Shown here in pieces: positions 1 through 64,000 of a DNA stretch of 64,000 bases. Origin of the DNA: Bacillus sp. FSL K6-3431 (GTDB lineage Bacteria > Bacillota > Bacilli > Bacillales > Bacillaceae_C); contig NZ_JBBOCT010000001.1 in the NCBI RefSeq assembly GCF_038002605.1, forward strand, positions 4,836,001-4,900,000, written 5' to 3'. The first letter of the stretch is position 1; each line of letters starts with the position of its first letter. The notes beneath the pieces were generated by a model, which did not search any database, had not been told where the DNA came from, and worked only from the letters and a program-made list of their open reading frames with translations. The position numbers were made by a program, and so were the translations under genes.

Positions 1-87
1 TTGTTTTTTAAAGGAAAAAGATATCCAAGTATTTGCTGTACTGGTGGTGAAAAGACACCAAGTGATTTAATAGAAGTCTATATGTAA
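1..87 (+). CDS. Possible 3' end of an upstream gene (partial)
   Basis: An open frame runs from the first base to a TAA at 85-87, giving 28 residues that end in SDLIEVYM. It could be the C-terminus of a gene that starts outside the window. The piece is too short to assign to a family, and chance openness cannot be excluded. Confidence 0.25.
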   Translation: MFFKGKRYPSICCTGGEKTPSDLIEVYM

Positions 88-170
88 GTCTGTTACATCC
101 AATGATGATGAAACTTATTGGAAACTTAGTGAAATTAGGCTAGGGTATAATAAAAAAGAAATGACATTAC

Positions 171-211
171 GTAAAATAAAAACATCCCGCTTGTTTTAAA
201 GACAGGATGTT
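171..211 (-). terminator. Rho-independent terminator, leftward
   Basis: The arms AACATCC (181-187) and GGATGTT (205-211) form a 7-bp stem. Read leftward, it is followed by a T-rich tract. It overlaps the last codons of the small leftward gene at 196 and fits as the end of that transcript. Confidence 0.55.
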
Positions 212-387
212 ATGTAAGTATGTCTATTATCCTTCTTTATTTGCAGCAATGTAACCATTAGTCCTGTCATTCCTGCACTAAGTATTGGGGCAATGCTGAA
301 AGTAAGGAATCTCAAATTATCGGTAATTAGCGACAAAATGAGAAAAAAGCAAGGGAAAATGATTAGAACCGTTAATGAAACATTCAA
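196..387 (-). CDS. Small two-span membrane protein, hypothetical
   Basis: The 63-residue frame has two hydrophobic segments (about residues 5-24 and 30-48) and a basic tail, as in small membrane proteins. A terminator overlaps its end, and it follows the endonuclease gene on the same strand by about 45 bp. The TTG at 387 has no good ribosome binding site. The same frame stays open to 417 and adds the basic residues IRIRKNIRFA. A GGAAGG lies at 422-427 just before a non-standard ATA at 415-417, so the real start may be upstream. Family not recognised. Confidence 0.35.
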   Translation of the reverse strand: MNVSLTVLIIFPCFFLILSLITDNLRFLTFSIAPILSAGMTGLMVTLLQIKKDNRHTYITSCL

Positions 388-431
388 TGCAAATCTTATA
401 TTCTTTCGGATTCGTATTCATCCTTCCATTT

Positions 432-1295
432 TCATAATGGAAAATAAAACTCATCGATAAGTTCTGGATAATCAATAAATGGATTACGATTTCCTTGAAT
501 ATGAAAAATTGCTTGGTTGCGATGCTTTTCGTAAATGCTGGGAGGAAATTGCTGGTTCCATTTCCTTAATAATGTGAAATCAACTTTTTTTCTAAAGGAT
601 TTCCGAATCCCATCAGGATAGCGAAGAATAAAATATAGCATCGCACGAGCAATAGTTCCTTTTCCATATTCTGGTTCGAATAACTCGAATGATGCGACTC
701 CGCAATGATTACGAATGTTTTCATTAGGAGATTCCGGACTGTAATTGACAAAATCATGATATTCAAAATTAGATCGAATGGCATTGCATTGGGGATCACA
801 CGCGAATAAATGATGCAGATCGCCTTTCATTGGCTCTCGCCCACTAAACCAAGATTGTGGAACGATATGCTCCGCATTAAATTTTAAATCTATCGAAATT
901 AATTCAGTAGTATTCTCCTTTGGCTGTAATCTTTCATAATCAACATGCCTAATCTGGACCTCAAAGTCTTGTTTGATTAAATCGGCGGGCTTCATTTCTT
1001 CACCTGAATAAATATTTTTTACAATCCCATTTGGCTGTAAATCAACCCAGGTATATAAGTATTCATCTTTACTAATAAAATAAGGAAGTATATTTTTATG
1101 GGAGTTTCTCACGATTGTATGTAACTGAAAAAACTTTTTACGGCTACTTGGTAGTTGAAATTTGAATCGATGATAATAGCGCTGAGTATCTTTCATATTT
1201 GCTTCTTCATCATAATAAACAAGTTCATTATTGATTATCTTGCTGCGATATATCTCTAATGACGCAAGTATTGATTCAAGTCGATTTTTGTACAT
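432..1295 (-). CDS. Endonuclease I family nuclease, no signal peptide
   Basis: Predicted non-specific nuclease of the endonuclease I family (EndA/YurI type, beta-beta-alpha-metal fold). The core lies at about residues 139-180: NAEHIVPQSWF, then GDLHHLFACD, then RSNFEY. These hold the His general base and the metal-binding His/Asn positions of the family. It is 287 residues long. Known homologues such as B. subtilis YurI and E. coli EndA are exported, but the N-terminus here is charged (MYKNRLESILASLE) with no hydrophobic signal, so it looks cytoplasmic. A cytoplasmic member could act in DNA processing or defence, but that is inference. Confidence 0.8.
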   Translation of the reverse strand: MYKNRLESILASLEIYRSKIINNELVYYDEEANMKDTQRYYHRFKFQLPSSRKKFFQLHTIVRNSHKNILPYFISKDEYLYTWVDLQPNGIVKNIYSGEEMKPADLIKQDFEVQIRHVDYERLQPKENTTELISIDLKFNAEHIVPQSWFSGREPMKGDLHHLFACDPQCNAIRSNFEYHDFVNYSPESPNENIRNHCGVASFELFEPEYGKGTIARAMLYFILRYPDGIRKSFRKKVDFTLLRKWNQQFPPSIYEKHRNQAIFHIQGNRNPFIDYPELIDEFYFPL

Positions 1296-1467
1296 ATTTT
1301 CATCTCTCCTTTCTTATAAGCTAGTATAAGCCGAAAGTGTATAGATTAAAATGGAAAAACGACTTGACTTCTATATAAAAATAAAGTAACTGGATCAAAA
1401 TATGATATGATGAAGCTAAAAATTATACTTTAATAATTTATAATTAAAGACAGGAAGTGAGTTTACA

Positions 1468-2871
1468 ATGGATAATAATCCAATTTTATATAAAAAGGTT
1501 CCATTTACAAAAGAAAGATTCTTTCAAGTATATGTGCATGAAACAAAAGAACAGGAGCGTCATGTGCTACTCGAAAGTGGCCGCACTGGAAGGTATAGCA
1601 TTGCTGGGATAACACCATTTGCTGTTTTTCAAGCAAGTGGCAACGAAATTACGATTGAACAGTCAGGTAAACGTACGATGATATCTGGAAAAGCTTTGTT
1701 GGAGTTAGAGAAATGGATGAAGCCATTTAGCTTTACCCCAATACCAGGACTTCCTGATTTTCAAGGTGGTGCGATTGGGTATATAAGTTATGATTACACT
1801 TGGTCCATTGAGAGACTACCCAATATGGCAGACGATGATTTACAATTTCCACATATTTATTTTTTAGTTTTTGATGAATGGGTAGTTTTTGATCATGAAG
1901 AAGAATGCCTATGGATCATGGTGCTAAATCGTGGTGATGCTAAGGAAAAGCTTTTGTCTGCTAATAAAAGATGGTTAACTGAATCTATAGAAAATACTGA
2001 AATAACTACTACTCCATCAAAACTTAAAAGTGTACATCAAGTTTCTTTTACTGAGGAGGAGTTTGTCACTGCAGTTGAAAAAGTGCAAGCATACATAGAA
2101 GAAGGTGATGTTTTTCAAGTAAACTTGACGGTTAGACAGTCAAAAGAGCTAGAAATTCCACCATTTGATATTTATAAAGAGCTGCGTATCCTTAATCCTT
2201 CTCCATATATGGGCTATTTTCATACGCCAGAATTCCAAATAGTTTCCGGCTCCCCGGAGTTATTAATTAAAAAGTCGGGCGATATTGTGAGTACGAGACC
2301 AATTGCAGGTACAAGGTCGCGTGGGATGGATGACGAAGATGACCAAAGACTTGCAAATGAGTTAATGGAAAATAAAAAAGAGCAAGCAGAGCATATCATG
2401 CTTGTTGACTTGGAACGTAATGATATAGGTAAGGTATGTGCATATGGTTCTGTCAAAGTAGATGAATTAATGACGGTCGAGAAATACTCCCATGTCATGC
2501 ATATCGTTTCACATGTAAGTGGTCAGCTTGCTGAGGAAAAAAGTGCTTATGATTTAATTGAAGCTACATTTCCAGGTGGTACGATCACAGGAGCGCCAAA
2601 AGTTCGTACACTCGAAATTATCGAAGAGCTTGAGTCCGTTAAGCGCGGTGTTTATACGGGATCACTAGGATGGATTGGATTTAACGAGGATTTACACCTT
2701 AATATCGTCATTAGGACGATGCTTATTAAAGATGGGATGTGCCATGTACAAGCAGGTGCTGGAATTGTGATTGACTCAGATCCGAAGGCGGAGTATGAAG
2801 AATCACTGAAAAAAGCACGTGCGCTTTGGAAGGCAAAAGAAGTAGCGGAAAGTAAGGTGGAAAACGCATGA
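1468..2871 (+). CDS. pabB: Aminodeoxychorismate synthase component I
   Basis: Converts chorismate with ammonia supplied by PabA to 4-amino-4-deoxychorismate in folate synthesis. At 467 residues it has the length of the PabB/TrpE family and carries its C-terminal signatures: [31 protein letters not shown] and [11 protein letters not shown], with a late [10 protein letters not shown]. Gene order pabB-pabA-pabC separates it from TrpE. The start has GGAAGTGAG upstream. It overlaps pabA by 4 bp (ATGA), so the two are translationally coupled. Confidence 0.93.
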
Positions 2872-3449
2872 TATTAATGATAGATAATTATGATTCATTT
2901 ACATATAATCTTGTACAATATTTTGGTGAACTTGGAGAAGAGATTTTGGTTAAACGAAATGATAATATATCTATTGATGAAATTACTCAGCTTGAGCCGA
3001 ATTATTTGGTGATCTCTCCAGGACCTTGTACCCCAGATGAGGCGGGAATTTCGCTGGAAGCGATCCGTTATTTTTCCGGGAAAATTCCAATCCTCGGTGT
3101 CTGTCTTGGTCATCAGGCTATTGGTCAAGTATTTGGCGGTGAAGTTATAAAAGCAGAACGATTGCTGCACGGAAAAACATCTGCGATATTACATGATGGA
3201 AAAACAGTTTTCTCCGGGCTAGATAATCCTTTTCGCGCGACGCGTTACCATTCCTTAATCGTCAACAAAGAGAATCTACCTGATTGTTTAGAGGTATCGG
3301 CTTGGACTGATTCAGATGAAATTATGGGAATTAGGCATAGAGAACTAGCGGTTGAAGGAGTTCAATTCCATCCTGAATCGATTATGACGGAAGCAGGGAA
3401 GCAACTTTTAAAAAACTTCCTTCAACGCTATCGAACGGAAGTGCGTTAA
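2868..3449 (+). CDS. pabA: Aminodeoxychorismate synthase glutamine amidotransferase
   Basis: Class I glutamine amidotransferase that feeds ammonia to PabB. In B. subtilis this subunit is shared with anthranilate synthase. The 193 residues contain the oxyanion loop [11 protein letters not shown], the nucleophile Cys79 in [11 protein letters not shown], and His168/Glu170 in VQFHPES, which complete the triad. It overlaps pabB by 4 bp and is followed at once by pabC, so the three form one operon. Confidence 0.93.
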
Positions 3450-3450
3450 T

Positions 3451-4290
3451 ATGTTTTTATATCTAAATGGCGATTTTATTGAAAAAGAGAGAGCAACAAT
3501 ATCTCCATTTGATCATGGTTACTTATATGGGCTTGGCGTCTTTGAAACATTTCGCACGTACGATGGGCACCCATTTTTATTAGATGATCACTTGAAACGT
3601 CTGAATGCAGGGCTTGATGAGCTGAATATTGTAAGAAAGTTTACTTGTGATGAGGTGCGCGGTATTGTTGAAGAACTGTCGCGGTTGAACGGTCTCCAGG
3701 ATTCATATATTCGCTTTAATGTTTCCGCGGGTGTGGGTGAAATAGGTTTACAAACGGAAGGATATAATAGGCCGACAGTTATTATGTTTCAAAAGCCACT
3801 TCCGAAGATGAAGCCGCTGGGAGAAAAGGAAGCAGTGGTTTTGCAACTCCGGCGTAATACACCGGAAACAGCAACCCGATTGAAATCGCATCATTTTTTC
3901 AATAATGTAGCAGCGAAGAGAGAGCTAGGATCTAACCCGAGTAGGGAAGGGATATTTCTGACTGAAGCCGGATTTTTAGCAGAAGGTGTTACATCAAATT
4001 TATTTTGGATAAAAGATGGGTCCGTATTTACGCCATCCCTTGAAACAGGGATATTAAATGGGATTACACGTCAATATATCTTGAATTTAGCACGTTTACT
4101 TGAATTGCCAGTTCATGAGGGATTATATCAAGAAGCTGTATTGGAAGAAGCAGATGAAATCTTTTTTACCAACTCTATTCAAGAAATCATACCAGTGAAC
4201 ATATTGGGTCCGGTCCGATTTCCTGGGGAAAATGGTAAGTATGTAAAAGAGCTTCATCAGGCATATGGAGAGAATATTAGTTCATTCTAA
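3451..4290 (+). CDS. pabC: 4-amino-4-deoxychorismate lyase
   Basis: Fold-type IV PLP enzyme that releases pyruvate from aminodeoxychorismate to give para-aminobenzoate. The 279 residues begin with the family pattern YLNGDFIEKERATISPFDHGYLYG and have Lys145 in RLKSHHFFNN as the likely PLP lysine. EGVTSNLFWIKDG and TGILNGITRQ are typical of PabC and branched-chain aminotransferases; the operon favours PabC. It starts 2 bp after pabA. The usual downstream folP/folB genes are absent and glcT follows instead. Confidence 0.9.
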   Translation: MFLYLNGDFIEKERATISPFDHGYLYGLGVFETFRTYDGHPFLLDDHLKRLNAGLDELNIVRKFTCDEVRGIVEELSRLNGLQDSYIRFNVSAGVGEIGLQTEGYNRPTVIMFQKPLPKMKPLGEKEAVVLQLRRNTPETATRLKSHHFFNNVAAKRELGSNPSREGIFLTEAGFLAEGVTSNLFWIKDGSVFTPSLETGILNGITRQYILNLARLLELPVHEGLYQEAVLEEADEIFFTNSIQEIIPVNILGPVRFPGENGKYVKELHQAYGENISSF

Positions 4291-4387
4291 TTTATAAAAT
4301 TGAAACTGTTCGAATGCGCCTATAAAAACGACAAACTCGCCCGAAACCGGTAAAATAGATACTATGAACATTAATGGAGAGGTATCG

Positions 4388-5230
4388 ATGGATAAATACT
4401 TGATCAAAAAGAGTTTAAATAATAATGTCTTAATTGCTACAAATGAAGATGATGATGAAGTGGTGGTCATTGGGCGAGGAATCGGTTTTGGTAAAAAGTC
4501 AGGAGATCGAATTGTTCAGGAGCAAGTGGAGAAATTATTTGTATTGAAAGATCCAGATGAGCAAAAGCAGTATAAGGAACTTCTATACAACTTAGATGAT
4601 ACTATTTTAAAAGTGATTATTTCTGCTGTTGAACTGATACGTAAGCGAGTATCTGCCCCCCTGAATGAACATATCCACGTCGCGATGACAGATCATTTGG
4701 CATTTGCAGTTAGTCGGATAAAAAAAGGAATTGGTATTCGTAATCCATTTTTACTTGAGACGAAGGGACTTTACCCTGACGAATACGCGATTGCTACTGA
4801 AGTGACGGAAATGATTAACAAACATCTAACCGTGGCACTCCCAGAAGGTGAGATCGGGTTTATCGCCCTGCACATCCATAGTGCACTTATGAATAAAAAT
4901 GTTCGGGATTTAGCTTTACATTCCGATTTAATTGCCCGGCTTGTAATAATAATTGAAGAGCAATTTGATGTGGTGATTAACAAAAGCAGTATTGATTATT
5001 TGCGGCTTATTCGTCATCTAAGGTTTACAATCGAGCGTGTTGTCAGGGACGAGGAAGTAGCGGAACCGGAAAAAATCGCGCAACTATTGAAAACGGAATA
5101 TCCAGTATGCTATAATCTAGCTTGGAAGCTAATCAAAGTGATGCAGCAAACACTAAAAAAACATGTATATGATGCAGAGGCAGTTTATTTAACATTACAT
5201 CTGCAGCGAATTCAAACAAAAATGAAATAA
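4388..5230 (+). CDS. glcT: PtsGHI antiterminator GlcT
   Basis: BglG/LicT-type RNA-binding antiterminator that controls glucose PTS genes. Residues 1-60 form the CAT RNA-binding domain (KKSLNNNVLIA, VIGRGIGFGKK). Two PTS regulation domains follow, with His sites in NEHIHVAMTDHLAF, GEIGFIALHIHSAL, IRHLRFTIERV and VYLTLHLQR. I place the start at the ATG at 4388, 5 nt after GGAGAGG, giving 280 residues; an upstream ATG at 4364 has no comparable site. Its target lies directly downstream, before ptsG. Confidence 0.9.
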   Translation: MDKYLIKKSLNNNVLIATNEDDDEVVVIGRGIGFGKKSGDRIVQEQVEKLFVLKDPDEQKQYKELLYNLDDTILKVIISAVELIRKRVSAPLNEHIHVAMTDHLAFAVSRIKKGIGIRNPFLLETKGLYPDEYAIATEVTEMINKHLTVALPEGEIGFIALHIHSALMNKNVRDLALHSDLIARLVIIIEEQFDVVINKSSIDYLRLIRHLRFTIERVVRDEEVAEPEKIAQLLKTEYPVCYNLAWKLIKVMQQTLKKHVYDAEAVYLTLHLQRIQTKMK

Positions 5231-5261
5231 TAAATCATAATAACGTGTTACTGATTCGATC

Positions 5262-5340
5262 AGGCATGAGTTAAGAAGATTGAGGGGAAATAGGGGTTCA
5301 TACCTTATTTTCATCATCTTTTTTTCTCATGCCTTTTTTT
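5262..5340 (+). promoter_or_regulatory. GlcT-responsive antiterminator (RAT) and terminator of ptsG
   Basis: A perfect 9-bp inverted repeat (AGGCATGAG at 5262-5270, CTCATGCCT at 5326-5334) ends in a long T run to 5340. Partly paired internal arms (AAGAAGAT with ATCTT, GGGGT with ACC) extend it. It sits between glcT and ptsG, where the Bacillus ribonucleic antiterminator overlaps a terminator. Inference: without glucose, phosphorylated GlcT cannot bind and transcription stops here; with glucose, GlcT stabilises the alternative fold and ptsG is read. Confidence 0.75.
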
Positions 5341-5371
5341 GTTGCCTTACTTTGAGAAGCATTAATGATAA

Positions 5372-7420
<2,049 letters not shown>

Positions 7421-7426
7421 AAAGCG

Positions 7427-7452
7427 GGAGCCGACATGGCTCCTGTTTTTTT
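7427..7452 (+). terminator. Terminator of ptsG
   Basis: The stem GGAGCC (7427-7432) / GGCTCC (7438-7443) is followed by TGTTTTTTT, directly after the ptsG stop codon. Confidence 0.85.
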
Positions 7453-7770
7453 ATTGCGTGAAACTACTACTGTAGTAGCCGTAAACTTTGTCGAGTAGCC
7501 AGTAAATTCCCTGAGTGGCTGTTCAGCGGTCACTAAATCATCTAAAACTTACTAGTATCTCTATTTGAATGCATCTATGTCCCTTTTTGTATGAATTCCA
7601 ATAAGAATGTATACAAAATTGGTACGATGACAGGTGTTAACAGCTTGGAACTTTTTAACACTCAATTATGGTTGCGGCAGGATTGGAATGATATATAAAT
7701 ACATAATATCGTTCACTACACCCATGCTATAATTAAATATATCTATTAGTAGGACGAGCGGGGGATAATT
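7453..7770 (+). promoter_or_regulatory. Intergenic region with probable promoter of the two-component operon
   Basis: This 318-bp stretch has no convincing small gene. It holds short palindromes (CTACTA-TGTAGTAG near 7463) and a perfect -10 box TATAAT at 7728-7733. No good -35 is seen at the right spacing, so the promoter may need an activator. The next gene starts about 38 bp downstream of the -10. Confidence 0.4.
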
Positions 7771-9351
7771 ATGTCAGTACGTGAATGGTGTAAAGTACTT
7801 GTAGTTGATGATGAAATTCTAATTAGACAAGGAATAAAGCATTATATCAAATGGGAGGAAGAAGGCTTTCAAATTGTCGGTGAAGCTTCCAATGGTAAGG
7901 AAGCCCTAGCAATGATAGAGACGCAACAGCCTCATATCGTAATTACTGACATGGTCATGCCTGTGATGGATGGAGAAGAATTAACGAAAATAATAAAAAG
8001 AGATTATCCACAAATAGAAATTATTGTTTTAAGCAGCTTTGGTGATTTTGATTATGTTCGTTCGACATTTCAACATGGGGTGTCAGATTATATTCTTAAG
8101 CCTAAATTAGAAGGTCCGGAGTTATTAAAATCATTGCAACATGCTGCAAGTAAACTTACTTCCTTTCGTTTGTTGAAAAATGAAAGAAATCCACATTCTT
8201 CGATCGGCCGCGTGCTTGATCGGGTAATGTCTGGATTTGATGTGGAAGATGAATATACCATTATAAAAGAAGCTTTTCCACACAGTCATTATTGCTTATT
8301 TGGAGTGGAGGCTGAAGAAGGAAACTGGAAAGGTGACAAAGAACTTTCGGAATTGAGACAATATATCTCCAGTGTGTTGGAAGATGAACTAACCCGTATT
8401 ATTTGCCATACTCTTACTCTAACTGAAAATACAATCACTTATTTATTAAATGTGGATGAGCATCAACTTGCCACAATTAAATATTTTATAAAAAAACTTG
8501 CTCAATCAAAAGAAGTTTCTGAATGGGATATTGCTTTTTCCCTTAGTGAGCCATTTACCACTTTTTCTGAATTGAAGAATATGCATGAGCAAAAGTTGTT
8601 GCAATTGATGCAGTATCGCTTTTATTTGCCTGAAAAGACGGTGTTTATTTATGATGAATTTCCACTTGAATCAAAAGGAGAAGAACCTTTTCAGTTAACA
8701 CATTTCATAGAGGTTTTTAAACGCGAACGGTTTGAAGATGCTTTTACTTACTTGGAGAAGCATACCGACTATTTAGCTCAACACTATACAGCGGAAGTTT
8801 TCGCATTTAAATCATTCATTGGAAATATTATTTTTAATGTAACGACATTATTAGGAAATATGAAATATGAGAATCAACATTTGGAAGAAGCGAAATATGG
8901 TTATTTAGCAACAATTGATAGTGCCACAACAGCAAGAGAAGCACTTCTTCAATTAGAAGCATTTATTACGGCAGCAAGGTACGTAATTACGGAAAAAAGG
9001 TTAAATATGGTTCAGCCAAATATGCAGAAATTACTTAATTATATTGATAAACATTATGCAGAGTCACTTAGTTTAACGGAAATGGCGGATCATTTTCACT
9101 TTAACCCTTCCTATTTATCAAATTATTTTAGTATGAATAATAATGAAGGGTTTAATGAGTATTTAAATAAAGTGCGTATCGAAAAATCGACTGAATTATT
9201 AAAACAAGACACTACTCCCATATCTGAAATTAGTCATTTAGTTGGCTATTCAGATCATAGTTATTTTTGCAAAGTATTTAAGAAAATGAAGGGAACATCA
9301 CCAAGTAAGTATCGAAAACAATTTCACCAGACAAAGAAGCGAAGAAAATGA
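7771..9351 (+). CDS. YesN-type response regulator with AraC DNA-binding domain
   Basis: Cytoplasmic transcription factor paired with the downstream histidine kinase. The 526 residues have an N-terminal receiver domain (VLVVDDE, phospho-acceptor Asp60 in ITDMVMPVMDG, Lys in YILKPK), a long middle linker, and a C-terminal double helix-turn-helix of AraC type (ESLSLTEMADHFHFNPSYLSNYF and ISEISHLVGYSDHSYFCKVFKK). The start follows GCGGGGGA. It overlaps the kinase by 4 bp. The context suggests it activates the adjacent sugar-uptake genes. Confidence 0.9.
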   Translation: MSVREWCKVLVVDDEILIRQGIKHYIKWEEEGFQIVGEASNGKEALAMIETQQPHIVITDMVMPVMDGEELTKIIKRDYPQIEIIVLSSFGDFDYVRSTFQHGVSDYILKPKLEGPELLKSLQHAASKLTSFRLLKNERNPHSSIGRVLDRVMSGFDVEDEYTIIKEAFPHSHYCLFGVEAEEGNWKGDKELSELRQYISSVLEDELTRIICHTLTLTENTITYLLNVDEHQLATIKYFIKKLAQSKEVSEWDIAFSLSEPFTTFSELKNMHEQKLLQLMQYRFYLPEKTVFIYDEFPLESKGEEPFQLTHFIEVFKRERFEDAFTYLEKHTDYLAQHYTAEVFAFKSFIGNIIFNVTTLLGNMKYENQHLEEAKYGYLATIDSATTAREALLQLEAFITAARYVITEKRLNMVQPNMQKLLNYIDKHYAESLSLTEMADHFHFNPSYLSNYFSMNNNEGFNEYLNKVRIEKSTELLKQDTTPISEISHLVGYSDHSYFCKVFKKMKGTSPSKYRKQFHQTKKRRK

Positions 9352-11138
9352 AAAAGATCTTTACACAATTAAATAATAATAGTTTATTTATTAAAATGTT
9401 TATTGTGATGGTGCTTAGCATCGTAACCATTTCTGTAACGATTACTTATAGTACGATCCGAATGTCAGAGCGGCTATTTATGGAAACTTTCAGTATTACA
9501 AACTCGAAGGTCATTAATCAAATGAAAAACAGTTTTGAATCTTTCAGTTACTCGATTGTGACTGCAGTAAATAACATATCTGATAGTGTGACGGTTAAAA
9601 ACTATCTTATGCAAAGCGATTCAGATTCATTGTCCATGTCAAAATCTTATTATCAAATGGGAGAACAAATGAGTCGCATGGAATCGCATCTAGATGCCTA
9701 TGATGTTGGAATTAATTTGCTAGGTGTAAATGGGCGGCACTTTGCTACTAATACTGCTATATGGTCCATTCCTACAGAAGAATTGGCGACACATACGATC
9801 ACCGTGAAAGCGTATGATCAGCCCCAAAAACTGATGTATCATTATGATTATCCGAATGGAATGAATAGATATTCTGGAAAACCGACAATTATCGCTTCAA
9901 AAGCTTTAACGGAGCGTACATCAGGATATATTTATGGCGTCCTTTATATTGCGATGGAGGAAAGTGAATTCAAGCAGTTTTATACCAATTATACGAGTGA
10001 TGGTAATGATATTGTCATATTAGACAGCAAGGGTTTAATGATCTCAAGTAATCGTGAAGAATGGATAGGAAAAAAAGATAAAGAGCTATTAAAACATGCA
10101 AAAGAAATTGATGAGGATGGATTGGACTATAAAAATGCGATTGTAATGGATAGAAATCAGATTATTTTAACAGAATACTTACCCTCCTTTGATCTGTATA
10201 TTGTTAATTTGGTTGATAAAAAGCTTGTCATGAAAAATTTAATCGATACGAAAGCAATTATCTTCATTAGTATTACGATCGTTAGTATTGCCTTATTCAT
10301 TGTTTTTCTTATATCAAGACGCCTTACCAAATCTTTAACAAATCTTGTGAAGCAAATATCAAATATGCCTAAATATGATTTTGATCAATATGTCACAGTT
10401 TCGGGGAGTTATGAAACAAGGGAATTAGCAAATACGTTTAATTATATGCTCGATGAACTCCATGATTATGTCGAGGAGTTAATGGAAACACAAAAGAAAC
10501 AACGTAAAGCTGAATTAGCAGCGTTACAGCAACAAATTAATCCGCACTTTTTATATAATACACTAGCTTCTATTAAAATCATGGTAGAGCAAGGGAATAA
10601 AGAAAATGCTGGGGAAACGATACGTGCACTGATTTCACTACTACAAAATACAGTGGGTAATATTAGTGAAACGATATCAGTTGAACAAGAACTAATGAAC
10701 ATGAAAAACTATGCGTTTATTAATCAAATGCGATATGGGCAAAGAATTAAAGTGAATTATTATATTTCACCAGACTGCTTAGCATTTCAGCTACCAAAAT
10801 TAATTATACAGCCCTTTATAGAAAATGCCTTTTTCCATGGGTTCAATAAAAAATCTGATGGGTATATACATATTATGATAGCTCAAGAAGGCGAGAAGCT
10901 TGTTTGTGAAGTAGTTGATAACGGAGATGGTATGCAAGTCAATCGGGAGCATAGATTACCGAGTCACAAAAGCAAACGCCAGCTTTTTAGCGGTATAGGA
11001 GTAAATAATGTCAATGATCGGATTAAATTATTGTATGGCAAAGAATATGGGGTGGCTATTACGAGTCAGATCGGTAAAGGAACTAGGGTGAAAATCCATT
11101 TACCACTAATACAACCTAAAGAAAATCCCAATATCTAA
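9348..11138 (+). CDS. YesM-type sensor histidine kinase
   Basis: Membrane sensor of the LytS/YesM class. The 596 residues have a membrane span at about 15-37, a large extracellular sensing region (40-300), a second span at about 302-325, a HAMP linker, and a His_kinase domain with His400 in QQQINPHFLYNTL. The HATPase domain has LIIQPFIENAFFHGF and VVDNGDGM. These kinases usually sense extracellular oligosaccharides; the ligand here is unknown. It is coupled to the upstream regulator by an ATGA overlap and followed by a terminator. Confidence 0.9.
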   Translation: MKKIFTQLNNNSLFIKMFIVMVLSIVTISVTITYSTIRMSERLFMETFSITNSKVINQMKNSFESFSYSIVTAVNNISDSVTVKNYLMQSDSDSLSMSKSYYQMGEQMSRMESHLDAYDVGINLLGVNGRHFATNTAIWSIPTEELATHTITVKAYDQPQKLMYHYDYPNGMNRYSGKPTIIASKALTERTSGYIYGVLYIAMEESEFKQFYTNYTSDGNDIVILDSKGLMISSNREEWIGKKDKELLKHAKEIDEDGLDYKNAIVMDRNQIILTEYLPSFDLYIVNLVDKKLVMKNLIDTKAIIFISITIVSIALFIVFLISRRLTKSLTNLVKQISNMPKYDFDQYVTVSGSYETRELANTFNYMLDELHDYVEELMETQKKQRKAELAALQQQINPHFLYNTLASIKIMVEQGNKENAGETIRALISLLQNTVGNISETISVEQELMNMKNYAFINQMRYGQRIKVNYYISPDCLAFQLPKLIIQPFIENAFFHGFNKKSDGYIHIMIAQEGEKLVCEVVDNGDGMQVNREHRLPSHKSKRQLFSGIGVNNVNDRIKLLYGKEYGVAITSQIGKGTRVKIHLPLIQPKENPNI

Positions 11139-11200
11139 AAAAAGTCATATAATTATTGAGTCTGTATTTATAAAACCAAAAATCTTCATAATTCGAGCTA

Positions 11201-11225
11201 AAGATCGTCCTAACGATCTTTTTTT
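11201..11225 (+). terminator. Terminator after the sensor kinase
   Basis: A perfect 8-bp stem AAGATCGT / ACGATCTT with a 4-nt loop is followed by TTTTT. It separates regulator transcription from the transporter genes. Confidence 0.85.
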
Positions 11226-11249
11226 CATGCATGTTAAGATGAATACACA

Positions 11250-11263
11250 AGAAAGCGGTTACA
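11250..11263 (+). promoter_or_regulatory. Probable CcpA catabolite-repression site (cre)
   Basis: AGAAAGCGGTTACA matches the cre consensus TGWAANCGNTNWCA at 13 of 14 positions. It lies 22 bp before the start codon of the sugar-binding lipoprotein gene, so bound CcpA-HPr would block expression when glucose is present. Confidence 0.6.
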
Positions 11264-11284
11264 AAAATACGGGAGGTAATTCTA

Positions 11285-12559
11285 TTGAAAAAATTACTAT
11301 ATGTATTGTTAGCTAGTCTATTATTGCTAGCTGCGTGCTCCTCAGGCTCTGAGAAAGAAGGATCTGAAAGCAAAGATGATAATGAACTCACTGTATGGGC
11401 ATGGGATCCAAACTTTAATATTGCAGCGTTAAAGCTTGCTGAAGAGGCATATGGCAATGATGATGTAAAACTAAAAATTATCGAAAATGCACAAGACGAT
11501 ATCGTTCAAAAGCTAAACACAAGTCTTAGTTCTGGTACAACAAAAGGCTTACCAAACATAGTATTGATCGAGGATTATCGTGCACAAAGCTTTTTACAAG
11601 CATTTCCGGATTCTTTTTATGAGCTAACAGATCACTTTAATAATGAGGATTTTGCTGAATATAAGCTTGCACCGACTAGTATGGATGGTAAAAACTATGG
11701 ATTACCTTTTGATACAGGTGTAACTGGATTGTTCGTTCGAACTGATTATTTGGAAGAAGCGGGGTACACGGTTGAGGATTTGCAAGGAATCGATTGGAAT
11801 GAATATATCGAAATTGGTAAGGTAGTCAAGGAAAAGACAGGAAAGCATATGATTTCAATTGATCCTAATGACTTAGGTGAAATACGATCAATGACTCAAA
11901 CTGCCGGAACTTGGTATACAAAAGAAGATGGAGTAACTCCAAATATTGAAGGTAACGAAGCTCTGAAATCAGCTTTTGAAATATACAAAAAGATGATTGA
12001 TGCAGATATTGTTAAGCCACACTCTGATTGGAACCAATATCTTGCTAATTTTAACGGTGGAGAAGTTGCATCAGTTGTTACAGGAAACTGGATCACTCCT
12101 TCTATTAAAGCAGAAGAATCTCAAGCGGGTAAATGGGCGGTTGTACCAATACCACGATTGCCAATAGAGAGTTCAATAAATGCCTCTAACTTAGGAGGAA
12201 GCTCATGGTATGTTTTAAATGTTCCAGGCAAGGAAAAAGCTGCAGAGTTCCTTGGAAAAACATTTGGGGAAAATGAAGAGCTTTATGAGAAGTTAATAAC
12301 AGAAGTTGGTGCTCTTGGTACTTATACTCCAGTCTCTGATAGTGCAGCGTACAATGAGAAAGATCCATTCTTTAGCGACCAAGCTCTTTCAGGCGATTTT
12401 GCCAAGTGGATGGAGGACATTATCGGTATTAATTACGGCATGCATACGTATGCGATTAATGACATCTTAGTCGTAGAAATGCAGAATTATTTATCTGGAA
12501 AAGATATTGACGATGTATTGAAAGATGCCCAAAAACAAGCAGAATCGCAGATTAAATAA
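11285..12559 (+). CDS. Sugar ABC transporter substrate-binding lipoprotein
   Basis: Extracellular solute-binding protein of family 1 (MalE/UgpB type), 424 residues. The N-terminus is a lipoprotein signal (MKKLLYVLLASLLLLAACSS) with the lipidated Cys in LAAC, so it is anchored outside the membrane. The start is TTG, 7 nt after GGGAGG. The next two genes encode its permeases. No ATPase gene is nearby, so the system probably borrows a shared MsmX-type ATPase. The substrate is not predictable. Confidence 0.88.
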   Translation: MKKLLYVLLASLLLLAACSSGSEKEGSESKDDNELTVWAWDPNFNIAALKLAEEAYGNDDVKLKIIENAQDDIVQKLNTSLSSGTTKGLPNIVLIEDYRAQSFLQAFPDSFYELTDHFNNEDFAEYKLAPTSMDGKNYGLPFDTGVTGLFVRTDYLEEAGYTVEDLQGIDWNEYIEIGKVVKEKTGKHMISIDPNDLGEIRSMTQTAGTWYTKEDGVTPNIEGNEALKSAFEIYKKMIDADIVKPHSDWNQYLANFNGGEVASVVTGNWITPSIKAEESQAGKWAVVPIPRLPIESSINASNLGGSSWYVLNVPGKEKAAEFLGKTFGENEELYEKLITEVGALGTYTPVSDSAAYNEKDPFFSDQALSGDFAKWMEDIIGINYGMHTYAINDILVVEMQNYLSGKDIDDVLKDAQKQAESQIK

Positions 12560-12571
12560 GGATAGGAAAAT

Positions 12572-12633
12572 AACCTTGAGCAATTGTCTGCTGCATCACT
12601 GCTAAGTAGTAGATAATTGATCAAGGTTTTATT
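12572..12633 (+). terminator. Partial terminator/processing hairpin between binding protein and permeases
   Basis: The arms AACCTTGAGCAATT (12572-12585) and AATTGATCAAGGTT (12615-12628) pair with one mismatch, and a T-rich tract follows. In such operons this element lets the binding protein be made in excess over the permeases; that role is inferred. Confidence 0.65.
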
Positions 12634-12708
12634 TACAGAAAAGTTACTTCCGAGTTTCAACAGGATCGGTGGGCGCCTTGCGCTTTTCTAAATAAGGAGT
12701 TGATTTAC

Positions 12709-13584
12709 GTGAGTACGAGAATGAAAAATAATGCCATTGGCTGGTCATTTATCATAGTGGCGGTATTCATGATTTGTGCGTTTTATTTTTACCCTATGAT
12801 TCAAGCATTGATCTTATCTTTTAAATCTGGTACAGGTACGAACTTACAGTTTGTAGGACTAGATAATTATAAGCGACTGTTTTCTGATGCTACTTTTCTA
12901 GCAGCAGTAAAAAATACCTTCATTTATTTAATTGTTCAAGTACCAATCATGATTATATTAGGATTATTTATATCTGTGCTATTGAATGATAAAACGCTGA
13001 AATTAAAAGGTGTTTTCAGAACCTTGATTTTTTTACCTTGTGTTACTTCTCTTGTAGCTTATTCTGTTATATTTAAATATTTATTTGCAGTTGATGGTTT
13101 AGTAAATACATTATTAGTAAAGTTTCATCTTGTACCACAAGCAATCAATTGGTTGACAGATCCTTTTTGGGCAAAAATAACGATCATCATTGCCATTACT
13201 TGGCGTTGGACAGGTTATAATATGATATTTTATTTATCCGCACTACAGAATGTAGACAATTCCATTTACGAAGCAGCAAAAATTGATGGTGCTAATGGTT
13301 TACAACAATTCTTTAGAATAACGATCCCGATGTTGAAGCCAATTATATTATTTACTTCCATCACATCGACCATTGGGACACTCCAGATTTTTGATGAGAT
13401 TATGAATATTACAAAAGGCGGTCCTGGTAATGCCACGTCCTCCATATCTCAATATATTTACAATCTTTCTTTTAAGTACACACCGGATTTTGGTTACGCA
13501 GCGACTGTATCTTATGTAATCGTATTCTTCATTGTAATTTTAGCAATTCTACAATTTAAAGTGGCAGGTGATCGAAATGACTAA
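12709..13584 (+). CDS. Sugar ABC transporter permease (MalF/UgpA type)
   Basis: Inner-membrane permease of a carbohydrate ABC importer, 291 residues from the GTG at 12709, which lies 9 nt after AAGGAG. The TTG at 12700 touches the Shine-Dalgarno sequence and is unlikely. There are about six hydrophobic spans. The EAA loop YEAAKIDGANGLQQFFRITIP, which docks to the ATPase, is clear. It overlaps the next permease gene. Confidence 0.88.
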   Translation: MSTRMKNNAIGWSFIIVAVFMICAFYFYPMIQALILSFKSGTGTNLQFVGLDNYKRLFSDATFLAAVKNTFIYLIVQVPIMIILGLFISVLLNDKTLKLKGVFRTLIFLPCVTSLVAYSVIFKYLFAVDGLVNTLLVKFHLVPQAINWLTDPFWAKITIIIAITWRWTGYNMIFYLSALQNVDNSIYEAAKIDGANGLQQFFRITIPMLKPIILFTSITSTIGTLQIFDEIMNITKGGPGNATSSISQYIYNLSFKYTPDFGYAATVSYVIVFFIVILAILQFKVAGDRND

Positions 13585-14401
13585 TGTAAAACGGATATTT
13601 GTATATATATTCCTGGTCATTGCATCAGTTGTTTCCATTTTTCCGTTTATATGGATGATTGTGAGTGCAACGAACAAATCAGTTGATGTAACACAAGGGA
13701 GATTATTACCAGGTAGCCATTTTATAAAAAATTTAACGAATCTCCTTGAAACAGTTGATATCGTACCGGCATTATTGAATTCAGCAAAAATATCGATTAC
13801 AACAACGGTTTTAGCGCTTCTAATCGCATCCATGGCAGGATATGGATTTGAAATTTATAAAAGCAAAGCTAAAGATATGGTATTTAATATACTGCTGCTA
13901 TCGATGATGATTCCATTTGCAGCATTGATGGTTCCTTTATATCGGATGTTCGGGTCCATTTCACAAACGATGCCAGCGATTGGTATTGACACATTGACAT
14001 CAGTAGTGTTACCGACGATGACTACTGCATTTCTTATCTTCTTCTTTAGACAAAGCACAAAAATGTTTCCAAGAGAGATGATTGAAGCGGGGCGAATCGA
14101 TGGCTTGAGTGAAATAGGAATCTTTCTACGTATCTTTATGCCGACGATGAAAACAACATATGCCGCGGCGGCAATTATTACATTTATGTCGAGTTGGAAT
14201 AATTATTTATGGCCATTAGTAGTCTTGCAGTCACCAGAAAATCAAACAATACCATTACTCATATCTAATCTAGGGTCAGGTTATTCACCAGATTTTGGTG
14301 TGATTATGATGGCGATCGTTATAGCGACATTGCCGACAGCACTTGTATTCTTCCTGATGCAAAGACATTTTGTAGCTGGAATGATGGGGTCTGTAAAATA
14401 A
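13577..14401 (+). CDS. Sugar ABC transporter permease (MalG/UgpE type)
   Basis: Second permease of the importer, 274 residues from the ATG at 13577 (a GTG at 13568 is less well placed relative to AGGTG). Six hydrophobic spans; the EAA loop reads MIEAGRIDGLSEIGIFLRIFMP. It overlaps the end of the previous permease by 8 bp, so the two are co-translated. Confidence 0.88.
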   Translation: MTNVKRIFVYIFLVIASVVSIFPFIWMIVSATNKSVDVTQGRLLPGSHFIKNLTNLLETVDIVPALLNSAKISITTTVLALLIASMAGYGFEIYKSKAKDMVFNILLLSMMIPFAALMVPLYRMFGSISQTMPAIGIDTLTSVVLPTMTTAFLIFFFRQSTKMFPREMIEAGRIDGLSEIGIFLRIFMPTMKTTYAAAAIITFMSSWNNYLWPLVVLQSPENQTIPLLISNLGSGYSPDFGVIMMAIVIATLPTALVFFLMQRHFVAGMMGSVK

Positions 14402-14413
14402 ATTAATAAAAAG

Positions 14414-14443
14414 TCAGGAGCCGAATTTGGCTGCTGATTTTTT
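14414..14443 (+). terminator. Terminator of the sugar transporter operon
   Basis: Hairpin TCAG-G-AGCC / GGCT-G-CTGA with one internal mismatch and a T run, between two convergent genes. Confidence 0.75.
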
Positions 14444-14475
14444 CTACCTGAATGTTACTGCTAAACTTCTTGATA

Positions 14476-15264
14476 TTATTTATTCGAATAATATTCAATT
14501 GTTTTTTTATCGAGTGGTTCATTATCGGAAAATAAGTCAGGTAGATCATATAGCATATCCATTAAGACATCGTTAAGTTTCCTCGCATTACATACTCTTG
14601 TTTCAGCATCACCGAATGTACCAATCGACATTGCTCCACGGTTTAATAAGATGTCATCCACCTTCCAAAAATGTTCGGACCAAGATAAGCCGCTATGTCG
14701 GCGTGAAGGTACATTCACTATTGTACCGTCTGGCAAAACAGATTGTAGTTGCTCGAAGCTATCCGTCATTCGTCCTGGTATATCTGCCCATTCTTCAATC
14801 CCATGGATATACGTATTTCTTTTTAAATCGACACCAACTAGCATGATTTGCGCATTCCGATCAAGTAACTTGCCCCAAGCAGAACCGCGAGCACATGGTG
14901 TGTCGCACTTTTCGTCACCAGATGTAAAAGCAATAGCATCCTCACCAATAGCTGCCACGGAGTGCGTCGGATGAGCAGATCGAACAACATGATCTCTTTT
15001 CCGAAACAGTTCTGTTAATATACCAACACATGTCGAAGAATCTTGCACAGAAAAAGTTGGATTGTCAGCATTGATCGAATCCCATGTATGTGTCGGAAGG
15101 ACAAGTAATCCATCTTCCATATGTTTTTCGAGTGCATCTAGAACAGTATCAGCTCTGCCGGCTACGTCTCCAATACTTTTGTATGAAGAGTGTACAAGTA
15201 ATGTTCCCTTTTTATCAATGGATAGATTGGTTAAATCATCAAGTAAACTATTTTTTGTATGCAT
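14476..15264 (-). CDS. AAC(3)-family N-acetyltransferase (YokD-like)
   Basis: Acetyl-CoA-dependent acetyltransferase of the antibiotic NAT family, 262 residues. Conserved stretches are LLVHSSYKSIG, LLVLPTHTW, VVRSAHPTHSVAA and ARGSAWGKLL, with the HPTHS motif in the acetyl-CoA/aminoglycoside site. Chromosomal Bacillus members such as YokD often do not confer strong aminoglycoside resistance, so the natural substrate is open. Monocistronic; it starts after AAAGGAAC. Confidence 0.85.
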   Translation of the reverse strand: MHTKNSLLDDLTNLSIDKKGTLLVHSSYKSIGDVAGRADTVLDALEKHMEDGLLVLPTHTWDSINADNPTFSVQDSSTCVGILTELFRKRDHVVRSAHPTHSVAAIGEDAIAFTSGDEKCDTPCARGSAWGKLLDRNAQIMLVGVDLKRNTYIHGIEEWADIPGRMTDSFEQLQSVLPDGTIVNVPSRRHSGLSWSEHFWKVDDILLNRGAMSIGTFGDAETRVCNARKLNDVLMDMLYDLPDLFSDNEPLDKKTIEYYSNK

Positions 15265-15348
15265 GAAACGTTCCTTTCTTCTGTCTAAACAGTAAATATT
15301 TTTCTGACCTATTCATTGTAGCCCAAAAATTCAGAAACTGACAGAGAA

Positions 15349-15942
15349 TTAAGTGATATCAGTCTTTTTGAACCGAGACAATACAGTACAATAGGAAATA
15401 ACCGTTATTAACAACGAGACAAGGTAGATTAGCCAATGATTTATTAATGAAAAGAATTCACTCATTTTATCTGGTAAATTGAGAGAGAGAGTAAAGGTAA
15501 TACAGAAAATGAATAAAGGGAATGTAGCCGTTTTCCAAAAATGATTGATTAAAAAGAATAATGAAGCGAACATGATTGTAAGAGCAAAAGTGATCAACCA
15601 TATTTTTAAACTGAAAAAGCTAAAGTCTCTATCAAATAATAGGATCAATATAGTCATAGTAATAGAAGCTATGATAAACCATGGGATGACTATGACATAT
15701 TTTACGGTAATATATTCCTTTCTCGTCACAGGCAAGCTAATAATAAGCGTCGGAATCTTATCTTTAGTTTGCTTATTAAATGTTTCAAACGAAAGCCCGA
15801 GCGTGATGAGGGAGATTCCTACGTAAAAAATGCTCGTGCTAAAAATAGTAGATATAAATGCAATGACGAACACTGCCGGAATAAGCGTTACAAATGCAAA
15901 CAGTTTGATGCTTTTCATATCAGCTTTCATTAGATTGATCAT
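15349..15942 (-). CDS. ABC-2 type membrane protein of a YtrA-controlled exporter
   Basis: A 197-residue protein with about six hydrophobic spans and the charged motif LIISLPVTRKEYITVKYV, seen in ABC-2 membrane proteins of Bacillus antibiotic-response exporters. It is the last gene of a four-gene operon and starts 12 bp after its paralogue. Confidence 0.75.
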   Translation of the reverse strand: MINLMKADMKSIKLFAFVTLIPAVFVIAFISTIFSTSIFYVGISLITLGLSFETFNKQTKDKIPTLIISLPVTRKEYITVKYVIVIPWFIIASITMTILILLFDRDFSFFSLKIWLITFALTIMFASLFFLINHFWKTATFPLFIFCITFTLSLNLPDKMSEFFSLINHWLIYLVSLLITVISYCTVLSRFKKTDIT

Positions 15943-15954
15943 GATGGCCCTCCT

Positions 15955-16584
15955 TTACAAATCTTTTTTCTCAAAGACTCTGACAGATCCAATATAAGAA
16001 AGTGTTACTACTAAAATACTTATGATAATAATAATTAACTTCGATATAGTAAGACTGTTTTCGAGCCCATCAAAAAATGCAGATAGGTAACCTATACTAA
16101 AAAAACCACTCATTGTGATTATAACGGTGATAAGCGCAGCAATTTGATAACCATACGCAAAATAGAGCGGATAAAAAATGGAAATAGCAATATATAAGGC
16201 AGCAAAAGAAAGTAAGATACTTTGCCAACTTGGTAGGCCTAAATCTGCAGAAGTGGAGATCTCTATGATCAGATAAATGAATCCAAAAAATAGAAAACTA
16301 ATCCCCCACCATACGAGAGCAGCTAAGTACTTTGCTTGCACGATATTTTTTCTAGTAACAGGGAGGCTCGTGACCAATCTTTTCTGTAATAAATCTATAG
16401 ATACGACGCCAAAATTGGAATAGACAGATAGCCAGATCGCAGCGTATGTCGCTGCTATTAAGAAAAAGTTGCCAATGCCGACAACAAAACTAAGGCTTAT
16501 AAACATCATGAATGTAATGAAAATTGGAAAAAAGTAGCCCATACGCTTTTGTGTATATAGATCTTTGAGGATCAACTGCTTCAT
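15955..16584 (-). CDS. ABC-2 type membrane protein, paralogue of the next gene
   Basis: A 209-residue integral membrane protein with a cytoplasmic motif KRLVTSLPVTRKNIVQAKYL that closely parallels SLPVTRKEYITVKYV in the downstream gene, so the two probably form a heterodimeric channel. It overlaps the ATPase gene by 4 bp. Confidence 0.75.
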   Translation of the reverse strand: MKQLILKDLYTQKRMGYFFPIFITFMMFISLSFVVGIGNFFLIAATYAAIWLSVYSNFGVVSIDLLQKRLVTSLPVTRKNIVQAKYLAALVWWGISFLFFGFIYLIIEISTSADLGLPSWQSILLSFAALYIAISIFYPLYFAYGYQIAALITVIITMSGFFSIGYLSAFFDGLENSLTISKLIIIIISILVVTLSYIGSVRVFEKKDL

Positions 16585-17444
16585 AAGGACCTTCCTTTCA
16601 CTGTGTAATACATGATGTCTTCCAAGGTAGGTTGTAGCAACACTAGATTTTCCATTAGCTCAACATCAACTTTTTTAAAATCCTTCATGAGTGCCTCAAA
16701 GCCAATATCTGTTTGTTTCATCCCGACAATGTTTAATGTGTTAATGCGATCGACTAACTCTCGTGGTCCTCTCATAAGCTTGTAATCTTCTAAAATCGCA
16801 TCTGTTTCCTTGCTAAAGATCAATTCCCCAGCGTGAATAAACGTAATATAATCTGCAATTTGCTCTAAGTCCGTTGTAATATGTGTGGAAAAGAAAACTG
16901 ATTTATTTTCATCTTGGATAATATCTTGTAAAATATCGAGTAATTCCCTACGGAAAACAGGATCAAGACCTGATGTCGGTTCATCTAAAATAATTAAATC
17001 TGGATGATGTGATAGGGCAATTGCAATCGCGAATTTCATTTTCATCCCTTTGGATAAATGCTTTACTTTCTTTTTCAGCGGTAAATTGAATTTTTCAATA
17101 TAATCATAAAAAGCTTGCTCATCCCAATCGCGATAAAACGGAGCAATAATGCGCTTATTTTTTTCTAATGTAAGATCTTCATAAAAATAACTTTCGTCAT
17201 AAACAAAGCCAATTCTTTGCTTCATTTCTTTAGTGTTTTCAGCGTGTGTCATGCCAAATAAATTAATTTCTCCAGTGTTAATCTTCATTAAATCCATCAA
17301 ACAGCGAATGAGCGTACTTTTCCCAGCCCCGTTTGGTCCAATTAAACCCATGATATACCCTTTTTTTAAAGCGAATGAGATATTTTTTAGTTGAAAGTCT
17401 TTTAATGTCTTCGAGATCCTTTTTACTTCGATGATATTTTCCAA
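16581..17444 (-). CDS. ABC transporter ATP-binding protein (YtrB-like)
   Basis: ATPase of the exporter, with Walker A GPNGAGKST, signature LSKGMKMK, Walker B LIILDEPTSGLDP and the H-loop FFSTHI. I prefer the TTG at 17444, 9 nt downstream of GAGGAG; the GTG at 17453 abuts the ribosome binding site and overlaps the gntR stop codon. This gives 287 residues. Operon partners are the GntR repressor and two membrane proteins. Confidence 0.88.
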   Translation of the reverse strand: MENIIEVKRISKTLKDFQLKNISFALKKGYIMGLIGPNGAGKSTLIRCLMDLMKINTGEINLFGMTHAENTKEMKQRIGFVYDESYFYEDLTLEKNKRIIAPFYRDWDEQAFYDYIEKFNLPLKKKVKHLSKGMKMKFAIAIALSHHPDLIILDEPTSGLDPVFRRELLDILQDIIQDENKSVFFSTHITTDLEQIADYITFIHAGELIFSKETDAILEDYKLMRGPRELVDRINTLNIVGMKQTDIGFEALMKDFKKVDVELMENLVLLQPTLEDIMYYTVKGRSL

Positions 17445-17449
17445 ACCAA

Positions 17450-17821
17450 TCACTCCTCGTACAGTAAAGTTACCATTTGCACTAATTCTTCTAAGCTGAC
17501 GTTGTATGCTTTGCTATCTTGAATGACTTCGCTTAGCTTATCTTCCATCATTTTCATTTGTTTTTCTTTTAATAACTCGTGATTTTGAGTGGCGACGAAC
17601 GAGCCTTTTCCAGGAAAGGTTTCGATAAACCCTTCACTTTCCAATTCGTCATATGCTCTTTTCGTTGTGATTACGCTGATCTGTAAATCTTTTGCAAGCT
17701 TCCTAATAGAAGGAAGGGCTGACTTTTCAACGAGTTCCCCCCGTAAAATTTGTTCTTTTAGCTGATCTTTAATTTGGATGTAAATCGGCTGGCCATTATT
17801 GTTGGAAATGATGACATTCAT
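17450..17821 (-). CDS. GntR-family repressor, YtrA subfamily
   Basis: A 123-residue repressor whose N-terminal winged helix (YIQIKDQLKEQILRGELVEKSALPSIRKLAKDL, then TKRAYDELESEGFIETFPGKGSFVA) fills most of the protein, with only a short dimerising tail, as in YtrA. It is first in the operon with an ABC ATPase and two permeases, and in the ytr family it represses that operon. Start ATG at 17821 after AGGTG. Confidence 0.88.
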   Translation of the reverse strand: MNVIISNNNGQPIYIQIKDQLKEQILRGELVEKSALPSIRKLAKDLQISVITTKRAYDELESEGFIETFPGKGSFVATQNHELLKEKQMKMMEDKLSEVIQDSKAYNVSLEELVQMVTLLYEE

Positions 17822-17861
17822 CTGAACACCTACAATATTTTTTATTTATAGAATGAGAAAA

Positions 17862-18032
17862 TTAATTCTTTGTTTCTTTAAAACAATCTTTACAAATAAT
17901 TTCACTTTTCTTTTGCAAAAACGCTTTAATTTCTACCATTACTTTGTGTTTTGGATAATTTAATTTAGCGTATACTTCTTCACTTTCTTGTATTTCTCTT
18001 TCGCATCGTGAACAGATTGCTTTTTTAAACAT
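17862..18032 (-). CDS. Small zinc-ribbon-like protein
   Basis: A 56-residue protein starting MFKKAICSRCEREI and ending IICKDCFKETKN: two CxxC pairs about 40 residues apart, able to bind zinc. This short protein recurs in Bacillaceae (from memory, sometimes annotated under a misleading iron-hydroxamate name); its role is unknown. The ribosome binding site is AGAGGGG, 8 nt before ATG. Confidence 0.7.
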   Translation of the reverse strand: MFKKAICSRCEREIQESEEVYAKLNYPKHKVMVEIKAFLQKKSEIICKDCFKETKN

Positions 18033-18173
18033 GAAAATTACCCCTCTTTATTTTTTATTTTACCAACTGTTAATATTCAATATATACAGTAATAACGGTA
18101 ATGTCAAACACAATATACGAATTTTTATTGACAATTTGTTATAGTTAAATCAAATCAATGATGAGGTGAGAAG

Positions 18174-19604
18174 ATGAAAATGGGTCTATATATTGATGGT
18201 GAATATAATAAAACGGATACAATGTATGAATTAATCAATCCGTATAACAACGAACTGATAGCAAAAGTATCGGAAGGAACAACGGAAGATATGAAAAAGG
18301 CTGTCGCTTCAGCTCATCAAGCTTTTCAAAAAATGAAACGGACATCCGCCTTAGAGCGCGCAAACATTTTATTCAATGCTGCACGCTTACTAAATGATAG
18401 AAAAGAAGAATTTGCGAAGCTTATTACAGTGGAAGCAGGAAAACCAATTACGGCATCAAGAGCAGAAGTAGAACGATCTGTACAAACATTACAATTTTCC
18501 GGAGAAGAAGCAAAACAAAGCCAAGGAGAGTATATTCCCCTTGGGGCAGCTACAGGCGGTACTGGAAGGGACGCTTATACTGTTTTTGAGCCGCTAGGAG
18601 TGGTTGGGGCAGTGACACCTTTTAATTTTCCATTAAACCTTACCGTTCATAAAGTAGGACCAGCAATTGCCGCGGGAAATACAATTGTTGTCAAACCAGC
18701 TGAGAAAACCCCATTATCCGCATTAAAACTGGCAGAGCTGTTCACGAAAGCCGGCTTGCCTGATGGGGCGTTAAATGTAATTCCAGGAGAAGGAAAGGCT
18801 ATAGTAAAAGTGCTACTGGAAGATGAGAGGGTGAAGAAGATTTCGTTCACGGGAAGTCCAGAGGTTGGTAAAGAGATAAAAAATCAAGCGGGACTGAAAA
18901 GAATGACTTTAGAGCTTGGAAGCAACTCAGCATTGTATGTAGATGCTTCTGTAAAAGATGAGCTTAAAAATATTGTGCAGAAATCTGTAAATGGAGCTTT
19001 TGCCTATAATGGACAAGTGTGTATCCATACACAAAGAATTTATGTTCATGAAGAAATAGCGGATGCATTTTTAGAGGAGTTTGTAAAAGGAACAGAAAAG
19101 CTTACTTTCGGTGATCCCCTTGATGAAAAAACGGTCATTACTGGAATGATTAATAAGAAATCGCGAGAGCGTGTGCTTGCATGGGTGAGAGAAGCAGTAG
19201 ATGGTGGTGCTGAGCTACTCACTGGAGGTGTGACACGGGAGACAGGTATATTGCCGACTGTTCTAACGAATGTCCACGCGTCTGCTAAGGTGGTATGTGA
19301 AGAAGTATTTGGTCCCGTTGTTGTGATTAATCGTGTGGCATCTCCGGAAAAGGCACTTGAGTTAATGAACGATAGTCAGTACGGATTAAATGCGGGGGTA
19401 TTTACGAACAATTTGAAGCAATCACTGTATTTTGCTCATGAACTAGAAGTCGGTCAAGTTTTAATCAATGATGTCCCTACGCTTCGATTTGATAATATGC
19501 CTTATGGTGGTGTGAAAGAGTCAGGCTATGGCCATGAAGGAGTAAAATATGCTATCAGAGAAATGACAAAGATGAAGCTAATTAGTTTAAACTATCAGTT
19601 TTGA
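18174..19604 (+). CDS. NAD(P)-dependent aldehyde dehydrogenase
   Basis: Aldehyde dehydrogenase superfamily enzyme, 476 residues. Visible motifs are PFNFPLNLTVHKVGPAIAAGN, KPAEKTPLSALKLAELF, ISFTGSPEVGKEI, the general base Glu247 in TLELGSNS and the nucleophile Cys283 in NGQVCIHTQR. Sequence type is near the lactaldehyde/glyceraldehyde-3-phosphate/sulfolactaldehyde dehydrogenases, but the substrate cannot be fixed. Ribosome binding site GAGGTGAG; a TTGACA lies at about 18127. Ends in a strong terminator. Confidence 0.85.
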   Translation: MKMGLYIDGEYNKTDTMYELINPYNNELIAKVSEGTTEDMKKAVASAHQAFQKMKRTSALERANILFNAARLLNDRKEEFAKLITVEAGKPITASRAEVERSVQTLQFSGEEAKQSQGEYIPLGAATGGTGRDAYTVFEPLGVVGAVTPFNFPLNLTVHKVGPAIAAGNTIVVKPAEKTPLSALKLAELFTKAGLPDGALNVIPGEGKAIVKVLLEDERVKKISFTGSPEVGKEIKNQAGLKRMTLELGSNSALYVDASVKDELKNIVQKSVNGAFAYNGQVCIHTQRIYVHEEIADAFLEEFVKGTEKLTFGDPLDEKTVITGMINKKSRERVLAWVREAVDGGAELLTGGVTRETGILPTVLTNVHASAKVVCEEVFGPVVVINRVASPEKALELMNDSQYGLNAGVFTNNLKQSLYFAHELEVGQVLINDVPTLRFDNMPYGGVKESGYGHEGVKYAIREMTKMKLISLNYQF

Positions 19605-19610
19605 TAAATG

Positions 19611-19652
19611 AAAGCGCCGAGCGTATTGGATACGCTTCAGGCGCTTTATCTT
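19611..19652 (+). terminator. Terminator of the aldehyde dehydrogenase gene
   Basis: Outer stem AAAGCGCC / GGCGCTTT and inner stem GCGTAT / ATACGC are followed by a T-rich stretch. It also lies at the 3' end of the leftward gene at 19657 and may serve both. Confidence 0.75.
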
Positions 19653-19656
19653 TGTC

Positions 19657-19800
19657 TTAATCATCATCAGATTTTCCTACACGAGCTTTGTCCACTCTTT
19701 TAGCATCATCAAAATTTAAGGCTCCACTAATGAAATAACAGAGAAATACGGCAATGGAACCCAATACAAAGACAAGACCGATCGTTATCCATAAATCCAT
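19657..19800 (-). CDS. Single-span membrane peptide, paralogue A
   Basis: A 47-residue protein starting MDLWITIGLVFVLGSIAVFLC and ending KVRVGK-like charged residues plus SDDD. One membrane span, then the motif GALNFDDAKRVD. It shares the pattern GL-x5-GS/T-x-AVFL-x2-FI-GALN-DDA with the gene at 19978. The ribosome binding site GGAGGG precedes ATG by about 7 nt. Function unknown; the size suggests an accessory subunit of a membrane complex. Confidence 0.6.
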   Translation of the reverse strand: MDLWITIGLVFVLGSIAVFLCYFISGALNFDDAKRVDKARVGKSDDD

Positions 19801-19933
19801 TTAAAATCCCTCCAGTTTCTAAAAAATGTATGCCAATCATGTAGTTAAGTAAAGAGGCATTAATTATTTTCCCTCTTTCACTAACAATAAACATAAAATT
19901 TAGAAAAGTCTAGAAGTAATTTTAAGATAATAA

Positions 19934-19970
19934 AAAATCTCTTGCAACATAGTTGTTAGCAAGAGATTTT
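19934..19970 (-). terminator. Terminator, leftward
   Basis: A perfect 12-bp stem AAAATCTCTTGC / GCAAGAGATTTT. Read leftward it is followed by TTTATTA. It ends the transcript of the small membrane gene at 19978. Confidence 0.8.
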
Positions 19971-19977
19971 ATTAAAT

Positions 19978-20127
19978 TTATTGAGCTTTTTGACTTAAAT
20001 CATTTTGTGGCAATTCGTCAATTGTGTGGGCGTCATCTGAGTTCAATGCGGATCCAATAAATAAGGTAAGAAAAACCGCTACAGTTCCCATGATAGCAAT
20101 TAAGCCTAATAGCACTCCTAGTTGCAT
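19978..20127 (-). CDS. Single-span membrane peptide, paralogue B
   Basis: A 49-residue protein starting MQLGVLLGLIAIMGTVAVFL, with one membrane span followed by GSALNSDDAHTIDE and a polar tail. It is a diverged copy of the protein encoded at 19657-19800. Strong ribosome binding site GGAGG, 8 nt before ATG. Function unknown. Confidence 0.62.
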   Translation of the reverse strand: MQLGVLLGLIAIMGTVAVFLTLFIGSALNSDDAHTIDELPQNDLSQKAQ

Positions 20128-20311
20128 GCAAATAACCTCCTCTTGTGTAAATGATCATATAAATCTATGTGAAAAAAGAAGAGAACTATCTTCTTTTATT
20201 TCAAAAAAAGATGTGAGACTTATCTTATATTTAGTATATATAAGATTTTACTGTTAATCAAAGAAACTTTGTATTATAATAGGGAAAGTGAAAAAAATGT
20301 GACTGAATTAT

Positions 20312-20384
20312 GGCTCCATAGCTCAGAGGATAGAGCGTCGGTTTCCTAAACCGTGCGTCGCAGGTTCGATTCCTGCTGGGGCCG
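20312..20384 (+). tRNA. tRNA-Arg (anticodon CCT)
   Basis: A 73-nt cloverleaf. The acceptor GGCTCCA pairs with TGGGGCC, the T-arm is GCAGG-TTCGATT-CCTGC, and the anticodon loop TTCCTAA gives CCT, which reads AGG. CCA is not encoded. The 3' half, from the anticodon loop on, is the prophage attachment core, and the intact gene is preserved at attL. Confidence 0.93.
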
Positions 20385-20410
20385 TTACCAAAAACCTATT
20401 GATAGCAGGG
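20341..20410 (+). repeat. attL: 70-bp direct repeat at the left prophage end
   Basis: The 70 bp from the tRNA anticodon loop (GTTTCCTAAACC) to GATAGCAGGG are repeated without change at 59301-59370. Upstream of the repeat the two copies differ completely. Downstream they remain similar because both run into an integrase 3' end. Confidence 0.93.
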
Positions 20411-20442
20411 GATGCAGCGTTTTGTTCCCTTGCTGTTTTTTT
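20404..20442 (+). terminator. Terminator after tRNA-Arg
   Basis: The stem AGCAGGGGA / TCCCTTGCT with one wobble pair is followed by GTTTTTTT. It lies within and just beyond attL, so tRNA transcription stops before the integrase end. Confidence 0.7.
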
Positions 20443-20485
20443 GTTAAAAATCGTGATTGGTCACGGTTTGGTCACCTTTAGTCTA

Positions 20486-21637
20486 CTAAAGTGCATTTTT
20501 GTTCTCATTTTCAATGTTTTTATCAGCAAACATTTCATCCAATTTAGCGGCTGCTGCTTCTTGCATGTTTGGTAGCATGTGAGAATAAGTGTCTAAAGTA
20601 ATCTGTATTGACGAATGGCCCAAACGTTCCTGTACAATTTTAGGATGGATGTTTTGACTAAATAGCAATGATGCATGAGTATGCCGCATGTCATGGAAGC
20701 GTATCTGCTTTACTTTCGTCTTTTTTAACATTATCCGGAATGCCCTTCCGATATTTGTAGGTAGCACGAAAGAGCCTACAGCCGTAGCCACAACAAATCC
20801 TTGATCGTCATAATCCTCACCAAGTTTTAACTTTTCCTCTTTTTGTCTGGTCTTATGCTTTTTTAACTCAAACATTAAACTTTCTGACATAGATATAGAC
20901 CGATAGCTTGGATCGTTTTTTAAATCATCTAATACATGTCCGCCTTCTTTTCTTTTTATTGCTCGGTGTACATGTATGGTTTTGTTATCAAAGTCTAGCG
21001 CATCCCACTTCAATCCTAATACTTCACCTTGTCTCATTCCAGTAAAAATCGCTAGATAAAAAGCGATGAAGTGTTTATGACTTCTGGCCACTTCAACATA
21101 CTTATTCACATCCTCGACATCCCAGTAGTTTAATTCTTTCTTTTTAACCGTTACAGGATCTACAGCACTAGCAATATTTCTTTGGACTTCACCCATTCTT
21201 ACGCCTAAATTAAGCGCATTAGATATGATTCTGTGTATATGATGTATAGATCGAGCGGATAATACTCCAGCATCAAGTAATCCATCATAAAATAATTGTA
21301 GCTGCATTGGTTTTAATTCATGTGTTTTAACATTTCCTATAGCCGGTTTAATGTGATTACGAACAAATCCTTCATAGTGAAGATAAGTTCCATATGCCAC
21401 ACGTTTTTCCTTATGCTTCAGCCACTCATCAAGATATTCCCCTAAATTCTTGTTAGTCGGTTCTACATACCCGCCCTTATTAATTTCTGCTATCATGTCG
21501 ATCATAGATTTACGCGCTTTCTTTTCGCTTGTAAATCCAGATACACGTTTTTGCTTACGCTTTTTCGTAACTGGATCACGACCTAGATCGATGATATAAG
21601 AGTATTTACTACCACGTTTAACAACGTGTCCTCTCAT
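20486..21637 (-). CDS. int: Tyrosine-recombinase integrase
   Basis: Site-specific recombinase that integrates and excises the prophage at tRNA-Arg. The 383 residues carry an N-terminal arm-binding domain, a core-binding SAM-like domain (NLGEYLDEWLKHKEKRV) and the catalytic domain with Arg in FTGMRQGEVL, HxxR in FHDMRHTHASLLF, His in ERLGHSSIQIT and the Tyr nucleophile in LDTYSHMLPNM. The start is the ATG at 21637 after AAAGGAGGTG; the TTG at 21658 lies inside the ribosome binding site. It sits next to attL. Confidence 0.93.
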   Translation of the reverse strand: MRGHVVKRGSKYSYIIDLGRDPVTKKRKQKRVSGFTSEKKARKSMIDMIAEINKGGYVEPTNKNLGEYLDEWLKHKEKRVAYGTYLHYEGFVRNHIKPAIGNVKTHELKPMQLQLFYDGLLDAGVLSARSIHHIHRIISNALNLGVRMGEVQRNIASAVDPVTVKKKELNYWDVEDVNKYVEVARSHKHFIAFYLAIFTGMRQGEVLGLKWDALDFDNKTIHVHRAIKRKEGGHVLDDLKNDPSYRSISMSESLMFELKKHKTRQKEEKLKLGEDYDDQGFVVATAVGSFVLPTNIGRAFRIMLKKTKVKQIRFHDMRHTHASLLFSQNIHPKIVQERLGHSSIQITLDTYSHMLPNMQEAAAAKLDEMFADKNIENENKNAL

Positions 21638-21661
21638 TATAGTTTCACCTCCTTTCAATGT

Positions 21662-22039
21662 TTAGATGATCACAAACTCCATTGTTCTTTTGGTTGGCAG
21701 GATTTCGAGAAATTCATTTATTTCTGGCGCTTGTAAAATAAACTGTCGGACCACACAAGGATCCACTCCATGCAGCTCAATTCGCTTTCTGACACACTTT
21801 AGATTAATTCCGATTTTATGTGGATAACATTTATTAAAAACTAAGTCTGAGAGGTTAAATGACATATTGATGAAAGAATCATCGAATTCGTCTCTTTCAA
21901 CGAATTCAAAAGGCTTGATGGCATCAAAATAATAAACAGTCTGGTCCCAATCTAGTTGGTTATATCGAAACGTCAAAACATACCAGTAGGGGATTAGCTG
22001 GTCATCTACATAATCATAATACAATCGTTGTTGTGGCAT
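21662..22039 (-). CDS. Conserved phage protein of unknown function
   Basis: A 125-residue soluble protein rich in aromatic and acidic residues (MPQQRLYYDYVDDQLIPYWYV). It has no recognised domain. It overlaps the ImmA-type gene upstream by one base and ends about 24 bp before the integrase start, so it belongs to the lysogeny operon. Confidence 0.65.
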   Translation of the reverse strand: MPQQRLYYDYVDDQLIPYWYVLTFRYNQLDWDQTVYYFDAIKPFEFVERDEFDDSFINMSFNLSDLVFNKCYPHKIGINLKCVRKRIELHGVDPCVVRQFILQAPEINEFLEILPTKRTMEFVII

Positions 22040-22641
22040 TAAACTTTCACACCTTTCTTTATTAATAGAGCATTTAATTGATCTAATACTTTATTAGTTT
22101 CTTCGTTATATGGGGGTGCTTTTGGATACATAGATTCCATATAACGACGATGCTCCTCATCGGAATGGGCTTGTAGAACTTTCTTTTTATATTGGTTGAG
22201 CCTTATCTTGGCAAATTCCTCTGTGACATTAAAGTTTTTTGCTATTAACGGTACTCCATCATCGAAATTATAATAATTAGTAAACTCGTAATCTTGTAAC
22301 ATAAAAGTTGGGACGCAGAAATGGTGCATAAAATTTTCCGCTTTTACTTCCTGATAGAGACGAAATTCGAATGGCAAGTTCCATTGATAGCCGGAATGTT
22401 GAAGAACATGGCATAATTCATGACCAAAATCCTGCCATTTTTCTTCAGGACTTAGATGTTCATTTAAAAATATCCAATGTACTCCTTTGATTTTTGTTGC
22501 TTCACTTGTATCGTCCCAAAAACGTAGTTTAACATTAAGACAGTCAGCTATTGCTAACATATTAATTTTCTTCGGAGTTACAATACCCATGGACTGATAC
22601 GTTTCGTTCACAAAATCTTCCAAAATACTATAATTGTATAT
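22039..22641 (-). CDS. ImmA/IrrE-type metalloprotease
   Basis: Zinc peptidase with HELCH in DFGHELCHVLQHSGYQW (HExxH) and a later Glu in EVKAENFMHHFCVPTFML. Relatives such as ImmA of ICEBs1 cut the phage repressor to start induction. AAGGGGGAG at 22648-22656 is followed after 6 nt by ATA TAC AAT, with no ATG/GTG/TTG at that point. The alternative TTG at 22662 lies upstream of the ribosome binding site, and a TTG further in has none. I give the ATA (200 residues), but the start is uncertain. It is separated from the CI-like gene by a lipoprotein gene. Confidence 0.8.
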   Translation of the reverse strand: MYNYSILEDFVNETYQSMGIVTPKKINMLAIADCLNVKLRFWDDTSEATKIKGVHWIFLNEHLSPEEKWQDFGHELCHVLQHSGYQWNLPFEFRLYQEVKAENFMHHFCVPTFMLQDYEFTNYYNFDDGVPLIAKNFNVTEEFAKIRLNQYKKKVLQAHSDEEHRRYMESMYPKAPPYNEETNKVLDQLNALLIKKGVKV

Positions 22642-22717
22642 AATAATCTCCCCCTTTATCAAACGTATGTTCTAATGATGGTTGAAAGAAAACTCCCTCG
22701 ATAGAAGGAGCGCTCTA

Positions 22718-23377
22718 TTACTTGTTAACTTCGATTACATGTTTGATATCTTCACCAACAGTTTCGAATCCGCTATCAGTAGGTGCAGATATTCGTATTT
22801 CAATAGATTCCAAATCTTTTACAGTTGACTTATTTAATATATATACATTAAAACCTTCATGCTCCACTTGTCCAAGGTAATCACCTTCAATATATTCAGA
22901 CAATATCATATCTGGCTCTAATTGCTCTTTAGTATTTGTAATGATCGTTGCTTGTCCTAAATAGAAGGTCATATCTTCTTCTGATGTGTTTTCGCCAGAA
23001 AGAGCAATAGTAATCACGTGCACTTTATCTCCTATTTCAACTTCAAACATATCTGCTGTTTCTTGAGTTTTTGGTTCGAGTTCTTTTAATTGAATGCCTG
23101 ATATTTCATATTTCATTGGTCCGACTTCACCAGTGATACCGAGTTCTTTATTCGTGAAAGTGTTAGTCGCTTTTAGATCATCATCTTCTTGAACGTTTTC
23201 ATTTTCTGTTTCAGCTTCTTTTTTTACTTCTTCTGGAACTTCTTTATCCTTTTCAGCTTCTTTCGCCGATTCTTCTTTTGGTTTTTTATCACCGCCACTA
23301 ATTTTAACAGTATCAGATCCACAAGCTCCCAATACCAAAGTTAAACCCAGTAACAAAACCAACAATATTTTATTCAT
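22718..23377 (-). CDS. Prophage-encoded lipoprotein
   Basis: A 219-residue protein with a lipoprotein signal (MNKILLVLLLGLTLVLGACGS, lipidated Cys in LGAC), a highly charged Lys/Glu linker (about residues 30-70) and a C-terminal beta-rich domain with DUF4352-like features. The ATG at 23377 is 7 nt after AAGGAG. It lies in the leftward lysogeny operon between the repressor and ImmA, so it should be made in the lysogen. A role in superinfection exclusion or host surface change is inference from position and export. Confidence 0.75.
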   Translation of the reverse strand: MNKILLVLLLGLTLVLGACGSDTVKISGGDKKPKEESAKEAEKDKEVPEEVKKEAETENENVQEDDDLKATNTFTNKELGITGEVGPMKYEISGIQLKELEPKTQETADMFEVEIGDKVHVITIALSGENTSEEDMTFYLGQATIITNTKEQLEPDMILSEYIEGDYLGQVEHEGFNVYILNKSTVKDLESIEIRISAPTDSGFETVGEDIKHVIEVNK

Positions 23378-23468
23378 ATGCATCTCCTTAAATTGTCATG
23401 GTGAATATCACCTATATTATATGTAAAAAATATACACGATTGAAAGAATCGTGCTTTTAATTACTAAA

Positions 23469-23816
23469 TCAATCTTTTTCGCTCTTAATAATTTCCCACA
23501 TCTTACGGAGTTTCCTTAAATCCTCTTCTTTAGATTTAGGTAACTCTTTATACCAGCGTCCAAGCTCAGGGTCACTGATGAACTCTTGAAATTCATCGTC
23601 CTCAGTCATATTAGGATTATTAGATCTACCTAAAAGATAGTCAGATTTAACTTCTAATACATCTGAAATCTTAGCTAGTTCATGATCCTTAATAGGTCTT
23701 TCACCTGATTCAATTCTATTCATTACACTAGCATTCAAATTAACCCTCTTAGCTAATTCTCGTTGATTCCATCCTTTGCTTTCTCTTAGGGATATAATTC
23801 TATGTCCTATTTCCAT
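23469..23816 (-). CDS. CI-like lysogeny repressor (XRE family)
   Basis: A 115-residue repressor with an N-terminal helix-turn-helix (IGHRIISLRESKGWNQRELAKRVNLNASVMNRIESGERP) and a short acidic C-terminal dimerising part. There is no LexA-like self-cleaving domain, so induction probably needs the ImmA-type protease. Start ATG at 23816 after GGTGGGG. Its likely operators, with consensus TTGCT-N5-AGCAA, surround the divergent promoter next door. Confidence 0.88.
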   Translation of the reverse strand: MEIGHRIISLRESKGWNQRELAKRVNLNASVMNRIESGERPIKDHELAKISDVLEVKSDYLLGRSNNPNMTEDDEFQEFISDPELGRWYKELPKSKEEDLRKLRKMWEIIKSEKD

Positions 23817-23880
23817 TTCCCCACCACTTTCTATAACCACAACATCATAATAGCACGTTTCCAAAACAGAAATATAATAA

Positions 23881-23895
23881 TTGCTAAAATAACAA
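23881..23895. promoter_or_regulatory. Repressor operator O1
   Basis: TTGCTAAAATAACAA, a near-palindrome matching TTGCT-N5-AGCAA with one change in the right arm. It lies on the repressor side of the divergent control region. Confidence 0.6.
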
Positions 23896-23904
23896 TATAA
23901 AGTG

Positions 23905-23933
23905 TTGACATTTCTATAATAGCAATGTAATAT
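23905..23933 (+). promoter_or_regulatory. Early rightward promoter with internal operator O2
   Basis: TTGACA (23905-23910) and TAATAT (23928-23933) are 17 bp apart. The spacer holds the operator TTTCTATAATAGCAA (23911-23925), so bound repressor would block RNA polymerase. It drives the cro-antirepressor-early operon. Confidence 0.75.
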
Positions 23934-23945
23934 GTAATTAAGGCG

Positions 23946-23960
23946 TTGCTAATTCAGCAA
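23946..23960. promoter_or_regulatory. Repressor operator O3
   Basis: TTGCTAATTCAGCAA, a perfect 5-bp inverted repeat with a 5-nt centre, between the -10 box and the cro start codon. Confidence 0.7.
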
Positions 23961-23976
23961 TTTAAGGAGGGTTTAC

Positions 23977-24201
23977 ATGCAAACACTAGATTTACAATAC
24001 ATCAAGAATCGACGGATTGAGCTTGAAAAAACTTTGCAAGAAATGGCTGACAGCTTAGGAATGAAGAATGCATCAACTTATTTAAAGTATGAGAATGGCA
24101 CTTATGCATTCAAAGCAGAGCAACTTCCTATGTTATCTAAAACGTTAAAATGCAAGATTCCAGATTTTTTTAACCGGAACGTTGCTAAAACAGCAATTTA
24201 G
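23977..24201 (+). CDS. Cro-like XRE DNA-binding protein
   Basis: A 74-residue protein almost entirely made of one helix-turn-helix domain (IKNRRIELEKTLQEMADSLGMKNASTYLKYENG). First gene of the rightward early operon behind AAGGAGGG. Predicted to oppose the CI-like repressor at the same operators. An operator copy (24182-24196) overlaps its last codons. Confidence 0.85.
   Translation: MQTLDLQYIKNRRIELEKTLQEMADSLGMKNASTYLKYENGTYAFKAEQLPMLSKTLKCKIPDFFNRNVAKTAI
24182..24196. promoter_or_regulatory. Repressor operator O4 inside the cro 3' end
   Basis: TTGCTAAAACAGCAA has both perfect arms. Lying between cro and the antirepressor gene, it could act as a roadblock or looping site for the repressor. 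Confidence 0.6.
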
Positions 24202-24215
24202 GAGGAGGAAAACAA

Positions 24216-24917
24216 ATGAATCAATTACAACCTATCATCCAAAACAATCAACGAGTATTAACAACTGCTCAACTTGCAGAATCGTTTGGGGCAGATGCCA
24301 AAATTGTTAATCGGAACTTTCAACGAAATTCAGAAAGATACATTCAAGGAAAACATTACTTTGCTCTTTCAGGTAACGAATTAAGAGAATTCAAAGGGTC
24401 ACGTCAATTTGACGACAGCCTAAAGTTCACTTCCGTATTGTATCTCTGGACAGAAAAAGGAGCTTGGCTTCATGCAAAATCACTCAACACGGATCAAGCT
24501 TGGGATGCTTACGAAATGTTGGTTGATGATTATTACGAAATCAAAAACAATGTCGTTCCTTTAAACGAAAAACAATCTCTAATTGCAGTCTTGAAACTTA
24601 CTACTTTAACAGCAGAAGAAACTGAGGAGCTGAAACAGGTGACAACTGAACACTCCAATGAAATCAAAATGCTTAAACAGAAAGTGGATAACGAGATCAC
24701 GCTCGATCATGGCGAACAACGCAGATTACAGAAAGCAGTTGCGTCTAAAGCGTACGAGCTATGCCACGACGCAAAAGAGCGTCCGAAGTTTTTCAAAGAA
24801 ATCTATCGTGAAATCAAGGATCGATTTGCAGTTGCTTCATATAAAGATGTAAAGCGTCACGAATTACAATCAGCAATTCGATACGTTGAAAACTGGATTC
24901 CAAGGAAGGTGAGCTAA
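24216..24917 (+). CDS. Phage antirepressor (ORF6N and ORF6C domains)
   Basis: A 233-residue protein. Residues 1-100 form an ORF6N-type domain (VLTTAQLAESFGADAKIVNRNFQRN, YFALSGNELREFK, LYLWTEKGAWLHAKSL). The C-terminal part (about 130-233) is ORF6C-like (LQKAVASKAYELCHD, FFKEIYREIKDRFAVASYKDV). Such proteins inactivate phage repressors. It follows cro by 14 bp behind AGGAGGAGG and abuts the next gene. Confidence 0.85.
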   Translation: MNQLQPIIQNNQRVLTTAQLAESFGADAKIVNRNFQRNSERYIQGKHYFALSGNELREFKGSRQFDDSLKFTSVLYLWTEKGAWLHAKSLNTDQAWDAYEMLVDDYYEIKNNVVPLNEKQSLIAVLKLTTLTAEETEELKQVTTEHSNEIKMLKQKVDNEITLDHGEQRRLQKAVASKAYELCHDAKERPKFFKEIYREIKDRFAVASYKDVKRHELQSAIRYVENWIPRKVS

Positions 24918-25205
24918 ATGTCCTTCGAAGATGTAGTACGACAAATTATTCGTGAAGAAAATGAGAAACACTTGAAAAATATTGAACAATTATTAGAACG
25001 ACACGGATACAACGAGATTCCTAGATTCCTAACAGTTCCTGAGACAGCAGAAATATTAAGGATTGGCCGCACGGCAACTTATGAGCTTTGCCAACAAGCG
25101 GAAGTTAACGGCTTCCCTTGTTTCAAAGATGGAAACAAGATTAGGATTCCATACTCAGCATTAATGAATTGGATAGAACAGCAATCGAATCAATTAATCT
25201 CTTAA
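24918..25205 (+). CDS. Excisionase-like helix-turn-helix protein
   Basis: A 95-residue protein with an amphipathic N-terminal helix and a winged MerR/excisionase-type domain (RFLTVPETAEILRIGRTATYELCQQAEVNGFPCFKDGNKIRIPYSAL). May direct integrase to excise, or act as an early regulator. It starts directly at the antirepressor stop. Confidence 0.75.
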   Translation: MSFEDVVRQIIREENEKHLKNIEQLLERHGYNEIPRFLTVPETAEILRIGRTATYELCQQAEVNGFPCFKDGNKIRIPYSALMNWIEQQSNQLIS

Positions 25206-25271
25206 CTCTAGTTTACTAACAAAATGAAACATCTACTATTCCAATTTGGAATAAACGGGGAGGTGATCAAA

Positions 25272-25547
25272 ATGGAGTTTGGGGGAGTATTCAGAGCCTT
25301 AAGGCAAAGAGCAGGCTTTAGTCAAGAAGAATTTGCTGAAAAATTACATATAAGTCAGTCAGATATCAGCAAGTATGAAAATGATGTTAAAACACCAGAT
25401 CTACCGATGTTCCTACAAATCATACAGGTTACACAGGCACCAGAAGTCGCAGTTGCTTTCATGCTAGGAATGGATGGGATTAGCATCATGCAGAACTTAG
25501 CAAGCTTAACAACTACTTTAATGGGTGGATTCATCACATTGATATAA
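25272..25547 (+). CDS. Second XRE regulator with hydrophobic C-terminus
   Basis: A 91-residue protein from the ATG at 25272 after GGGGAGGTG. Helix-turn-helix at residues 8-50 (LRQRAGFSQEEFAEKLHISQSDISKYENDVKTP). The C-terminus (MQNLASLTTTLMGGFITLI) is hydrophobic, which is unusual for such regulators and may mean membrane contact or oligomerisation. Confidence 0.75.
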   Translation: MEFGGVFRALRQRAGFSQEEFAEKLHISQSDISKYENDVKTPDLPMFLQIIQVTQAPEVAVAFMLGMDGISIMQNLASLTTTLMGGFITLI

Positions 25548-25559
25548 GGAGTGAACGAT

Positions 25560-25661
25560 ATGGACTTTTTCGATATGTGGTTGGTAGCAGTGATTTTTAG
25601 CTCACTAGGTTACATGGTTGGGAGTTTCATCAAAGAAGACAACAAAAAAGCAGGAAATTGA
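25560..25661 (+). CDS. 33-residue membrane peptide
   Basis: MDFFDMWLVAVIFSSLGYMV begins this 33-residue peptide: one membrane span and a basic tail. It follows AAGGAG by about 10 nt. Its stop codon lies in a hairpin. Role unknown. Confidence 0.55.
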   Translation: MDFFDMWLVAVIFSSLGYMVGSFIKEDNKKAGN

Positions 25662-25682
25662 GTTCACGGCTCAACTTCCTGC
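25650..25682 (+). other. Hairpin over the stop codon of the 33-residue gene
   Basis: GCAGGAA-TTGAG pairs with CTCAA-TTCCTGC (12 bp with one mismatch, 7-nt loop). No T run follows, so it is more likely an RNA stability or processing element than a terminator. Confidence 0.45.
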
Positions 25683-25745
25683 AAAGATCCAAACATGAAA
25701 TTCATTCAGTAACTACATTATAACATCTGAACATTCGGAATACAA

Positions 25746-25809
25746 GACAGGCTTGGTACCTGTCGAAGCGATTATAAGCTGTCCCCCTTAATGGCTTGTA
25801 GTCGCTTCG
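25746..25809 (+). ncRNA. Strong twin-hairpin RNA structure in the early operon
   Basis: Hairpin 1: GACAGG / CCTGTC with a 7-nt loop (25746-25764). Hairpin 2: a 16-bp unbroken stem (25764-25779 with 25794-25809, a few G-U pairs) with a 14-nt loop holding TCCCCCTT. No T run follows. It sits in the 187-bp gap before the YqaI-like gene. It could be a leader, a processing site or a small RNA. Confidence 0.5.
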
Positions 25810-25848
25810 ATGGTACTAACCATTAATACATAACAGGAGGTGAAAATA

Positions 25849-26046
25849 ATGCCACCAGTAGAGAATCCAATGGTAATCGATGCACTTTGGAACGATCAAG
25901 AAAAACATTGGGGTACTGATGCAATGGGTGAAGAGATTTTTGAAGGTGAGTCAATTGTCGAGATCGACGGTGAAACAATCCTGGAGGATAACTTGGAAGA
26001 TTATTTAGTAGAGCATCTGGGAGCCAAGTTCACATTAGCAAAATAA
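25849..26046 (+). CDS. YqaI-like phage protein
   Basis: A 65-residue acidic protein (MPPVENPMVIDALWNDQEKH, then ETILEDNLEDYLVEHLG) resembling YqaI of the B. subtilis skin element, which also lies just before the recombination genes. Start ATG at 25849 after AGGAGGTG. Function unknown. Confidence 0.7.
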   Translation: MPPVENPMVIDALWNDQEKHWGTDAMGEEIFEGESIVEIDGETILEDNLEDYLVEHLGAKFTLAK

Positions 26047-26139
26047 AAGACCCCTGTTAGCGCAGGAGTCGGAGGTTTTAAAAAGTTAATTAAATCTATT
26101 TTACCGCACATTGAAAATTGAATCAAGGGAGAGAAAAAC

Positions 26140-27669
26140 ATGGAAATCATTTTTAAGCATGTTGAAATGGAAAACTTTAAGAATCAGAGCAAGCTATCAA
26201 CTAGTTTTGGTGACATAACAAACATCTTTGGTAGAAATGGTGCAGGGAAATCAACAGTTGCAGATGCAGTAGCTTGGGTGTTTACAGGGAGAGATCAGAT
26301 AGGCGTGAAACTTGATCCTAATCCAGTTGATAATCCTGAGCTCGAAAGCAAGGTTACTCTTACCATCTTAGTCGATGGGGAAGAAACGATCTTAGCTAGA
26401 GCGCAAAAGAAAACTGCTAAGTATTACATCAATGAGATTCCAAAGAAAGCTACTGAATTTAACCAGTTCACAAAAGAACTTTTCGATGAAAACTTATTTC
26501 TTTCAATGTTCAACCCAATTTATTTCTTTACTCAAAACTGGAAAGATCAACGCGCTCAGGTGCTTGAATACGTAGACGAGCCACTAAATAGTGAAGTTTT
26601 TGCCGAATTGCCAGACATTCAATCCAAGTTGCTTCAAGAACACATGAAAAAGCATTCACTGGACGAGCTAGAAAGCAAGCACAAGGAACGATTCAAAGAT
26701 CGTGACACTCAATATACGAGAGTTGCTGAAAGGCTTCTAACGTTGCAAGAACAGCTTGAAAAAGATTCTGGTTCAGAGTCGATTGATCCAGAAGCTATCC
26801 AGAAAGAAATTGATTCACTTGTTAATGAACGCGATGGATTGGATGAAAACAGACATAAAGCTTTTAAAGCAATGCAAAACAGAACGGCTCTTCAATCGGA
26901 AATCGAGCATTTAAGTGAAAGGATATTCAAGCAAAGAGAATTAGCCCTTTCTATTCGTGAAGAGAAGCTTGAAGATAGCTGTCGAACATGTGGACAAGAA
27001 TTAGATATCACAGCATTTAAAACTGTGAAAGAACACCATGCTAAACGTTTTAAAGATGCGATTGAAAAAGGTAAGGGTATGACAGCAGAGCTACAAGAGT
27101 TAAAAGAAAAACTAGCTGCTCTTCCAGAAGTTGAAGCGTCAGGTACACAACAACAAAGCAAGGAACTGGATGATCGTGTTTATCAACTTATGACAAAACG
27201 TGATACAGCAGGAAGAAACGCTCAACTAGAATCAGACATCAAAGAAGCTACGGAAAATAAAGAGCGTGTGCTGCAGGAAAGAAACGAATCGCAAAGCATC
27301 AGAGAAGCTATTAAAGACTTTGAAGCTAAACAAGCATTAGTAATGGTTAAAAAAGTAGATAGCTTATTCACAACAATTTCTGTTCAGCTTTTCGAAGAAT
27401 TAAAGAATGGTAATCGTAAAGATGCATTTGAAATCAACATGGATGGTAAGCCGTACAGCAAGCTCTCTACAGCGGAAAAAATCAGATGCGGATTAGAAAT
27501 GGTTGAGGTCCTTAGTCAACAATCTGGTGTGATCGTGCCGACATTCGTAGACAATGCTGAATCGATCTTAAAGTACATTGCTCCAACAGGTCAGTTGATC
27601 ACAGCATCAGTTAGAGATCACGATTTAAAAATAAATGTTAGAGGAAAAATCAAGGAGGTTGCTTCCTAA
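26140..27669 (+). CDS. SbcC/Rad50-like AAA ATPase
   Basis: A 509-residue ATPase: N-terminal Walker A in FGRNGAGKSTVADAV, long coiled coil (about residues 170-400) broken by a zinc-hook-like CRTCGQEL near 285, then the C-terminal lobe with a signature-like STAEKIRCGLEM and a Walker B-like VPTFVDNAES. No SbcD nuclease gene lies nearby. It overlaps bet by one base and probably works with it in phage recombination. Confidence 0.85.
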   Translation: MEIIFKHVEMENFKNQSKLSTSFGDITNIFGRNGAGKSTVADAVAWVFTGRDQIGVKLDPNPVDNPELESKVTLTILVDGEETILARAQKKTAKYYINEIPKKATEFNQFTKELFDENLFLSMFNPIYFFTQNWKDQRAQVLEYVDEPLNSEVFAELPDIQSKLLQEHMKKHSLDELESKHKERFKDRDTQYTRVAERLLTLQEQLEKDSGSESIDPEAIQKEIDSLVNERDGLDENRHKAFKAMQNRTALQSEIEHLSERIFKQRELALSIREEKLEDSCRTCGQELDITAFKTVKEHHAKRFKDAIEKGKGMTAELQELKEKLAALPEVEASGTQQQSKELDDRVYQLMTKRDTAGRNAQLESDIKEATENKERVLQERNESQSIREAIKDFEAKQALVMVKKVDSLFTTISVQLFEELKNGNRKDAFEINMDGKPYSKLSTAEKIRCGLEMVEVLSQQSGVIVPTFVDNAESILKYIAPTGQLITASVRDHDLKINVRGKIKEVAS

Positions 27670-28664
27670 TGACAAACACTAAAGAAATACAAAAATCAGA
27701 TCCAAAAGAAGTTATTGCCGGAACATTAACTCGTGGTGAAGTTGCAACACTGAAACAAACATTAACACCGCAAGGTATCAGCGATGCACAATTTAATCTA
27801 TATATTCAAACGTGTGCTGCATCTGGTTTAAATCCGTTTCTAGGGCATATATACGCCATCCCATATAACGGCAAGATGGACATTCAAATCAGTGTAGAGG
27901 GCATCCATTACAGAGCTAGAAAGCATCCAGATTACATCACGGCATCAGCAGAAGTAATTGGGGAAAACGAAGTTGATAACTTTGAAGCTGAACTGGTGGA
28001 TGGAGAATTTAAAATCATGAAACACAAAATAGCCCTACCGATCAGAGGGAAGGCAGTTGCAGCTTATGCCATTACTAAACGAAAAGGCGCACCGGATCAA
28101 GTTATTTTCATGGATCGTTCAGAAGTCGAGCATTTGGAAAAAGGTAGAAATCCATTATGGAAATCAAACTTCAACGACATGTTCAAAAAGCACGTGATGA
28201 AACGCGCCCTGAAAGCTCAGTTTGGTGTAGATATCGATGATCATACGATCCAAGGGACAAAGGATGCAGTACAAGAAGATAGCCGCCAATCGCAATGTAG
28301 GGAGATTAATATCAGTGAAACTGAATCGGTAGATGAAGAAACGATGTTACAACAAGTTAATGCGGAAGTGCTAGAGCTAGCTAAAGTGAAAAAAATTACA
28401 ATCCCGGAAATTCGCACGATATCGGAGAAAAATTTCGGTAAATCGTTTAGCGATTTAAATCTTCAACAAATGACCGGGCTTAAAAGAATTATTGAATTAC
28501 AACCAGCTAAAAAGCCTGTACAGAAGAAAGAAGATGCAATTGAAGCTGAATATACAGAAGTTCAAGATGAACCTCCGGTAGAGCCAGAGAAGCCATCTGC
28601 AGCAGATATAGACTTCGGAAATATTGATTTTGATGAAATGCAAGAGGAATTCCCATTTGAATAA
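27669..28664 (+). CDS. bet: Single-strand annealing protein, Bet/RecT family
   Basis: A 331-residue recombinase that anneals single strands. The N-terminal 200 residues carry the family core (LTPQGISDAQFNLYIQTCAASGLNPFLGHIYAIPYNGKMDIQISVEGIHYRARKH and KKHVMKRALKAQFGVD). The C-terminal part is acidic and ends EEFPFE, resembling single-strand-binding protein tails that recruit partners. Translationally coupled to the ATPase gene. Confidence 0.88.
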   Translation: MTNTKEIQKSDPKEVIAGTLTRGEVATLKQTLTPQGISDAQFNLYIQTCAASGLNPFLGHIYAIPYNGKMDIQISVEGIHYRARKHPDYITASAEVIGENEVDNFEAELVDGEFKIMKHKIALPIRGKAVAAYAITKRKGAPDQVIFMDRSEVEHLEKGRNPLWKSNFNDMFKKHVMKRALKAQFGVDIDDHTIQGTKDAVQEDSRQSQCREINISETESVDEETMLQQVNAEVLELAKVKKITIPEIRTISEKNFGKSFSDLNLQQMTGLKRIIELQPAKKPVQKKEDAIEAEYTEVQDEPPVEPEKPSAADIDFGNIDFDEMQEEFPFE

Positions 28665-28815
28665 TACATCAAGCGTACTCCTTCCAGAGCGGATCTGGAA
28701 GGAAGCGCAAGATAAGGCTCACTTTAAACAGCTTGTACTAGATTATATGCAACGTTATCCAGATTACGAGGTATTAAAAATAAAAAATAGATTTGCAATA
28801 TGTAAACGAAATTGA
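28657..28815 (+). CDS. Small phage protein, hypothetical
   Basis: A 52-residue protein from a TTG at 28657, 6 nt after AGAGGAAT, overlapping the bet end by 8 bp. Basic and soluble (VLLPERIWKEAQDKAHFKQL). No family recognised. Confidence 0.55.
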   Translation: MNNTSSVLLPERIWKEAQDKAHFKQLVLDYMQRYPDYEVLKIKNRFAICKRN

Positions 28816-28825
28816 GGTGATTTAT

Positions 28826-29782
28826 GTGCATGGGCCCAAAAATCCAGGTGGGTACATCCTGACATCGAGAAAAATGGTAGAAAGCGAGATATGGGAGAAG
28901 CCACCTATCTATTTAAAGGTTTGGATGTACCTCCTTATGAGGGCACAGTACAAACCTTACAAGAATTTAGATAGGGGACAAGTGATTGTATCTATCCCGG
29001 AGTTAATTGAAGCCTGTAGCCATAAGGTTGGTTATCGTGTTGAAAAACCCACAAAATCCCAAATGTTTAACATTTTAGAGTGGTTACGAAATGTTGACGA
29101 AGCACCAGACGAAGGATACGACAGCAAACCGATGATAGAAACGACGAAGACAACGAAGGGATTAGTCGTAACCATATGCAACTACAACGTTTATCAAGAC
29201 CCGAGCAACTACGAACAGAACGCTGAAAACGACAATGAAAACGACACGAACGATACGATGCCAAAACGACAGGCTGACACCATAAATAAGAAGGTTAATA
29301 AAGAACTAAGAACTAAAGAATTAAAAACAGTAGTAGTAGAAGAAGCTCCGCAAAATGATTTGTCAGCAGTCTTTCTTTTCTACGAACAAAACGGATTCGG
29401 CACTATTGGCAGTTACATATCAGAAAAAATCATCGCATGGTGTGACGATCTATCCGAAGAACTAGTTTTAGAATCTTTAAAGCAATCGGTTGAAAACGGC
29501 AAGAAGTTCTGGAGCTATACAGAAGCTATTTTGAAAAACTGGTTTGATAAAAAGATAACAACTGTTGAACAAGCCCATGCTGCTCAACTTGAACATAAAG
29601 AGAAAACTAGTCAATCGAAAAACTACCCAAGAAGGCGCACTGGTAGACAGGAACAGTTGCCTGAGTGGTTTGAACAAAAAGAAAATCAAAAGCCAGTCGC
29701 TGATTCAGCAGTCGATGAAGTCGATGAAGCAAGAAGAAAAAGGCTAGAAGCAATACAGCAAAAATACAAGCAGGGAGGATGA
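28826..29782 (+). CDS. DnaD-like replication initiation protein
   Basis: A 318-residue protein from the GTG at 28826, 6 nt after GAGGTG. The N-terminal winged-helix part (GGYILTSRKMVESEIWEKPPIYLKVWMYLLMRAQ) matches phage replisome organisers. The C-terminal DnaB_2/DnaD domain (LFFYEQNGFGTIGSYISEKIIAWCDDL, FWSYTEAILKNWFDKKI) probably binds helicase-loading partners. No phage DnaC-like loader follows, so it may use host DnaC/DnaI. Confidence 0.82.
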   Translation: MHGPKNPGGYILTSRKMVESEIWEKPPIYLKVWMYLLMRAQYKPYKNLDRGQVIVSIPELIEACSHKVGYRVEKPTKSQMFNILEWLRNVDEAPDEGYDSKPMIETTKTTKGLVVTICNYNVYQDPSNYEQNAENDNENDTNDTMPKRQADTINKKVNKELRTKELKTVVVEEAPQNDLSAVFLFYEQNGFGTIGSYISEKIIAWCDDLSEELVLESLKQSVENGKKFWSYTEAILKNWFDKKITTVEQAHAAQLEHKEKTSQSKNYPRRRTGRQEQLPEWFEQKENQKPVADSAVDEVDEARRKRLEAIQQKYKQGG

Positions 29783-29787
29783 AAAAC

Positions 29788-29910
29788 ATGAGTAAAGCTG
29801 AATGGCTCGCATGGCAAAAGGAAGTTATCAGGGAAGAAGCGAGAGATGAAAAACAGGTGAAAGAATTTAGAAATATTGATACGGATAATTCGGAAAATGC
29901 TTGGTTTTGA
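29788..29910 (+). CDS. 40-residue phage protein, hypothetical
   Basis: MSKAEWLAWQKEVIREEARD begins this acidic, helical 40-residue protein. The ATG is 8 nt after GGGAGG. It stands where many phages carry a DnaC gene, but it has no ATPase motif. Confidence 0.5.
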   Translation: MSKAEWLAWQKEVIREEARDEKQVKEFRNIDTDNSENAWF

Positions 29911-29924
29911 AAGGGGAGATTGTT

Positions 29925-30347
29925 GTGAGGGAGATAAAGTTTAGAGTATTTGATAGATGTCATAAATCAATGCACATTGTAGGGACGGATAGTCACGATA
30001 ACCTTAGTTGTTTTGATGGGGTGGTTCAATATTACAATTTGCAAAACGGCGAAGGTAGTGGAGAACACGGAGACTACACTTTGATGCAATACACCGGATT
30101 AAAAGACAAGAACGGAAAAGAAATATTCGAAGGTGACATTTTATCCACCGAGGATGGAAGTTTTGAAGGTACAACATGCGGGATTGTAGAGGAGCATAAA
30201 GGGATGTTCGTTAGCTTTTACGGACAAGGTTTCCTTGGTAGAGATCGTTACGATGAGCTTTATGAAATTTCCAAAGAACGTGAAATCATCGGCAACATTT
30301 ACGAAAACAAGGACTTGTTGGAGCAAGATAATGAGCGCTCTAGTTAG
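29925..30347 (+). CDS. YopX-family phage protein
   Basis: A 140-residue protein from the GTG at 29925, 6 nt after AAGGGGAG. The family pattern is plain: REIKFRVFDRCHKSM, LMQYTGLKDKNGKEIFEGDIL, and a final NIYENKDLL. YopX proteins are common in Bacillus and Listeria phages; their role is unknown. Confidence 0.85.
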   Translation: MREIKFRVFDRCHKSMHIVGTDSHDNLSCFDGVVQYYNLQNGEGSGEHGDYTLMQYTGLKDKNGKEIFEGDILSTEDGSFEGTTCGIVEEHKGMFVSFYGQGFLGRDRYDELYEISKEREIIGNIYENKDLLEQDNERSS

Positions 30348-30600
30348 TAAATACGCCCAACCTTACATCGTATGTGAAAATTTCGATTTCGTCTGGCAGG
30401 AAGAACAAGTCTTTGACTTCGAATGTCAATGGCACGAAGGCAAAACACTAAAAGAAATGGCTAAATACTTCAAGCGAACACCAGAAGATGTCCTGCTACT
30501 TGCACTGGATCGGGCTAAACTCGGAGCAATTAAAAAACGGAAAGGCGGTCTTATCGGTGAATATTCAAGAAATAAAAACGAAAAGGTTAATAATTCTTGA
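30331..30600 (+). CDS. Small helical protein with HTH-like segment
   Basis: An 89-residue protein from the ATG at 30331, which overlaps the YopX gene end. KTLKEMAKYFKRTPEDVLLLALDRA looks like a helix-turn-helix and the tail is basic. Possibly DNA-binding; no family assigned. Confidence 0.6.
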   Translation: MSALVSKYAQPYIVCENFDFVWQEEQVFDFECQWHEGKTLKEMAKYFKRTPEDVLLLALDRAKLGAIKKRKGGLIGEYSRNKNEKVNNS

Positions 30601-30937
30601 TGAAATACACGATTTGAAATGTCAGCTACCAGAAAATAATCGGACTGTATGCGGTTGTCCTAATTGTACTCGTATAAAGTCACTGGGTCGTGACTACGAA
30701 GCGCTAACGGTGTTAGCAAGGAAAAAAGATAGGTATCTAGTAAATAAGTGCACAAACGCCATTCTGGCAAAAGGATATGAAGCAGATCATAGGGATATCG
30801 AATACCTGTTAGTCAAGGAAAAAATGACGATGCAGGAAATAGCAGATGCGCTTGACATAGCAGAATCGACTGTGTGGAGGAAATGTAAGAAATGGGGATT
30901 AAATCGGGAGTACGTGAAGGAACAGAAAATAGGATGA
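30557..30937 (+). CDS. Zinc-knuckle/HTH phage regulator
   Basis: A 126-residue protein from a GTG at 30557 (AAAGGCGG lies 10 nt upstream). A CGCPNC knuckle near residue 32 is followed by a C-terminal helix-turn-helix (MTMQEIADALDIAESTVWRKCKKWGLNRE). Probably DNA-binding. It overlaps both neighbours in the compact early operon. Confidence 0.6.
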   Translation: MNIQEIKTKRLIILDEIHDLKCQLPENNRTVCGCPNCTRIKSLGRDYEALTVLARKKDRYLVNKCTNAILAKGYEADHRDIEYLLVKEKMTMQEIADALDIAESTVWRKCKKWGLNREYVKEQKIG

Positions 30938-31071
30938 ACGTTGCAATAGCAAACTTATCTCAGCTTATGTTTCTTGCGAGGTTTACTGAATTGAGAAAGG
31001 CAGCGCTTGACGAGTTCGACAAAAGAATTGAGGGTGATTCTAATGGTCGTAGGGGATTGGGTGACGTATAG
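30934..31071 (+). CDS. 45-residue phage protein, hypothetical
   Basis: It starts in an ATGA overlap with the preceding gene and reads MNVAIANLSQLMFLARFTEL at its N-terminus, an amphipathic helix followed by charged residues. It overlaps the next gene by 29 bp, so either this or a later start may be the real arrangement. Confidence 0.4.
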   Translation: MNVAIANLSQLMFLARFTELRKAALDEFDKRIEGDSNGRRGLGDV

Positions 31072-31279
31072 AGGTGAGATTGGCTGGGTTGAATACGAAG
31101 GCAAGGAAACGGGTAGATTGGGAGTTTACTTGCCTAATAGACGCACCAAGATAATATTCGTTCATAGTTTTGAGCTGAGAGAGCTTCCAACAGATATTAG
31201 TGATTTAAGGGATAGCGTGATGATTGATTTGGCGTTAGATACATGGGACAAAGAATGGTTTATGGAAGTCACTGGATAG
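31043..31279 (+). CDS. IDEAL-domain phage protein
   Basis: A 78-residue protein from the ATG at 31043 after GAGGGTG. The N-terminal half is a small beta domain (VGDWVTYRGEIGWVEYEGKE). The C-terminal IDLALDTWDKEWFMEVTG fits the IDEAL domain seen in Bacillus and phage proteins. Function unknown. Confidence 0.65.
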   Translation: MVVGDWVTYRGEIGWVEYEGKETGRLGVYLPNRRTKIIFVHSFELRELPTDISDLRDSVMIDLALDTWDKEWFMEVTG

Positions 31280-31307
31280 GCAGAAATTGTGAAGGAGTGA
31301 AACTTAT

Positions 31308-31559
31308 ATGACTGAGTTGCAATTGTACAAATTTATTATTGAAAATGAATTAGAAATTAGTTGGTTTGGTGATGAGTATTTGAATCTATGGCTTGACGGT
31401 TTTGAAATTAAAAAGTTTGCAGACCTATTGGACCGTTGTGATGCGGACGATGGGGGCATTGATTGTAAACTTCAAAATGGCGGAACAGTTGTGTTGAATT
31501 TGTTAGATATATGCAAGGAATACGACATTGATCCTGAAAATATTCTAGCGAAAGATTAA
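31308..31559 (+). CDS. Acidic phage protein, hypothetical
   Basis: An 83-residue, strongly acidic protein (ISWFGDEYLNLWLDGFEIKKFADLL). The ATG is 8 nt after GGAGTG. No family recognised; a DNA mimic is possible from the charge alone but not supported further. Confidence 0.6.
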   Translation: MTELQLYKFIIENELEISWFGDEYLNLWLDGFEIKKFADLLDRCDADDGGIDCKLQNGGTVVLNLLDICKEYDIDPENILAKD

Positions 31560-31602
31560 CGTCATAGATCGATCATTAAAACATCACAACGGAGGTAATC
31601 CA

Positions 31603-31701
31603 ATGAATAAATGCTTAAAGTGCGAAAAGACGTTTCATAAAAAGAGAAGTAGTTTCTGCTCGCTTTGCTTCAACAGAATGATAAGGATGTGGATGGTTTG
31701 A
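31603..31701 (+). CDS. 32-residue zinc-finger peptide
   Basis: MNKCLKCEKTFHKKRSSFCS begins this peptide with two CxxC pairs (CLKC and CSLC) and a basic middle. GGAGG lies 7 nt before ATG. Its TGA overlaps the TTG start of the dUTPase gene. Confidence 0.55.
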   Translation: MNKCLKCEKTFHKKRSSFCSLCFNRMIRMWMV

Positions 31702-32327
31702 ATCTCATTAAATTGTTTGAAATGCAGAAGGTGCTCGATGATCGGATCTTGGAGAAGCACCCTGAACTTAAAAATCAGAATAATTTGGATTGGAAAATCT
31801 TAGCCTTGCAGGTTGAACTTGGTGAATGTGCGAATGAGTGGCGTGGGTTTAAGAAATGGAGTAAGGATCAGGAGCCGAGGATATTTGAACCAAATCCGGA
31901 CGATCTATGTGAGAAATGCAACGGAGACCCGACTATTAGAGAAGGTAATAAAATTATTAGTTTTTGCGATAACTGCGATGGTGTTGGAGTTCATTTTCAT
32001 AACCCACTCCTAGAAGAATACGTGGACTGTCTGCATTTTATCTTGTCGATAGGGTTGGAGTTGCAATTCGGTAACTTTACGATGATCGGGAATGCGCCAA
32101 AACCTAAAACTGTAACAGATATGTTTCTTATCACTTTTGAATCCATAAACAACTTTTATAAAGCTAGGTATTCGGGTGATGAGACGTTGACGGAGATAAA
32201 GTACACAATTGTATTTGATTGCTTTTTAACATTAGGAGAAATGCTCGGCTTCACTTGGGAGCAAATCGAACAAGCGTACATCAGCAAAAATGAAATCAAT
32301 CACGTTAGGCAATCGGAGGGATATTGA
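31698..32327 (+). CDS. Dimeric dUTPase with zinc-ribbon insertion
   Basis: All-alpha dUTP diphosphatase (dUTPase_2/MazG-like), lowering dUTP during phage DNA synthesis. Metal-binding motifs are ALQVELGECANEW and EEYVDCLHFILSIGL. The 209 residues include an insertion near 70-100 with CEKC and CDNC pairs, like a zinc ribbon. Start TTG at 31698, 8 nt after AAGGATG, in a TTGA overlap with the preceding gene. Confidence 0.82.
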   Translation: MNLIKLFEMQKVLDDRILEKHPELKNQNNLDWKILALQVELGECANEWRGFKKWSKDQEPRIFEPNPDDLCEKCNGDPTIREGNKIISFCDNCDGVGVHFHNPLLEEYVDCLHFILSIGLELQFGNFTMIGNAPKPKTVTDMFLITFESINNFYKARYSGDETLTEIKYTIVFDCFLTLGEMLGFTWEQIEQAYISKNEINHVRQSEGY

Positions 32328-32494
32328 TGACTGTCTGCAAACGATGTAACCGACCACTCAAAATAACGAAAAGCATCGATAACGGATATGGTCCTGTCTG
32401 CAAGAAAAAGCACGAGGAAGCCGAAGTAGAGTTTTTAAAACGGCAGATAACAATCGACGAAGCGTTGGATTATATGAAAAAGGTGAAAGCATGA
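32327..32494 (+). CDS. DUF6011-like zinc-binding peptide
   Basis: A 55-residue protein starting MTVCKRCNRPLKITKSIDNG and continuing YGPVCKKK: three Cys plus the S-I-x-x-G-Y-G-P-V-C pattern of small phage zinc proteins. It overlaps the dUTPase stop codon by one base and recU by 4 bp. Confidence 0.6.
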   Translation: MTVCKRCNRPLKITKSIDNGYGPVCKKKHEEAEVEFLKRQITIDEALDYMKKVKA

Positions 32495-33003
32495 GTAAAG
32501 CCTATAGCAGATCACATGCAAACCGTGGTGCAGGATTAGAGAGATTAGTAGACATGGTGAACACGCAATATCGAAATAAGGGTGTAGCAGACATCAGGAA
32601 GGTGCCTACGCCGGTACAGATCATGAAGCATCATGGGCGGACAGTGACGGGTTATACACAAAAGGGTGAGTGGGTGGATTACGTGGGAGTGCATAACGGA
32701 CGGACAATCGTGTTCGACGCCAAAGAGACATCTAATCGGACGAGCTTCCCACTCGATAATGTTTCTGACCATCAGTACGAATTACTTAAATCATGGTACG
32801 AAAAAGGTGCGCATTCATTTCTAATCGTTTCGTTTAAGAAGTTGAATGAAATATACCTTTTGTCATTCAATTTGCTAGAAGCATATTGGGAAGGCGCTAA
32901 AGAGGGTGGTAGAAAATCAATACCTTACGATGAATTTGTTACGGAGTGCGATTTAGTTAAGTCGGAAAAAGGGTACGTGCTGCATTATCTAAAAGTAATT
33001 TAA
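32491..33003 (+). CDS. recU: Holliday junction resolvase RecU
   Basis: A 170-residue junction-cutting nuclease. RecU family features are SHANRGAGLERLVDMVN at the N-terminus, WVDYVGVHNGRTIVFDAKET (catalytic Asp and Asp-x-Lys core) and FPLDNVSDHQYELLKSW. Acts with Bet in phage recombination and in resolving DNA before packaging. Coupled to the upstream gene by an ATGA overlap. Confidence 0.9.
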   Translation: MSKAYSRSHANRGAGLERLVDMVNTQYRNKGVADIRKVPTPVQIMKHHGRTVTGYTQKGEWVDYVGVHNGRTIVFDAKETSNRTSFPLDNVSDHQYELLKSWYEKGAHSFLIVSFKKLNEIYLLSFNLLEAYWEGAKEGGRKSIPYDEFVTECDLVKSEKGYVLHYLKVI

Positions 33004-33026
33004 AAAACTCAAAAGGAAGTGAGGAT

Positions 33027-33188
33027 ATGGTCACACGCTGGTCGGTCGAACGTAAAGCAAGAACTAGCGAAGGCGACATACTCCAAGTCATAGAAATTTA
33101 TGCTCCCGGAGAGAACAAGGAAGCTGTGAAACAAGAAAATAAGCAGTGGTCATATCGTAGGGAATTGATTTTGATTGGTAGGCAGTAG
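33027..33188 (+). CDS. 53-residue phage protein, hypothetical
   Basis: It starts MVTRWSVERKARTSEGDILQ and is basic, with an ATG 7 nt after GGAAGTGAG. No family recognised. Confidence 0.5.
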   Translation: MVTRWSVERKARTSEGDILQVIEIYAPGENKEAVKQENKQWSYRRELILIGRQ

Positions 33189-33220
33189 ACAGAAAAAGCG
33201 TTATAGGGAGGGTGATGGAA

Positions 33221-33412
33221 ATGGTTTATAAATGTGATTTGTGCGGAAATGAGTCTTTGTTTTATAACGGTGTTAGCGTAGAAGCAAAAAGGGTTTTTAA
33301 TCAAAAAAACGGGAAAGAATACATTCGGGAAAAGTCGAATCTGATTGATAATTACTTCCAGTCTATCCATTGTTACAAGTGTGGAAAAACAGTCAGTGAA
33401 CACTGCGATTGA
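33221..33412 (+). CDS. Small zinc-ribbon protein
   Basis: A 63-residue protein from the ATG at 33221 after AGGGAGGGTG. CDLC near the start and CYKC near the end make a four-Cys zinc site, with a basic middle. Role unknown. It is the last rightward gene before the oppositely oriented ligase. Confidence 0.6.
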   Translation: MVYKCDLCGNESLFYNGVSVEAKRVFNQKNGKEYIREKSNLIDNYFQSIHCYKCGKTVSEHCD

Positions 33413-33474
33413 GTCACAGTACGATAAAAAGGCGAAATAGATAAGACAAGAACAATTTATATGTATCTGTGGAG

Positions 33475-34299
33475 TTATGAAACCCACTCCACAAAGCTTG
33501 GTATTCTAAGCAGCCCTTTGCTAGTATAATTACGAAATTTTACAGATGCCTTCAAGTCGGGATTTAAGTAGAAAAACTTATCATTTTCGTTAATAACTAA
33601 ATCAGAGTAAACATTATATAATTCTTTTCTGTTATTAGGCGGCATGAATTCTAATAGTCCAGCATAAGTCCCGTTTTCATAGTTTAAGAGTAATCCGAAT
33701 TTATCTTTACGCAAACCAGAAATATAAACATTCTCATATTTGTAGTTAATAACTTTTAACCAATCTTTAGAGCGTTTATTGACTTGATAACCTGAATCGG
33801 CTCTTTTAAGTACAACGCCTTCAAGGTCTAGTTGCTTAACGGAGTCGAAATAAGCCATACCATTGCCGTTAGTCCAGTTAACTTTGGTGAGTAAATTGGT
33901 ATCGACTGGGATTACATTACTAAGAATTTCTTTTCTTTCTAGTAAAGGCTTATAAGACAAATTTTCGTTAGCGTAGTAAACGATATCGAATACACCATAG
34001 GTTATCTGGTGAAGAGACTTCTTCGATTTAAATCGTTGCATTACAGCTTCAAAATCGGGTTTGCCTTGATCATCTGAAACGACAATCTCGCCATCTAAGA
34101 CTGTTCCGTCTGGCAATGGTAAATCTATTAACTCAGGGAACATTGAAGTGATTTCGTTATTATGCCGGGTATATAGCCTTACTTTGTTATTAAACTTAGT
34201 CCAGATACATCTAAAACCATCAAGTTTTAACTCAGTGATCCATGAATCATCATCAAAAGGCTGATCTACTTGATGCAGCAACATTGGGGAAATAAACAT
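33475..34299 (-). CDS. ATP-dependent DNA ligase (phage type)
   Basis: A 274-residue ligase with the AMP-binding Lys in motif I ELKLDGFRC, motif III FDIVYY, motif IV LEGVVLKR and motif V KDWLKVINYKY, then a C-terminal OB fold. Similar small ligases (YoqV of SPbeta) occur in Bacillus phages. Start ATG at 34299, 7 nt after GAGGTG. It points against the early operon, so it has its own control and looks like a separate acquisition. Confidence 0.88.
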   Translation of the reverse strand: MFISPMLLHQVDQPFDDDSWITELKLDGFRCIWTKFNNKVRLYTRHNNEITSMFPELIDLPLPDGTVLDGEIVVSDDQGKPDFEAVMQRFKSKKSLHQITYGVFDIVYYANENLSYKPLLERKEILSNVIPVDTNLLTKVNWTNGNGMAYFDSVKQLDLEGVVLKRADSGYQVNKRSKDWLKVINYKYENVYISGLRKDKFGLLLNYENGTYAGLLEFMPPNNRKELYNVYSDLVINENDKFFYLNPDLKASVKFRNYTSKGLLRIPSFVEWVS

Positions 34300-34394
34300 A
34301 ATAAACACCTCTAAGTAATTTTAACACGTAGAAACGAGACACAATACAGTTTTGCCTTTGGTAAGTTATTGAAAAAAAGAAAGTAGGCAGAGGG

Positions 34395-34631
34395 ATGATA
34401 AAACCTTATCCGAACAGTAACGCCTATAAGTTAAAGCCAAAAACTAAACGCAATCCAGTCTTTCAACAAGGATTCGAGCAAGGCAGACAGGCAGGAAAAC
34501 ATGAAGCAACAGAATTCATTCATGCGTTTCTAAATGAGCGTATGGAGAGTTTAACAGAGATACCAGGTATCGGGGAAAAGACAGCGTTGAAGGTGTTTGA
34601 GCATATTCAGGAAGGGATGGGCGAGGGATGA
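34395..34631 (+). CDS. Helix-hairpin-helix phage protein
   Basis: A 78-residue basic protein with a C-terminal helix-hairpin-helix (LTEIPGIGEKTALKVFEHI), which binds DNA without sequence specificity. AGAGGG precedes ATG. It overlaps the next gene by 4 bp. Confidence 0.7.
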   Translation: MIKPYPNSNAYKLKPKTKRNPVFQQGFEQGRQAGKHEATEFIHAFLNERMESLTEIPGIGEKTALKVFEHIQEGMGEG

Positions 34632-34804
34632 GTCCAATGCAGGAGTTACTTACAATATCTAGCCAATTGCCGACAGAAGTGTTGGCAGATGTCGATAAAC
34701 GGATCGGTGATTGGTTGGCAAGTGGTGGTAAAGAAGACGATCCATATATTGAGCAACAGTTAAGATTTGCTAAAAGATTTGTGGAGGTAGAGTTTGATGG
34801 ATAA
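34628..34804 (+). CDS. DUF6877-like phage protein
   Basis: A 58-residue protein starting MSPMQELLTISSQLPTEVLA and containing DKRIGDWLASGGKEDDPYI, a conserved block in small Bacillus phage proteins. ATGA overlap at both ends. Role unknown. Confidence 0.6.
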   Translation: MSPMQELLTISSQLPTEVLADVDKRIGDWLASGGKEDDPYIEQQLRFAKRFVEVEFDG

Positions 34805-34970
34805 AACAAAACTAAATGAAAATGACCCTGCTCACCGATTATTAATTGCAACATTAGCTACTCTGGTTGACGACTTTGGATATACAGCAAGGGAAGTCTA
34901 TCAACTTGTCGAGCATAGTAAAAAAAGATTATTCTTTACCCTTCAAGAATTGGAGCGTGAACAGAAATGA
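34797..34970 (+). CDS. 57-residue phage protein, hypothetical
   Basis: Predicted helical protein starting MDKTKLNENDPAHRLLIATL. The ATG overlaps the preceding stop, with GGAGG upstream at 34782-34787. No family recognised. Confidence 0.55.
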   Translation: MDKTKLNENDPAHRLLIATLATLVDDFGYTAREVYQLVEHSKKRLFFTLQELEREQK

Positions 34971-35332
34971 TGGATAAAGAACGGTTTGAAAAAGTCATTA
35001 AGAATGCAGCTTTCCTCACTGATAACGAGGGATACATCGCAAATGTCGTTCAGTTAGATGTTGATGATTATGCTTTTCTTGCCGAAACCGCGAAAGAACA
35101 GCAGAAGGAAATAGAGATAGCAAAAGCTGAATCGGATATTAAGAAAGCCGCATGGGAAGCTCAGGGGCTTATGATTAGAAAATTACATGATGAAAATGAA
35201 CGCCTACGTGAAGCGTTGGAGTTTTATGCGGACATCGAAACATATAACACGAATGTCATTGAACAATGGGAACCGGTTATTCCGATTAACAGAGACGTCG
35301 GGGAAAGAGCACGTCAAGCACTAGCTAAATAA
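34967..35332 (+). CDS. Coiled-coil phage protein, hypothetical
   Basis: A 121-residue protein, mostly helical, with a Lys/Glu-rich coiled coil at about residues 40-90 (AKEQQKEIEIAKAESDIKKAAWEAQ). Two adjacent ATG codons (34967 and 34970) are both possible. Function unknown. Confidence 0.65.
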   Translation: MMDKERFEKVIKNAAFLTDNEGYIANVVQLDVDDYAFLAETAKEQQKEIEIAKAESDIKKAAWEAQGLMIRKLHDENERLREALEFYADIETYNTNVIEQWEPVIPINRDVGERARQALAK

Positions 35333-35345
35333 CAGGAGGGATTCC

Positions 35346-35519
35346 ATGAATGACAACATAACGAATGCAGTGATTAGCCTTCTGGATGAAAAGAAGATGT
35401 ACGTGGTGAAAAAAGGGAAGTTGATTGAGCATGATTTACCAGACTTTGGAGAAGTTAGAGTCGTTGTTATGGGCGGTAAGGTGGACAGGCTTGAAGATAC
35501 GCGGAAGAGAAAAGTTTGA
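35346..35519 (+). CDS. 57-residue phage protein, hypothetical
   Basis: It starts MNDNITNAVISLLDEKKMYV and contains VVKKGKLIEHDLPDFGEVRV, likely a small beta fold. Strong AGGAGGG before the ATG. It ends convergent with the SinI-like gene. Confidence 0.6.
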   Translation: MNDNITNAVISLLDEKKMYVVKKGKLIEHDLPDFGEVRVVVMGGKVDRLEDTRKRKV

Positions 35520-35530
35520 TAATTCGAGGC

Positions 35531-35554
35531 AAAAAAAGACCTTACTAAGGCCTT
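35531..35554 (-). terminator. Terminator of the SinI-like gene
   Basis: Read leftward, AAGGCC pairs with GGTCTT (one wobble) and a T run follows. It overlaps the last codons of the SinI-like gene. Confidence 0.65.
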
Positions 35555-35655
35555 GGGGGATCTTTAAAAAAATTACTGATTTCCTTTGCCGAGATACCGA
35601 GCTTCAATGCTTCTTGAATTAGTAAGATCCACTCTTCATCAAGTTCTTTTTGCAA
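35545..35655 (-). CDS. SinI-like antirepressor peptide
   Basis: A 36-residue peptide from a TTG at 35655, 5 nt after AGGAGG. LDEEWILLIQEALKLGISAKEIS fits the SinI dimerisation helices (compare the LDxEWxxLxxEAxxxxISxEEIRxxL pattern of SinI). In B. subtilis SinI binds and disarms SinR. This copy is leftward inside the early region with its own terminator. Target unknown: host SinR or a phage regulator. Confidence 0.7.
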   Translation of the reverse strand: MQKELDEEWILLIQEALKLGISAKEISNFFKDPPRP

Positions 35656-35876
35656 GGTTATCCTCCTAAGTTTTAGTTGTGACAATTGTACTACAACTAA
35701 TTGCTTATAGCAGAGGAATCGTTTTACAAATATCGACAATTTAATAGCCTAACCAAGAACTGGAAGGCACTGGATGACGCATAGGAGCGTTGTTTGGTGT
35801 CTTTTTTATTTACCTTTTAATGTTTGCAACTTTTGTACCTAAATAACGATAATTTTGCAACCGAGGAGATGAAGCC

Positions 35877-36056
35877 ATGAATATCCCACTGAAAGAGCAG
35901 TTGAGGGGTTGGAAGAAAGATCATGCAGAAATGAAACAGTGCAGGAAACCACAGAAGCGCAAACCAGAGGTTTTAACAGATTCAGATATAAGAAGTCTTA
36001 TGGGAGTAAATAGACCGACATACGCAAGATACAAAGGTTCATTCAGACAACGATAG
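35877..36056 (+). CDS. 59-residue basic phage protein
   Basis: It starts MNIPLKEQLRGWKKDHAEMK and ends NRPTYARYKGSFRQR, very basic. The ATG is 6 nt after GAGGAGATG. Possibly DNA-binding; no family recognised. It follows a roughly 150-bp gap and leads into the late activator gene. Confidence 0.55.
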   Translation: MNIPLKEQLRGWKKDHAEMKQCRKPQKRKPEVLTDSDIRSLMGVNRPTYARYKGSFRQR

Positions 36057-36067
36057 GAGGAGTTTTT

Positions 36068-36568
36068 ATGCCAAATTGGGCGGATAATTTAATTCATGAA
36101 TATACTCTTGGGAAAAGGCAGTTGAATAAGATGCGTGGTAATTTGGATAGAAATAATCCTTCTGATCGAGAAGATATGAAACATATTAATAGTATGGTAG
36201 ATGATATGGATTTTACGATTGAATGGCTAGAAACAGGTAGGCAGCCGGGGACGTTCAGAGGTGTCGATAAAAAGTTAGCTTATCAGAGAAAAGCGCTCGA
36301 GAGTATGGATATTATACCGGATATTACAGATCAATTGGATGATATAAATGAAAAGCAATTATACATGACTAGTGAAGAAAAGATTATTCTGTCTGATATT
36401 TTCGCATCGTTTTCATTGAGGGAAAGACAGTGTTATGTATTACATGCAGCACAAGGAATGAGTTGGACAGAAATTGCAGATGAATTAGGAGTGAGCAAAA
36501 GTACAGTCCAAACTCATATTACACGTGCAAGGAACAAGGTTGAGCAAAGAATGCGGAAGGTAGGTTAA
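36068..36568 (+). CDS. Sigma-like late transcription activator (Xpf type)
   Basis: A 166-residue protein with a C-terminal sigma region 4 domain (LSDIFASFSLRERQCYVLHAAQGMSWTEIADELGVSKSTVQTHITRAR) and a helical N-terminus without region 2. It resembles Xpf, the PBSX late-operon activator. Position at the end of the early genes, just before terminase, fits a switch to late transcription. The start follows AGGAGG. Confidence 0.82.
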   Translation: MPNWADNLIHEYTLGKRQLNKMRGNLDRNNPSDREDMKHINSMVDDMDFTIEWLETGRQPGTFRGVDKKLAYQRKALESMDIIPDITDQLDDINEKQLYMTSEEKIILSDIFASFSLRERQCYVLHAAQGMSWTEIADELGVSKSTVQTHITRARNKVEQRMRKVG

Positions 36569-36576
36569 AAATCTAT

Positions 36577-36596
36577 GTCATGCGATTGTCATGCGA
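36577..36596 (+). promoter_or_regulatory. Candidate late-operon activator site (direct repeat)
   Basis: GTCATGCGA occurs twice (36577-36585 and 36588-36596), 11 bp start to start, so both copies face the same side of the helix. It lies 9 bp after the sigma-like gene stop and before the late genes, where an activator site is expected. Confidence 0.45.
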
Positions 36597-36676
36597 AGTA
36601 CGTATTAGTGAAGGGGGATTATAGGGGGATGTTCCACGCCTTTGATCTTTCCTTCATATCAGAACGTCGTTACGTG

Positions 36677-36699
36677 CGCCATCCTTCGGTGGCGTTTTT
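36677..36699 (+). terminator. Terminator between early and late regions
   Basis: CGCCA-CC / GG-TGGCG hairpin followed by TTTTT, after the late activator gene. The late promoter must lie beyond it or read through. Confidence 0.75.
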
Positions 36700-36767
36700 A
36701 TATGCAGTAAAATAGAGGATTTACACCTTCTGTGGCGAATGATGTCATTATGAGGGGGTGGAATAGG

Positions 36768-36944
36768 ATGAACAGTACTCAGAGAAATCAAAATGACGTT
36801 GTAATGGAGTTAGTTAAGTTGCACATAGATGCGGTTAGAAATAACAGACAACCAGTAACTCCTGAAATGATTGAAGAACTTTACGTTAAATATCACGAAC
36901 TATACAAGGTAACTAATAAAGGCAGGGCGGCATCACAAATGTAA
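36768..36944 (+). CDS. 58-residue phage protein, hypothetical
   Basis: A helical protein from the ATG at 36768 after GGGGGTGG, containing VVMELVKLHIDAVRNNRQPV. It sits between two terminators just before the terminase genes. Role unknown. Confidence 0.55.
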   Translation: MNSTQRNQNDVVMELVKLHIDAVRNNRQPVTPEMIEELYVKYHELYKVTNKGRAASQM

Positions 36945-36953
36945 TTGGTTATT

Positions 36954-36979
36954 AAGCATCTCTTCGGGGGTGCTTTTTC
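36954..36979 (+). terminator. Terminator/attenuator before terminase
   Basis: AAGCA-C / G-TGCTT stem followed by TTTTT, 39 bp before the small terminase start. It may attenuate late transcription. Confidence 0.6.
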
Positions 36980-37017
36980 TATGTCCAAAATAAATATGGG
37001 GGTGGCGGTGATGTGAA

Positions 37018-37881
37018 GTGCCGAATTGGGATGAAATACAAAAAGAGTGGGAAACAACAAGAATTACATTTAAAGATTTAGCTGAGAAACATGGTGTAAA
37101 AGATTCCACTATCAGGAGTAGAAAGAATAGAGAAAAATGGCAACGCAACGATGCAACGCAACGGACTGAAAAAAAGAAGAGTGTTGCAACGAAAAAACAA
37201 CCTAAAGAGCCTATTGTTGAGTCGGGTAATCTGACAGATAAACAAAGGCTTTTTTGCATTTACTACATTAAAAGCTTTAATCAGACGATGGCTGCAATCA
37301 AAGCTGGGTACTCTCCTGACAGGGCTCATGTGACCGGAAGTGAGTTAGTAAGAAATAGTAAGGTTGCAGAAGAGATACGAAGACTTAAAGGCGAAATGCA
37401 ACAAGGCATCTTCATCGATGCAATGGACGTGCTGAATAAATACATTCAGATTGCCTTTGCTGATATTACTGACTATGCGACATTCGGTAAAAAAGAAGTT
37501 CCGGTCATTGGTATGTTTGGTCCTGTAGAAGATGAAGAAGGAAACGTTGTGACAGAGGAAAGAAACTATGTTGATTTCAAGGAATCTTCCATGATTGACG
37601 GCACAATATTAACAGAAGTCAAGCAAGGTAAAGATGGTATATCTGTGAAGCTTGCTGACAAAATGAAAGCTTTAGAGATGTTGTCCAAATACTTTGATCT
37701 CCTATCTGATAACGACAAGAAACGCCTGCAGGAAGAGAAGTTGAAAGCTGAAACAATGAAGATTGCTGCTGAAACGAAAAATGATAAAGGTGGCGAGGGC
37801 AAGACGATCATACTTACTGGTGAAGATGAAATGAGACGAATACTAGCCGAGAAAGCGCGTGAGAATCATGACAGCGATTAG
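37018..37881 (+). CDS. terS: Terminase small subunit
   Basis: A 287-residue DNA-recognition subunit of the packaging motor. N-terminal helix-turn-helix (PNWDEIQKEWETTRITFKDLAEKHGVKDSTIRSRKNRE), then a Terminase_2-type core (LTDKQRLFCIYYIKSFNQTMAAIKAGYSPDRAHVTGSELVRN). GTG start at 37018. It overlaps terL by 14 bp. Confidence 0.9.
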   Translation: MPNWDEIQKEWETTRITFKDLAEKHGVKDSTIRSRKNREKWQRNDATQRTEKKKSVATKKQPKEPIVESGNLTDKQRLFCIYYIKSFNQTMAAIKAGYSPDRAHVTGSELVRNSKVAEEIRRLKGEMQQGIFIDAMDVLNKYIQIAFADITDYATFGKKEVPVIGMFGPVEDEEGNVVTEERNYVDFKESSMIDGTILTEVKQGKDGISVKLADKMKALEMLSKYFDLLSDNDKKRLQEEKLKAETMKIAAETKNDKGGEGKTIILTGEDEMRRILAEKARENHDSD

Positions 37882-39187
37882 TGAAGCTTATAACGTCGTT
37901 AACGTGCTGGACTTGATCAATGAGAACTTTTACGATCTATGGCTTGCTGAACAATCTCATGTGATTGCTAAAGGTGGACGTTCTTCCATGAAGTCGTCTG
38001 TTATCAGTCTTGACCTTGTTAAAATCAAGATGCAAGAGCCGATGTCTAACATCATTTGTATGCGAAAAGTAGCTAATACGCTTTACAAGTCGGTTTATAG
38101 TCAAATTAGATGGGCACTCTCGTTGATGGGCGTTGCTGATGAATTTACATTTGGTAAAAGTCCGATGGAAATCATTCATAAGGAATGGGGTACTGGCTTC
38201 TATTTCAGCGGTGTGGATGAACCAGAGAAACTAAAGTCTATGAAAATACCTGTCGGCTATGTTCGTGCCTTGTGGTACGAGGAATTAGCTGAATTCGCGG
38301 GTGTTGAGGATATTGACGTTGTTGAAGATACATTTATACGGGAAGATTTGCCTGATGGAAAAGAAGTTAGGGTGTACTTCTCCTATAACCCACCTAGAAA
38401 TCCATATAATTGGATTAATGAATGGGTAGATGGTAAATCCGGTGACGATGATTATTTTGTCCATCATTCAACATATTTGGAAGATCAGAAAGGTTTTCTA
38501 TCACGACAGCTCATAAGAAAGATTGAGAAGTATAAAGAAAATGATGAGGATTATTACAATTGGATGTATTTGGGCCATGTAATCGGAATGGGCGACAATG
38601 TTTACAACATGAACCTATTCAAAGATATTACTGAGCTACCAAGTGACGATAGACTGATTGGTTTGTATTATGCGACTGATACAGGGCATCAGGCATCAGC
38701 GACAGTTCATCTTTGTTTTGGATTAACCGCAAAGGGCAATGTTATTTTGCTAGATACCTATTATTATTCTCCTGCTGGGCGAGTCGTTAAGAAAGCACCT
38801 AGCCAATTAGCGAAGGAATTGAACGACTTCATTACAAGGACAGGCAAGATGTATAAAGTGCCTATCGTGAAGCGTACAATCGATTCGGCAGAAGGCGGGA
38901 TAAGGAATCAGTATTTCCTTGACTACGGCATTCGTCTTCATCCAGTAGCGAAAAAGAAGAAGATGGATATGATCGATCCTGTGCATGATTTATTAGCGCA
39001 AGGTCGATTTTTTTATATGGATATCGAAAGCAACAAGATATTTATCGAAGAGCATCGTAAGTTTCAGTGGGATGCGAAAACGTTAGATAGCAGTGAACCG
39101 AAAGTGGTAGAGGTAGATGATCATTCGTGTGATGCCTTTATTTACTTTGTAATTGATAATCTTCGAGAGTTACGGCTGAAATACTAG
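37868..39187 (+). CDS. terL: Terminase large subunit (PBSX family)
   Basis: A 439-residue packaging ATPase and nuclease. P-loop-like GGRSSMKSSV near residue 40, Walker B LWYEELAEF near 140, and the nuclease half with acidic residues in YYATDTGHQASATVHL, RTIDSAEGG and DDHSCDAFIYFVIDNL. Start ATG at 37868. The family goes with headful packaging in related phages. Confidence 0.9.
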   Translation: MTAISEAYNVVNVLDLINENFYDLWLAEQSHVIAKGGRSSMKSSVISLDLVKIKMQEPMSNIICMRKVANTLYKSVYSQIRWALSLMGVADEFTFGKSPMEIIHKEWGTGFYFSGVDEPEKLKSMKIPVGYVRALWYEELAEFAGVEDIDVVEDTFIREDLPDGKEVRVYFSYNPPRNPYNWINEWVDGKSGDDDYFVHHSTYLEDQKGFLSRQLIRKIEKYKENDEDYYNWMYLGHVIGMGDNVYNMNLFKDITELPSDDRLIGLYYATDTGHQASATVHLCFGLTAKGNVILLDTYYYSPAGRVVKKAPSQLAKELNDFITRTGKMYKVPIVKRTIDSAEGGIRNQYFLDYGIRLHPVAKKKKMDMIDPVHDLLAQGRFFYMDIESNKIFIEEHRKFQWDAKTLDSSEPKVVEVDDHSCDAFIYFVIDNLRELRLKY

Positions 39188-39199
39188 GAGGTGCAAGCC

Positions 39200-40696
39200 T
39201 TGTTCAATGGTATCAAGAATTTTATACAGAAAGTAGGTGTGAAATTGGGTCTTATTAAAGCGTTAGAGAACGTTCAATCTCATAAGAGGGTAAATGTATC
39301 AGGCGACTATTACGAGTCGTTAGCAATGAACAAGGCGATTTACAAGGGATTTTACGACAAGTGGCATCGACTGACTTATCTTAATTCAAATAGAGAAACG
39401 AAGAATAGAGAGATGTTGACACTCGGCATGGGTAAGATGTCAGCGCAGAAGATGGCTCAGATCGTCTTCAATGAAAATTGTGAGATTGAAATTGCCGAGG
39501 AAAATAAGGCAGCGCGAGAATTCATCGAAGAAACGTTTGATTACAATAACTTCTATCGTGAGTTTCAGCGTTATCTTGAATACATGTTTGCTCTTGGTGG
39601 TATGGCAGCTAAGGTCTACGTGACAGGTGGTAAAGTAAAAATAGCTTATGCATTAGCGGATGCTTTCTTTCCCTTATCTAACGATAGCGAAAACGTAGAT
39701 GAAGCACTCTTTATAAACCAGTTCCAAAAAGATGATAAATATTACACCTTGCTAGAGTGGAACGAATGGGAAAAAGATGTCTATGTAATCACCAATGAGT
39801 TGTATGTTTCCGAGGTGAGTGGAGAACTAGGGCGCCCAACAAAGTTATCTAGCTTATATCCTGACTTACAAGAGCGTACTACCCTTAATAACTTAACTAG
39901 ACCGTTATTCGTATACTTCAAGCCGAACATAGCAAACAACATTGAATTAACAAGTCCATTAGGTATCAGTATCTTTGCTAATGCCTACGATACGATGAAG
40001 CAGCTTGATTACATGTTCGACTTTTATCATCAGGAATTCAGGCTAGGCAAGCGCAGGATCGCGGTACCTGCTGAAATGTTAAAAACATTCTATGACGAAG
40101 CAGGACAGGCGCATGTTTTCTTTGACAGTGAAGAAGAAGTATTCCAACAAATGAACATGGACACACAGATAGAGCCTAAAGATTTAACTGTTGATATTCG
40201 GGCAGATGAAATCATTGCATCCATTAACGCTATGTTAGATATCTTTGCAAAACAAATCGGATTCAGCACGGGTTCATTTACGTTTGATGGAAAAAGCATG
40301 AAGACGGCTACGGAAGTTATTAGCGAAAATAGTGATACCTACCAAACACGAAACAGTCATATATCCATTGTTGAGCAAGGAATCAAGGATTTAATCATAT
40401 CCATTATTGAAATTGGATGGGCACATGACATATTCAAAGGCGAGATCAAACGTGAAGAAATCGGCATTAACTTTGATGATTCCATTGCTACTGATAGAAA
40501 CGAGCAGCTGAACTTCTACATCAAGATTAAGAGTGCGGGATTTATGCCGGACCTAGAAATCATTCAAAGGCTATTTAAGGTATCTGAGGATACTGCAAAA
40601 GAGTGGATTGCTATGAAAAATGCTGAGGAAAATGAGAGGTCACCGGACTTGGATGTATTAAAGAGCAACATCACCATGTTTGGTGCAGAGGAGTGA
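39200..40696 (+). CDS. Portal protein (A118/SPP1-like)
   Basis: A 498-residue ring-forming head-vertex protein. Recognisable by AREFIEETFDYNNFYREFQRYLEYMFALGGMAAKVYV, SPLGISIFANAYDTMKQLDYMFDFYHQEF and GSFTFDGKSMKTATEVISENSDTYQTRNSH. TTG start at 39200, 6 nt after AGGAGGTG; the GTG at 39191 lies inside that site. Confidence 0.88.
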   Translation: MFNGIKNFIQKVGVKLGLIKALENVQSHKRVNVSGDYYESLAMNKAIYKGFYDKWHRLTYLNSNRETKNREMLTLGMGKMSAQKMAQIVFNENCEIEIAEENKAAREFIEETFDYNNFYREFQRYLEYMFALGGMAAKVYVTGGKVKIAYALADAFFPLSNDSENVDEALFINQFQKDDKYYTLLEWNEWEKDVYVITNELYVSEVSGELGRPTKLSSLYPDLQERTTLNNLTRPLFVYFKPNIANNIELTSPLGISIFANAYDTMKQLDYMFDFYHQEFRLGKRRIAVPAEMLKTFYDEAGQAHVFFDSEEEVFQQMNMDTQIEPKDLTVDIRADEIIASINAMLDIFAKQIGFSTGSFTFDGKSMKTATEVISENSDTYQTRNSHISIVEQGIKDLIISIIEIGWAHDIFKGEIKREEIGINFDDSIATDRNEQLNFYIKIKSAGFMPDLEIIQRLFKVSEDTAKEWIAMKNAEENERSPDLDVLKSNITMFGAEE

Positions 40697-40700
40697 TTAA

Positions 40701-41819
40701 GTGTCAGATATCACACCGCATCAACTCAATCTTTATACAGCCCAAGTAACTGATATCTATGTTGCCCTCGAAGATGAAATATTCCTGATGGTAGCAAGGC
40801 GATTGAAAACCAATCCTGCTCACGGTAAGGATTACGTCCTACAATGGCAGATTGATAAGATGCAGCAACTTAGAATGCTTAATACCGACACGATCAAAGC
40901 ACTCTCGAAAGCTACTGGACTATCAACCAAAGCGATTAGGAAAGCCGTTAAGGATGTTGGCTTTGATACTATATCCGGTGTTGATGAAGAGTTGAAAGAA
41001 GCATTCAAAAAGCTTGAACAACCTACTCAGATTGATGCAGTGCTTGAAAGTTTCGTGAAACAGGCTTTTCGTGAAGTTGATAACTTTGTTAATCAGACAT
41101 TGATTACTACTAACTACGGTGAAGGCAAGGTCACTCAGATGTATCGTAAGATCATCGAGGAAACCACATCTAAGGTGTTGGCGGGAACAAAGACTATCAA
41201 TCAAGCTACGGCTGAAACGGTGATCAAGTGGTCGAATAGAGGTATTGAGACTGCTTTTATTGATAAAGGCGGTCATGTTTGGGGAATGGAACGCTATGTG
41301 GACACGGTTATTCGTTCTACTGTTAATAATACCTACAATGAGTTGCGGCTCTCGAGGATGGATGAATACGGTGTTGATTTGGTGCTTGTAAATAGCTATC
41401 CAGATGCAAGGGAAGCTTGTTCTGCTATACAGGGCAAAGTGGCATCTATGAGTAATCCTTCTGGGCATCCGGATTATCCAAGCATTTATGATTTTGGCTA
41501 TGGGACACCGTCCGGAATCCGAGGAATTAATTGTAGACATATTTTATATCCCTTTGTCGAAGGCTTGAACACTAATAACCAAACTCAATACGATCCACAA
41601 GAAGCATATGAACGCGGGAAGGTTGTTCAGAAGCAAAGACATTACGAACGGCAAATAAGGGAGTCTAAACGATCATTGAAGCTTGCCGAGGAAATTGGAG
41701 ATGAAGATACTATCCAAAAGTACAAGCGACAGGTTAGTGCTAGGCAAGCAAGGATGAGGGAATTTATCAAAGAGAATGATTTGCCGAGAAGATATGATAA
41801 GGAACGTGTAATTAAATAA
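40701..41819 (+). CDS. Minor capsid protein (Phage_min_cap2/head morphogenesis)
   Basis: A 372-residue capsid-associated protein with the motif region YPDAREACSAIQGK, then PSGIRGINCRHILYPFVEG, as in A118-type minor capsid proteins. GTG start at 40701 after GGAGTG. Basic coiled-coil C-terminus. Confidence 0.85.
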   Translation: MSDITPHQLNLYTAQVTDIYVALEDEIFLMVARRLKTNPAHGKDYVLQWQIDKMQQLRMLNTDTIKALSKATGLSTKAIRKAVKDVGFDTISGVDEELKEAFKKLEQPTQIDAVLESFVKQAFREVDNFVNQTLITTNYGEGKVTQMYRKIIEETTSKVLAGTKTINQATAETVIKWSNRGIETAFIDKGGHVWGMERYVDTVIRSTVNNTYNELRLSRMDEYGVDLVLVNSYPDAREACSAIQGKVASMSNPSGHPDYPSIYDFGYGTPSGIRGINCRHILYPFVEGLNTNNQTQYDPQEAYERGKVVQKQRHYERQIRESKRSLKLAEEIGDEDTIQKYKRQVSARQARMREFIKENDLPRRYDKERVIK

Positions 41820-41836
41820 AAGGAGGGTTAAACGCT

Positions 41837-41980
41837 ATGGAACAGATTAAATGGTACCTAAAACAGCTATTGCCATTAACATACCGTACGAAGTACGAAG
41901 AAGATGGCAAGAAACACTTTGTTGTATGGAAAATGTGGTTTGGACGTTGCTATTCTATTGATGATTATATTATCGAGTAG
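41837..41980 (+). CDS. 47-residue phage protein, hypothetical
   Basis: It starts MEQIKWYLKQLLPLTYRTKY and ends SIDDYIIE. AGGAGGG lies upstream. A short protein between minor capsid and scaffold genes; no family assigned. Confidence 0.6.
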   Translation: MEQIKWYLKQLLPLTYRTKYEEDGKKHFVVWKMWFGRCYSIDDYIIE

Positions 41981-42132
41981 GAAGGGGTGATCCACATCTC
42001 GTTGGTAGCACACGTTAGCTACTTGTCTTTAAGCAATAGACATTAAACAGGCTTATTTGTCGTTCGTACAACGTTAATGTACAACCTTTCGTGGACTCGA
42101 CCACGTAAATAAATGTAAGGGAGCAATGAATC
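41981..42132 (+). other. Folded leader before the scaffold gene
   Basis: A 152-bp gap in an otherwise gapless late operon. It contains GTAGC / GCTAC, GTAC / GTAC and CGTGG / CCACG inverted repeats, the last at about 42088-42104. No T run, so not a simple terminator. Perhaps an mRNA processing or stability element that raises scaffold and capsid output. Confidence 0.35.
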
Positions 42133-42738
42133 ATGAATAGAGAGTTTTTAAAAGGCTTAGGTTTAACTGATGAACAGATTGACAAGGCGATGATTGAACA
42201 TGGTAAAACGGTCAATAAAACGAAAGAGGATCTGACTAGTGCACAGTCTGAAAGGGACTCTTTGAAAGTGCAGTTGACTGAACGTGATACTCAGCTTGAA
42301 ACCTTGAAAACAAAGGCAGCCGGAAACGAGGATTTAACTGCTGAAATTGAACGCCTAAAAGGTGAGAACTCAACAGCAACTGCTGAATTACAAGCGAAAT
42401 TAGACAAGCAAGCATTTGATTTTAGCTTAGAAAAGTCATTGACTGCTGCTAAAGTCCGTAACCCTAAAGCTGTAAAAGCGTTGCTCGATACTGAGAAAAT
42501 CAAGCTAGATGGCGAAAAGCTATTGAACTTGGATGATCAGCTAGAAGCGTTGAAAGCTAGTGATGCTTATTTGTTTGAGGAAGAGCAGCAACAGGGCGGT
42601 AAGCCTTCATTTACAACTGGGCAACATCAAACAGGTGGCGGTATCGCAACAGGTGATTTCGCTAAAATGACATATTCAGAAAGACTAAAACTAAAACAGG
42701 AAAACCCGACACAGTATGATAGCTTGGTCGGAAATTAG
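42133..42738 (+). CDS. Scaffold protein (GP20 type)
   Basis: A 201-residue capsid assembly scaffold. N-terminal MNREFLKGLGLTDEQIDKAM, long coiled coil (about 25-100), then a C-terminal capsid-binding part, the usual layout of phage minor structural GP20 proteins. AAGGGAG precedes ATG. It sits directly before the capsid gene. Confidence 0.88.
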   Translation: MNREFLKGLGLTDEQIDKAMIEHGKTVNKTKEDLTSAQSERDSLKVQLTERDTQLETLKTKAAGNEDLTAEIERLKGENSTATAELQAKLDKQAFDFSLEKSLTAAKVRNPKAVKALLDTEKIKLDGEKLLNLDDQLEALKASDAYLFEEEQQQGGKPSFTTGQHQTGGGIATGDFAKMTYSERLKLKQENPTQYDSLVGN

Positions 42739-42750
42739 GAGGAATGAATA

Positions 42751-43593
42751 ATGAATAAAGATAAAATGTTAAGACTGAACATCCAATTTTTTGCTACAAC
42801 TAAAATTGCGGATCTTATTAACCCGGAAGTAATGGGGGATATGGTATCAGCGGAACTACCAAATATGATTAAGTTCCAAGGAGTAGCGCCCATTGATAGC
42901 ACTCTACAAGGGCAACCAGGTTCCACGATTACACTACCTAAATATGCTTACATTGGTGATGCTACAGTTGTTGCGGAAGGTGCGGCAATTGATTACACCA
43001 AACTTGAAACATCTACTGCTCAACACACGATCCACAAAGTTGCTAAAGGCGTTGAATTAACGGATGAAGCTGTATTGAGTGGATATGGTGATCCAATCGG
43101 TGAAGCTACTCGCCAAATCGCTATGTCAATTGCATCAAGAATCGATAATGAGACATTAGATGCACTGAAAACAGCACCATTGAGCGTTGAAGTAGAATCA
43201 ATTGACCCTGGGGTAATTGATTCTATTGAGGGTGTGTTTGACGATGAAGACGAGAGCACTGGTGTTCTTTTTGTGAATCCTAAAGATGCTTCAAAGCTTC
43301 GTGCAGCCGCAGGCGTTGATTGGACTCGTGCATCTGAATTAGGAGACAACATCCTTATTAAAGGAGCGTTCGGAGAGATCCTTGGATGGTTGCTAATTCG
43401 TACGAAAAAGCTTGAAGAGGGAGAAGCTATCGCGGTTAAGGCAGGGGCAGCTAAAACTTACTTAAAGCGCGGTCTTAATCCAGAGTCAGCACGTGACATT
43501 GATCATAAATTAACTAAATTCAACGCGGATCAGCACTTTGTTGTTGGTCTTATTGATGATAGCAAGGTTGTAAAAGTCACTGTCGCGCCCTAA
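42751..43593 (+). CDS. Major capsid protein (short form)
   Basis: A 280-residue HK97-fold capsid subunit: TKIADLINPEVMGDMVSAELPNM, GQPGSTITLPKYAYIGDATVVAEGAAI, IHKVAKGVELTDEAVLSGYGDPIGEATRQIAMSIASRIDNE. AGGAGG precedes ATG. The gene ends GCG-CCC-TAA, a shift-prone site; a second product with 18 more residues is predicted. Confidence 0.92.
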   Translation: MNKDKMLRLNIQFFATTKIADLINPEVMGDMVSAELPNMIKFQGVAPIDSTLQGQPGSTITLPKYAYIGDATVVAEGAAIDYTKLETSTAQHTIHKVAKGVELTDEAVLSGYGDPIGEATRQIAMSIASRIDNETLDALKTAPLSVEVESIDPGVIDSIEGVFDDEDESTGVLFVNPKDASKLRAAAGVDWTRASELGDNILIKGAFGEILGWLLIRTKKLEEGEAIAVKAGAAKTYLKRGLNPESARDIDHKLTKFNADQHFVVGLIDDSKVVKVTVAP

Positions 43594-43648
43594 TGGGCCC
43601 GTTCCAATCGGGCAAGCTGAAATAGGCAAAGACTTCATTGTCAGTTAG
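43588..43648 (+). promoter_or_regulatory. Predicted +1 frameshift site and C-terminal extension of the capsid protein
   Basis: At CCC-TAA the Pro tRNA can slip from CCC to CCT (43589-43591); reading then continues AAT-GGG to TAG at 43646-43648. The extension after Pro280 is NGPVPIGQAEIGKDFIVS, giving a 298-residue form. A GCCCG / CGGGC hairpin (43597-43601 / 43609-43613) starts 3 nt after the stop codon. The tail tube gene has the same layout. Listeria phage PSA is known for this type of +1 shift in capsid and tail genes. Confidence 0.8.
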
Positions 43649-43659
43649 GAGGTTAATAA

Positions 43660-44055
43660 ATGCCTTATTTAACGTACGAAGAATATGAAAATATAACCCT
43701 ATCTGATATGGACGTGGTTGAATTTGATAAATTATTACCCCGTGCGAGTGGCGTTATAGATAACGTCACTCGTAATTTTTATCAATTTAACGACTTAGAA
43801 ACAGATAATCCATTCAGAAAAAGGAAATTCAAATCCGCATTGGCTTTCCAGATCGAATATTTCCATGATGTGGGCGCTGTAACATCAGAGGGTATCAATA
43901 GCCCTCAAAGTGTGACAATCGGCAGGACAAGCGTTTCTAGTGGCTCACGTGGTAGTGTTCAGCAACAAGAGTCAACCAATAAACTAGTTTCACAGGATGC
44001 CCTCTTATTCCTTGAAGGAACAGGGCTTCTTTATCGTGGAATTGGGGTGATCTAA
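43660..44055 (+). CDS. Head-tail connector protein
   Basis: A 131-residue protein starting MPYLTYEEYENITLSDMDVV, with helices like SPP1 gp15-type adaptors that bind the portal ring. TTAGGAGG precedes ATG. First gene after the capsid in the usual connector position. Confidence 0.75.
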   Translation: MPYLTYEEYENITLSDMDVVEFDKLLPRASGVIDNVTRNFYQFNDLETDNPFRKRKFKSALAFQIEYFHDVGAVTSEGINSPQSVTIGRTSVSSGSRGSVQQQESTNKLVSQDALLFLEGTGLLYRGIGVI

Positions 44056-44411
44056 TGCGGATTGGTCCATTGCCTAAAAAGTGGTTGATCCACAGCATCG
44101 TATACAAAGGGTTCACTGGTAAGAAAGACGACTTTGGTAAGCCTGTATATGATCCACCAATCACTATCGAGTATGTACGCTATGATGAATCGTCTGTATT
44201 CAGCCGTGACAATACACAAACGAAGATTTTAGCTGATGGTGTCATATTCGTTGATACTACCCACAGCAAGCCTATTCCGGTGTTTAAAGAAGAATCTAAA
44301 ATCACGTTTAATGATGGGGTAAAAGACAGGGAACTTACATTAAAGAAGATCGTTCCTTGCTATTATCCCAATCAGAACAAGGTTCATCACTACGAACTGG
44401 AAGTGATTTAA
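44055..44411 (+). CDS. Minor capsid/connector protein 1
   Basis: A 118-residue beta-rich protein (YKGFTGKKDDFGKPVYDPPITIEYVRYDESSVFSRDNTQTKILADGVIFVD) of the Minor_capsid_1 type, probably a head-completion stopper. One-base stop/start overlap with the preceding gene. Confidence 0.75.
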   Translation: MRIGPLPKKWLIHSIVYKGFTGKKDDFGKPVYDPPITIEYVRYDESSVFSRDNTQTKILADGVIFVDTTHSKPIPVFKEESKITFNDGVKDRELTLKKIVPCYYPNQNKVHHYELEVI

Positions 44412-44740
44412 TGGCCATCAAAGTAAAGTTCAAATCTGATCTTGATGGAGTTAAAAGAAAAGCTTCTGACATGGTGAAGCAAGGTCAATACGCCTTTGCT
44501 AATCAGGTACTTGCGGATAGTAATATTTATGCGCCAATGCTTTCAAGTGATTTGCGTAATCAATCTAGTATTGCATTAGATGGTAAATCAATCATCTGGA
44601 ACGCTCCATATGCAAGGCGGCAGTATTACAATTATGGCGCTAAATTCACGACGCCTGGCACTGGACCCAAATGGGATGTGAAGGCTCAGGCTATCCACGG
44701 TGCATCATGGCAGGAAATTGTAAAGAAGGCGATGAAATGA
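44411..44740 (+). CDS. Minor capsid/connector protein 2
   Basis: A 109-residue protein from the ATG at 44411, which overlaps the previous stop. KVKFKSDLDGVKRKASDMVKQGQYAFANQVLADSNIYAPMLSSDLRNQS and a final KWDVKAQAIHGASWQEIVKKAMK are typical of Minor_capsid_2. Likely neck or tail-joining component. Confidence 0.75.
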   Translation: MAIKVKFKSDLDGVKRKASDMVKQGQYAFANQVLADSNIYAPMLSSDLRNQSSIALDGKSIIWNAPYARRQYYNYGAKFTTPGTGPKWDVKAQAIHGASWQEIVKKAMK

Positions 44741-45153
44741 CAACGGAACTAAAAGAACTGGATTTTATGCAAAAACTTAATCAAAAGATTAATAGTCTTG
44801 GTCTATACGCTGATTCTTTCATCGGTGTGCTTGGTGACGGTGAAAACTTATCCATTGTGGCTATGCCTGGTGGTGCTGAGGTCGAGTATATGGGTGGCAT
44901 GCGGGATAAAGATTATCAAGTCCAAGTTAATGCCAAGAGCATAGATCAACTAAATTGCATCAACGCGTTGACTTATATTTATCAGACGCTTGAAAACTTG
45001 ACTGATCTACCAAGTAGTAATGATAGCTACGAATTTAATAAAATATCCACTCAATCCCTGCCCTCTCTTGTTACGCAAGATGAACAGGGTTTTTATGTTT
45101 ATGCATTATCCATTTCAGCAAAAATCACAATTTATAAAGGGGTTGTTCAATAA
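44737..45153 (+). CDS. Minor capsid/tail terminator protein 3
   Basis: A 138-residue protein from the ATG at 44737 (ATGA overlap). MQKLNQKINSLGLYADSFIG, then DKDYQVQVNAKSIDQLNCINALTYIYQTLENL, matches the Minor_capsid_3 family. It sits where tail terminators lie, just before the tail tube gene. Confidence 0.72.
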   Translation: MTTELKELDFMQKLNQKINSLGLYADSFIGVLGDGENLSIVAMPGGAEVEYMGGMRDKDYQVQVNAKSIDQLNCINALTYIYQTLENLTDLPSSNDSYEFNKISTQSLPSLVTQDEQGFYVYALSISAKITIYKGVVQ

Positions 45154-45590
45154 TGGCAAGAAAAAAGAATGCACTGACAGAATACTACGTGGCGCCTATG
45201 CCTATCGCTGATGAAGAACCAGAATACAACGAGTTAGCGGATTGGATTTCCTCTGTTAATGATGATACAGACGAAGAATCAGAAGACACTGGATACTATA
45301 GTGGTGACGGAACGCCTGAAACGGATGTTATTTCTGTTAAAAAGAAATACACGTTTGAGGGTCTTTACGATGAAACTAATCCAGCTATGAAATTTATTGC
45401 GGGGTTAGAATTTGTGACTGGTGAAGAACGTAAAATCATGTTTAAGCAAGTTAGAACGGACGGAAAAACCCTCGAAGGTCCAGCGACTGTAACAGAACCA
45501 AAGGTAACAGGTGGAGAAGCTACGGTGTACGCTCCATTCAGCTGTGCTATCGCTTGGAATAAAAAGCCGACTGAAACAACAACGCCCTGA
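45153..45590 (+). CDS. Major tail tube protein (short form)
   Basis: A 145-residue tail tube subunit (TYEGLYDETNPAMKF-like region at EGLYDETNPAMKFIAGLE, then GEERKIMFKQVRTDGKTLEGPATVTEPKVTGGEATVYAPFSCAIAW). Its ATG overlaps the previous stop. It ends ACG-CCC-TGA, a +1 shift site like that of the capsid gene. Confidence 0.82.
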   Translation: MARKKNALTEYYVAPMPIADEEPEYNELADWISSVNDDTDEESEDTGYYSGDGTPETDVISVKKKYTFEGLYDETNPAMKFIAGLEFVTGEERKIMFKQVRTDGKTLEGPATVTEPKVTGGEATVYAPFSCAIAWNKKPTETTTP

Positions 45591-45645
45591 TGCGCCCCAA
45601 GCAATAGGGGCAGCGACGATAGGCACAAATTTAATAATTAGTTAG
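45585..45645 (+). promoter_or_regulatory. Predicted +1 frameshift site and C-terminal extension of the tail tube protein
   Basis: At CCC-TGA, slippage to CCT (45586-45588) continues as GAT-GCG to TAG at 45643-45645. The extension after Pro145 is DAPQAIGAATIGTNLIIS, giving 163 residues. It aligns without gaps to the capsid extension (9 of 19 identical, counting the Pro). A GCCCC / GGGGC hairpin (45594-45598 / 45607-45611) starts 3 nt after the stop codon, as in the capsid gene. Confidence 0.8.
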
Positions 45646-45658
45646 GAGATGTATATAA

Positions 45659-45913
45659 ATGCCAACAAAAGAAGAATTAAAAGTTTTATTTAGCACAGGT
45701 AAAACACCCACGGGTGCTGATTTCGCTGGATTAATTGATGGTGTTGAAGGTCCAAAAGGGGCGACTGGTGCAAAAGGCGATAAAGGTGACACTGGTACAA
45801 CAGGCGCTGCTGGTCCTAAAGGCGATGCGGGCGCAACAGGTGCGGCAGGCTTTGGGACGAAAGCACAATACGACGCTATCATTGCTAGATTAGATGCGCT
45901 TGAAACAGTCTAA
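45659..45913 (+). CDS. Collagen-like phage fibre protein
   Basis: An 84-residue protein. Residues 1-30 (MPTKEELKVLFSTGKTPTGA plus DFAGLIDGVE) resemble phage head-fibre anchoring domains. Residues 31-64 hold about eleven Gly-X-Y triplets (GPKGATGAKGDKGDTG and on) that can form a collagen triple helix, then a short trimer-type helix. TTAGGAG precedes ATG. Likely a virion surface fibre. Confidence 0.8.
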   Translation: MPTKEELKVLFSTGKTPTGADFAGLIDGVEGPKGATGAKGDKGDTGTTGAAGPKGDAGATGAAGFGTKAQYDAIIARLDALETV

Positions 45914-45930
45914 GATCCAGAAGCTTAAGC

Positions 45931-45960
45931 GAGGGTGGATAAATTCCACTCTCTTTTTTA
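45931..45960 (+). terminator. Terminator after capsid/tail tube genes
   Basis: GAG-GTGGA / TCCAC-CTC hairpin followed by TTTTTT. It would reduce transcription of the tail genes relative to capsid and tube. Confidence 0.75.
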
Positions 45961-45982
45961 TACAAATTGGAGGGATTAAACC

Positions 45983-46372
45983 ATGTCAATTATTAAAATT
46001 GATTTACAGAAACCAGAGATAGATTTTGAAATAGGCGGTTTAGAGTTTAAATACAGTTATGCCGACAAATCACTCGTTGAAGAATCGAAACAAATGGACA
46101 AAATTCTAAAAGAAGTTGAGTCTATCGAACCAGAAGGTGAAGAAGGGTTAGAGAAGTCAAAAGAAGTCCTTAGAAAAGGATATGACTTACTTCTTGGCGA
46201 TGGAGCGTTTGATAAAATTTATCCGTTAAATGAATCGTGCTTTGACTTGGCAATTATTTTATTTAAATTACGAAAAAGCATAAACGATGAATTGGATAGG
46301 CGTGGAGAGGGTTATAAGGCGACACAACAAGAAAAAGCCAAGAAGTACATTCAAAACAAAAAGAAAAAGTAG
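45983..46372 (+). CDS. Tail assembly chaperone-like protein
   Basis: A 129-residue helical protein (INKIDLQKP-like start MSIIKIDLQKPEIDFEIGGL, basic end KKYIQNKKKK) in the chaperone slot between tail tube and tape measure. No frame-fusing shift into the next gene was found: a stop codon blocks the needed frame. Confidence 0.65.
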   Translation: MSIIKIDLQKPEIDFEIGGLEFKYSYADKSLVEESKQMDKILKEVESIEPEGEEGLEKSKEVLRKGYDLLLGDGAFDKIYPLNESCFDLAIILFKLRKSINDELDRRGEGYKATQQEKAKKYIQNKKKK

Positions 46373-46382
46373 GTGAAAGCTT

Positions 46383-46979
46383 ATGTTTTCGCTTGCTTAT
46401 CCACTGACTGAGAGTGTAGAAATTGACGGTGTTACTTATTCACTTGATTTGAGTTTCGATAATGTTCTTAGGCTTATTGATTTGATGGGTGATCAAGAAA
46501 TAGATGATGTAACCCAAGTAGAAACAGGTTTAGAAATGCTATTAAATGTTTGTTTTTTATTCGACATTGAGAAACAAGGAAAGTTATTATCTTCTCTTTT
46601 TGAAAAAGTCCTTGCCGTTGGTGAAGAAGATGAACAGGCTGTTGACATCAAAGGGAATCCGATGCCATCAGCTCAGGGAGACCAAAAAGAGTCGTATTCA
46701 TTGACTGAGGATGCTAACTATATATACGCATCGTTTTTGCAGTGCTACGACATGGATTTACATGAGCAGCAAGGAAAGCTTCACTGGGAAAAGTTCAAGG
46801 CACTCTTAGGAGGATTATCCGAAGACACTATCTTCCGAAAAGTAATAGATATCCGAACGATGCCATTACCTACTGGTAAAGGTACTGAGAAAGAGCGAGA
46901 GAATATAAAGAAACTGAAAAAAGCTTATGCCTTAAAAGGGCAAGAAATTGATTTTGACGATGAAGATGAAGACCAATGA
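46383..46979 (+). CDS. Gp15-family phage tail protein
   Basis: A 198-residue protein of the bacteriophage Gp15 family: FSLAYPLTESVEIDGVTYSLDLSFDNVLRLIDLM at the start and LHEQQGKLHWEKFKALLGGLSEDTIFRKVIDIRTMPLP later. Thought to be a tail assembly chaperone partner. GGTGAAAG lies before ATG. Confidence 0.82.
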   Translation: MFSLAYPLTESVEIDGVTYSLDLSFDNVLRLIDLMGDQEIDDVTQVETGLEMLLNVCFLFDIEKQGKLLSSLFEKVLAVGEEDEQAVDIKGNPMPSAQGDQKESYSLTEDANYIYASFLQCYDMDLHEQQGKLHWEKFKALLGGLSEDTIFRKVIDIRTMPLPTGKGTEKERENIKKLKKAYALKGQEIDFDDEDEDQ

Positions 46980-46991
46980 CTATGAATATTC

Positions 46992-47016
46992 AAGAATCCT
47001 ATGGGTTCTTTTTTTA
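46992..47016 (+). terminator. Terminator/attenuator before the Com-like gene
   Basis: AAGAATCC / GGGTTCTT stem (one wobble) with TTTTTTT after it. It would lower transcription into the tape measure gene, or need antitermination. Confidence 0.7.
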
Positions 47017-47040
47017 TTGCCTTAGAAGGGCGGTGGGACT

Positions 47041-47169
47041 ATCAATAAAACGAACGAATTAAAAACCGTTAGATGCGATCAATGCAATAAAAAACTAGGC
47101 ATGATATCTGGTAGAGCTGAGATTAAATGTCCTAGATGCGGATTAATAAATTATATAAGTAAAAATTAG
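47041..47169 (+). CDS. Com-like zinc-finger protein
   Basis: A 42-residue frame ELKTVRCDQCNKKLG then AEIKCPRCGLINYISKN: two CxxC pairs in the spacing of phage Mu Com, an RNA-binding translational activator. There is no ATG, GTG or TTG between an upstream in-frame TAG (47023) and the first Cys. AAGGGCGG lies 7 nt before ATC-AAT-AAA, so ATC may be the start. It ends 4 nt before a hairpin that hides the tape-measure ribosome binding site. No mom-like modification gene is present. Confidence 0.6.
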   Translation: MNKTNELKTVRCDQCNKKLGMISGRAEIKCPRCGLINYISKN

Positions 47170-47173
47170 AGGG

Positions 47174-47229
47174 TCACCGAACCCCAAGCGTAAAGGCTTA
47201 TAGCCTGTAAAAGTCGTGAGGGGCGGTGA
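47174..47229 (+). promoter_or_regulatory. Hairpin masking the tape-measure ribosome binding site
   Basis: TCACCG (47174-47179) plus CCCC (47182-47185) pair with GGGG (47220-47223) plus CGGTGA (47224-47229): 10 GC-rich pairs broken only by AA. The 3' arm is the ribosome binding site of the tape measure gene. An inner hairpin AGGCT / AGCCT fills the loop. Translation could be opened by a ribosome finishing the Com-like gene, or by the Com-like protein. Confidence 0.65.
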
Positions 47230-47234
47230 TTAAC

Positions 47235-50003
47235 ATAGCTGATGGAAGGATAGTAATTGATGTCTTGTTAGATGATGGCAGCGTAGTTAAAGGCGTAGGT
47301 AACATCGACAAGCAATTAGGCGGTCTCCAAGGTAGCGGAGAAAAGGGTGCTCTAGGTATCGGTAAGATCGTTACAGCTCTAGGGTTAGTTTCTCTGGCCA
47401 ACAAGGGAATAAGTATGATCAAAGATTCCATTGGGAAGGCTTTTGGTCGTATTGATACCATGGAACAATTCGAGCGAGTCATGACAACATTAACCGGTTC
47501 ATCCGAAAAGGCAAATGAAGTTTTGGGAACTGTTAGTGATACCGTAACAGGGACAGCCTATGGTCTTGATGTCGGAGCTAAAGCAGTGCAAGGCTTCGTA
47601 ACATCCAACATGGAAGTTGATAAGGCTACCGAAACGTTTGGTAATTGGGCTGATGCTGTAGCCTTTTACGGAGATGGAACAAACGCTACGTTAGGCAGTG
47701 TTACTGACGCTTTGGCAAAGGCAACTGCAAAAGGCAAAATACAGATGGATACGATGAATAGCCTTGCGGAAGCCGGAATTCCAGTTATGCAGATTTACGC
47801 AGATGCTACAGGACAATCCGTTGAAGATGTTGCGGATGCTATGTCAAAAGGTAAAATAGATGCAACAAAATTCCGCGAAGTAATGAACAAGGCGATGGCA
47901 GAAGGTACAAAGAACTTTAAGTCCATCGAAGGAGCAGCTAAAGAAGCCGGGGCATCGTGGACAGGCTCATTTGACAACATGAGGGCAGCCGTAGCTCGTG
48001 GTGTTATTGCCATTATCCAAAATATTGATCAAATGCTTACTGATAACGGTTTGCCGGATATGAGAGCAATGATATCTACATTCGGTAAACAGTTTGAGGA
48101 CGTCTTGAAAAAGGCTGCTGACGCAATTCCTAAAGTAGTTAATAAAATTAAGAAAATTTACGAAACTCTTGAACCGTGGTTGCCGTTAATTCAGGCAGTC
48201 GCAATCGGAATAGGGACATTTGTGGGTGCAATCGCAACAATGAACACAGCAATGGCTGTTGCAACTAAGGTATGGGGCGCATTGAAACTCGCTTTTTCCA
48301 TTAGTCCTTGGGGATTAGCTATAGCGGGTCTCATAGCGGCAGTTGTCCTTATTTATGTTTACTGGGAGCCGATTTCCAAGTTCTTTATCGATTTGTGGGA
48401 AAAGATAAAAGTGTCCGCTCTTTCCATTTGGGAAGTTATAACCAAATCATGGGCTGATGCAGTAGCCTATTTCAAAGACTTATGGGAGCCGATAGGTACA
48501 TTCTTTTCGGATATGTGGAGAGATTTCTCAGCGGCTGCTACAGGGCTTTGGGATGAAGTAACGGGCGTGTGGAATCGTTCAGTTGATGGTCTTAAAATGA
48601 TGTGGAGCGGTATTACTAGGTTCTTTACGAAGTTATGGACTGACATACAGACTGTAGCGAGTTCCGCGTGGGAAATTATAAAAAATGTTATCCTTGGACC
48701 AATCCTTTTGTTAATTAACTTGGTAACAGGAGACATGGAAGCATTTAAATACAATCTACTAGCGATCTGGATCAATATATCCGAAGCTGCAGGGAGGATA
48801 TGGGGAGTTTTAGTTGATAACATTTTTCGAGCTTTAGGATTTCTAGAAGGTATCTTTGAAAAAGCGATGGATTCTATATTTAACATTCTCATTAGAGTCT
48901 GGACGTTTATAGATAATCTATGGCGTTCGGCGTTAGATCTTTTAATCGGAGATACTAATAAATCTTTTCTAGCGATAAAGTGGCATATTGAAGATGCGAT
49001 GGAAGCTGTATGGATGTTGATAGAGACCGTATGGAATTATGTAAAAGAGACATTCCTTAATGCCACAGCATTTTTGAAAGCACTTGTAACTGGCGACTTC
49101 GCTGTCATGAAAGACCTTGTTAGTGAGCAAATGACTTTAATAAAAGACACCATTAAGAATGTATGGGAAAATATAAAGATTATTTTTAGCAGTGTTTTAT
49201 CAGCAGTATGGAATATAGTAAAAGCTAAGTTTGGCCAATTGAAAAATAGCGCAATACTGAACATGGCAAATATGTTAGAGAGTATAATTTCAATCTGGGC
49301 ATCAATTAAGAGTTTCTTTTCAACAACTCTTACAAACATCTGGAAGGACCTAAAAAGCAAGTTTACCGGCATGAGAACTACATCAAAAACCGAGATGAAT
49401 GGCGCTTACACAAACATCAAAGACGCGTGGAACAAAGTGGTTGCATTTCTAAAGGCAATCAACCTTAAGCAGATTGGTATAGATATCATTAGAGGGCTTA
49501 TCAAAGGTATATCAAGCATGGATGGTGCTGTAAAAAATGCTGTAAGCAAGGTCGTCAGCGGCATTAAGGGCAAGATCACAAGCGCGCTGAAAATCAAGTC
49601 ACCATCCCAATGGATGCGAGACATGATTGGTAAAAACATGATGATCGGATGGAAGGTCGGAATTGATAAAGAAAAAGGATCAGTGCTTAAGAAGTCTAAG
49701 CAAATGACTGACTGGATGAAGCCTGATGTTCCAAGCAGTGGCGGATTTGTAAATAAATTACGTGGTGTGACAGCTCCTATTGGGAATGTGATGCCTATTA
49801 GTGCTGCTGGTAATACATCATCAACAAGGGATGCTCCAACCGCAAAATCAGTTGGATCTACCGATAAATATACCATCGAAGTAGTCACCAATTTGAATGG
49901 CAGGGAAATCGCGAGAGAAACCGTTGATGATATAACAAATTTACAAGGTAGAAAAGCTAACAGAAAAAAGAAATCTCCTAAACTAAGGGGGTCGTTCGCT
50001 TGA
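47235..50003 (+). CDS. Tail tape measure protein
   Basis: A 922-residue protein that sets tail length. The N-terminus ADGRIVIDVLLDDGSVVKGVGNIDKQLGGLQ and the conserved core (VAFYGDGTNATLGSVTDALAKATAKGKIQMDTMNSLAEAGIPVMQIYADATG) are typical; hydrophobic spans lie near 325-385. GGCGG at 47222-47226 is 8 nt before ATA-GCT-GAT, where relatives usually have ATG. The only standard codon nearby, GTG at 47226, is inside the ribosome binding site and would add three residues. Its 3' end overlaps the next gene by 4 bp. Confidence 0.88.
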   Translation: MADGRIVIDVLLDDGSVVKGVGNIDKQLGGLQGSGEKGALGIGKIVTALGLVSLANKGISMIKDSIGKAFGRIDTMEQFERVMTTLTGSSEKANEVLGTVSDTVTGTAYGLDVGAKAVQGFVTSNMEVDKATETFGNWADAVAFYGDGTNATLGSVTDALAKATAKGKIQMDTMNSLAEAGIPVMQIYADATGQSVEDVADAMSKGKIDATKFREVMNKAMAEGTKNFKSIEGAAKEAGASWTGSFDNMRAAVARGVIAIIQNIDQMLTDNGLPDMRAMISTFGKQFEDVLKKAADAIPKVVNKIKKIYETLEPWLPLIQAVAIGIGTFVGAIATMNTAMAVATKVWGALKLAFSISPWGLAIAGLIAAVVLIYVYWEPISKFFIDLWEKIKVSALSIWEVITKSWADAVAYFKDLWEPIGTFFSDMWRDFSAAATGLWDEVTGVWNRSVDGLKMMWSGITRFFTKLWTDIQTVASSAWEIIKNVILGPILLLINLVTGDMEAFKYNLLAIWINISEAAGRIWGVLVDNIFRALGFLEGIFEKAMDSIFNILIRVWTFIDNLWRSALDLLIGDTNKSFLAIKWHIEDAMEAVWMLIETVWNYVKETFLNATAFLKALVTGDFAVMKDLVSEQMTLIKDTIKNVWENIKIIFSSVLSAVWNIVKAKFGQLKNSAILNMANMLESIISIWASIKSFFSTTLTNIWKDLKSKFTGMRTTSKTEMNGAYTNIKDAWNKVVAFLKAINLKQIGIDIIRGLIKGISSMDGAVKNAVSKVVSGIKGKITSALKIKSPSQWMRDMIGKNMMIGWKVGIDKEKGSVLKKSKQMTDWMKPDVPSSGGFVNKLRGVTAPIGNVMPISAAGNTSSTRDAPTAKSVGSTDKYTIEVVTNLNGREIARETVDDITNLQGRKANRKKKSPKLRGSFA

Positions 50004-50692
50004 TTTTTAATGGAATTGAAAAGGATTATATCAGGGTGACAAGGGAATTTTTTAGACCTCCTACACCCCCGATCGAATTTCAAACAAGACCAAATGCAAA
50101 AGGTGGAGCAAGGACAAAGAGGAAAAGATTTACCGATCTAATATTACCTGTTCCAATCGTGGTCAGAAGTAAAACGACAATAGAAGATTTAAAGGAAGAC
50201 TTGTCAAATTGGCTAGTTCATACCGAACCGAAGAAGTTGATTTTTAAAGATAAACCCAATCGGCATTATTTAGCTGAATATGAAAGTATGGAATTAGACG
50301 AAAAGGTAAATTACGCAAAAGGAGTAATCAATTTTTATTTGGCAGAAGGCTATAGGTTCGGTCCCGAACAAGCCTTGAACTTAACTCTCACCACCAAAAC
50401 CTTTACCATTGGGGGTCAAGAATCAACCGTGTGGGAAAGCTACACAAGATTTACGGTGCCACAATCAAGCTACACACTCGAAAGCAACGTGGGAAAGATC
50501 ATCCTAAAATATGATTTTATTGCAGGCGATGTTTTGGAAATCGACTATCGAACGCGCGATGTGTTTTTAAACGGCAAGGATTTGGCGGTTTCGGTGCAGT
50601 TAGAAACGGTGTGGTTTGAGTTGCCAGTAGGTAGTGTGCAGTTGAAAGCTAGTCATGCTACTGAGTTGAAATATAGTGAGAGATTTTATTAA
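50000..50692 (+). CDS. Distal tail protein (Dit-like)
   Basis: A 230-residue baseplate hub protein linking tail tube and fibre. MIFNGIEKDYIRVTREFFRPPTPPIEF and FTDLILPVPIVVRSKTTIEDLKEDLSNWLVHTEPKKLIFKD fit Dit of Gram-positive siphophages. TTG start at 50000 after AAGGGGG. Confidence 0.85.
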   Translation: MIFNGIEKDYIRVTREFFRPPTPPIEFQTRPNAKGGARTKRKRFTDLILPVPIVVRSKTTIEDLKEDLSNWLVHTEPKKLIFKDKPNRHYLAEYESMELDEKVNYAKGVINFYLAEGYRFGPEQALNLTLTTKTFTIGGQESTVWESYTRFTVPQSSYTLESNVGKIILKYDFIAGDVLEIDYRTRDVFLNGKDLAVSVQLETVWFELPVGSVQLKASHATELKYSERFY

Positions 50693-50707
50693 TTGGAGGG
50701 ATTATTT

Positions 50708-50896
50708 ATGGGTAATGCAGCAGAAATATTTGTGTTAAAGCCACTAGATGTTGGTTTCGGTATCGAAAAAATTCAAATCACAGACTACAGTATTCCACAA
50801 CTTGATAGAATCGAAAAGAAACTGGACAGCGTCCTGAACATTTTGGAGAATGGGGAGCTGTCCAGTTCTTTTGAGAAAGAACTAACTCGTAAATGA
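50708..50896 (+). CDS. 62-residue phage protein, hypothetical
   Basis: ATG at 50708 after GGAGGG. It contains FVLKPLDVGFGIEKIQITDYSIPQLDRIEKKLDSVLNILEN with a short coiled coil. It is co-translated with the next small gene; no family recognised. Confidence 0.6.
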   Translation: MGNAAEIFVLKPLDVGFGIEKIQITDYSIPQLDRIEKKLDSVLNILENGELSSSFEKELTRK

Positions 50897-51012
50897 TCAA
50901 TGACTTTATTAACCTAACTCAAGGTCAGCTGTTAATTAAGTACTGGTGGATTTGGTTAACGATACTATTAATTGCATCTACTTCTTATTATCTCAATAAA
51001 AATAAGAATTAA
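50893..51012 (+). CDS. 39-residue membrane peptide
   Basis: It starts MINDFINLTQGQLLIKYWWI, with a single membrane span and the tail KNKN. The ATG overlaps the previous stop codon by 4 bp. Its end overlaps the 3' end of the leftward gene by 4 bp. A membrane peptide in a tail operon is unusual; an accessory lysis or exclusion role is possible. Confidence 0.5.
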   Translation: MINDFINLTQGQLLIKYWWIWLTILLIASTSYYLNKNKN

Positions 51013-51644
51013 AGGCAAAAACACACAAATTCTTTACCGAAATCAGATAACTGTATTTCTTCTGTAAGTGCATTATCTCTACCACCAACAGAAAAATTAC
51101 CAGTGTAAGTTACGATAAAGCCATAACTTCTTAATCGACCTACTGCTCCTAGAATGGCATATTCGCTCATTTCATTACTAGTGATATTATTTACTGGTAT
51201 TATCCGATCTTGATCATAAAGCATTGCCATCATTTCACATTCTGACAAAGTCATGGATGAAAGAGTATCTAAGAAAAATAATGATTTATCAAAACTTTTG
51301 ATGGTTGTACCATTAAGCAATGCATTAATAAGGAATTGCACCAAACATTCCTTTTTAAACTGAATATTTTCTTTTTCTACTTGATTATTGATCTTTTCAA
51401 TTAAGGCTATCAAAGAATCATCATCATGCGTTTGTTTATTTAAAAGGTCCTTATAAGATTGCTCCATACTATTAATTTTAGAGGAAACTTCTTTGTAAAA
51501 TGATTCTATCCTTTGATATTTCGTTTTATCTCTGTTGGTTGTATATAGTGCTGCCAAGCTACCGCCAACATAAGGAATAAGGTTTAACCCTACTTCATAA
51601 ACGGTACTGCGAATATTATTGGTGTTTTGTTCTTCTTTACTAAT
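51009..51644 (-). CDS. Leftward moron gene inside the tail operon, unknown function
   Basis: About 211 residues if read from an ATT at 51644. The TTG at 51557 would give 182 but cut off the coding-like VGLNLIPYVGGSLAALY. A hydrophobic/amphipathic N-terminal stretch is followed by a long helical part (residues 40-100) and a C-terminal winged-helix-like part ending GKEFVCFCL. AGGAGGTG lies 10 nt before the ATT. One missing A after GTG-AAT-AAA would restore a normal start (MNKTISKEEQ), so a fresh deletion or sequence error is possible. It has its own control region and points against the late operon, so it is probably expressed in the lysogen. Confidence 0.6.
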   Translation of the reverse strand: MSKEEQNTNNIRSTVYEVGLNLIPYVGGSLAALYTTNRDKTKYQRIESFYKEVSSKINSMEQSYKDLLNKQTHDDDSLIALIEKINNQVEKENIQFKKECLVQFLINALLNGTTIKSFDKSLFFLDTLSSMTLSECEMMAMLYDQDRIIPVNNITSNEMSEYAILGAVGRLRSYGFIVTYTGNFSVGGRDNALTEEIQLSDFGKEFVCFCL

Positions 51645-51657
51645 TGTTTATTCACCT

Positions 51658-51675
51658 CCTATCTACCAAGATAGG
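51658..51675. promoter_or_regulatory. Palindrome at the ribosome binding site of the leftward gene
   Basis: CCTATCT-ACCA-AGATAGG, a perfect 7-bp inverted repeat. Read leftward, its end merges with the AGGAGGTG ribosome binding site. It may be an operator or an RNA hairpin limiting translation. Confidence 0.55.
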
Positions 51676-51704
51676 TATATATTACCACAGAAAGGAGGAA
51701 ACCA

Positions 51705-54700
51705 ATGTCAGAGATTTATATCTTTAGTCAAGATGATGAACTCTTAACAATATTAACTGAAGAAACAGGGCTTAATAGCGCACCGTTCAGAGATGAAAAA
51801 AACAGTGTAGCTAGTGAGCCTTTTGTATTTACCGTTGACGCTGATGAAGATCGTGCCAAACACGTAAAAGAAGAAAATCGAGTCGTCTTTAAAGATAAGG
51901 ACGGTTTTTTTCGCGAAATGGTAATTAAAGAGTTAGACGATACCGACAATAACGACGGTCCACAAACGATGGCAACTTGTCTCCCTGCATGGCTCGATGA
52001 GTTAAGTGAGCATTACGTCTTAGACAAACGCTATACGGACAAGGAAGCACAACTACCTTTAAATGATGCCTTAGCCGGTACACGTTACATCGGTGCGGTC
52101 GAAGTAAGTCTTGGACTAGCATCTACTAACTTTTATCGCCTATCGAGCGTTGATTGCATCTGGAAGATCATTAGCGTATGGGGTGGAGAATTTAAGGATG
52201 TCGTAGAGTTTACTGGTAATAAAATTACAACTAGGAAAATACTACTCTTGCAACGTTTAGGTGCTGATAATGGTGCAAGATTCGAAATTGACCATAATAT
52301 CGAAGAAATCCAACGTACAGTCTTATCCTATCCTAAAACAGCTATGTACGGATGGGGTGCATCATTAGAGACAGAAGGCGGTGGTCACACTCGTTATATC
52401 GATTTTGCGAATGTTGAGTGGTCAGTGGCTAAAGGTGATCCAGTCGATAAGCCGAAAGGTCAAACGTGGGTTGGTGACCCTGATGCTTTGCTTAAATATG
52501 GTCGTAAACATGATGGTCAACTCTTACATCGATTTTCTGAATTTAGCAATCAAGATTACGAAGATCCAGAAGAATTACTGTGGGCAACATGGAATAATCT
52601 CCAAGATAACAAAGAGCCTGTGGTTAATTACAAACTGTCCGTTGACTTGCTAGACAAAGATGTGAGCCTTGGTGATGGCGCTGTAGCTATTGATCGACAA
52701 TTTGCTAGACCAATAGAAATACAGACTAGGGTTATTGCTATCGAGTACGACTTACTAGACATCGAGGGTACAGCGGTCGTTGAAATGGGTCAGTTTTTAA
52801 ATTTAGGCGATGATGATATCTATCGTGACATCGAGGATTTGAAAAATGAAGTCACTAAACCAAGACCAACGAAACCAATCACAGATGAAAGCTTTCCAGA
52901 TATTGTTCCAGGCATTCCGGTTAACATTGTTACAGATGCAGCAATGGGTGCGATTCAACTTTATTGGGAATACGATTCGGAAGTCTATATCAGTCATTAT
53001 GAAGTCTATGGATCACAGGTAGCTGACTTTGTACCGGATAGTCAACATTTACTATGGCGAGGTCGAGTAAGTACTTTTGTCCACACAGTCGGCACAGATC
53101 AAACATGGTACTACTATCTTAGAGCTGTAAATACTCGTGGAACTGCAAGTTCGTTTAGTCAACGGGTATCAGCTAGTACTTACAGAGTAATGTCAGACGA
53201 TATTCTTTTCGGAGAACTTATCGCAGATCATTTTAAAGATGGATTAGACATTGCCGACAAACTCACCCAAAACACGATTGATAGAATTAACGAAGGACCA
53301 ATGCAAGAGATTGTGTACACTCAGCAGGAAATAGCAGCTACAGAAGATAGATTGCTATCCCAGCTTAATAGTGAAATTGGTGATGTCAATGCGTCAATTA
53401 GTAGCTTGCTAGATCGAACTAAAGGAATTGAAGGTACAATCACATCTATTAATCAAGAAGTTGATGACATAGAGGGTAAGTTATTAACGACAATAACGAA
53501 ATTAACAAACCTAGATGGTGTGGTAAGTGCTCAGGAAACGACTTTACAACAGCATGCAGGATTAATTTCTGCAAAAGCTGAAAAATCTGAGGTTTACACA
53601 AAAACACAGACAAATAACTTACTTGGTAATAAAGTAGATTTTTCTGTTTATAGTAACAAAATGTCTAGTTTGGATATATCTATTAATGGTATTAATCAGA
53701 CGGTGAGCAATACTCAGGCTACTGTAAATAAACATACTGGCGAGATCGCTACAGCTAAGAGTGATATTTCGGCGATTGATCAAAAAGCAGAAGGCATTTC
53801 AACACAGGTGTCAAGCTTACGAAATGATTTGTCGTCCACACAAAGCCAAGTTGCGGCTATTAATGTTAAGGCTGATGGGATTATATCGACTGTGGAAAAT
53901 ATACAGATTGGTGGGAGCAACCTACTACTCGATAGTAGGATAAAAAACATAACATCAAATAACAGTACGAATTACCCAATAACAACAGAAGTACTTACCG
54001 AGAATGGATTGACATTTAGGAGAGTAAGACCTGCACCAAACAGTCCAAACCCTATAATCAGTTTATACGAGACAATTCCAGGGAGCGATATAACAGATAG
54101 GCACTGGGCAGGGCAGGATATAACATTCTCTATTCGTGTAAGAGCGTCTATCAAAGGGGTGGCGATAACCCTCAGACCATGGGTAACAACTACAACAGCA
54201 AGACCACCTACAGTTAGTATCGTATCTAACGGAGAGTGGCAGACAATTTCATGCGTATGGAAAGTACCAGACAATGTACAGACAAGCTCTACAATCAGGT
54301 TTATGCCTGCAATAACATCAAATATGTCTGGGCAATACCTAGATATATGGGGTTATCAGATTGAAAAAAGCAACAAGGCTTCCGATTGGAGACCTGCTGT
54401 TGAGGATGGGGAAAAGAGGTTAACAAAAGCCGAATCATCAATTGAACAAACAGCGAAAGATATACTCCTTAAAGTCAATAAAGATGGCGTCATAGCATCT
54501 ATCAACCTATCGCCAGAAGGTGTCAGAATCAATGGTAACAAGCATCATATTACAGGCCAAACACTTATCGATGACGCAGTAATAGGCACGGCAGCCATGG
54601 CGAATCTTTCCGTCACCAATGCAAAACTAGGTTTACTTTCGGTAGGCACAGCGCAAATGCAGAATTTATCCGTGGTGAATGGGAAGATAGGAAACCTTGC

Positions 54701-56021
54701 TGTAGACGATGCCAAGATCGCTAATATCTCAGTGTCTAAATTAAAGGCTGGGGAAATGGATACTAGCAAGATCACCATACGTGGCGGCTCAAGTATCGAC
54801 TATATGTTAATCGATGGATCACGCCTTGAATCACGGGGTCGGTACAACATGCGTTGGCATAACAAATCTAAAACGATTGATGCTAGCTTATATCTTGCTA
54901 ATGGTAACTTTAGGGTAGCCAACTGGACGGACTCACGCTCTATATTCTTAACTCCTTTTGGATTATCGACATTCGCTGATGGATATGGAGATGGGACAAG
55001 TTCGGGAATGCTTGAATTCTTTTCAGAGGAATTTGAAGCAGGGACTCACGGAATCACATTGGCTAGTCAATTAGGGGTTGCTGGTATCAAGTCCTTTAGA
55101 AACAGAGTAGTGATGGACGCATACGCATCAGCCAATATCGAGAGCAGACAATCACCTGTTTACTTTAGACCATACAAAGATTTACGAGTAGGCAATAACG
55201 TATTTGCTATGACTGTTGTTTCATCTACTAACGCAGCGTTAACGGAAGGTATCCTTCATTATGGCTCTGACGCAAGTGGTTATGCATCTGGATTAAGATT
55301 CTCAAAGGCAGCTAGCAATCCTTGGGTAGCAGTGGTAGATGGCGCTGGGGCTCGTGGAGGAAATGCCACATTTGATGCAGGGATAGTACAGGCTAACCGA
55401 TTTACAAAAAGAGATGGAAGCGCAGATGCATACTTTAATGGTACAGGTGGAGGTACGTTATTAACCACAAATCCTCAAACTCCTTTAATGGCAGATGGGA
55501 TTCGAGCAACTTCGGATTTTTTCTATATCGGCAGTGACGGAGGAACGAAAGTCACAAATGGTGCTGGATATAATTATGGCAATGGATTAGTCCATAAACC
55601 TATTTGGGCTAGCGCTTTTACGCAAGTATCAGAAATCAAATATAAAACGAATATAGAAGCTTTGGAGCTAGATGCGTTATCACTCATTAATAACACTGAT
55701 TTGACAAGGTACAACTTGAAAGACGATTTGGCCGAGGGAAATCAGATTTCTAAGTTAGGTGTAATTATCGGTGGGAAATATAACACACCTAAAGAAATTA
55801 TCAATCCTGACGGAGACGCGATTGACTTATACGCTATGACAACAATGGGTTGGAAAGCCATTCAAGAACTTGATACGAAAGTTTATGACGTTGAAACACG
55901 AGTTGATAAGCATGATTTAGAAATTCAATATTTAAAGCAGAAAATAGTACAACAAGATGACGTAATAGCAAGCCAAGGCAAAAGAATAAAACACTTAGAA
56001 AATCTACTGGAGGTAGCTTAA
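51705..56021 (+). CDS. Large tail fibre/endopeptidase protein with S74 chaperone
   Basis: A 1438-residue receptor-binding tail protein. Layout: N-terminal tail-hub domain (about 1-380, Tal-like), one fibronectin-III-like domain (about 400-490, PVNIVTDAAMGAIQLYWEYDSE), coiled coil (530-740), a jelly-roll-like carbohydrate-binding part (745-905), shaft and tip (950-1290), and a C-terminal Peptidase_S74 chaperone. The self-cleavage Ser is near 1309 in SEIKYKTNI; the coiled coil after about 1380 ends the protein. GAAAGGAGG precedes ATG. Confidence 0.85.
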   Translation: MSEIYIFSQDDELLTILTEETGLNSAPFRDEKNSVASEPFVFTVDADEDRAKHVKEENRVVFKDKDGFFREMVIKELDDTDNNDGPQTMATCLPAWLDELSEHYVLDKRYTDKEAQLPLNDALAGTRYIGAVEVSLGLASTNFYRLSSVDCIWKIISVWGGEFKDVVEFTGNKITTRKILLLQRLGADNGARFEIDHNIEEIQRTVLSYPKTAMYGWGASLETEGGGHTRYIDFANVEWSVAKGDPVDKPKGQTWVGDPDALLKYGRKHDGQLLHRFSEFSNQDYEDPEELLWATWNNLQDNKEPVVNYKLSVDLLDKDVSLGDGAVAIDRQFARPIEIQTRVIAIEYDLLDIEGTAVVEMGQFLNLGDDDIYRDIEDLKNEVTKPRPTKPITDESFPDIVPGIPVNIVTDAAMGAIQLYWEYDSEVYISHYEVYGSQVADFVPDSQHLLWRGRVSTFVHTVGTDQTWYYYLRAVNTRGTASSFSQRVSASTYRVMSDDILFGELIADHFKDGLDIADKLTQNTIDRINEGPMQEIVYTQQEIAATEDRLLSQLNSEIGDVNASISSLLDRTKGIEGTITSINQEVDDIEGKLLTTITKLTNLDGVVSAQETTLQQHAGLISAKAEKSEVYTKTQTNNLLGNKVDFSVYSNKMSSLDISINGINQTVSNTQATVNKHTGEIATAKSDISAIDQKAEGISTQVSSLRNDLSSTQSQVAAINVKADGIISTVENIQIGGSNLLLDSRIKNITSNNSTNYPITTEVLTENGLTFRRVRPAPNSPNPIISLYETIPGSDITDRHWAGQDITFSIRVRASIKGVAITLRPWVTTTTARPPTVSIVSNGEWQTISCVWKVPDNVQTSSTIRFMPAITSNMSGQYLDIWGYQIEKSNKASDWRPAVEDGEKRLTKAESSIEQTAKDILLKVNKDGVIASINLSPEGVRINGNKHHITGQTLIDDAVIGTAAMANLSVTNAKLGLLSVGTAQMQNLSVVNGKIGNLAVDDAKIANISVSKLKAGEMDTSKITIRGGSSIDYMLIDGSRLESRGRYNMRWHNKSKTIDASLYLANGNFRVANWTDSRSIFLTPFGLSTFADGYGDGTSSGMLEFFSEEFEAGTHGITLASQLGVAGIKSFRNRVVMDAYASANIESRQSPVYFRPYKDLRVGNNVFAMTVVSSTNAALTEGILHYGSDASGYASGLRFSKAASNPWVAVVDGAGARGGNATFDAGIVQANRFTKRDGSADAYFNGTGGGTLLTTNPQTPLMADGIRATSDFFYIGSDGGTKVTNGAGYNYGNGLVHKPIWASAFTQVSEIKYKTNIEALELDALSLINNTDLTRYNLKDDLAEGNQISKLGVIIGGKYNTPKEIINPDGDAIDLYAMTTMGWKAIQELDTKVYDVETRVDKHDLEIQYLKQKIVQQDDVIASQGKRIKHLENLLEVA

Positions 56022-56023
56022 TT

Positions 56024-56476
56024 ATGAAAATAGAAATCGAAAACGGTAAATTAGCGGCAGCAATTAACTTTATGTACGATATTAAACTGGTGAGGAAACA
56101 ATCAAGATTTAGAAGGTATCTTATTGAAAAGTTAAATGATCGACTAAAGGTAGTAGAGGAAGATCGAAAAGAACTTCTCAAAGAACATTCTCATAAAGAT
56201 GGAAACGGTGAAGCAATCATTAATGACGGTCAATATGACGTCAAAGACATGGTTGCTTTTTCTAATGATCTAAAAGAGCTTAATCAAGAAAAATTAGTCA
56301 TTGAAGGGGGCGATAATCGTGAGATGATCCGTACGATTAAGGTAGTGCTCAAAAAGCTCGAGGATATAGAGTACGAGGGTGAATCTAGTGAGATTTACGA
56401 TTATCTTGCAGATCAATTCGATATCGATAATGAAGAAGAAACTAACGAAGGAGAGGGTAAAAATGATGCAAATTAA
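56024..56476 (+). CDS. DUF1617-family phage protein
   Basis: A 150-residue, charged, helical protein starting MKIEIENGKLAAAINFMYDI. DUF1617 proteins lie after the tail fibre gene in many Firmicute phages. It starts 2 bp after the fibre gene, with TGGAGG upstream. Confidence 0.75.
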   Translation: MKIEIENGKLAAAINFMYDIKLVRKQSRFRRYLIEKLNDRLKVVEEDRKELLKEHSHKDGNGEAIINDGQYDVKDMVAFSNDLKELNQEKLVIEGGDNREMIRTIKVVLKKLEDIEYEGESSEIYDYLADQFDIDNEEETNEGEGKNDAN

Positions 56477-56687
56477 TCAAATGACGCCTAAATACGAAAA
56501 CGGGGAAATGACAGGCTTAACAATTTATTTTACAGGGAAGATTGGCAGTATTAACTTTAACGGTCCTATCACATTAACAGCAGAGGAATTTAAACCATTT
56601 TTACAACCAGAGAAAATGGAAACAGCAGTAAAGAATAAAGTCATTGATGAAATCATGGATGGCAATGTAGAAAGCCCTACTGAGTGA
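56463..56687 (+). CDS. Small phage protein, hypothetical
   Basis: A 74-residue protein from the ATG at 56463 (a second ATG follows), after GGAGAGGG. Contains GLTIYFTGKIGSINFNGPITLTAEEF, a small beta fold. It overlaps the previous gene by 14 bp and is followed by a terminator. Confidence 0.6.
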   Translation: MMQINQMTPKYENGEMTGLTIYFTGKIGSINFNGPITLTAEEFKPFLQPEKMETAVKNKVIDEIMDGNVESPTE

Positions 56688-56697
56688 GGGCTTTTTG
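56671..56697 (+). terminator. Terminator before the lysis genes
   Basis: AAAGCCCT / AGGGCTTTTT hairpin with T run, overlapping the stop codon region of the preceding small gene. Confidence 0.8.
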
Positions 56698-56729
56698 TTT
56701 GAATAAAAATCCTAATAGGAGTGATAGAC

Positions 56730-57173
56730 ATGGGAGGAATGGACTTGGAACATTTGGAAGTAGTTAAATTTTATTTATTTGGTGATGTGAAGTTTTTACA
56801 TTTTTATTTATTGCTTGCTGTGATTGATATATGTACAGGCATCATGAAAGCTTGGAAAAACAAAAATCTTTGGAGTAGGAAATCACTGTTTGGTTATGCA
56901 AGGAAATTAATGGTGCTGGCAGTTATTATCTTGGCTAACGTGATAGATCAAATCTTAGGAATGAACGGAGCGATAACATATGCTACCGTTCTTTTTTATA
57001 TCGCGAATGAAGGATTATCGATCTTAGAAAATATGGCCGCAATTGGTGTGCTTGTTCCAACAAACCTTGCTGACAAACTTAAAGGTATTGATTCTAGTAA
57101 AAGTTTACCCGAAGAAATTGGCGAGGAATTGATCGGAACGAAAGTAGACGAGCAATTGGACGGTAAAGAGTGA
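56730..57173 (+). CDS. Phage holin (toxin secretion/lysis holin family)
   Basis: A 147-residue holin with about three membrane spans and the family motif LLLAVIDICTGIMKAWKNKNLWSRKSLFGYARKLMVLAVIILANVIDQIL. Makes membrane holes for the endolysin. ATG at 56730 after AGGAGTG; the GTG at 56721 lies within that site. The C-terminus is acidic. Confidence 0.88.
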   Translation: MGGMDLEHLEVVKFYLFGDVKFLHFYLLLAVIDICTGIMKAWKNKNLWSRKSLFGYARKLMVLAVIILANVIDQILGMNGAITYATVLFYIANEGLSILENMAAIGVLVPTNLADKLKGIDSSKSLPEEIGEELIGTKVDEQLDGKE

Positions 57174-57222
57174 CGACTAATCGTTGCTCTTTTTTTATTT
57201 AAATTTGGAAGGATGATCAACA

Positions 57223-58338
57223 ATGGTAGCAATTAAACAGCAATTAGTATCAAGTCGAACAATCACATCTGGCGAAGGAAACCCTTGTAATTTTATCACG
57301 ATCCACGAAACAGGAAATTATGATAAAGGTGTTGGCGCTCAAAGGCATGCCGATCTACAGACTAATGGATTCACTGCATCCTGGCAATACCAAGTGGACG
57401 ATAAAGTGATTATACAATCATATCCTGATAGCGTACGGTGCTGGCATGCAGGGGATGGAAATGGCAAAGGGAATATGGAGTCCATTGGCATCGAAATTTG
57501 TGTTAATCCAGACAGTGACTTTAAAAAGGCTGTTGCAAATGCAGCTGAATTAGTTAAACACTTAATGAAAAAGCATAACATCCCACTCACTAATGTTGTT
57601 CAACATAATCGATGGAGTGGAAAAAACTGTCCAACAAATTTACGTAGTGGAGCGAAGGGGATTAATTGGTCGGGTTTCATTTATCTAGTAAGCTTAAAGC
57701 AAGATAAACCTATCGAGAATAAGCCTGTTGCTGTAACCCCACCTAAAGTAGAAACTGGTCCAGTAAAGAATATACCATCAGCAGGAAAGCCGTCTACACC
57801 TAATACAGGTCACGGTATTGTTGATTGGATGAACATTAACAAAATGGATTCTAGCTATGCTAATCGAGCAAAGCTTGCCAAGGAATATGGAATTGACCAC
57901 TATTCAGGGACGGCTGCACAAAACACAGAATTACTTGCTAAACTTAAAGGTGGTAAGCCTAGCAAACCAGTAGAAAAGCCGATTGAAAAGCCTGTTACAA
58001 AACCTGTACAGTCTGAAAGTGTAGTTGACTACATGAACAGTAAAGGCATGAATTCCGGTTTTGCTAATCGTAAAAAGTTAGCTACTCAATATGGCATTAA
58101 AAATTATTCAGGCACTGCTGCTCAAAACATTACGCTTCTGAATAAGCTACAGGGCGGGGTGGTTGTCAATAAGCCAAAAGGAAACCAAAAGACTACAAGT
58201 GTGGTCGATTACCTAAATTCAATCGGACAGGATTCAGGCTTTAATAATCGTGCTAAGTTAGCCAAGAAGCATGGTATTAAAAACTACACTGGTACAGCAG
58301 GGCAGAATACAGCGTTGTTAAATAAACTAAGAAAGTAA
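57223..58338 (+). CDS. N-acetylmuramoyl-L-alanine amidase endolysin
   Basis: A 371-residue cell-wall amidase (Amidase_2). Zinc ligands are His28 in FITIHETGN and a His in VVQHNRWSGKNCP. Residues 195-371 hold three wall-binding repeats of about 45 residues (VVDYMNSKGMNSGFANRKKLA then QYGIKNYSGTAAQNITLLNKL), joined by Pro/Lys linkers. GGAAGGATG precedes ATG. Frees phage after the holin acts. Confidence 0.9.
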   Translation: MVAIKQQLVSSRTITSGEGNPCNFITIHETGNYDKGVGAQRHADLQTNGFTASWQYQVDDKVIIQSYPDSVRCWHAGDGNGKGNMESIGIEICVNPDSDFKKAVANAAELVKHLMKKHNIPLTNVVQHNRWSGKNCPTNLRSGAKGINWSGFIYLVSLKQDKPIENKPVAVTPPKVETGPVKNIPSAGKPSTPNTGHGIVDWMNINKMDSSYANRAKLAKEYGIDHYSGTAAQNTELLAKLKGGKPSKPVEKPIEKPVTKPVQSESVVDYMNSKGMNSGFANRKKLATQYGIKNYSGTAAQNITLLNKLQGGVVVNKPKGNQKTTSVVDYLNSIGQDSGFNNRAKLAKKHGIKNYTGTAGQNTALLNKLRK

Positions 58339-58344
58339 GTCAAG

Positions 58345-58380
58345 GCGACCTATCCATTATGTGGACGGGTCGCTATTTTT
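58345..58380 (+). terminator. Terminator of the lysis operon
   Basis: GCGACC / GGTCGC stem with an inner TCC / GGA, followed by a T-rich stretch. It overlaps the 3' end of the leftward gene at 58357. Confidence 0.75.
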
Positions 58381-58734
58381 GTTTTGTCCACCATTCATAT
58401 ATTCCCTCAACAACTCTTCAACTTTGTTACGTAACCTTGGATTATAGTAATTAGTCGGCTCTTCATAGCCTTTATACAAAAACAAATAATTAGTAGTCAC
58501 TTCTCCCTTGCCCGTATAAACTAACTCCATATTATTTTTATGCATATATCTCTTTACCTCAGTGAGATCCTTTTTAACATTTTTAATTACTTCTTCTATT
58601 ATAACTTCATAAGGGCTTTTAAATTTAAAAGGACTAACCTCGACCACTTTCAAATCCCGTTGTAATACTTTTATTAGAAAAGGTAAACAAACTGCTTTGC
58701 TCAGTATCTCCCGATCATGATCAGGTATCATCAT
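58357..58734 (-). CDS. Phage right-end gene, unknown function
   Basis: A 125-residue protein (LSKAVCLPFLIKVLQRDLKVVEVSPFKFKSPYEVIIEEVIKNVKKDLTEVKRYMHKNNMELVYTGKGEVTTNYLFLYKGYEEP). GGAGG lies just before the ATG pair at 58734/58731. Leftward, outside the lysis operon, so possibly expressed in the lysogen. No family assigned. Confidence 0.65.
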   Translation of the reverse strand: MMIPDHDREILSKAVCLPFLIKVLQRDLKVVEVSPFKFKSPYEVIIEEVIKNVKKDLTEVKRYMHKNNMELVYTGKGEVTTNYLFLYKGYEEPTNYYNPRLRNKVEELLREYMNGGQNKNSDPST

Positions 58735-58783
58735 TCATCCTCCTGATTTAATATTTATCTTATCTTAACCAAAAAACATATTT

Positions 58784-58827
58784 TTGACAAGAACTAATGT
58801 TCGTAATATAATAAGAACAAATGTTTT
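58784..58827 (+). promoter_or_regulatory. SOS-type promoter with two LexA boxes
   Basis: A perfect promoter, TTGACA (58784-58789), 17 bp, TATAAT (58807-58812). Box 1 AGAACTAATGTTCG (58790-58803) fills the spacer. Box 2 AGAACAAATGTTTT (58814-58827) starts 2 bp after the -10. Both follow the Bacillus LexA pattern CGAAC-N4-GTTYG closely. Expression of the YolD-like gene should need DNA damage. Confidence 0.75.
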
Positions 58828-58842
58828 GGGAGGATGATAATT

Positions 58843-59115
58843 ATGTTAGCTATACCAAAGCCAAAAAAAGTGAAGAAAGAATCTATGCAAACTCCAAAGC
58901 TTACAGAAGAGGACTACATTGAAATTGGAGAGAGGATTTCAGAAGCATATGAATTTGAATCACCAATCACTATAACTACATTCCGAAATAGGAAACATGA
59001 AAAATTCACAGGTATAATTACAGGAATGAACGCAGGAACCAAAATGATCGATCTTGATACAGGAGAGATTGATCGTATTAAAATAAGTGTTAATATTATT
59101 GTAGATGTGCAATAA
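58843..59115 (+). CDS. YolD-like protein
   Basis: A 90-residue protein from the ATG at 58843, 9 nt after GGGAGG. ITITTFRNRKHEKFTGIITGMNAGTKMIDLDTGEIDRIKISVNIIVDV matches the YolD domain, which commonly pairs with Y-family polymerases such as UvrX/YqjW. No polymerase gene is present here. It lies behind two LexA boxes and is the last phage gene before attR. Confidence 0.8.
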   Translation: MLAIPKPKKVKKESMQTPKLTEEDYIEIGERISEAYEFESPITITTFRNRKHEKFTGIITGMNAGTKMIDLDTGEIDRIKISVNIIVDVQ

Positions 59116-59118
59116 GAA

Positions 59119-59149
59119 AATCCCCGTTCATGAGAGCGGGGATTAATCT
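59119..59149 (+). terminator. Terminator of the YolD-like gene
   Basis: A perfect 8-bp stem AATCCCCG / CGGGGATT followed by a short T-containing tract. It closes the last phage transcript about 150 bp before attR. Confidence 0.7.
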
Positions 59150-59300
59150 TTAGTAATTTTGCAAACTGGTCACACGATCGGCAACGAACGATACCCAATG
59201 AATTGAAATGAACTGAAAACTCCTAAGGCTATTATATGGAAGAAACTCGATTTACAGCAATATTGAAACGTCTTAAAATACGTTGCAACACCATCAGTGA

Positions 59301-59370
59301 GTTTCCTAAACCGTGCGTCGCAGGTTCGATTCCTGCTGGGGCCGTTACCAAAAACCTATTGATAGCAGGG
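59301..59370 (+). repeat. attR: 70-bp direct repeat at the right prophage end
   Basis: Identical to 20341-20410. It holds only the 3' half of the tRNA-Arg gene, so it is not a functional tRNA. The left flank (CATCAGTGA) is phage sequence. Confidence 0.93.
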
Positions 59371-59445
59371 ATGTAGCGTCTTGTTCCCTTGCTATTTTTT
59401 TGTTGAAAACTGTTATTGGTGGCAGAATGGTGCCCTTTAGTCGGT

Positions 59446-59570
59446 AAAAGTGTATTTTTGGTTGGGGTTTCAACGTTTTTATCAGCAAACATTTCATCCA
59501 ATTTAGCTACTGATTCATCCTGCATGTTTGGCAAAACATGAGAATAGATCAAGTGTAACTGTGATTAAAT
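59446..59570 (-). pseudogene. Decayed integrase 3' end from an older element
   Basis: The frame ITVTLD / YSHVLPNMQDESVAKLDEMFADKN matches the last residues of the resident integrase (ITLDTYSHMLPNMQEAAAAKLDEMFADKN). A small deletion between TLD and YSH shifts the frame, the stop codon is lost, and everything upstream is missing. It lies beyond attR, so it belonged to an earlier element with a related integrase in the same tRNA. Confidence 0.8.
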
Positions 59571-59589
59571 AATGACCTGATTTTTCCCA

Positions 59590-59639
59590 AAATAGCTTCG
59601 CTCACTGACTTTGAAGTGTGCGAAGCTATTTATTTTTTT
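59590..59639 (+). terminator. Strong hairpin, probably a bidirectional terminator
   Basis: A 12-bp stem AAATAGCTTCGC / GCGAAGCTATTT with T run on the + strand. It overlaps the end of the leftward gene at 59630. Confidence 0.7.
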
Positions 59640-59803
59640 GTAACTTTAAATAATCGGAAAAAAACTCCGAATATTATAACGCAGAATAAAGATTGTAAAG
59701 TATTCTCAGTCCATTTGAACATATTATACCTACTGTAATCCGAAGATATTAAAGCTATAAGTAGAACAATAAATGTTAAAAAGTATGTAAAAGTAATTTT
59801 CAT
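59630..59803 (-). CDS. Small two-span membrane protein
   Basis: A 57-residue protein from the ATG at 59803, 5 nt after GGAGG. It starts MKITFTYFLTFIVLLIALIS, then a polar loop, then LFCVIIFGVFFRLFKVTKK, giving two spans. It lies in the 0.75-kb remnant of the older element and is probably a leftover of it. Function unknown. Confidence 0.5.
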   Translation of the reverse strand: MKITFTYFLTFIVLLIALISSDYSRYNMFKWTENTLQSLFCVIIFGVFFRLFKVTKK

Positions 59804-59860
59804 GAAATCCTCCACATGTGCTGTAGGAATATATGCTTTTAAAATTCTACTGTATTCCAA

Positions 59861-60118
59861 TATTTATATTTTATTTCCCAAGTTAAAGATTTAGATTTTT
59901 TGTACATGATTTTTAACAGATGATTAAAGGGGAACATAGGTTTCGAATATAAGACATGAAAGTCACGTCCAGTACATGTCTATATACAGTCAATTAAGGC
60001 AGGTATTTTTATAGTTAGGGTGATATGTACGTTGATCGTCTATAGGTTAAAGATACTTCGTTTTGCTAGGTCCTAATGCAGATGAACCAAAGCTAATAAT
60101 ACGAAACTGCTAAAATGA
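59861..60118. other. Non-coding remnant of the older integrated element
   Basis: A 258-bp AT-rich stretch between the small membrane gene and the degenerate tRNA end. No open frame with a ribosome binding site, no RNA motif and no terminator was seen. Confidence 0.4.
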
Positions 60119-60162
60119 TTTCCTAAACCGCGCGAGACAGGTACGATTCCTCTAGAGCCGTT
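60119..60162 (+). repeat. Degenerate third copy of the tRNA-Arg 3' end (old attR)
   Basis: TTTCCTAAACCG is intact, followed by about 32 nt matching the att core at roughly three of four positions, with one deletion near the end (CTAGAGCCGTT against GGGGCCGTT). It marks the outer boundary of an older insertion; the drift suggests great age. Confidence 0.7.
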
Positions 60163-60170
60163 TGTAAATG

Positions 60171-60217
60171 AAAAAGCAATGGTGCGAGTCTAGCGATTTG
60201 CACCATTGCTTTTTTAT
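60171..60217. terminator. Bidirectional terminator by the carbonic anhydrase gene
   Basis: AAAAAGCAATGGTGC pairs with GCACCATTGCTTTTT. A on one flank and T on the other suit both directions. It ends the leftward carbonic anhydrase transcript. Confidence 0.75.
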
Positions 60218-60254
60218 GATTACTAAGATTTTTTTCAGAAGATTCTTTTACAAT

Positions 60255-60821
60255 TTACTTTTCATATCCATCAACAACCAAATCCAACTCCCCAGTAACA
60301 GGGTCAATAACAAGTCCATGGATAGGAACATCACTTACCATTAATGGATGGCTTTGGATCATGCCGACGCTATGTTTAACGCTATCCTCCACACTGTCAA
60401 AGCCTTCAAGCCACTGGTCAAGTTTAATTCCGGAATTTTTAATAATATCGAATGTTTCCTCGGGGACTCCCCGCTTGGCCATTGTTTCGAGCATATGATC
60501 ACTTTCAATCGCACTCATACCGCAATCATGATGACCAACGACGTACACTTCATCTGCTTTAAGCTCATAGACAGCAATTAAAATACTGCGCATAATACTT
60601 CCAAATGGATTTTTAACGACAGCCCCAGCCGTTTTTACGACTTTGACATCACCGTTTTTCATATTCATTGCTTTATGTAGTAATTCGACTAAACGGGTGT
60701 CCATACAGGTAAGGATAACTAGCTTCTTATCGGGAAATTTCGTTGTTGCATATTGTTCGTATAACTTTTCTTCAACAAAAATTTTGTTATGGTCTAGTAT
60801 TTCTGTTAACAGTGACATCAT
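60255..60821 (-). CDS. Beta-class carbonic anhydrase (YtiB-like)
   Basis: Zinc enzyme that interconverts carbon dioxide and bicarbonate in the cytoplasm. The 188 residues have Cys-x-Asp-x-Arg in VILTCMDTRLVELL and His-x-x-Cys in VVGHHDCGMSAI, the metal ligands, plus KTAGAVVKNPFGSIMRSILIAVYEL. AGAGGTG precedes the ATG at 60821. Confidence 0.88.
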   Translation of the reverse strand: MMSLLTEILDHNKIFVEEKLYEQYATTKFPDKKLVILTCMDTRLVELLHKAMNMKNGDVKVVKTAGAVVKNPFGSIMRSILIAVYELKADEVYVVGHHDCGMSAIESDHMLETMAKRGVPEETFDIIKNSGIKLDQWLEGFDSVEDSVKHSVGMIQSHPLMVSDVPIHGLVIDPVTGELDLVVDGYEK

Positions 60822-60889
60822 TTACACCTCTTCTTTCTTATAATATATATTACCGAAAAGTTCAAATTAATAAAAGCAATACATACTGA

Positions 60890-60918
60890 TTGACGAAATA
60901 TGATTGGTCCAGTATGAT
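60890..60918 (+). promoter_or_regulatory. Promoter of queF
   Basis: TTGACG (60890-60895), 17-bp spacer, TATGAT (60913-60918). It starts the preQ1 riboswitch leader. Confidence 0.7.
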
Positions 60919-60947
60919 AGGATTTGCAATAATATACACCCAAACGG

Positions 60948-61019
60948 GAGAGGTTCATAGCGATAAACCCTCTATAAAAAACTATGGATGCCATATCCAT
61001 TCGCGATAGGGCTTTTTTA
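60948..61019 (+). ncRNA. PreQ1 class I riboswitch with terminator
   Basis: AGAGGTTC-TAGC then ACCCTCT-ATAAAAAACTA (60949-60985) follows the preQ1-I pattern: AGAGG pairs with CCTCT, and the A-rich tail forms the pseudoknot. After it, ATGGAT / ATCCAT and GATAGGG, which can pair with the aptamer CCCTCTAT strand, build a terminator with a T run at 61013-61018. Ligand binding should stop transcription of queF. Confidence 0.85.
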
Positions 61020-61126
61020 TTTCTTAGTTTATCGCAAATTAACTTGGATTTAAAGCACCAATGATTGAATGTACATTTTATATGGATGACTTTTGACCGG
61101 TATGGGTAAAATAGGGAGGCTTTTTT

Positions 61127-61624
61127 ATGGCTGGAAGAAATGATGATACATTACAAGACTTGTCGCTACTTGGTAGTCAAAACACGAAATATTTATTTGA
61201 ATATTCACCGGACGTGCTCGAATCAATTAATAATTTACATAAGGATAGAGATTATTTCGTCAAATTTAATTGTCCGGAATTTACCTCGCTTTGTCCACAA
61301 ACAATGCAACCAGACTTTGCTACGATGTATATTAGTTATATACCAGATCAGAAAATTGTTGAGAGTAAATCTTTGAAATTATATTTATTCAGCTTTCGAA
61401 ACCATGGGGATTTTCATGAAGATTGCGTGAATATTATTATGAACGATTTAATTAAGCTGTTAGACCCACGTTATATCGAGGTCTGGGGAAAATTCACACC
61501 ACGTGGCGGGCTTTCAATTGATCCATATTGTAATTATGGAAAAACTGGAACGAAGTATGAACAAATGGCAGATCATCGTATGATGAATCATGATATGTAT
61601 CCGGAAAAAGTAGATAATCGTTGA
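61127..61624 (+). CDS. queF: NADPH-dependent preQ0 reductase
   Basis: Reduces 7-cyano-7-deazaguanine to preQ1 in queuosine synthesis. The 165 residues match the unimodal QueF length, with catalytic Cys56 in [14 protein letters not shown], an Asp a few residues on, and [18 protein letters not shown] plus [18 protein letters not shown]. The riboswitch upstream senses its product, giving feedback control. Confidence 0.93.
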
Positions 61625-61659
61625 AGGATAGATACATGAAATAGTAGGAGGGATTCAAT

Positions 61660-61965
61660 GTGAATGACAATAGTGATACTATTATCTCTACTATTTCATA
61701 TATTAAAATCAGACGAACAATCGAGCTAAATCAACAGAAATATATTAAAACTGAATATTGTATCAGTCTATACGAAAATAAAATTACAACCTCAAGTAAT
61801 CAATTTAAACTGGAAAGTGTATTTGATGTTTCTTACAGACCATTTTCCGACAAATTTGGTTTTCTATATTTACATACAAGTCAAGGAGTGTTCGCTTTTG
61901 AGATAAGCTCTGATCCATACTATTTTATGGAAAAGGTAAGACAGCTTATAAAAAGGATGGACTAG
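61660..61965 (+). CDS. Hypothetical protein downstream of queF
   Basis: A 101-residue protein from a GTG at 61660, 7 nt after AGGAGGG. Beta-rich with a C-terminal helix, PH-like in pattern (ENKITTSSNQFKLESVFDVSYRPFSDKFGFLYLHTSQGVFAFEISSDPYYFMEKVRQLI). It is 35 bp from queF and may be co-transcribed. Function unknown. Confidence 0.65.
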   Translation: MNDNSDTIISTISYIKIRRTIELNQQKYIKTEYCISLYENKITTSSNQFKLESVFDVSYRPFSDKFGFLYLHTSQGVFAFEISSDPYYFMEKVRQLIKRMD

Positions 61966-62062
61966 TTCAAAAGCCAATTAATTTTAGATAAACTCGTAAA
62001 ATACGTTAAGAAACGACTTGTTTAATCAAACAGAAAAGATCAAGTAAAGTGACTAATCATAA

Positions 62063-62110
62063 ACAACCATGCTCCGATAAAAATATCGATGCATGGTTGT
62101 TTAGTTTTTA
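62063..62110. terminator. Terminator between convergent genes
   Basis: ACAACCATGC / GCATGGTTGT stem with inner ATCG pairing and T-rich flank. It separates the queF operon from the convergent mrp operon. Confidence 0.75.
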
Positions 62111-62147
62111 ATAGAGGGGAAGTTTCTAAAGTCAGAGAGTATCTACA

Positions 62148-62486
62148 TTATTTCTTGTGTGATAAATCGTCTTGTACACTTCGCTCTGACATTTTTACAC
62201 CTGTATGGTATGCCGCCCTGCTAATTAAATGACCAGCAACAGGGGCGGTAATAAAAATGAATATGATACCAAGGATGATCCTAGCATTGAATTCACCATC
62301 ATTTGAATAAAAATAGATCAATGTTCCAAGAAGAGTAAATAATACACCGAGTGTAGTAGATTTAGATGCCGCATGGTTTCTTGTATACACATCAGGCAGT
62401 CTTATAAGTCCGATAGCAGCGACTATACTTAAGAAAGTGCCAATTAATATACAAATCGCGATAGTCCATTCAGCTATGGCGCTCAT
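62148..62486 (-). CDS. mrpG: Na+/H+ antiporter subunit G
   Basis: A 112-residue membrane subunit of the Mrp sodium/proton antiporter. SAIAEWTIAICILIGTFLSIVAAIGLIRLPDVYTRNHAASKSTTLGV is typical MrpG. ATG at 62486 overlaps the mrpF end, with GGAGAG upstream. Last gene of the operon. Confidence 0.9.
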   Translation of the reverse strand: MSAIAEWTIAICILIGTFLSIVAAIGLIRLPDVYTRNHAASKSTTLGVLFTLLGTLIYFYSNDGEFNARIILGIIFIFITAPVAGHLISRAAYHTGVKMSERSVQDDLSHKK

Positions 62487-62754
62487 ATTCGATGATCTCT
62501 CCTTTCTGTAAAAACTTAGAAAAAGCAACCGTTCCAATAAAGGAAAGAATCCCAAATAATAATATGACATCTAAGAAGGCTTTTGTGTGGAATATCATAG
62601 ACATAAGTCCTGTAATAGCAGCTAAATTGATTCCCATTGCATCAAGAGCAACAATTCTATCAGGTGTAGAAGGACCTTTTATCACTCTAATTAATATGAT
62701 CACAGACGAAATAGAGAATCCGATCAGGGCAATTTTTAATACAATATCCAACAT
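62470..62754 (-). CDS. mrpF: Na+/H+ antiporter subunit F
   Basis: A 94-residue protein with three membrane spans and the family motif VIKGPSTPDRIVALDAMGINLAAITGLMS. It overlaps mrpE by one base and mrpG by 17 bp. Needed for assembly of the Mrp complex. Confidence 0.9.
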   Translation of the reverse strand: MLDIVLKIALIGFSISSVIILIRVIKGPSTPDRIVALDAMGINLAAITGLMSMIFHTKAFLDVILLFGILSFIGTVAFSKFLQKGEIIEYERHS

Positions 62755-63233
62755 TAGCGGCTCACCTCCATAATCGCTTTTTCAAAAGAAAGTCTAATAC
62801 TATCTACAGCTTCATCTGCATCTTCAATATCCATGGCGTGGATGTAAAGAGTTTTATTATCTTTAGACAAATCGACAACAAGTGTACCAGGGGTTAATGT
62901 AATTAGATTTGCCAAAAGAGTAATTTCCCAATCAGATTCGAGGTCTGTTTCAAAAGCGAAAATTCCTGGGCGAATCGTTAATTTTGGATTCAAAACAACT
63001 TTTAAAACTGCCAGATTGGAAAGGAGTAATTCTTTTAGAAAAAGAAGAACGAGCCATATTACTGCAAAAACCCTATATAAATAAAACCTAGATGAGAAAA
63101 ATCTACGCATCACAAAAATAATGAGCAATCCTAATACATAACCAATAATAAACGTAGACAATGTGACAGAGCTCTCAAAAAACATCCATAACGATGCCAT
63201 GAAAACATTTAACAATATTTGAAAAGCCATCAT
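62754..63233 (-). CDS. mrpE: Na+/H+ antiporter subunit E
   Basis: A 159-residue subunit with N-terminal membrane spans and a cytoplasmic domain with LITLTPGTLVVDLSKDNKTLYIHAMDIEDADEAVDSIR. Two adjacent ATG codons (63233 and 63230) both suit the GGAGG upstream. Lies between mrpD and mrpF. Confidence 0.9.
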   Translation of the reverse strand: MMAFQILLNVFMASLWMFFESSVTLSTFIIGYVLGLLIIFVMRRFFSSRFYLYRVFAVIWLVLLFLKELLLSNLAVLKVVLNPKLTIRPGIFAFETDLESDWEITLLANLITLTPGTLVVDLSKDNKTLYIHAMDIEDADEAVDSIRLSFEKAIMEVSR

Positions 63234-63275
63234 GTATTCCTCCTTTGCTCCGCCAGAAAATTTGCATAAGCATGT

Positions 63276-64000
63276 TTACTTGTTTAAAACAGCCTCGATG
63301 TAAAGAGACGGATCAATGAGCACATCTACAGCCTGGGTAATATACATATTGACGTATTCGGAGAAAACTCCATAAGAAATGGAGGCGACCATTAGCATGA
63401 TAATAGGAATAAGCAACTTGCCAACGGCAATATCATGGTTCACTTTACTACCACTCGCATCTCCCCAAAAGCTATTGATGAACACCCTCATCAACGAATA
63501 CAACACGAAAAGACTGGAGAACAGAATGATCAGTGCACCAACAACGTCACCTTCCGCAAAACCTCCTCTTGCAATCAAAATTTTTCCGATAAAACCACTT
63601 AAAGGAGGGATACCTGCAAGTGCAAGAATCGATAGAAAGAAGGTCCAGCCAAGCAAAGGGTAATGCCGAATCAACCCGCTAAATTTCTGATAATTGCCCG
63701 TGCCAGTGATTGCAATGATGACACCTGCAATCATGAACAATGCCGCTTTGATGATCATGTCGTGGATTAAATAGAAGACAGACCCACTCAAAGAGTCAGC
63801 GTTCATCGTACCGATTCCATACGTAATGATTCCGATCGCAACAACAATATTATAAATGATAATCTTCTTCATATCTTTATATGCGATCGCAGCGATTGCA
63901 CCAAGAACGATCGTTATGAGTGATAAGATAATGAGAAGCTCATGTGTAAATCCTTGATCATGATAGAAGAATAGTGTGTATGTCCTTAATATCGAATATA
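63276..64000 (-). CDS. mrpD: Na+/H+ antiporter subunit D (5' part outside window)
   Basis: C-terminal 241 residues of the proton-translocating MrpD subunit (NADH dehydrogenase ND2/4/5 family). The frame is open to the window edge, upstream of the ATG at 63872 (LLIILSLITIVLGAIAAIAYKDMKK). Conserved features include KDMKKIIIYNIVVAIGIITYGIGT, a His in YLIHDMIIKAALFMIAG and GIPPLSGFIGKILI. The start lies outside the window. Confidence 0.9.
   Translation of the reverse strand, partial: YSILRTYTLFFYHDQGFTHELLIILSLITIVLGAIAAIAYKDMKKIIIYNIVVAIGIITYGIGTMNADSLSGSVFYLIHDMIIKAALFMIAGVIIAITGTGNYQKFSGLIRHYPLLGWTFFLSILALAGIPPLSGFIGKILIARGGFAEGDVVGALIILFSSLFVLYSLMRVFINSFWGDASGSKVNHDIAVGKLLIPIIMLMVASISYGVFSEYVNMYITQAVDVLIDPSLYIEAVLNK

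Follow-up and report, generated by a model that had tools for sequence, protein, structure and literature searches.

Two structural genes with matched, probably recoded ends

The window, a 64,000-nucleotide stretch of a Bacillus genome, appears to hold a prophage in which a share of the shell and tail proteins is read one base out of step. The major capsid gene (42751..43593, on the forward strand, as are all features given here) encodes 280 residues that match the PHROG 544 major head protein (E 3.5e-97) and Pfam PF25209, and it ends GCG CCC TAA, and the tail tube gene (45153..45590) encodes 145 residues that match the PHROG 820 major tail protein (E 2.3e-47), and it ends ACG CCC TGA. The proposed +1 slip sites are CCC TAA at 43588..43593 (CCC at 43588-43590) and CCC TGA at 45585..45590 (CCC at 45585-45587). 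If reading starts at the second base of each stop, the capsid gains the tag NGPVPIGQAEIGKDFIVS, followed by a TAG stop (43592..43648), and the tail tube gains DAPQAIGAATIGTNLIIS, also followed by TAG (45589..45645), both tags being 18 residues long and alignable without gaps, with 9 of 19 columns identical (47%) when the slip proline is counted. A 5-bp stem starts 3 nt past each stop, GCCCG-(7 nt)-CGGGC in the capsid gene (43597..43613) and GCCCC-(8 nt)-GGGGC in the tail tube gene (45594..45611). An earlier note on this DNA had described the CCC-stop ends, the equal and gapless extensions and the placement of the hairpins, and all three descriptions are borne out. The proposed partner of the tags is a short fibre gene (45659..45913) encoding 84 residues, with the N-terminus TKEELKVLFSTGKTPTGADFAGLIDGV, collagen-like repeats (PF01391, E 3.6e-7) and a possible C-terminal tip, for which the match to PF24243 (E 0.026 only) lies under the family cut-off. 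The pattern CCCTRATRNGCCC is found in the 5.5-Mb genome twice on the forward strand and never on the reverse, both times at the window sites, and a control pattern is found once forward and never in reverse. An Rfam scan of 42700-46000 gave no match up to E 1.

The slip site is of a known kind, represented by the phages PSA and SPP1, and the remainder of the arrangement appears to be new. In the Bacillus subtilis phage SPP1, a +1 shift is reported at CCCUAA, 3:1 in tails, and the gp17.1/gp17.1* pair is described as having, like the window, a CCC before the stop and, as proposed for the window, a +1 slip and a C-terminal extension on a share of the tail tube subunits, but the gp17.1* extension is an 87-residue FN3 domain, and it is on the tail protein. 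The window tags, at 18 residues, are too short to be an Ig-like or FN3 domain. SPP1 gp12 is a collagen-like capsid binder, and the window fibre has collagen repeats as in decoration proteins of that type; the parts of the SPP1 account drawn on here describe no link of gp12 to a tag. Two-gene frameshifting is also reported for the Listeria phages PSA, A118 and A500, with tsh shifting +1 at CCC_UGA, and both window genes share with the SPP1 17.1 and PSA tsh type the CCC codon directly 5' of the stop and a +1 frame past it whose coding sequence is conserved. The earlier note had cited PSA as a precedent, and this stands for the tail gene but not for the capsid gene, since PSA cps is reported to shift at ACA_CCC_UCC with a pseudoknot, whereas both window genes have CCC-stop; the PSA tail extension, read from the PSA sequence, has 24 residues and is unlike the window tag. 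The coat genes of A118 and A500, unlike the capsid gene of the window, are reported to use a -1 shift, and a matched tag or fibre partner is not described in the portions of the accounts of these three phages that we draw on.

A tag family on many carriers and in three frames

A 24-tag alignment yielded no usable scan pattern, and two narrower alignments were used for scans. The tag carriers compared with PHROG comprise capsids of families 544, 10, 29, 840 and 247 (15 in all) and tail-tube genes of families 820, 88, 238, 117 and 2175 (14 in all), and the consensus of the tag is roughly [ND]xPxxIGxAxIGxxxIIx. A -1 route at G GGA AAC/G also leads to the tag, in the tail gene of contig L130 and the capsid genes of L185 and L186, and in the tail gene of L187 the tag lies in frame. 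One tag only was found in nine contigs (L125, L173, L181, L187, L191-L193, L199 and L200), the second gene having been identified in L125 and L187 and presumed to be in view in the other seven. The Virgibacillus phage Mimir87 (MK560763) resembles the window in having both tags, both stems and the same fibre N-terminus beside the capsid gene, and its capsid tag is 68% identical to that of the window over 22 residues (E 5e-3), but its capsid belongs to PHROG 10 and its tail tube to PHROG 88; the stretch of MK560763 covered has no annotated shift. Comparison with such relatives supports the proposal, made in the earlier note, of a CCC-stop +1 device with a matched appendage.

An order-level search of 397 genomes with the tag gave, among the matches listed, only the two window sites as convincing (next E 0.012), and phage records searched with a third tag query gave no match. 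Many of the matches listed in the order-level search were the same nine positions within a frame of about 470 codons.

Like the Ig-like and FN3 appendages reported for tailed phages, the tag is found on diverse structural proteins and is read via +1, -1 or in frame; unlike them, it has only 18 residues, is similar on head and tail, and co-varies with a separate fibre protein. Relatives of the window tail tube have FN3 (L080, L081), Ig-like (L228, L229) or acidic (L083, L084) extensions behind the same CCC-stop, a pattern that would suit a reading of the tags as stand-alone adhesion or assembly appendages, as Ig and FN3 extensions are thought to be, with the fibre being a neighbouring decoration gene of the same module. 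The evidence against that reading comes from the fibre and is given with it below.

Stems downstream of the stop codons

The stems were assessed by comparing the folding of natural tags with that of synonymous recodings. In the window, the capsid stem gives p 0.060 and, in a second run, 0.049, and the tail tube stem gives p 0.022 and 0.021; among 37 non-redundant tags the stem has p<0.05 in 24, while 13 do not reach this, three of them lying at p>0.2. A combined test over 11 tags, one per carrier family plus L233, gives a Fisher p of 1e-8. Codon use is skewed, with Pro4 of the tag being CCC in 24 of 31 cases and CCG in 7, and with GGG used in 24 of 34 cases at Gly8 versus 1 of 31 at Gly13. Judged from these sequence comparisons, the stems are selected beyond coding, and the suggestion in the earlier note that the fold matters is supported by comparison. 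The argument given there, that the two window stems differ by a compensatory pair swap, does not hold: in the ungapped tag alignment the capsid 3' arm takes up Ile7.3, Gly8 and 9.1 and the tail 3' arm Gly8, 9.1 and 9.2, so that one arm is offset from the other by a nucleotide and there is no swap at homologous columns. Double changes of paired bases are found in the wider tag family by the named-structure count, but RNAalifold on alignment A6 returned 3 pairs only and no two-sided change, and 2 of 5 covariation measures did not exceed shuffles; the case for stem selection is built on the named-structure count and the recoding test, and not on RNAalifold. The structures predicted at tag sites are nested stems only, and Shine-Dalgarno-like words lie upstream of 3 of 50 proposed slip sites, these being the 50 unique +1 tags collected with CCC-stop as a requirement.

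At the three -1 sites there is no stem (p 0.92, 0.87 and 0.20 versus recoding), and the in-frame L187 tag, for which no slip is needed, also folds better than its recoded versions, although in a different shape (p 0.008). A possible but doubtful account of the stem, which is compatible with our preferred explanation of the tag, is that the hairpin slows termination or protects the mRNA with no stimulation of slippage, CCC-U and a stop being sufficient. Where a CCC-stop precedes an extension of another kind, a strong stem may be missing (L080 at -2.9, L081 at -3.6 and L001 at -4.1 kcal/mol), and the SPP1 shift is, in the parts of its account drawn on here, reportedly explained by CCCUAA alone, but the stem keeps a nearly fixed distance while its bases change, and it is present at the +1 sites and absent from the -1 sites that lead to this tag. 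It is far less probable, indeed very improbable, that the stem acts in transcription or mRNA processing, with the +1 reading being incidental. Terminator-like hairpins do lie right after the stop in the tail tube relatives L226, L227 and L230, but no T run follows the tag stems listed in the recoding test, the -1 sites go without a stem, and the +1 peptide is conserved on unrelated carriers and is read in -1 and in frame as well.

The linked fibre and a proposed docking role

Scans with the fibre N-terminus found 44 contigs, 38 of them tagged, or 28 clusters at 90% DNA identity with 24 tagged, of which a part reflects kinship because the fibre seeds (A2, A4) were taken from tagged phages. The six untagged contigs are the six weakest fibre matches, at 28.7-36.2 bits compared with at least 38.0 for the tagged ones. 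From the other side, tag scans led to a fibre in 17 of 18 contigs, and among 121 loci picked by capsid or tail homology alone none had a tag or fibre (best fibre 5.2 bits, best tag 1.9 bits). A class-level fibre search matched 3 of 398 genomes, and in one of these, L233, the tag, a stem (CCUCUC/GAGAGG) and the fibre are all present, while L234 has a weak fibre match and no tag was seen. Scanning with the L184 fibre recovered no contig but its own, and phage records searched with the whole window fibre, with the low-complexity filter on, gave no match. The fibres of L130, L175 and L233 show no collagen repeats. PDB searches gave mostly chance-like matches; the fibre N-terminus of AfpX13 (PDB 8uur) is a weak match to the anchor motif, ALKERFKAGSIPLQTDFADLVDL, at E 0.0068, near the noise set by unrelated esterases at E 0.013.

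The tag sequence follows that of the fibre N-terminus. Over 21 genomes, the capsid tag, once capsid distance is controlled for, correlates with the fibre N-terminus (partial r 0.46, p 1e-4) and not with the capsid given the fibre (partial r 0.05, p 0.25), and over 18 genomes the tail tag does so with the fibre N-terminus given carrier distance (0.36, p 1e-4) and not with its carrier given the fibre (0.04, p 0.31), these p values being from Mantel tests with phylogeny not removed. Linkage may cause part of the capsid-tag correlation, because the capsid tag usually adjoins the fibre gene; in the 12 genomes in which tail tag and fibre gene are not neighbours, the tag-fibre value is 0.35 (p 0.01) and the tag-carrier value 0.06 (p 0.30). 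Capsid-tag and tail-tag distances correlate weakly with each other (r 0.19, p 0.05). By these distances, the tag tracks the fibre N-terminus and not the carrier protein. This dependence, which extends to the 12 tail tags away from the fibre gene, together with the near one-to-one occurrence of tag and fibre, argues against the stand-alone appendage reading, and we consider that reading unlikely, even with the tail tag of L125 in its favour: no fibre was found in the 38.7-kb L125 record, but this may be a fragment, and the empty search proves little.

Our preferred explanation, which we regard as probable, is that recoding equips some of the head and tail subunits with pegs for docking a fibre. 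A fraction of ribosomes at the CCC-stop that ends the capsid gene or the tail tube gene would slip +1, from CCC to CCU, aided by slow termination and by the short stem about 3-4 nt downstream, and would add the 18-residue tag to the capsid or tail tube subunit. Tagged subunits would then enter virions, where the tag may serve as a peg. Its partner would be the small fibre encoded nearby, which is often collagen-like and probably trimeric and which would bind through its conserved N-terminal domain. If the tag does bind this domain, a single fibre type would be mounted on head and tail alike, at sub-stoichiometric density. With somewhat less assurance, we favour a more general form of this proposal, a portable and fold-independent peg and socket in which recoding sets the peptide count on two unrelated lattices and one fibre socket fits both, and in which the peptide can be placed on any structural protein, via +1, -1 or in frame, and moves as a cassette with the fibre.

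Chance placement and adhesion have been put forward, in the parts of the literature drawn on here, as the reason for frameshifted extensions on phage capsid and tail proteins. The extension described here has a candidate partner, and its purpose is therefore directly testable; a single peptide-socket pair would explain both the common recoded tag of head and tail genes and the indifference to reading frame. The tag family also offers a natural set for studying the stimulation of +1 slippage, with stems that vary in sequence at a fixed site.

As a lead only, from a pair chosen after looking, the residue that follows the conserved Phe of the fibre is associated with tag residue 11 (Fisher p 2e-4).

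Probable slip sites and tags on capsid and tail tube genes

The major capsid gene of the window (42751-43593, forward strand) ends in GCG CCC TAA, and the tail tube gene (45153-45590, forward strand) ends in ACG CCC TGA. The earlier note had proposed that a +1 slip at each CCC-stop adds a C-terminal peptide (the tag), and the sequence bears out its description of the two CCC-stop ends, of 18-residue +1 extensions that align without gaps and both close with TAG, and of a 5-bp stem lying 3 nt past each stop codon. The two sites are the sole occurrences of the CCCTRATRNGCCC pattern in the 5.5-Mb genome (control pattern, n=1). Published accounts describe CCC-stop +1 shifting in tail genes of PSA, A118, A500 and SPP1 (PMC5009743, PMC6316719, PMC8718954, PMC10172136), with a 3:1 ratio arising from it in SPP1 tails (PMC6316719) and Ig-like extensions that are indifferent to frame (PMC5009743). 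The slip site and its extension are of this known kind and very likely real; the residue before CCC is Thr at 39 of 50 tag sites, as it is in PSA tsh.

When each window tag was compared by tblastn with 50,697 phage records, the single record matched was Virgibacillus phage Mimir87 (capsid, E 5e-3; tail protein, E 2), whose capsid and tail genes both end in CCC TAA and have 18-residue tags and stems, and whose capsid and tail tube belong to PHROG 10 and 88, the window counterparts being PHROG 544 and 820. Two alignments of the tag, used to scan viral contigs, recovered 6 and 12 loci. The +1 tag set, for which a CCC-stop was required, holds 50 unique tags, 44 of exactly 18 residues and six of 17 to 25. 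Tagged capsids run through PHROG scans (n=15) fall in PHROG 544, 10, 29, 840 and 247, and tail-tube carriers (n=14) in PHROG 820, 88, 238, 117 and 2175, the last being named protein with Ig domain and its two members (L130 and L168) being counted as tail tubes from position.

The tag is also reached by other frames. The tail gene of contig L130 ends ...GAG GGA AAG... and encodes VIGEAIIGESFKIQ in the -1 frame, and the capsid genes of L186 (...TCG GGA AAC...) and L185 (...GAG GGA AAC...) encode GIGEGAIGSTLEVG and GIGEGVLGNDLGVG in that frame. Sites of -1 slippage have the form X XXY YYZ, which all three sequences fit, and GGGAAAG is the lambda G-GT site. In L187 the tail tube gene (PHROG 238) runs in frame into ...QSIGEASIGDTFKVD with no slip needed, 14 bases upstream of a fibre gene. 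Since the tag is reached by +1, by -1 or in frame, selection seems to maintain the peptide in whichever frame it lies. The L187 contig also carries a second small collagen-like gene (L187:425-670), 5' of the capsid gene.

The stem after the stop

Among 37 tags less than 90% alike, 24 fold better than synonymous recodings drawn from pooled codon usage at p<0.05, and 13 fall short, three of them with p above 0.2; the combined p is 1.5e-25, a value that does not allow for kinship, and 1e-8 in a reduced set of 11 tags (one per carrier family, plus L233). The codon for Pro4 of the tag is CCC in 24 of 31 and CCG in seven, even though 75% of the prolines across these loci are encoded by CCA or CCT; L233, which was added after this count, has CCT. 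Gly8 is GGG in 24 of 34 tags, and Gly13, the other conserved glycine, in one of 31.

The earlier note had read a compensatory pair swap between the two window stems, but their registers differ by one base, so that the single swap does not provide the evidence it appeared to. For a named 6-bp stem, analysed on 24 of the 37 tags picked for Pro4 CCC or Gly8 GGG, the covariation score is 0.140 against 0.051 shuffled (slid versions, at most 0.067), paired cells amount to 82.6% against 74.7 in shuffles, and doubly changed cells number 12 against 5.2, with one of 500 shuffles as high as 12; doubly changed pairs (2) and further pair types (4) show no excess over shuffles, and RNAalifold called no covariation. 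The outer pair in these 24 tags is UA in eight, GC in five and unpaired in 11, and the inner pair is UA in eight, GC in five, AU in two and unpaired in nine. Arms are wholly replaced in L164 (CGGCAUC/GAUGCCG), L168 (CCGCC/GGCGG), L183 (GCCGUG/CACGGC) and L233 (CCUCUC/GAGAGG). The stem is absent at the three -1 sites (p 0.92, 0.87 and 0.20 against recoding), and the in-frame L187 tag folds (p 0.008) but in a different shape.

The fibre gene and its association with the tag

The fibre gene lies 3' of the tail tube gene in the window (45659-45913, 84 aa) and 3' of the capsid gene in most other loci, and its product begins TKEELKxxFSTGKxPTGxDFAxLIDGV, or near variants, followed by collagen-like repeats or other stalks. 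Viral-contig scans by two alignments of this N-terminus, made without any use of tag sequence, gave 25 and 41 loci. These represent 44 distinct contigs by name, which fall into 28 clusters when 66 bases are compared at a 90% identity threshold. A scripted check found the tag in 38 of the 44 contigs and 24 of the 28 clusters, counts partly owed to kinship because the seeds came from tagged phages. Of the tagged contigs, 36 have one or more genes with a +1 tag at a CCC-stop, L185 has only the -1 form and L187 only the in-frame one. The six without a tag (L184, L203, L204, L205, L207 and L209) rank at the bottom by fibre score, with 28.7-36.2 bits; scores of tagged contigs begin at 38.0 bits, for a fibre truncated at the contig end. 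Conversely, the two tag scans yielded 18 distinct contigs, and the fibre is present in 17 of them, the exception being L125, across whose whole 38.7-kb record none was found. Neither tag nor fibre was found in 121 loci chosen by capsid or tail homology (best scores, 1.9 and 5.2 bits).

Tag and fibre also vary together. Over 21 genomes, capsid-tag distance and fibre N-terminus distance are correlated (Mantel r 0.50, p 1e-4); of the 22 genomes prepared, L200 was left out because the pattern used to extract the fibre missed it. The correlation persists controlling for capsid distance (0.46, p 1e-4) and in 181 genome pairs without BLAST similarity between capsids (0.48, p 2e-4), whereas the capsid tag follows capsid distance little when the fibre is controlled for (0.05, p 0.25). 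The tail tag behaves likewise in 18 genomes (0.36, p 1e-4, controlling for the tail protein; converse 0.04, p 0.31). The fibre gene is beside the tail tag in six of these and roughly 2 kb away in the other 12, where the outcome is the same (0.35, p 0.01; converse 0.06, p 0.30). Capsid and tail tags of the same genome are more similar than shuffled pairs (0.590 vs 0.526, p 0.014, 15 genomes), but the correlation between their distance matrices is weak (r 0.19, p 0.05). Some of the agreement in all these comparisons may be due to linkage and common descent. The proposed docking between tag and fibre would be new and is well supported by sequence comparison; no account of the pair was noticed among the matches listed in open-licence literature.

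Other extensions and tag-like endings

Other extensions follow CCC-stop sites in relatives of the window's tail tube. Past CCC TAA, the +1 frame encodes FN3 sequence by Pfam in L080 (6427-6670, E 2e-9) and L081 (6430-6679, E 8.5e-13), and a Big_2 Ig-like extension is reached in L228 (E 3.3e-6) and L229 (E 1.7e-12); the site is absent from relatives L226, L227 and L230. The L228 extension, from Enterococcus phage EC99P2 (L228:1952-2215), is an unannotated 88-residue frame after CCC TGA. A capsid gene in L001 (1656-1722) has CCC TAA followed by 21 +1 residues that are FN3-like by eye, with no Pfam match. The tail tube genes of L083 and L084 end in CCC TGA with a GCCCGA/UCGGGC stem and then an acidic, glutamate-rich extension, so that the stem extends beyond sites of the 18-residue tag.

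In L184, a gene (5593-6297) lies 5' of a fibre whose N-terminus is of a related type (36.2 bits). Its in-frame end, DTLGDMIVEQSLIIN, is tag-like by eye, though it received no score from the tag profile, and is possibly the same peg-and-socket arrangement on another structural protein. In L203, L204, L205 and L207, where the fibre N-terminus reads FLTG..PTEANFADLIDS, a frame of at most 275 codons overlaps the fibre start and ends SSGVG[GA]GGFIIG, which may be a remote tag-like ending.
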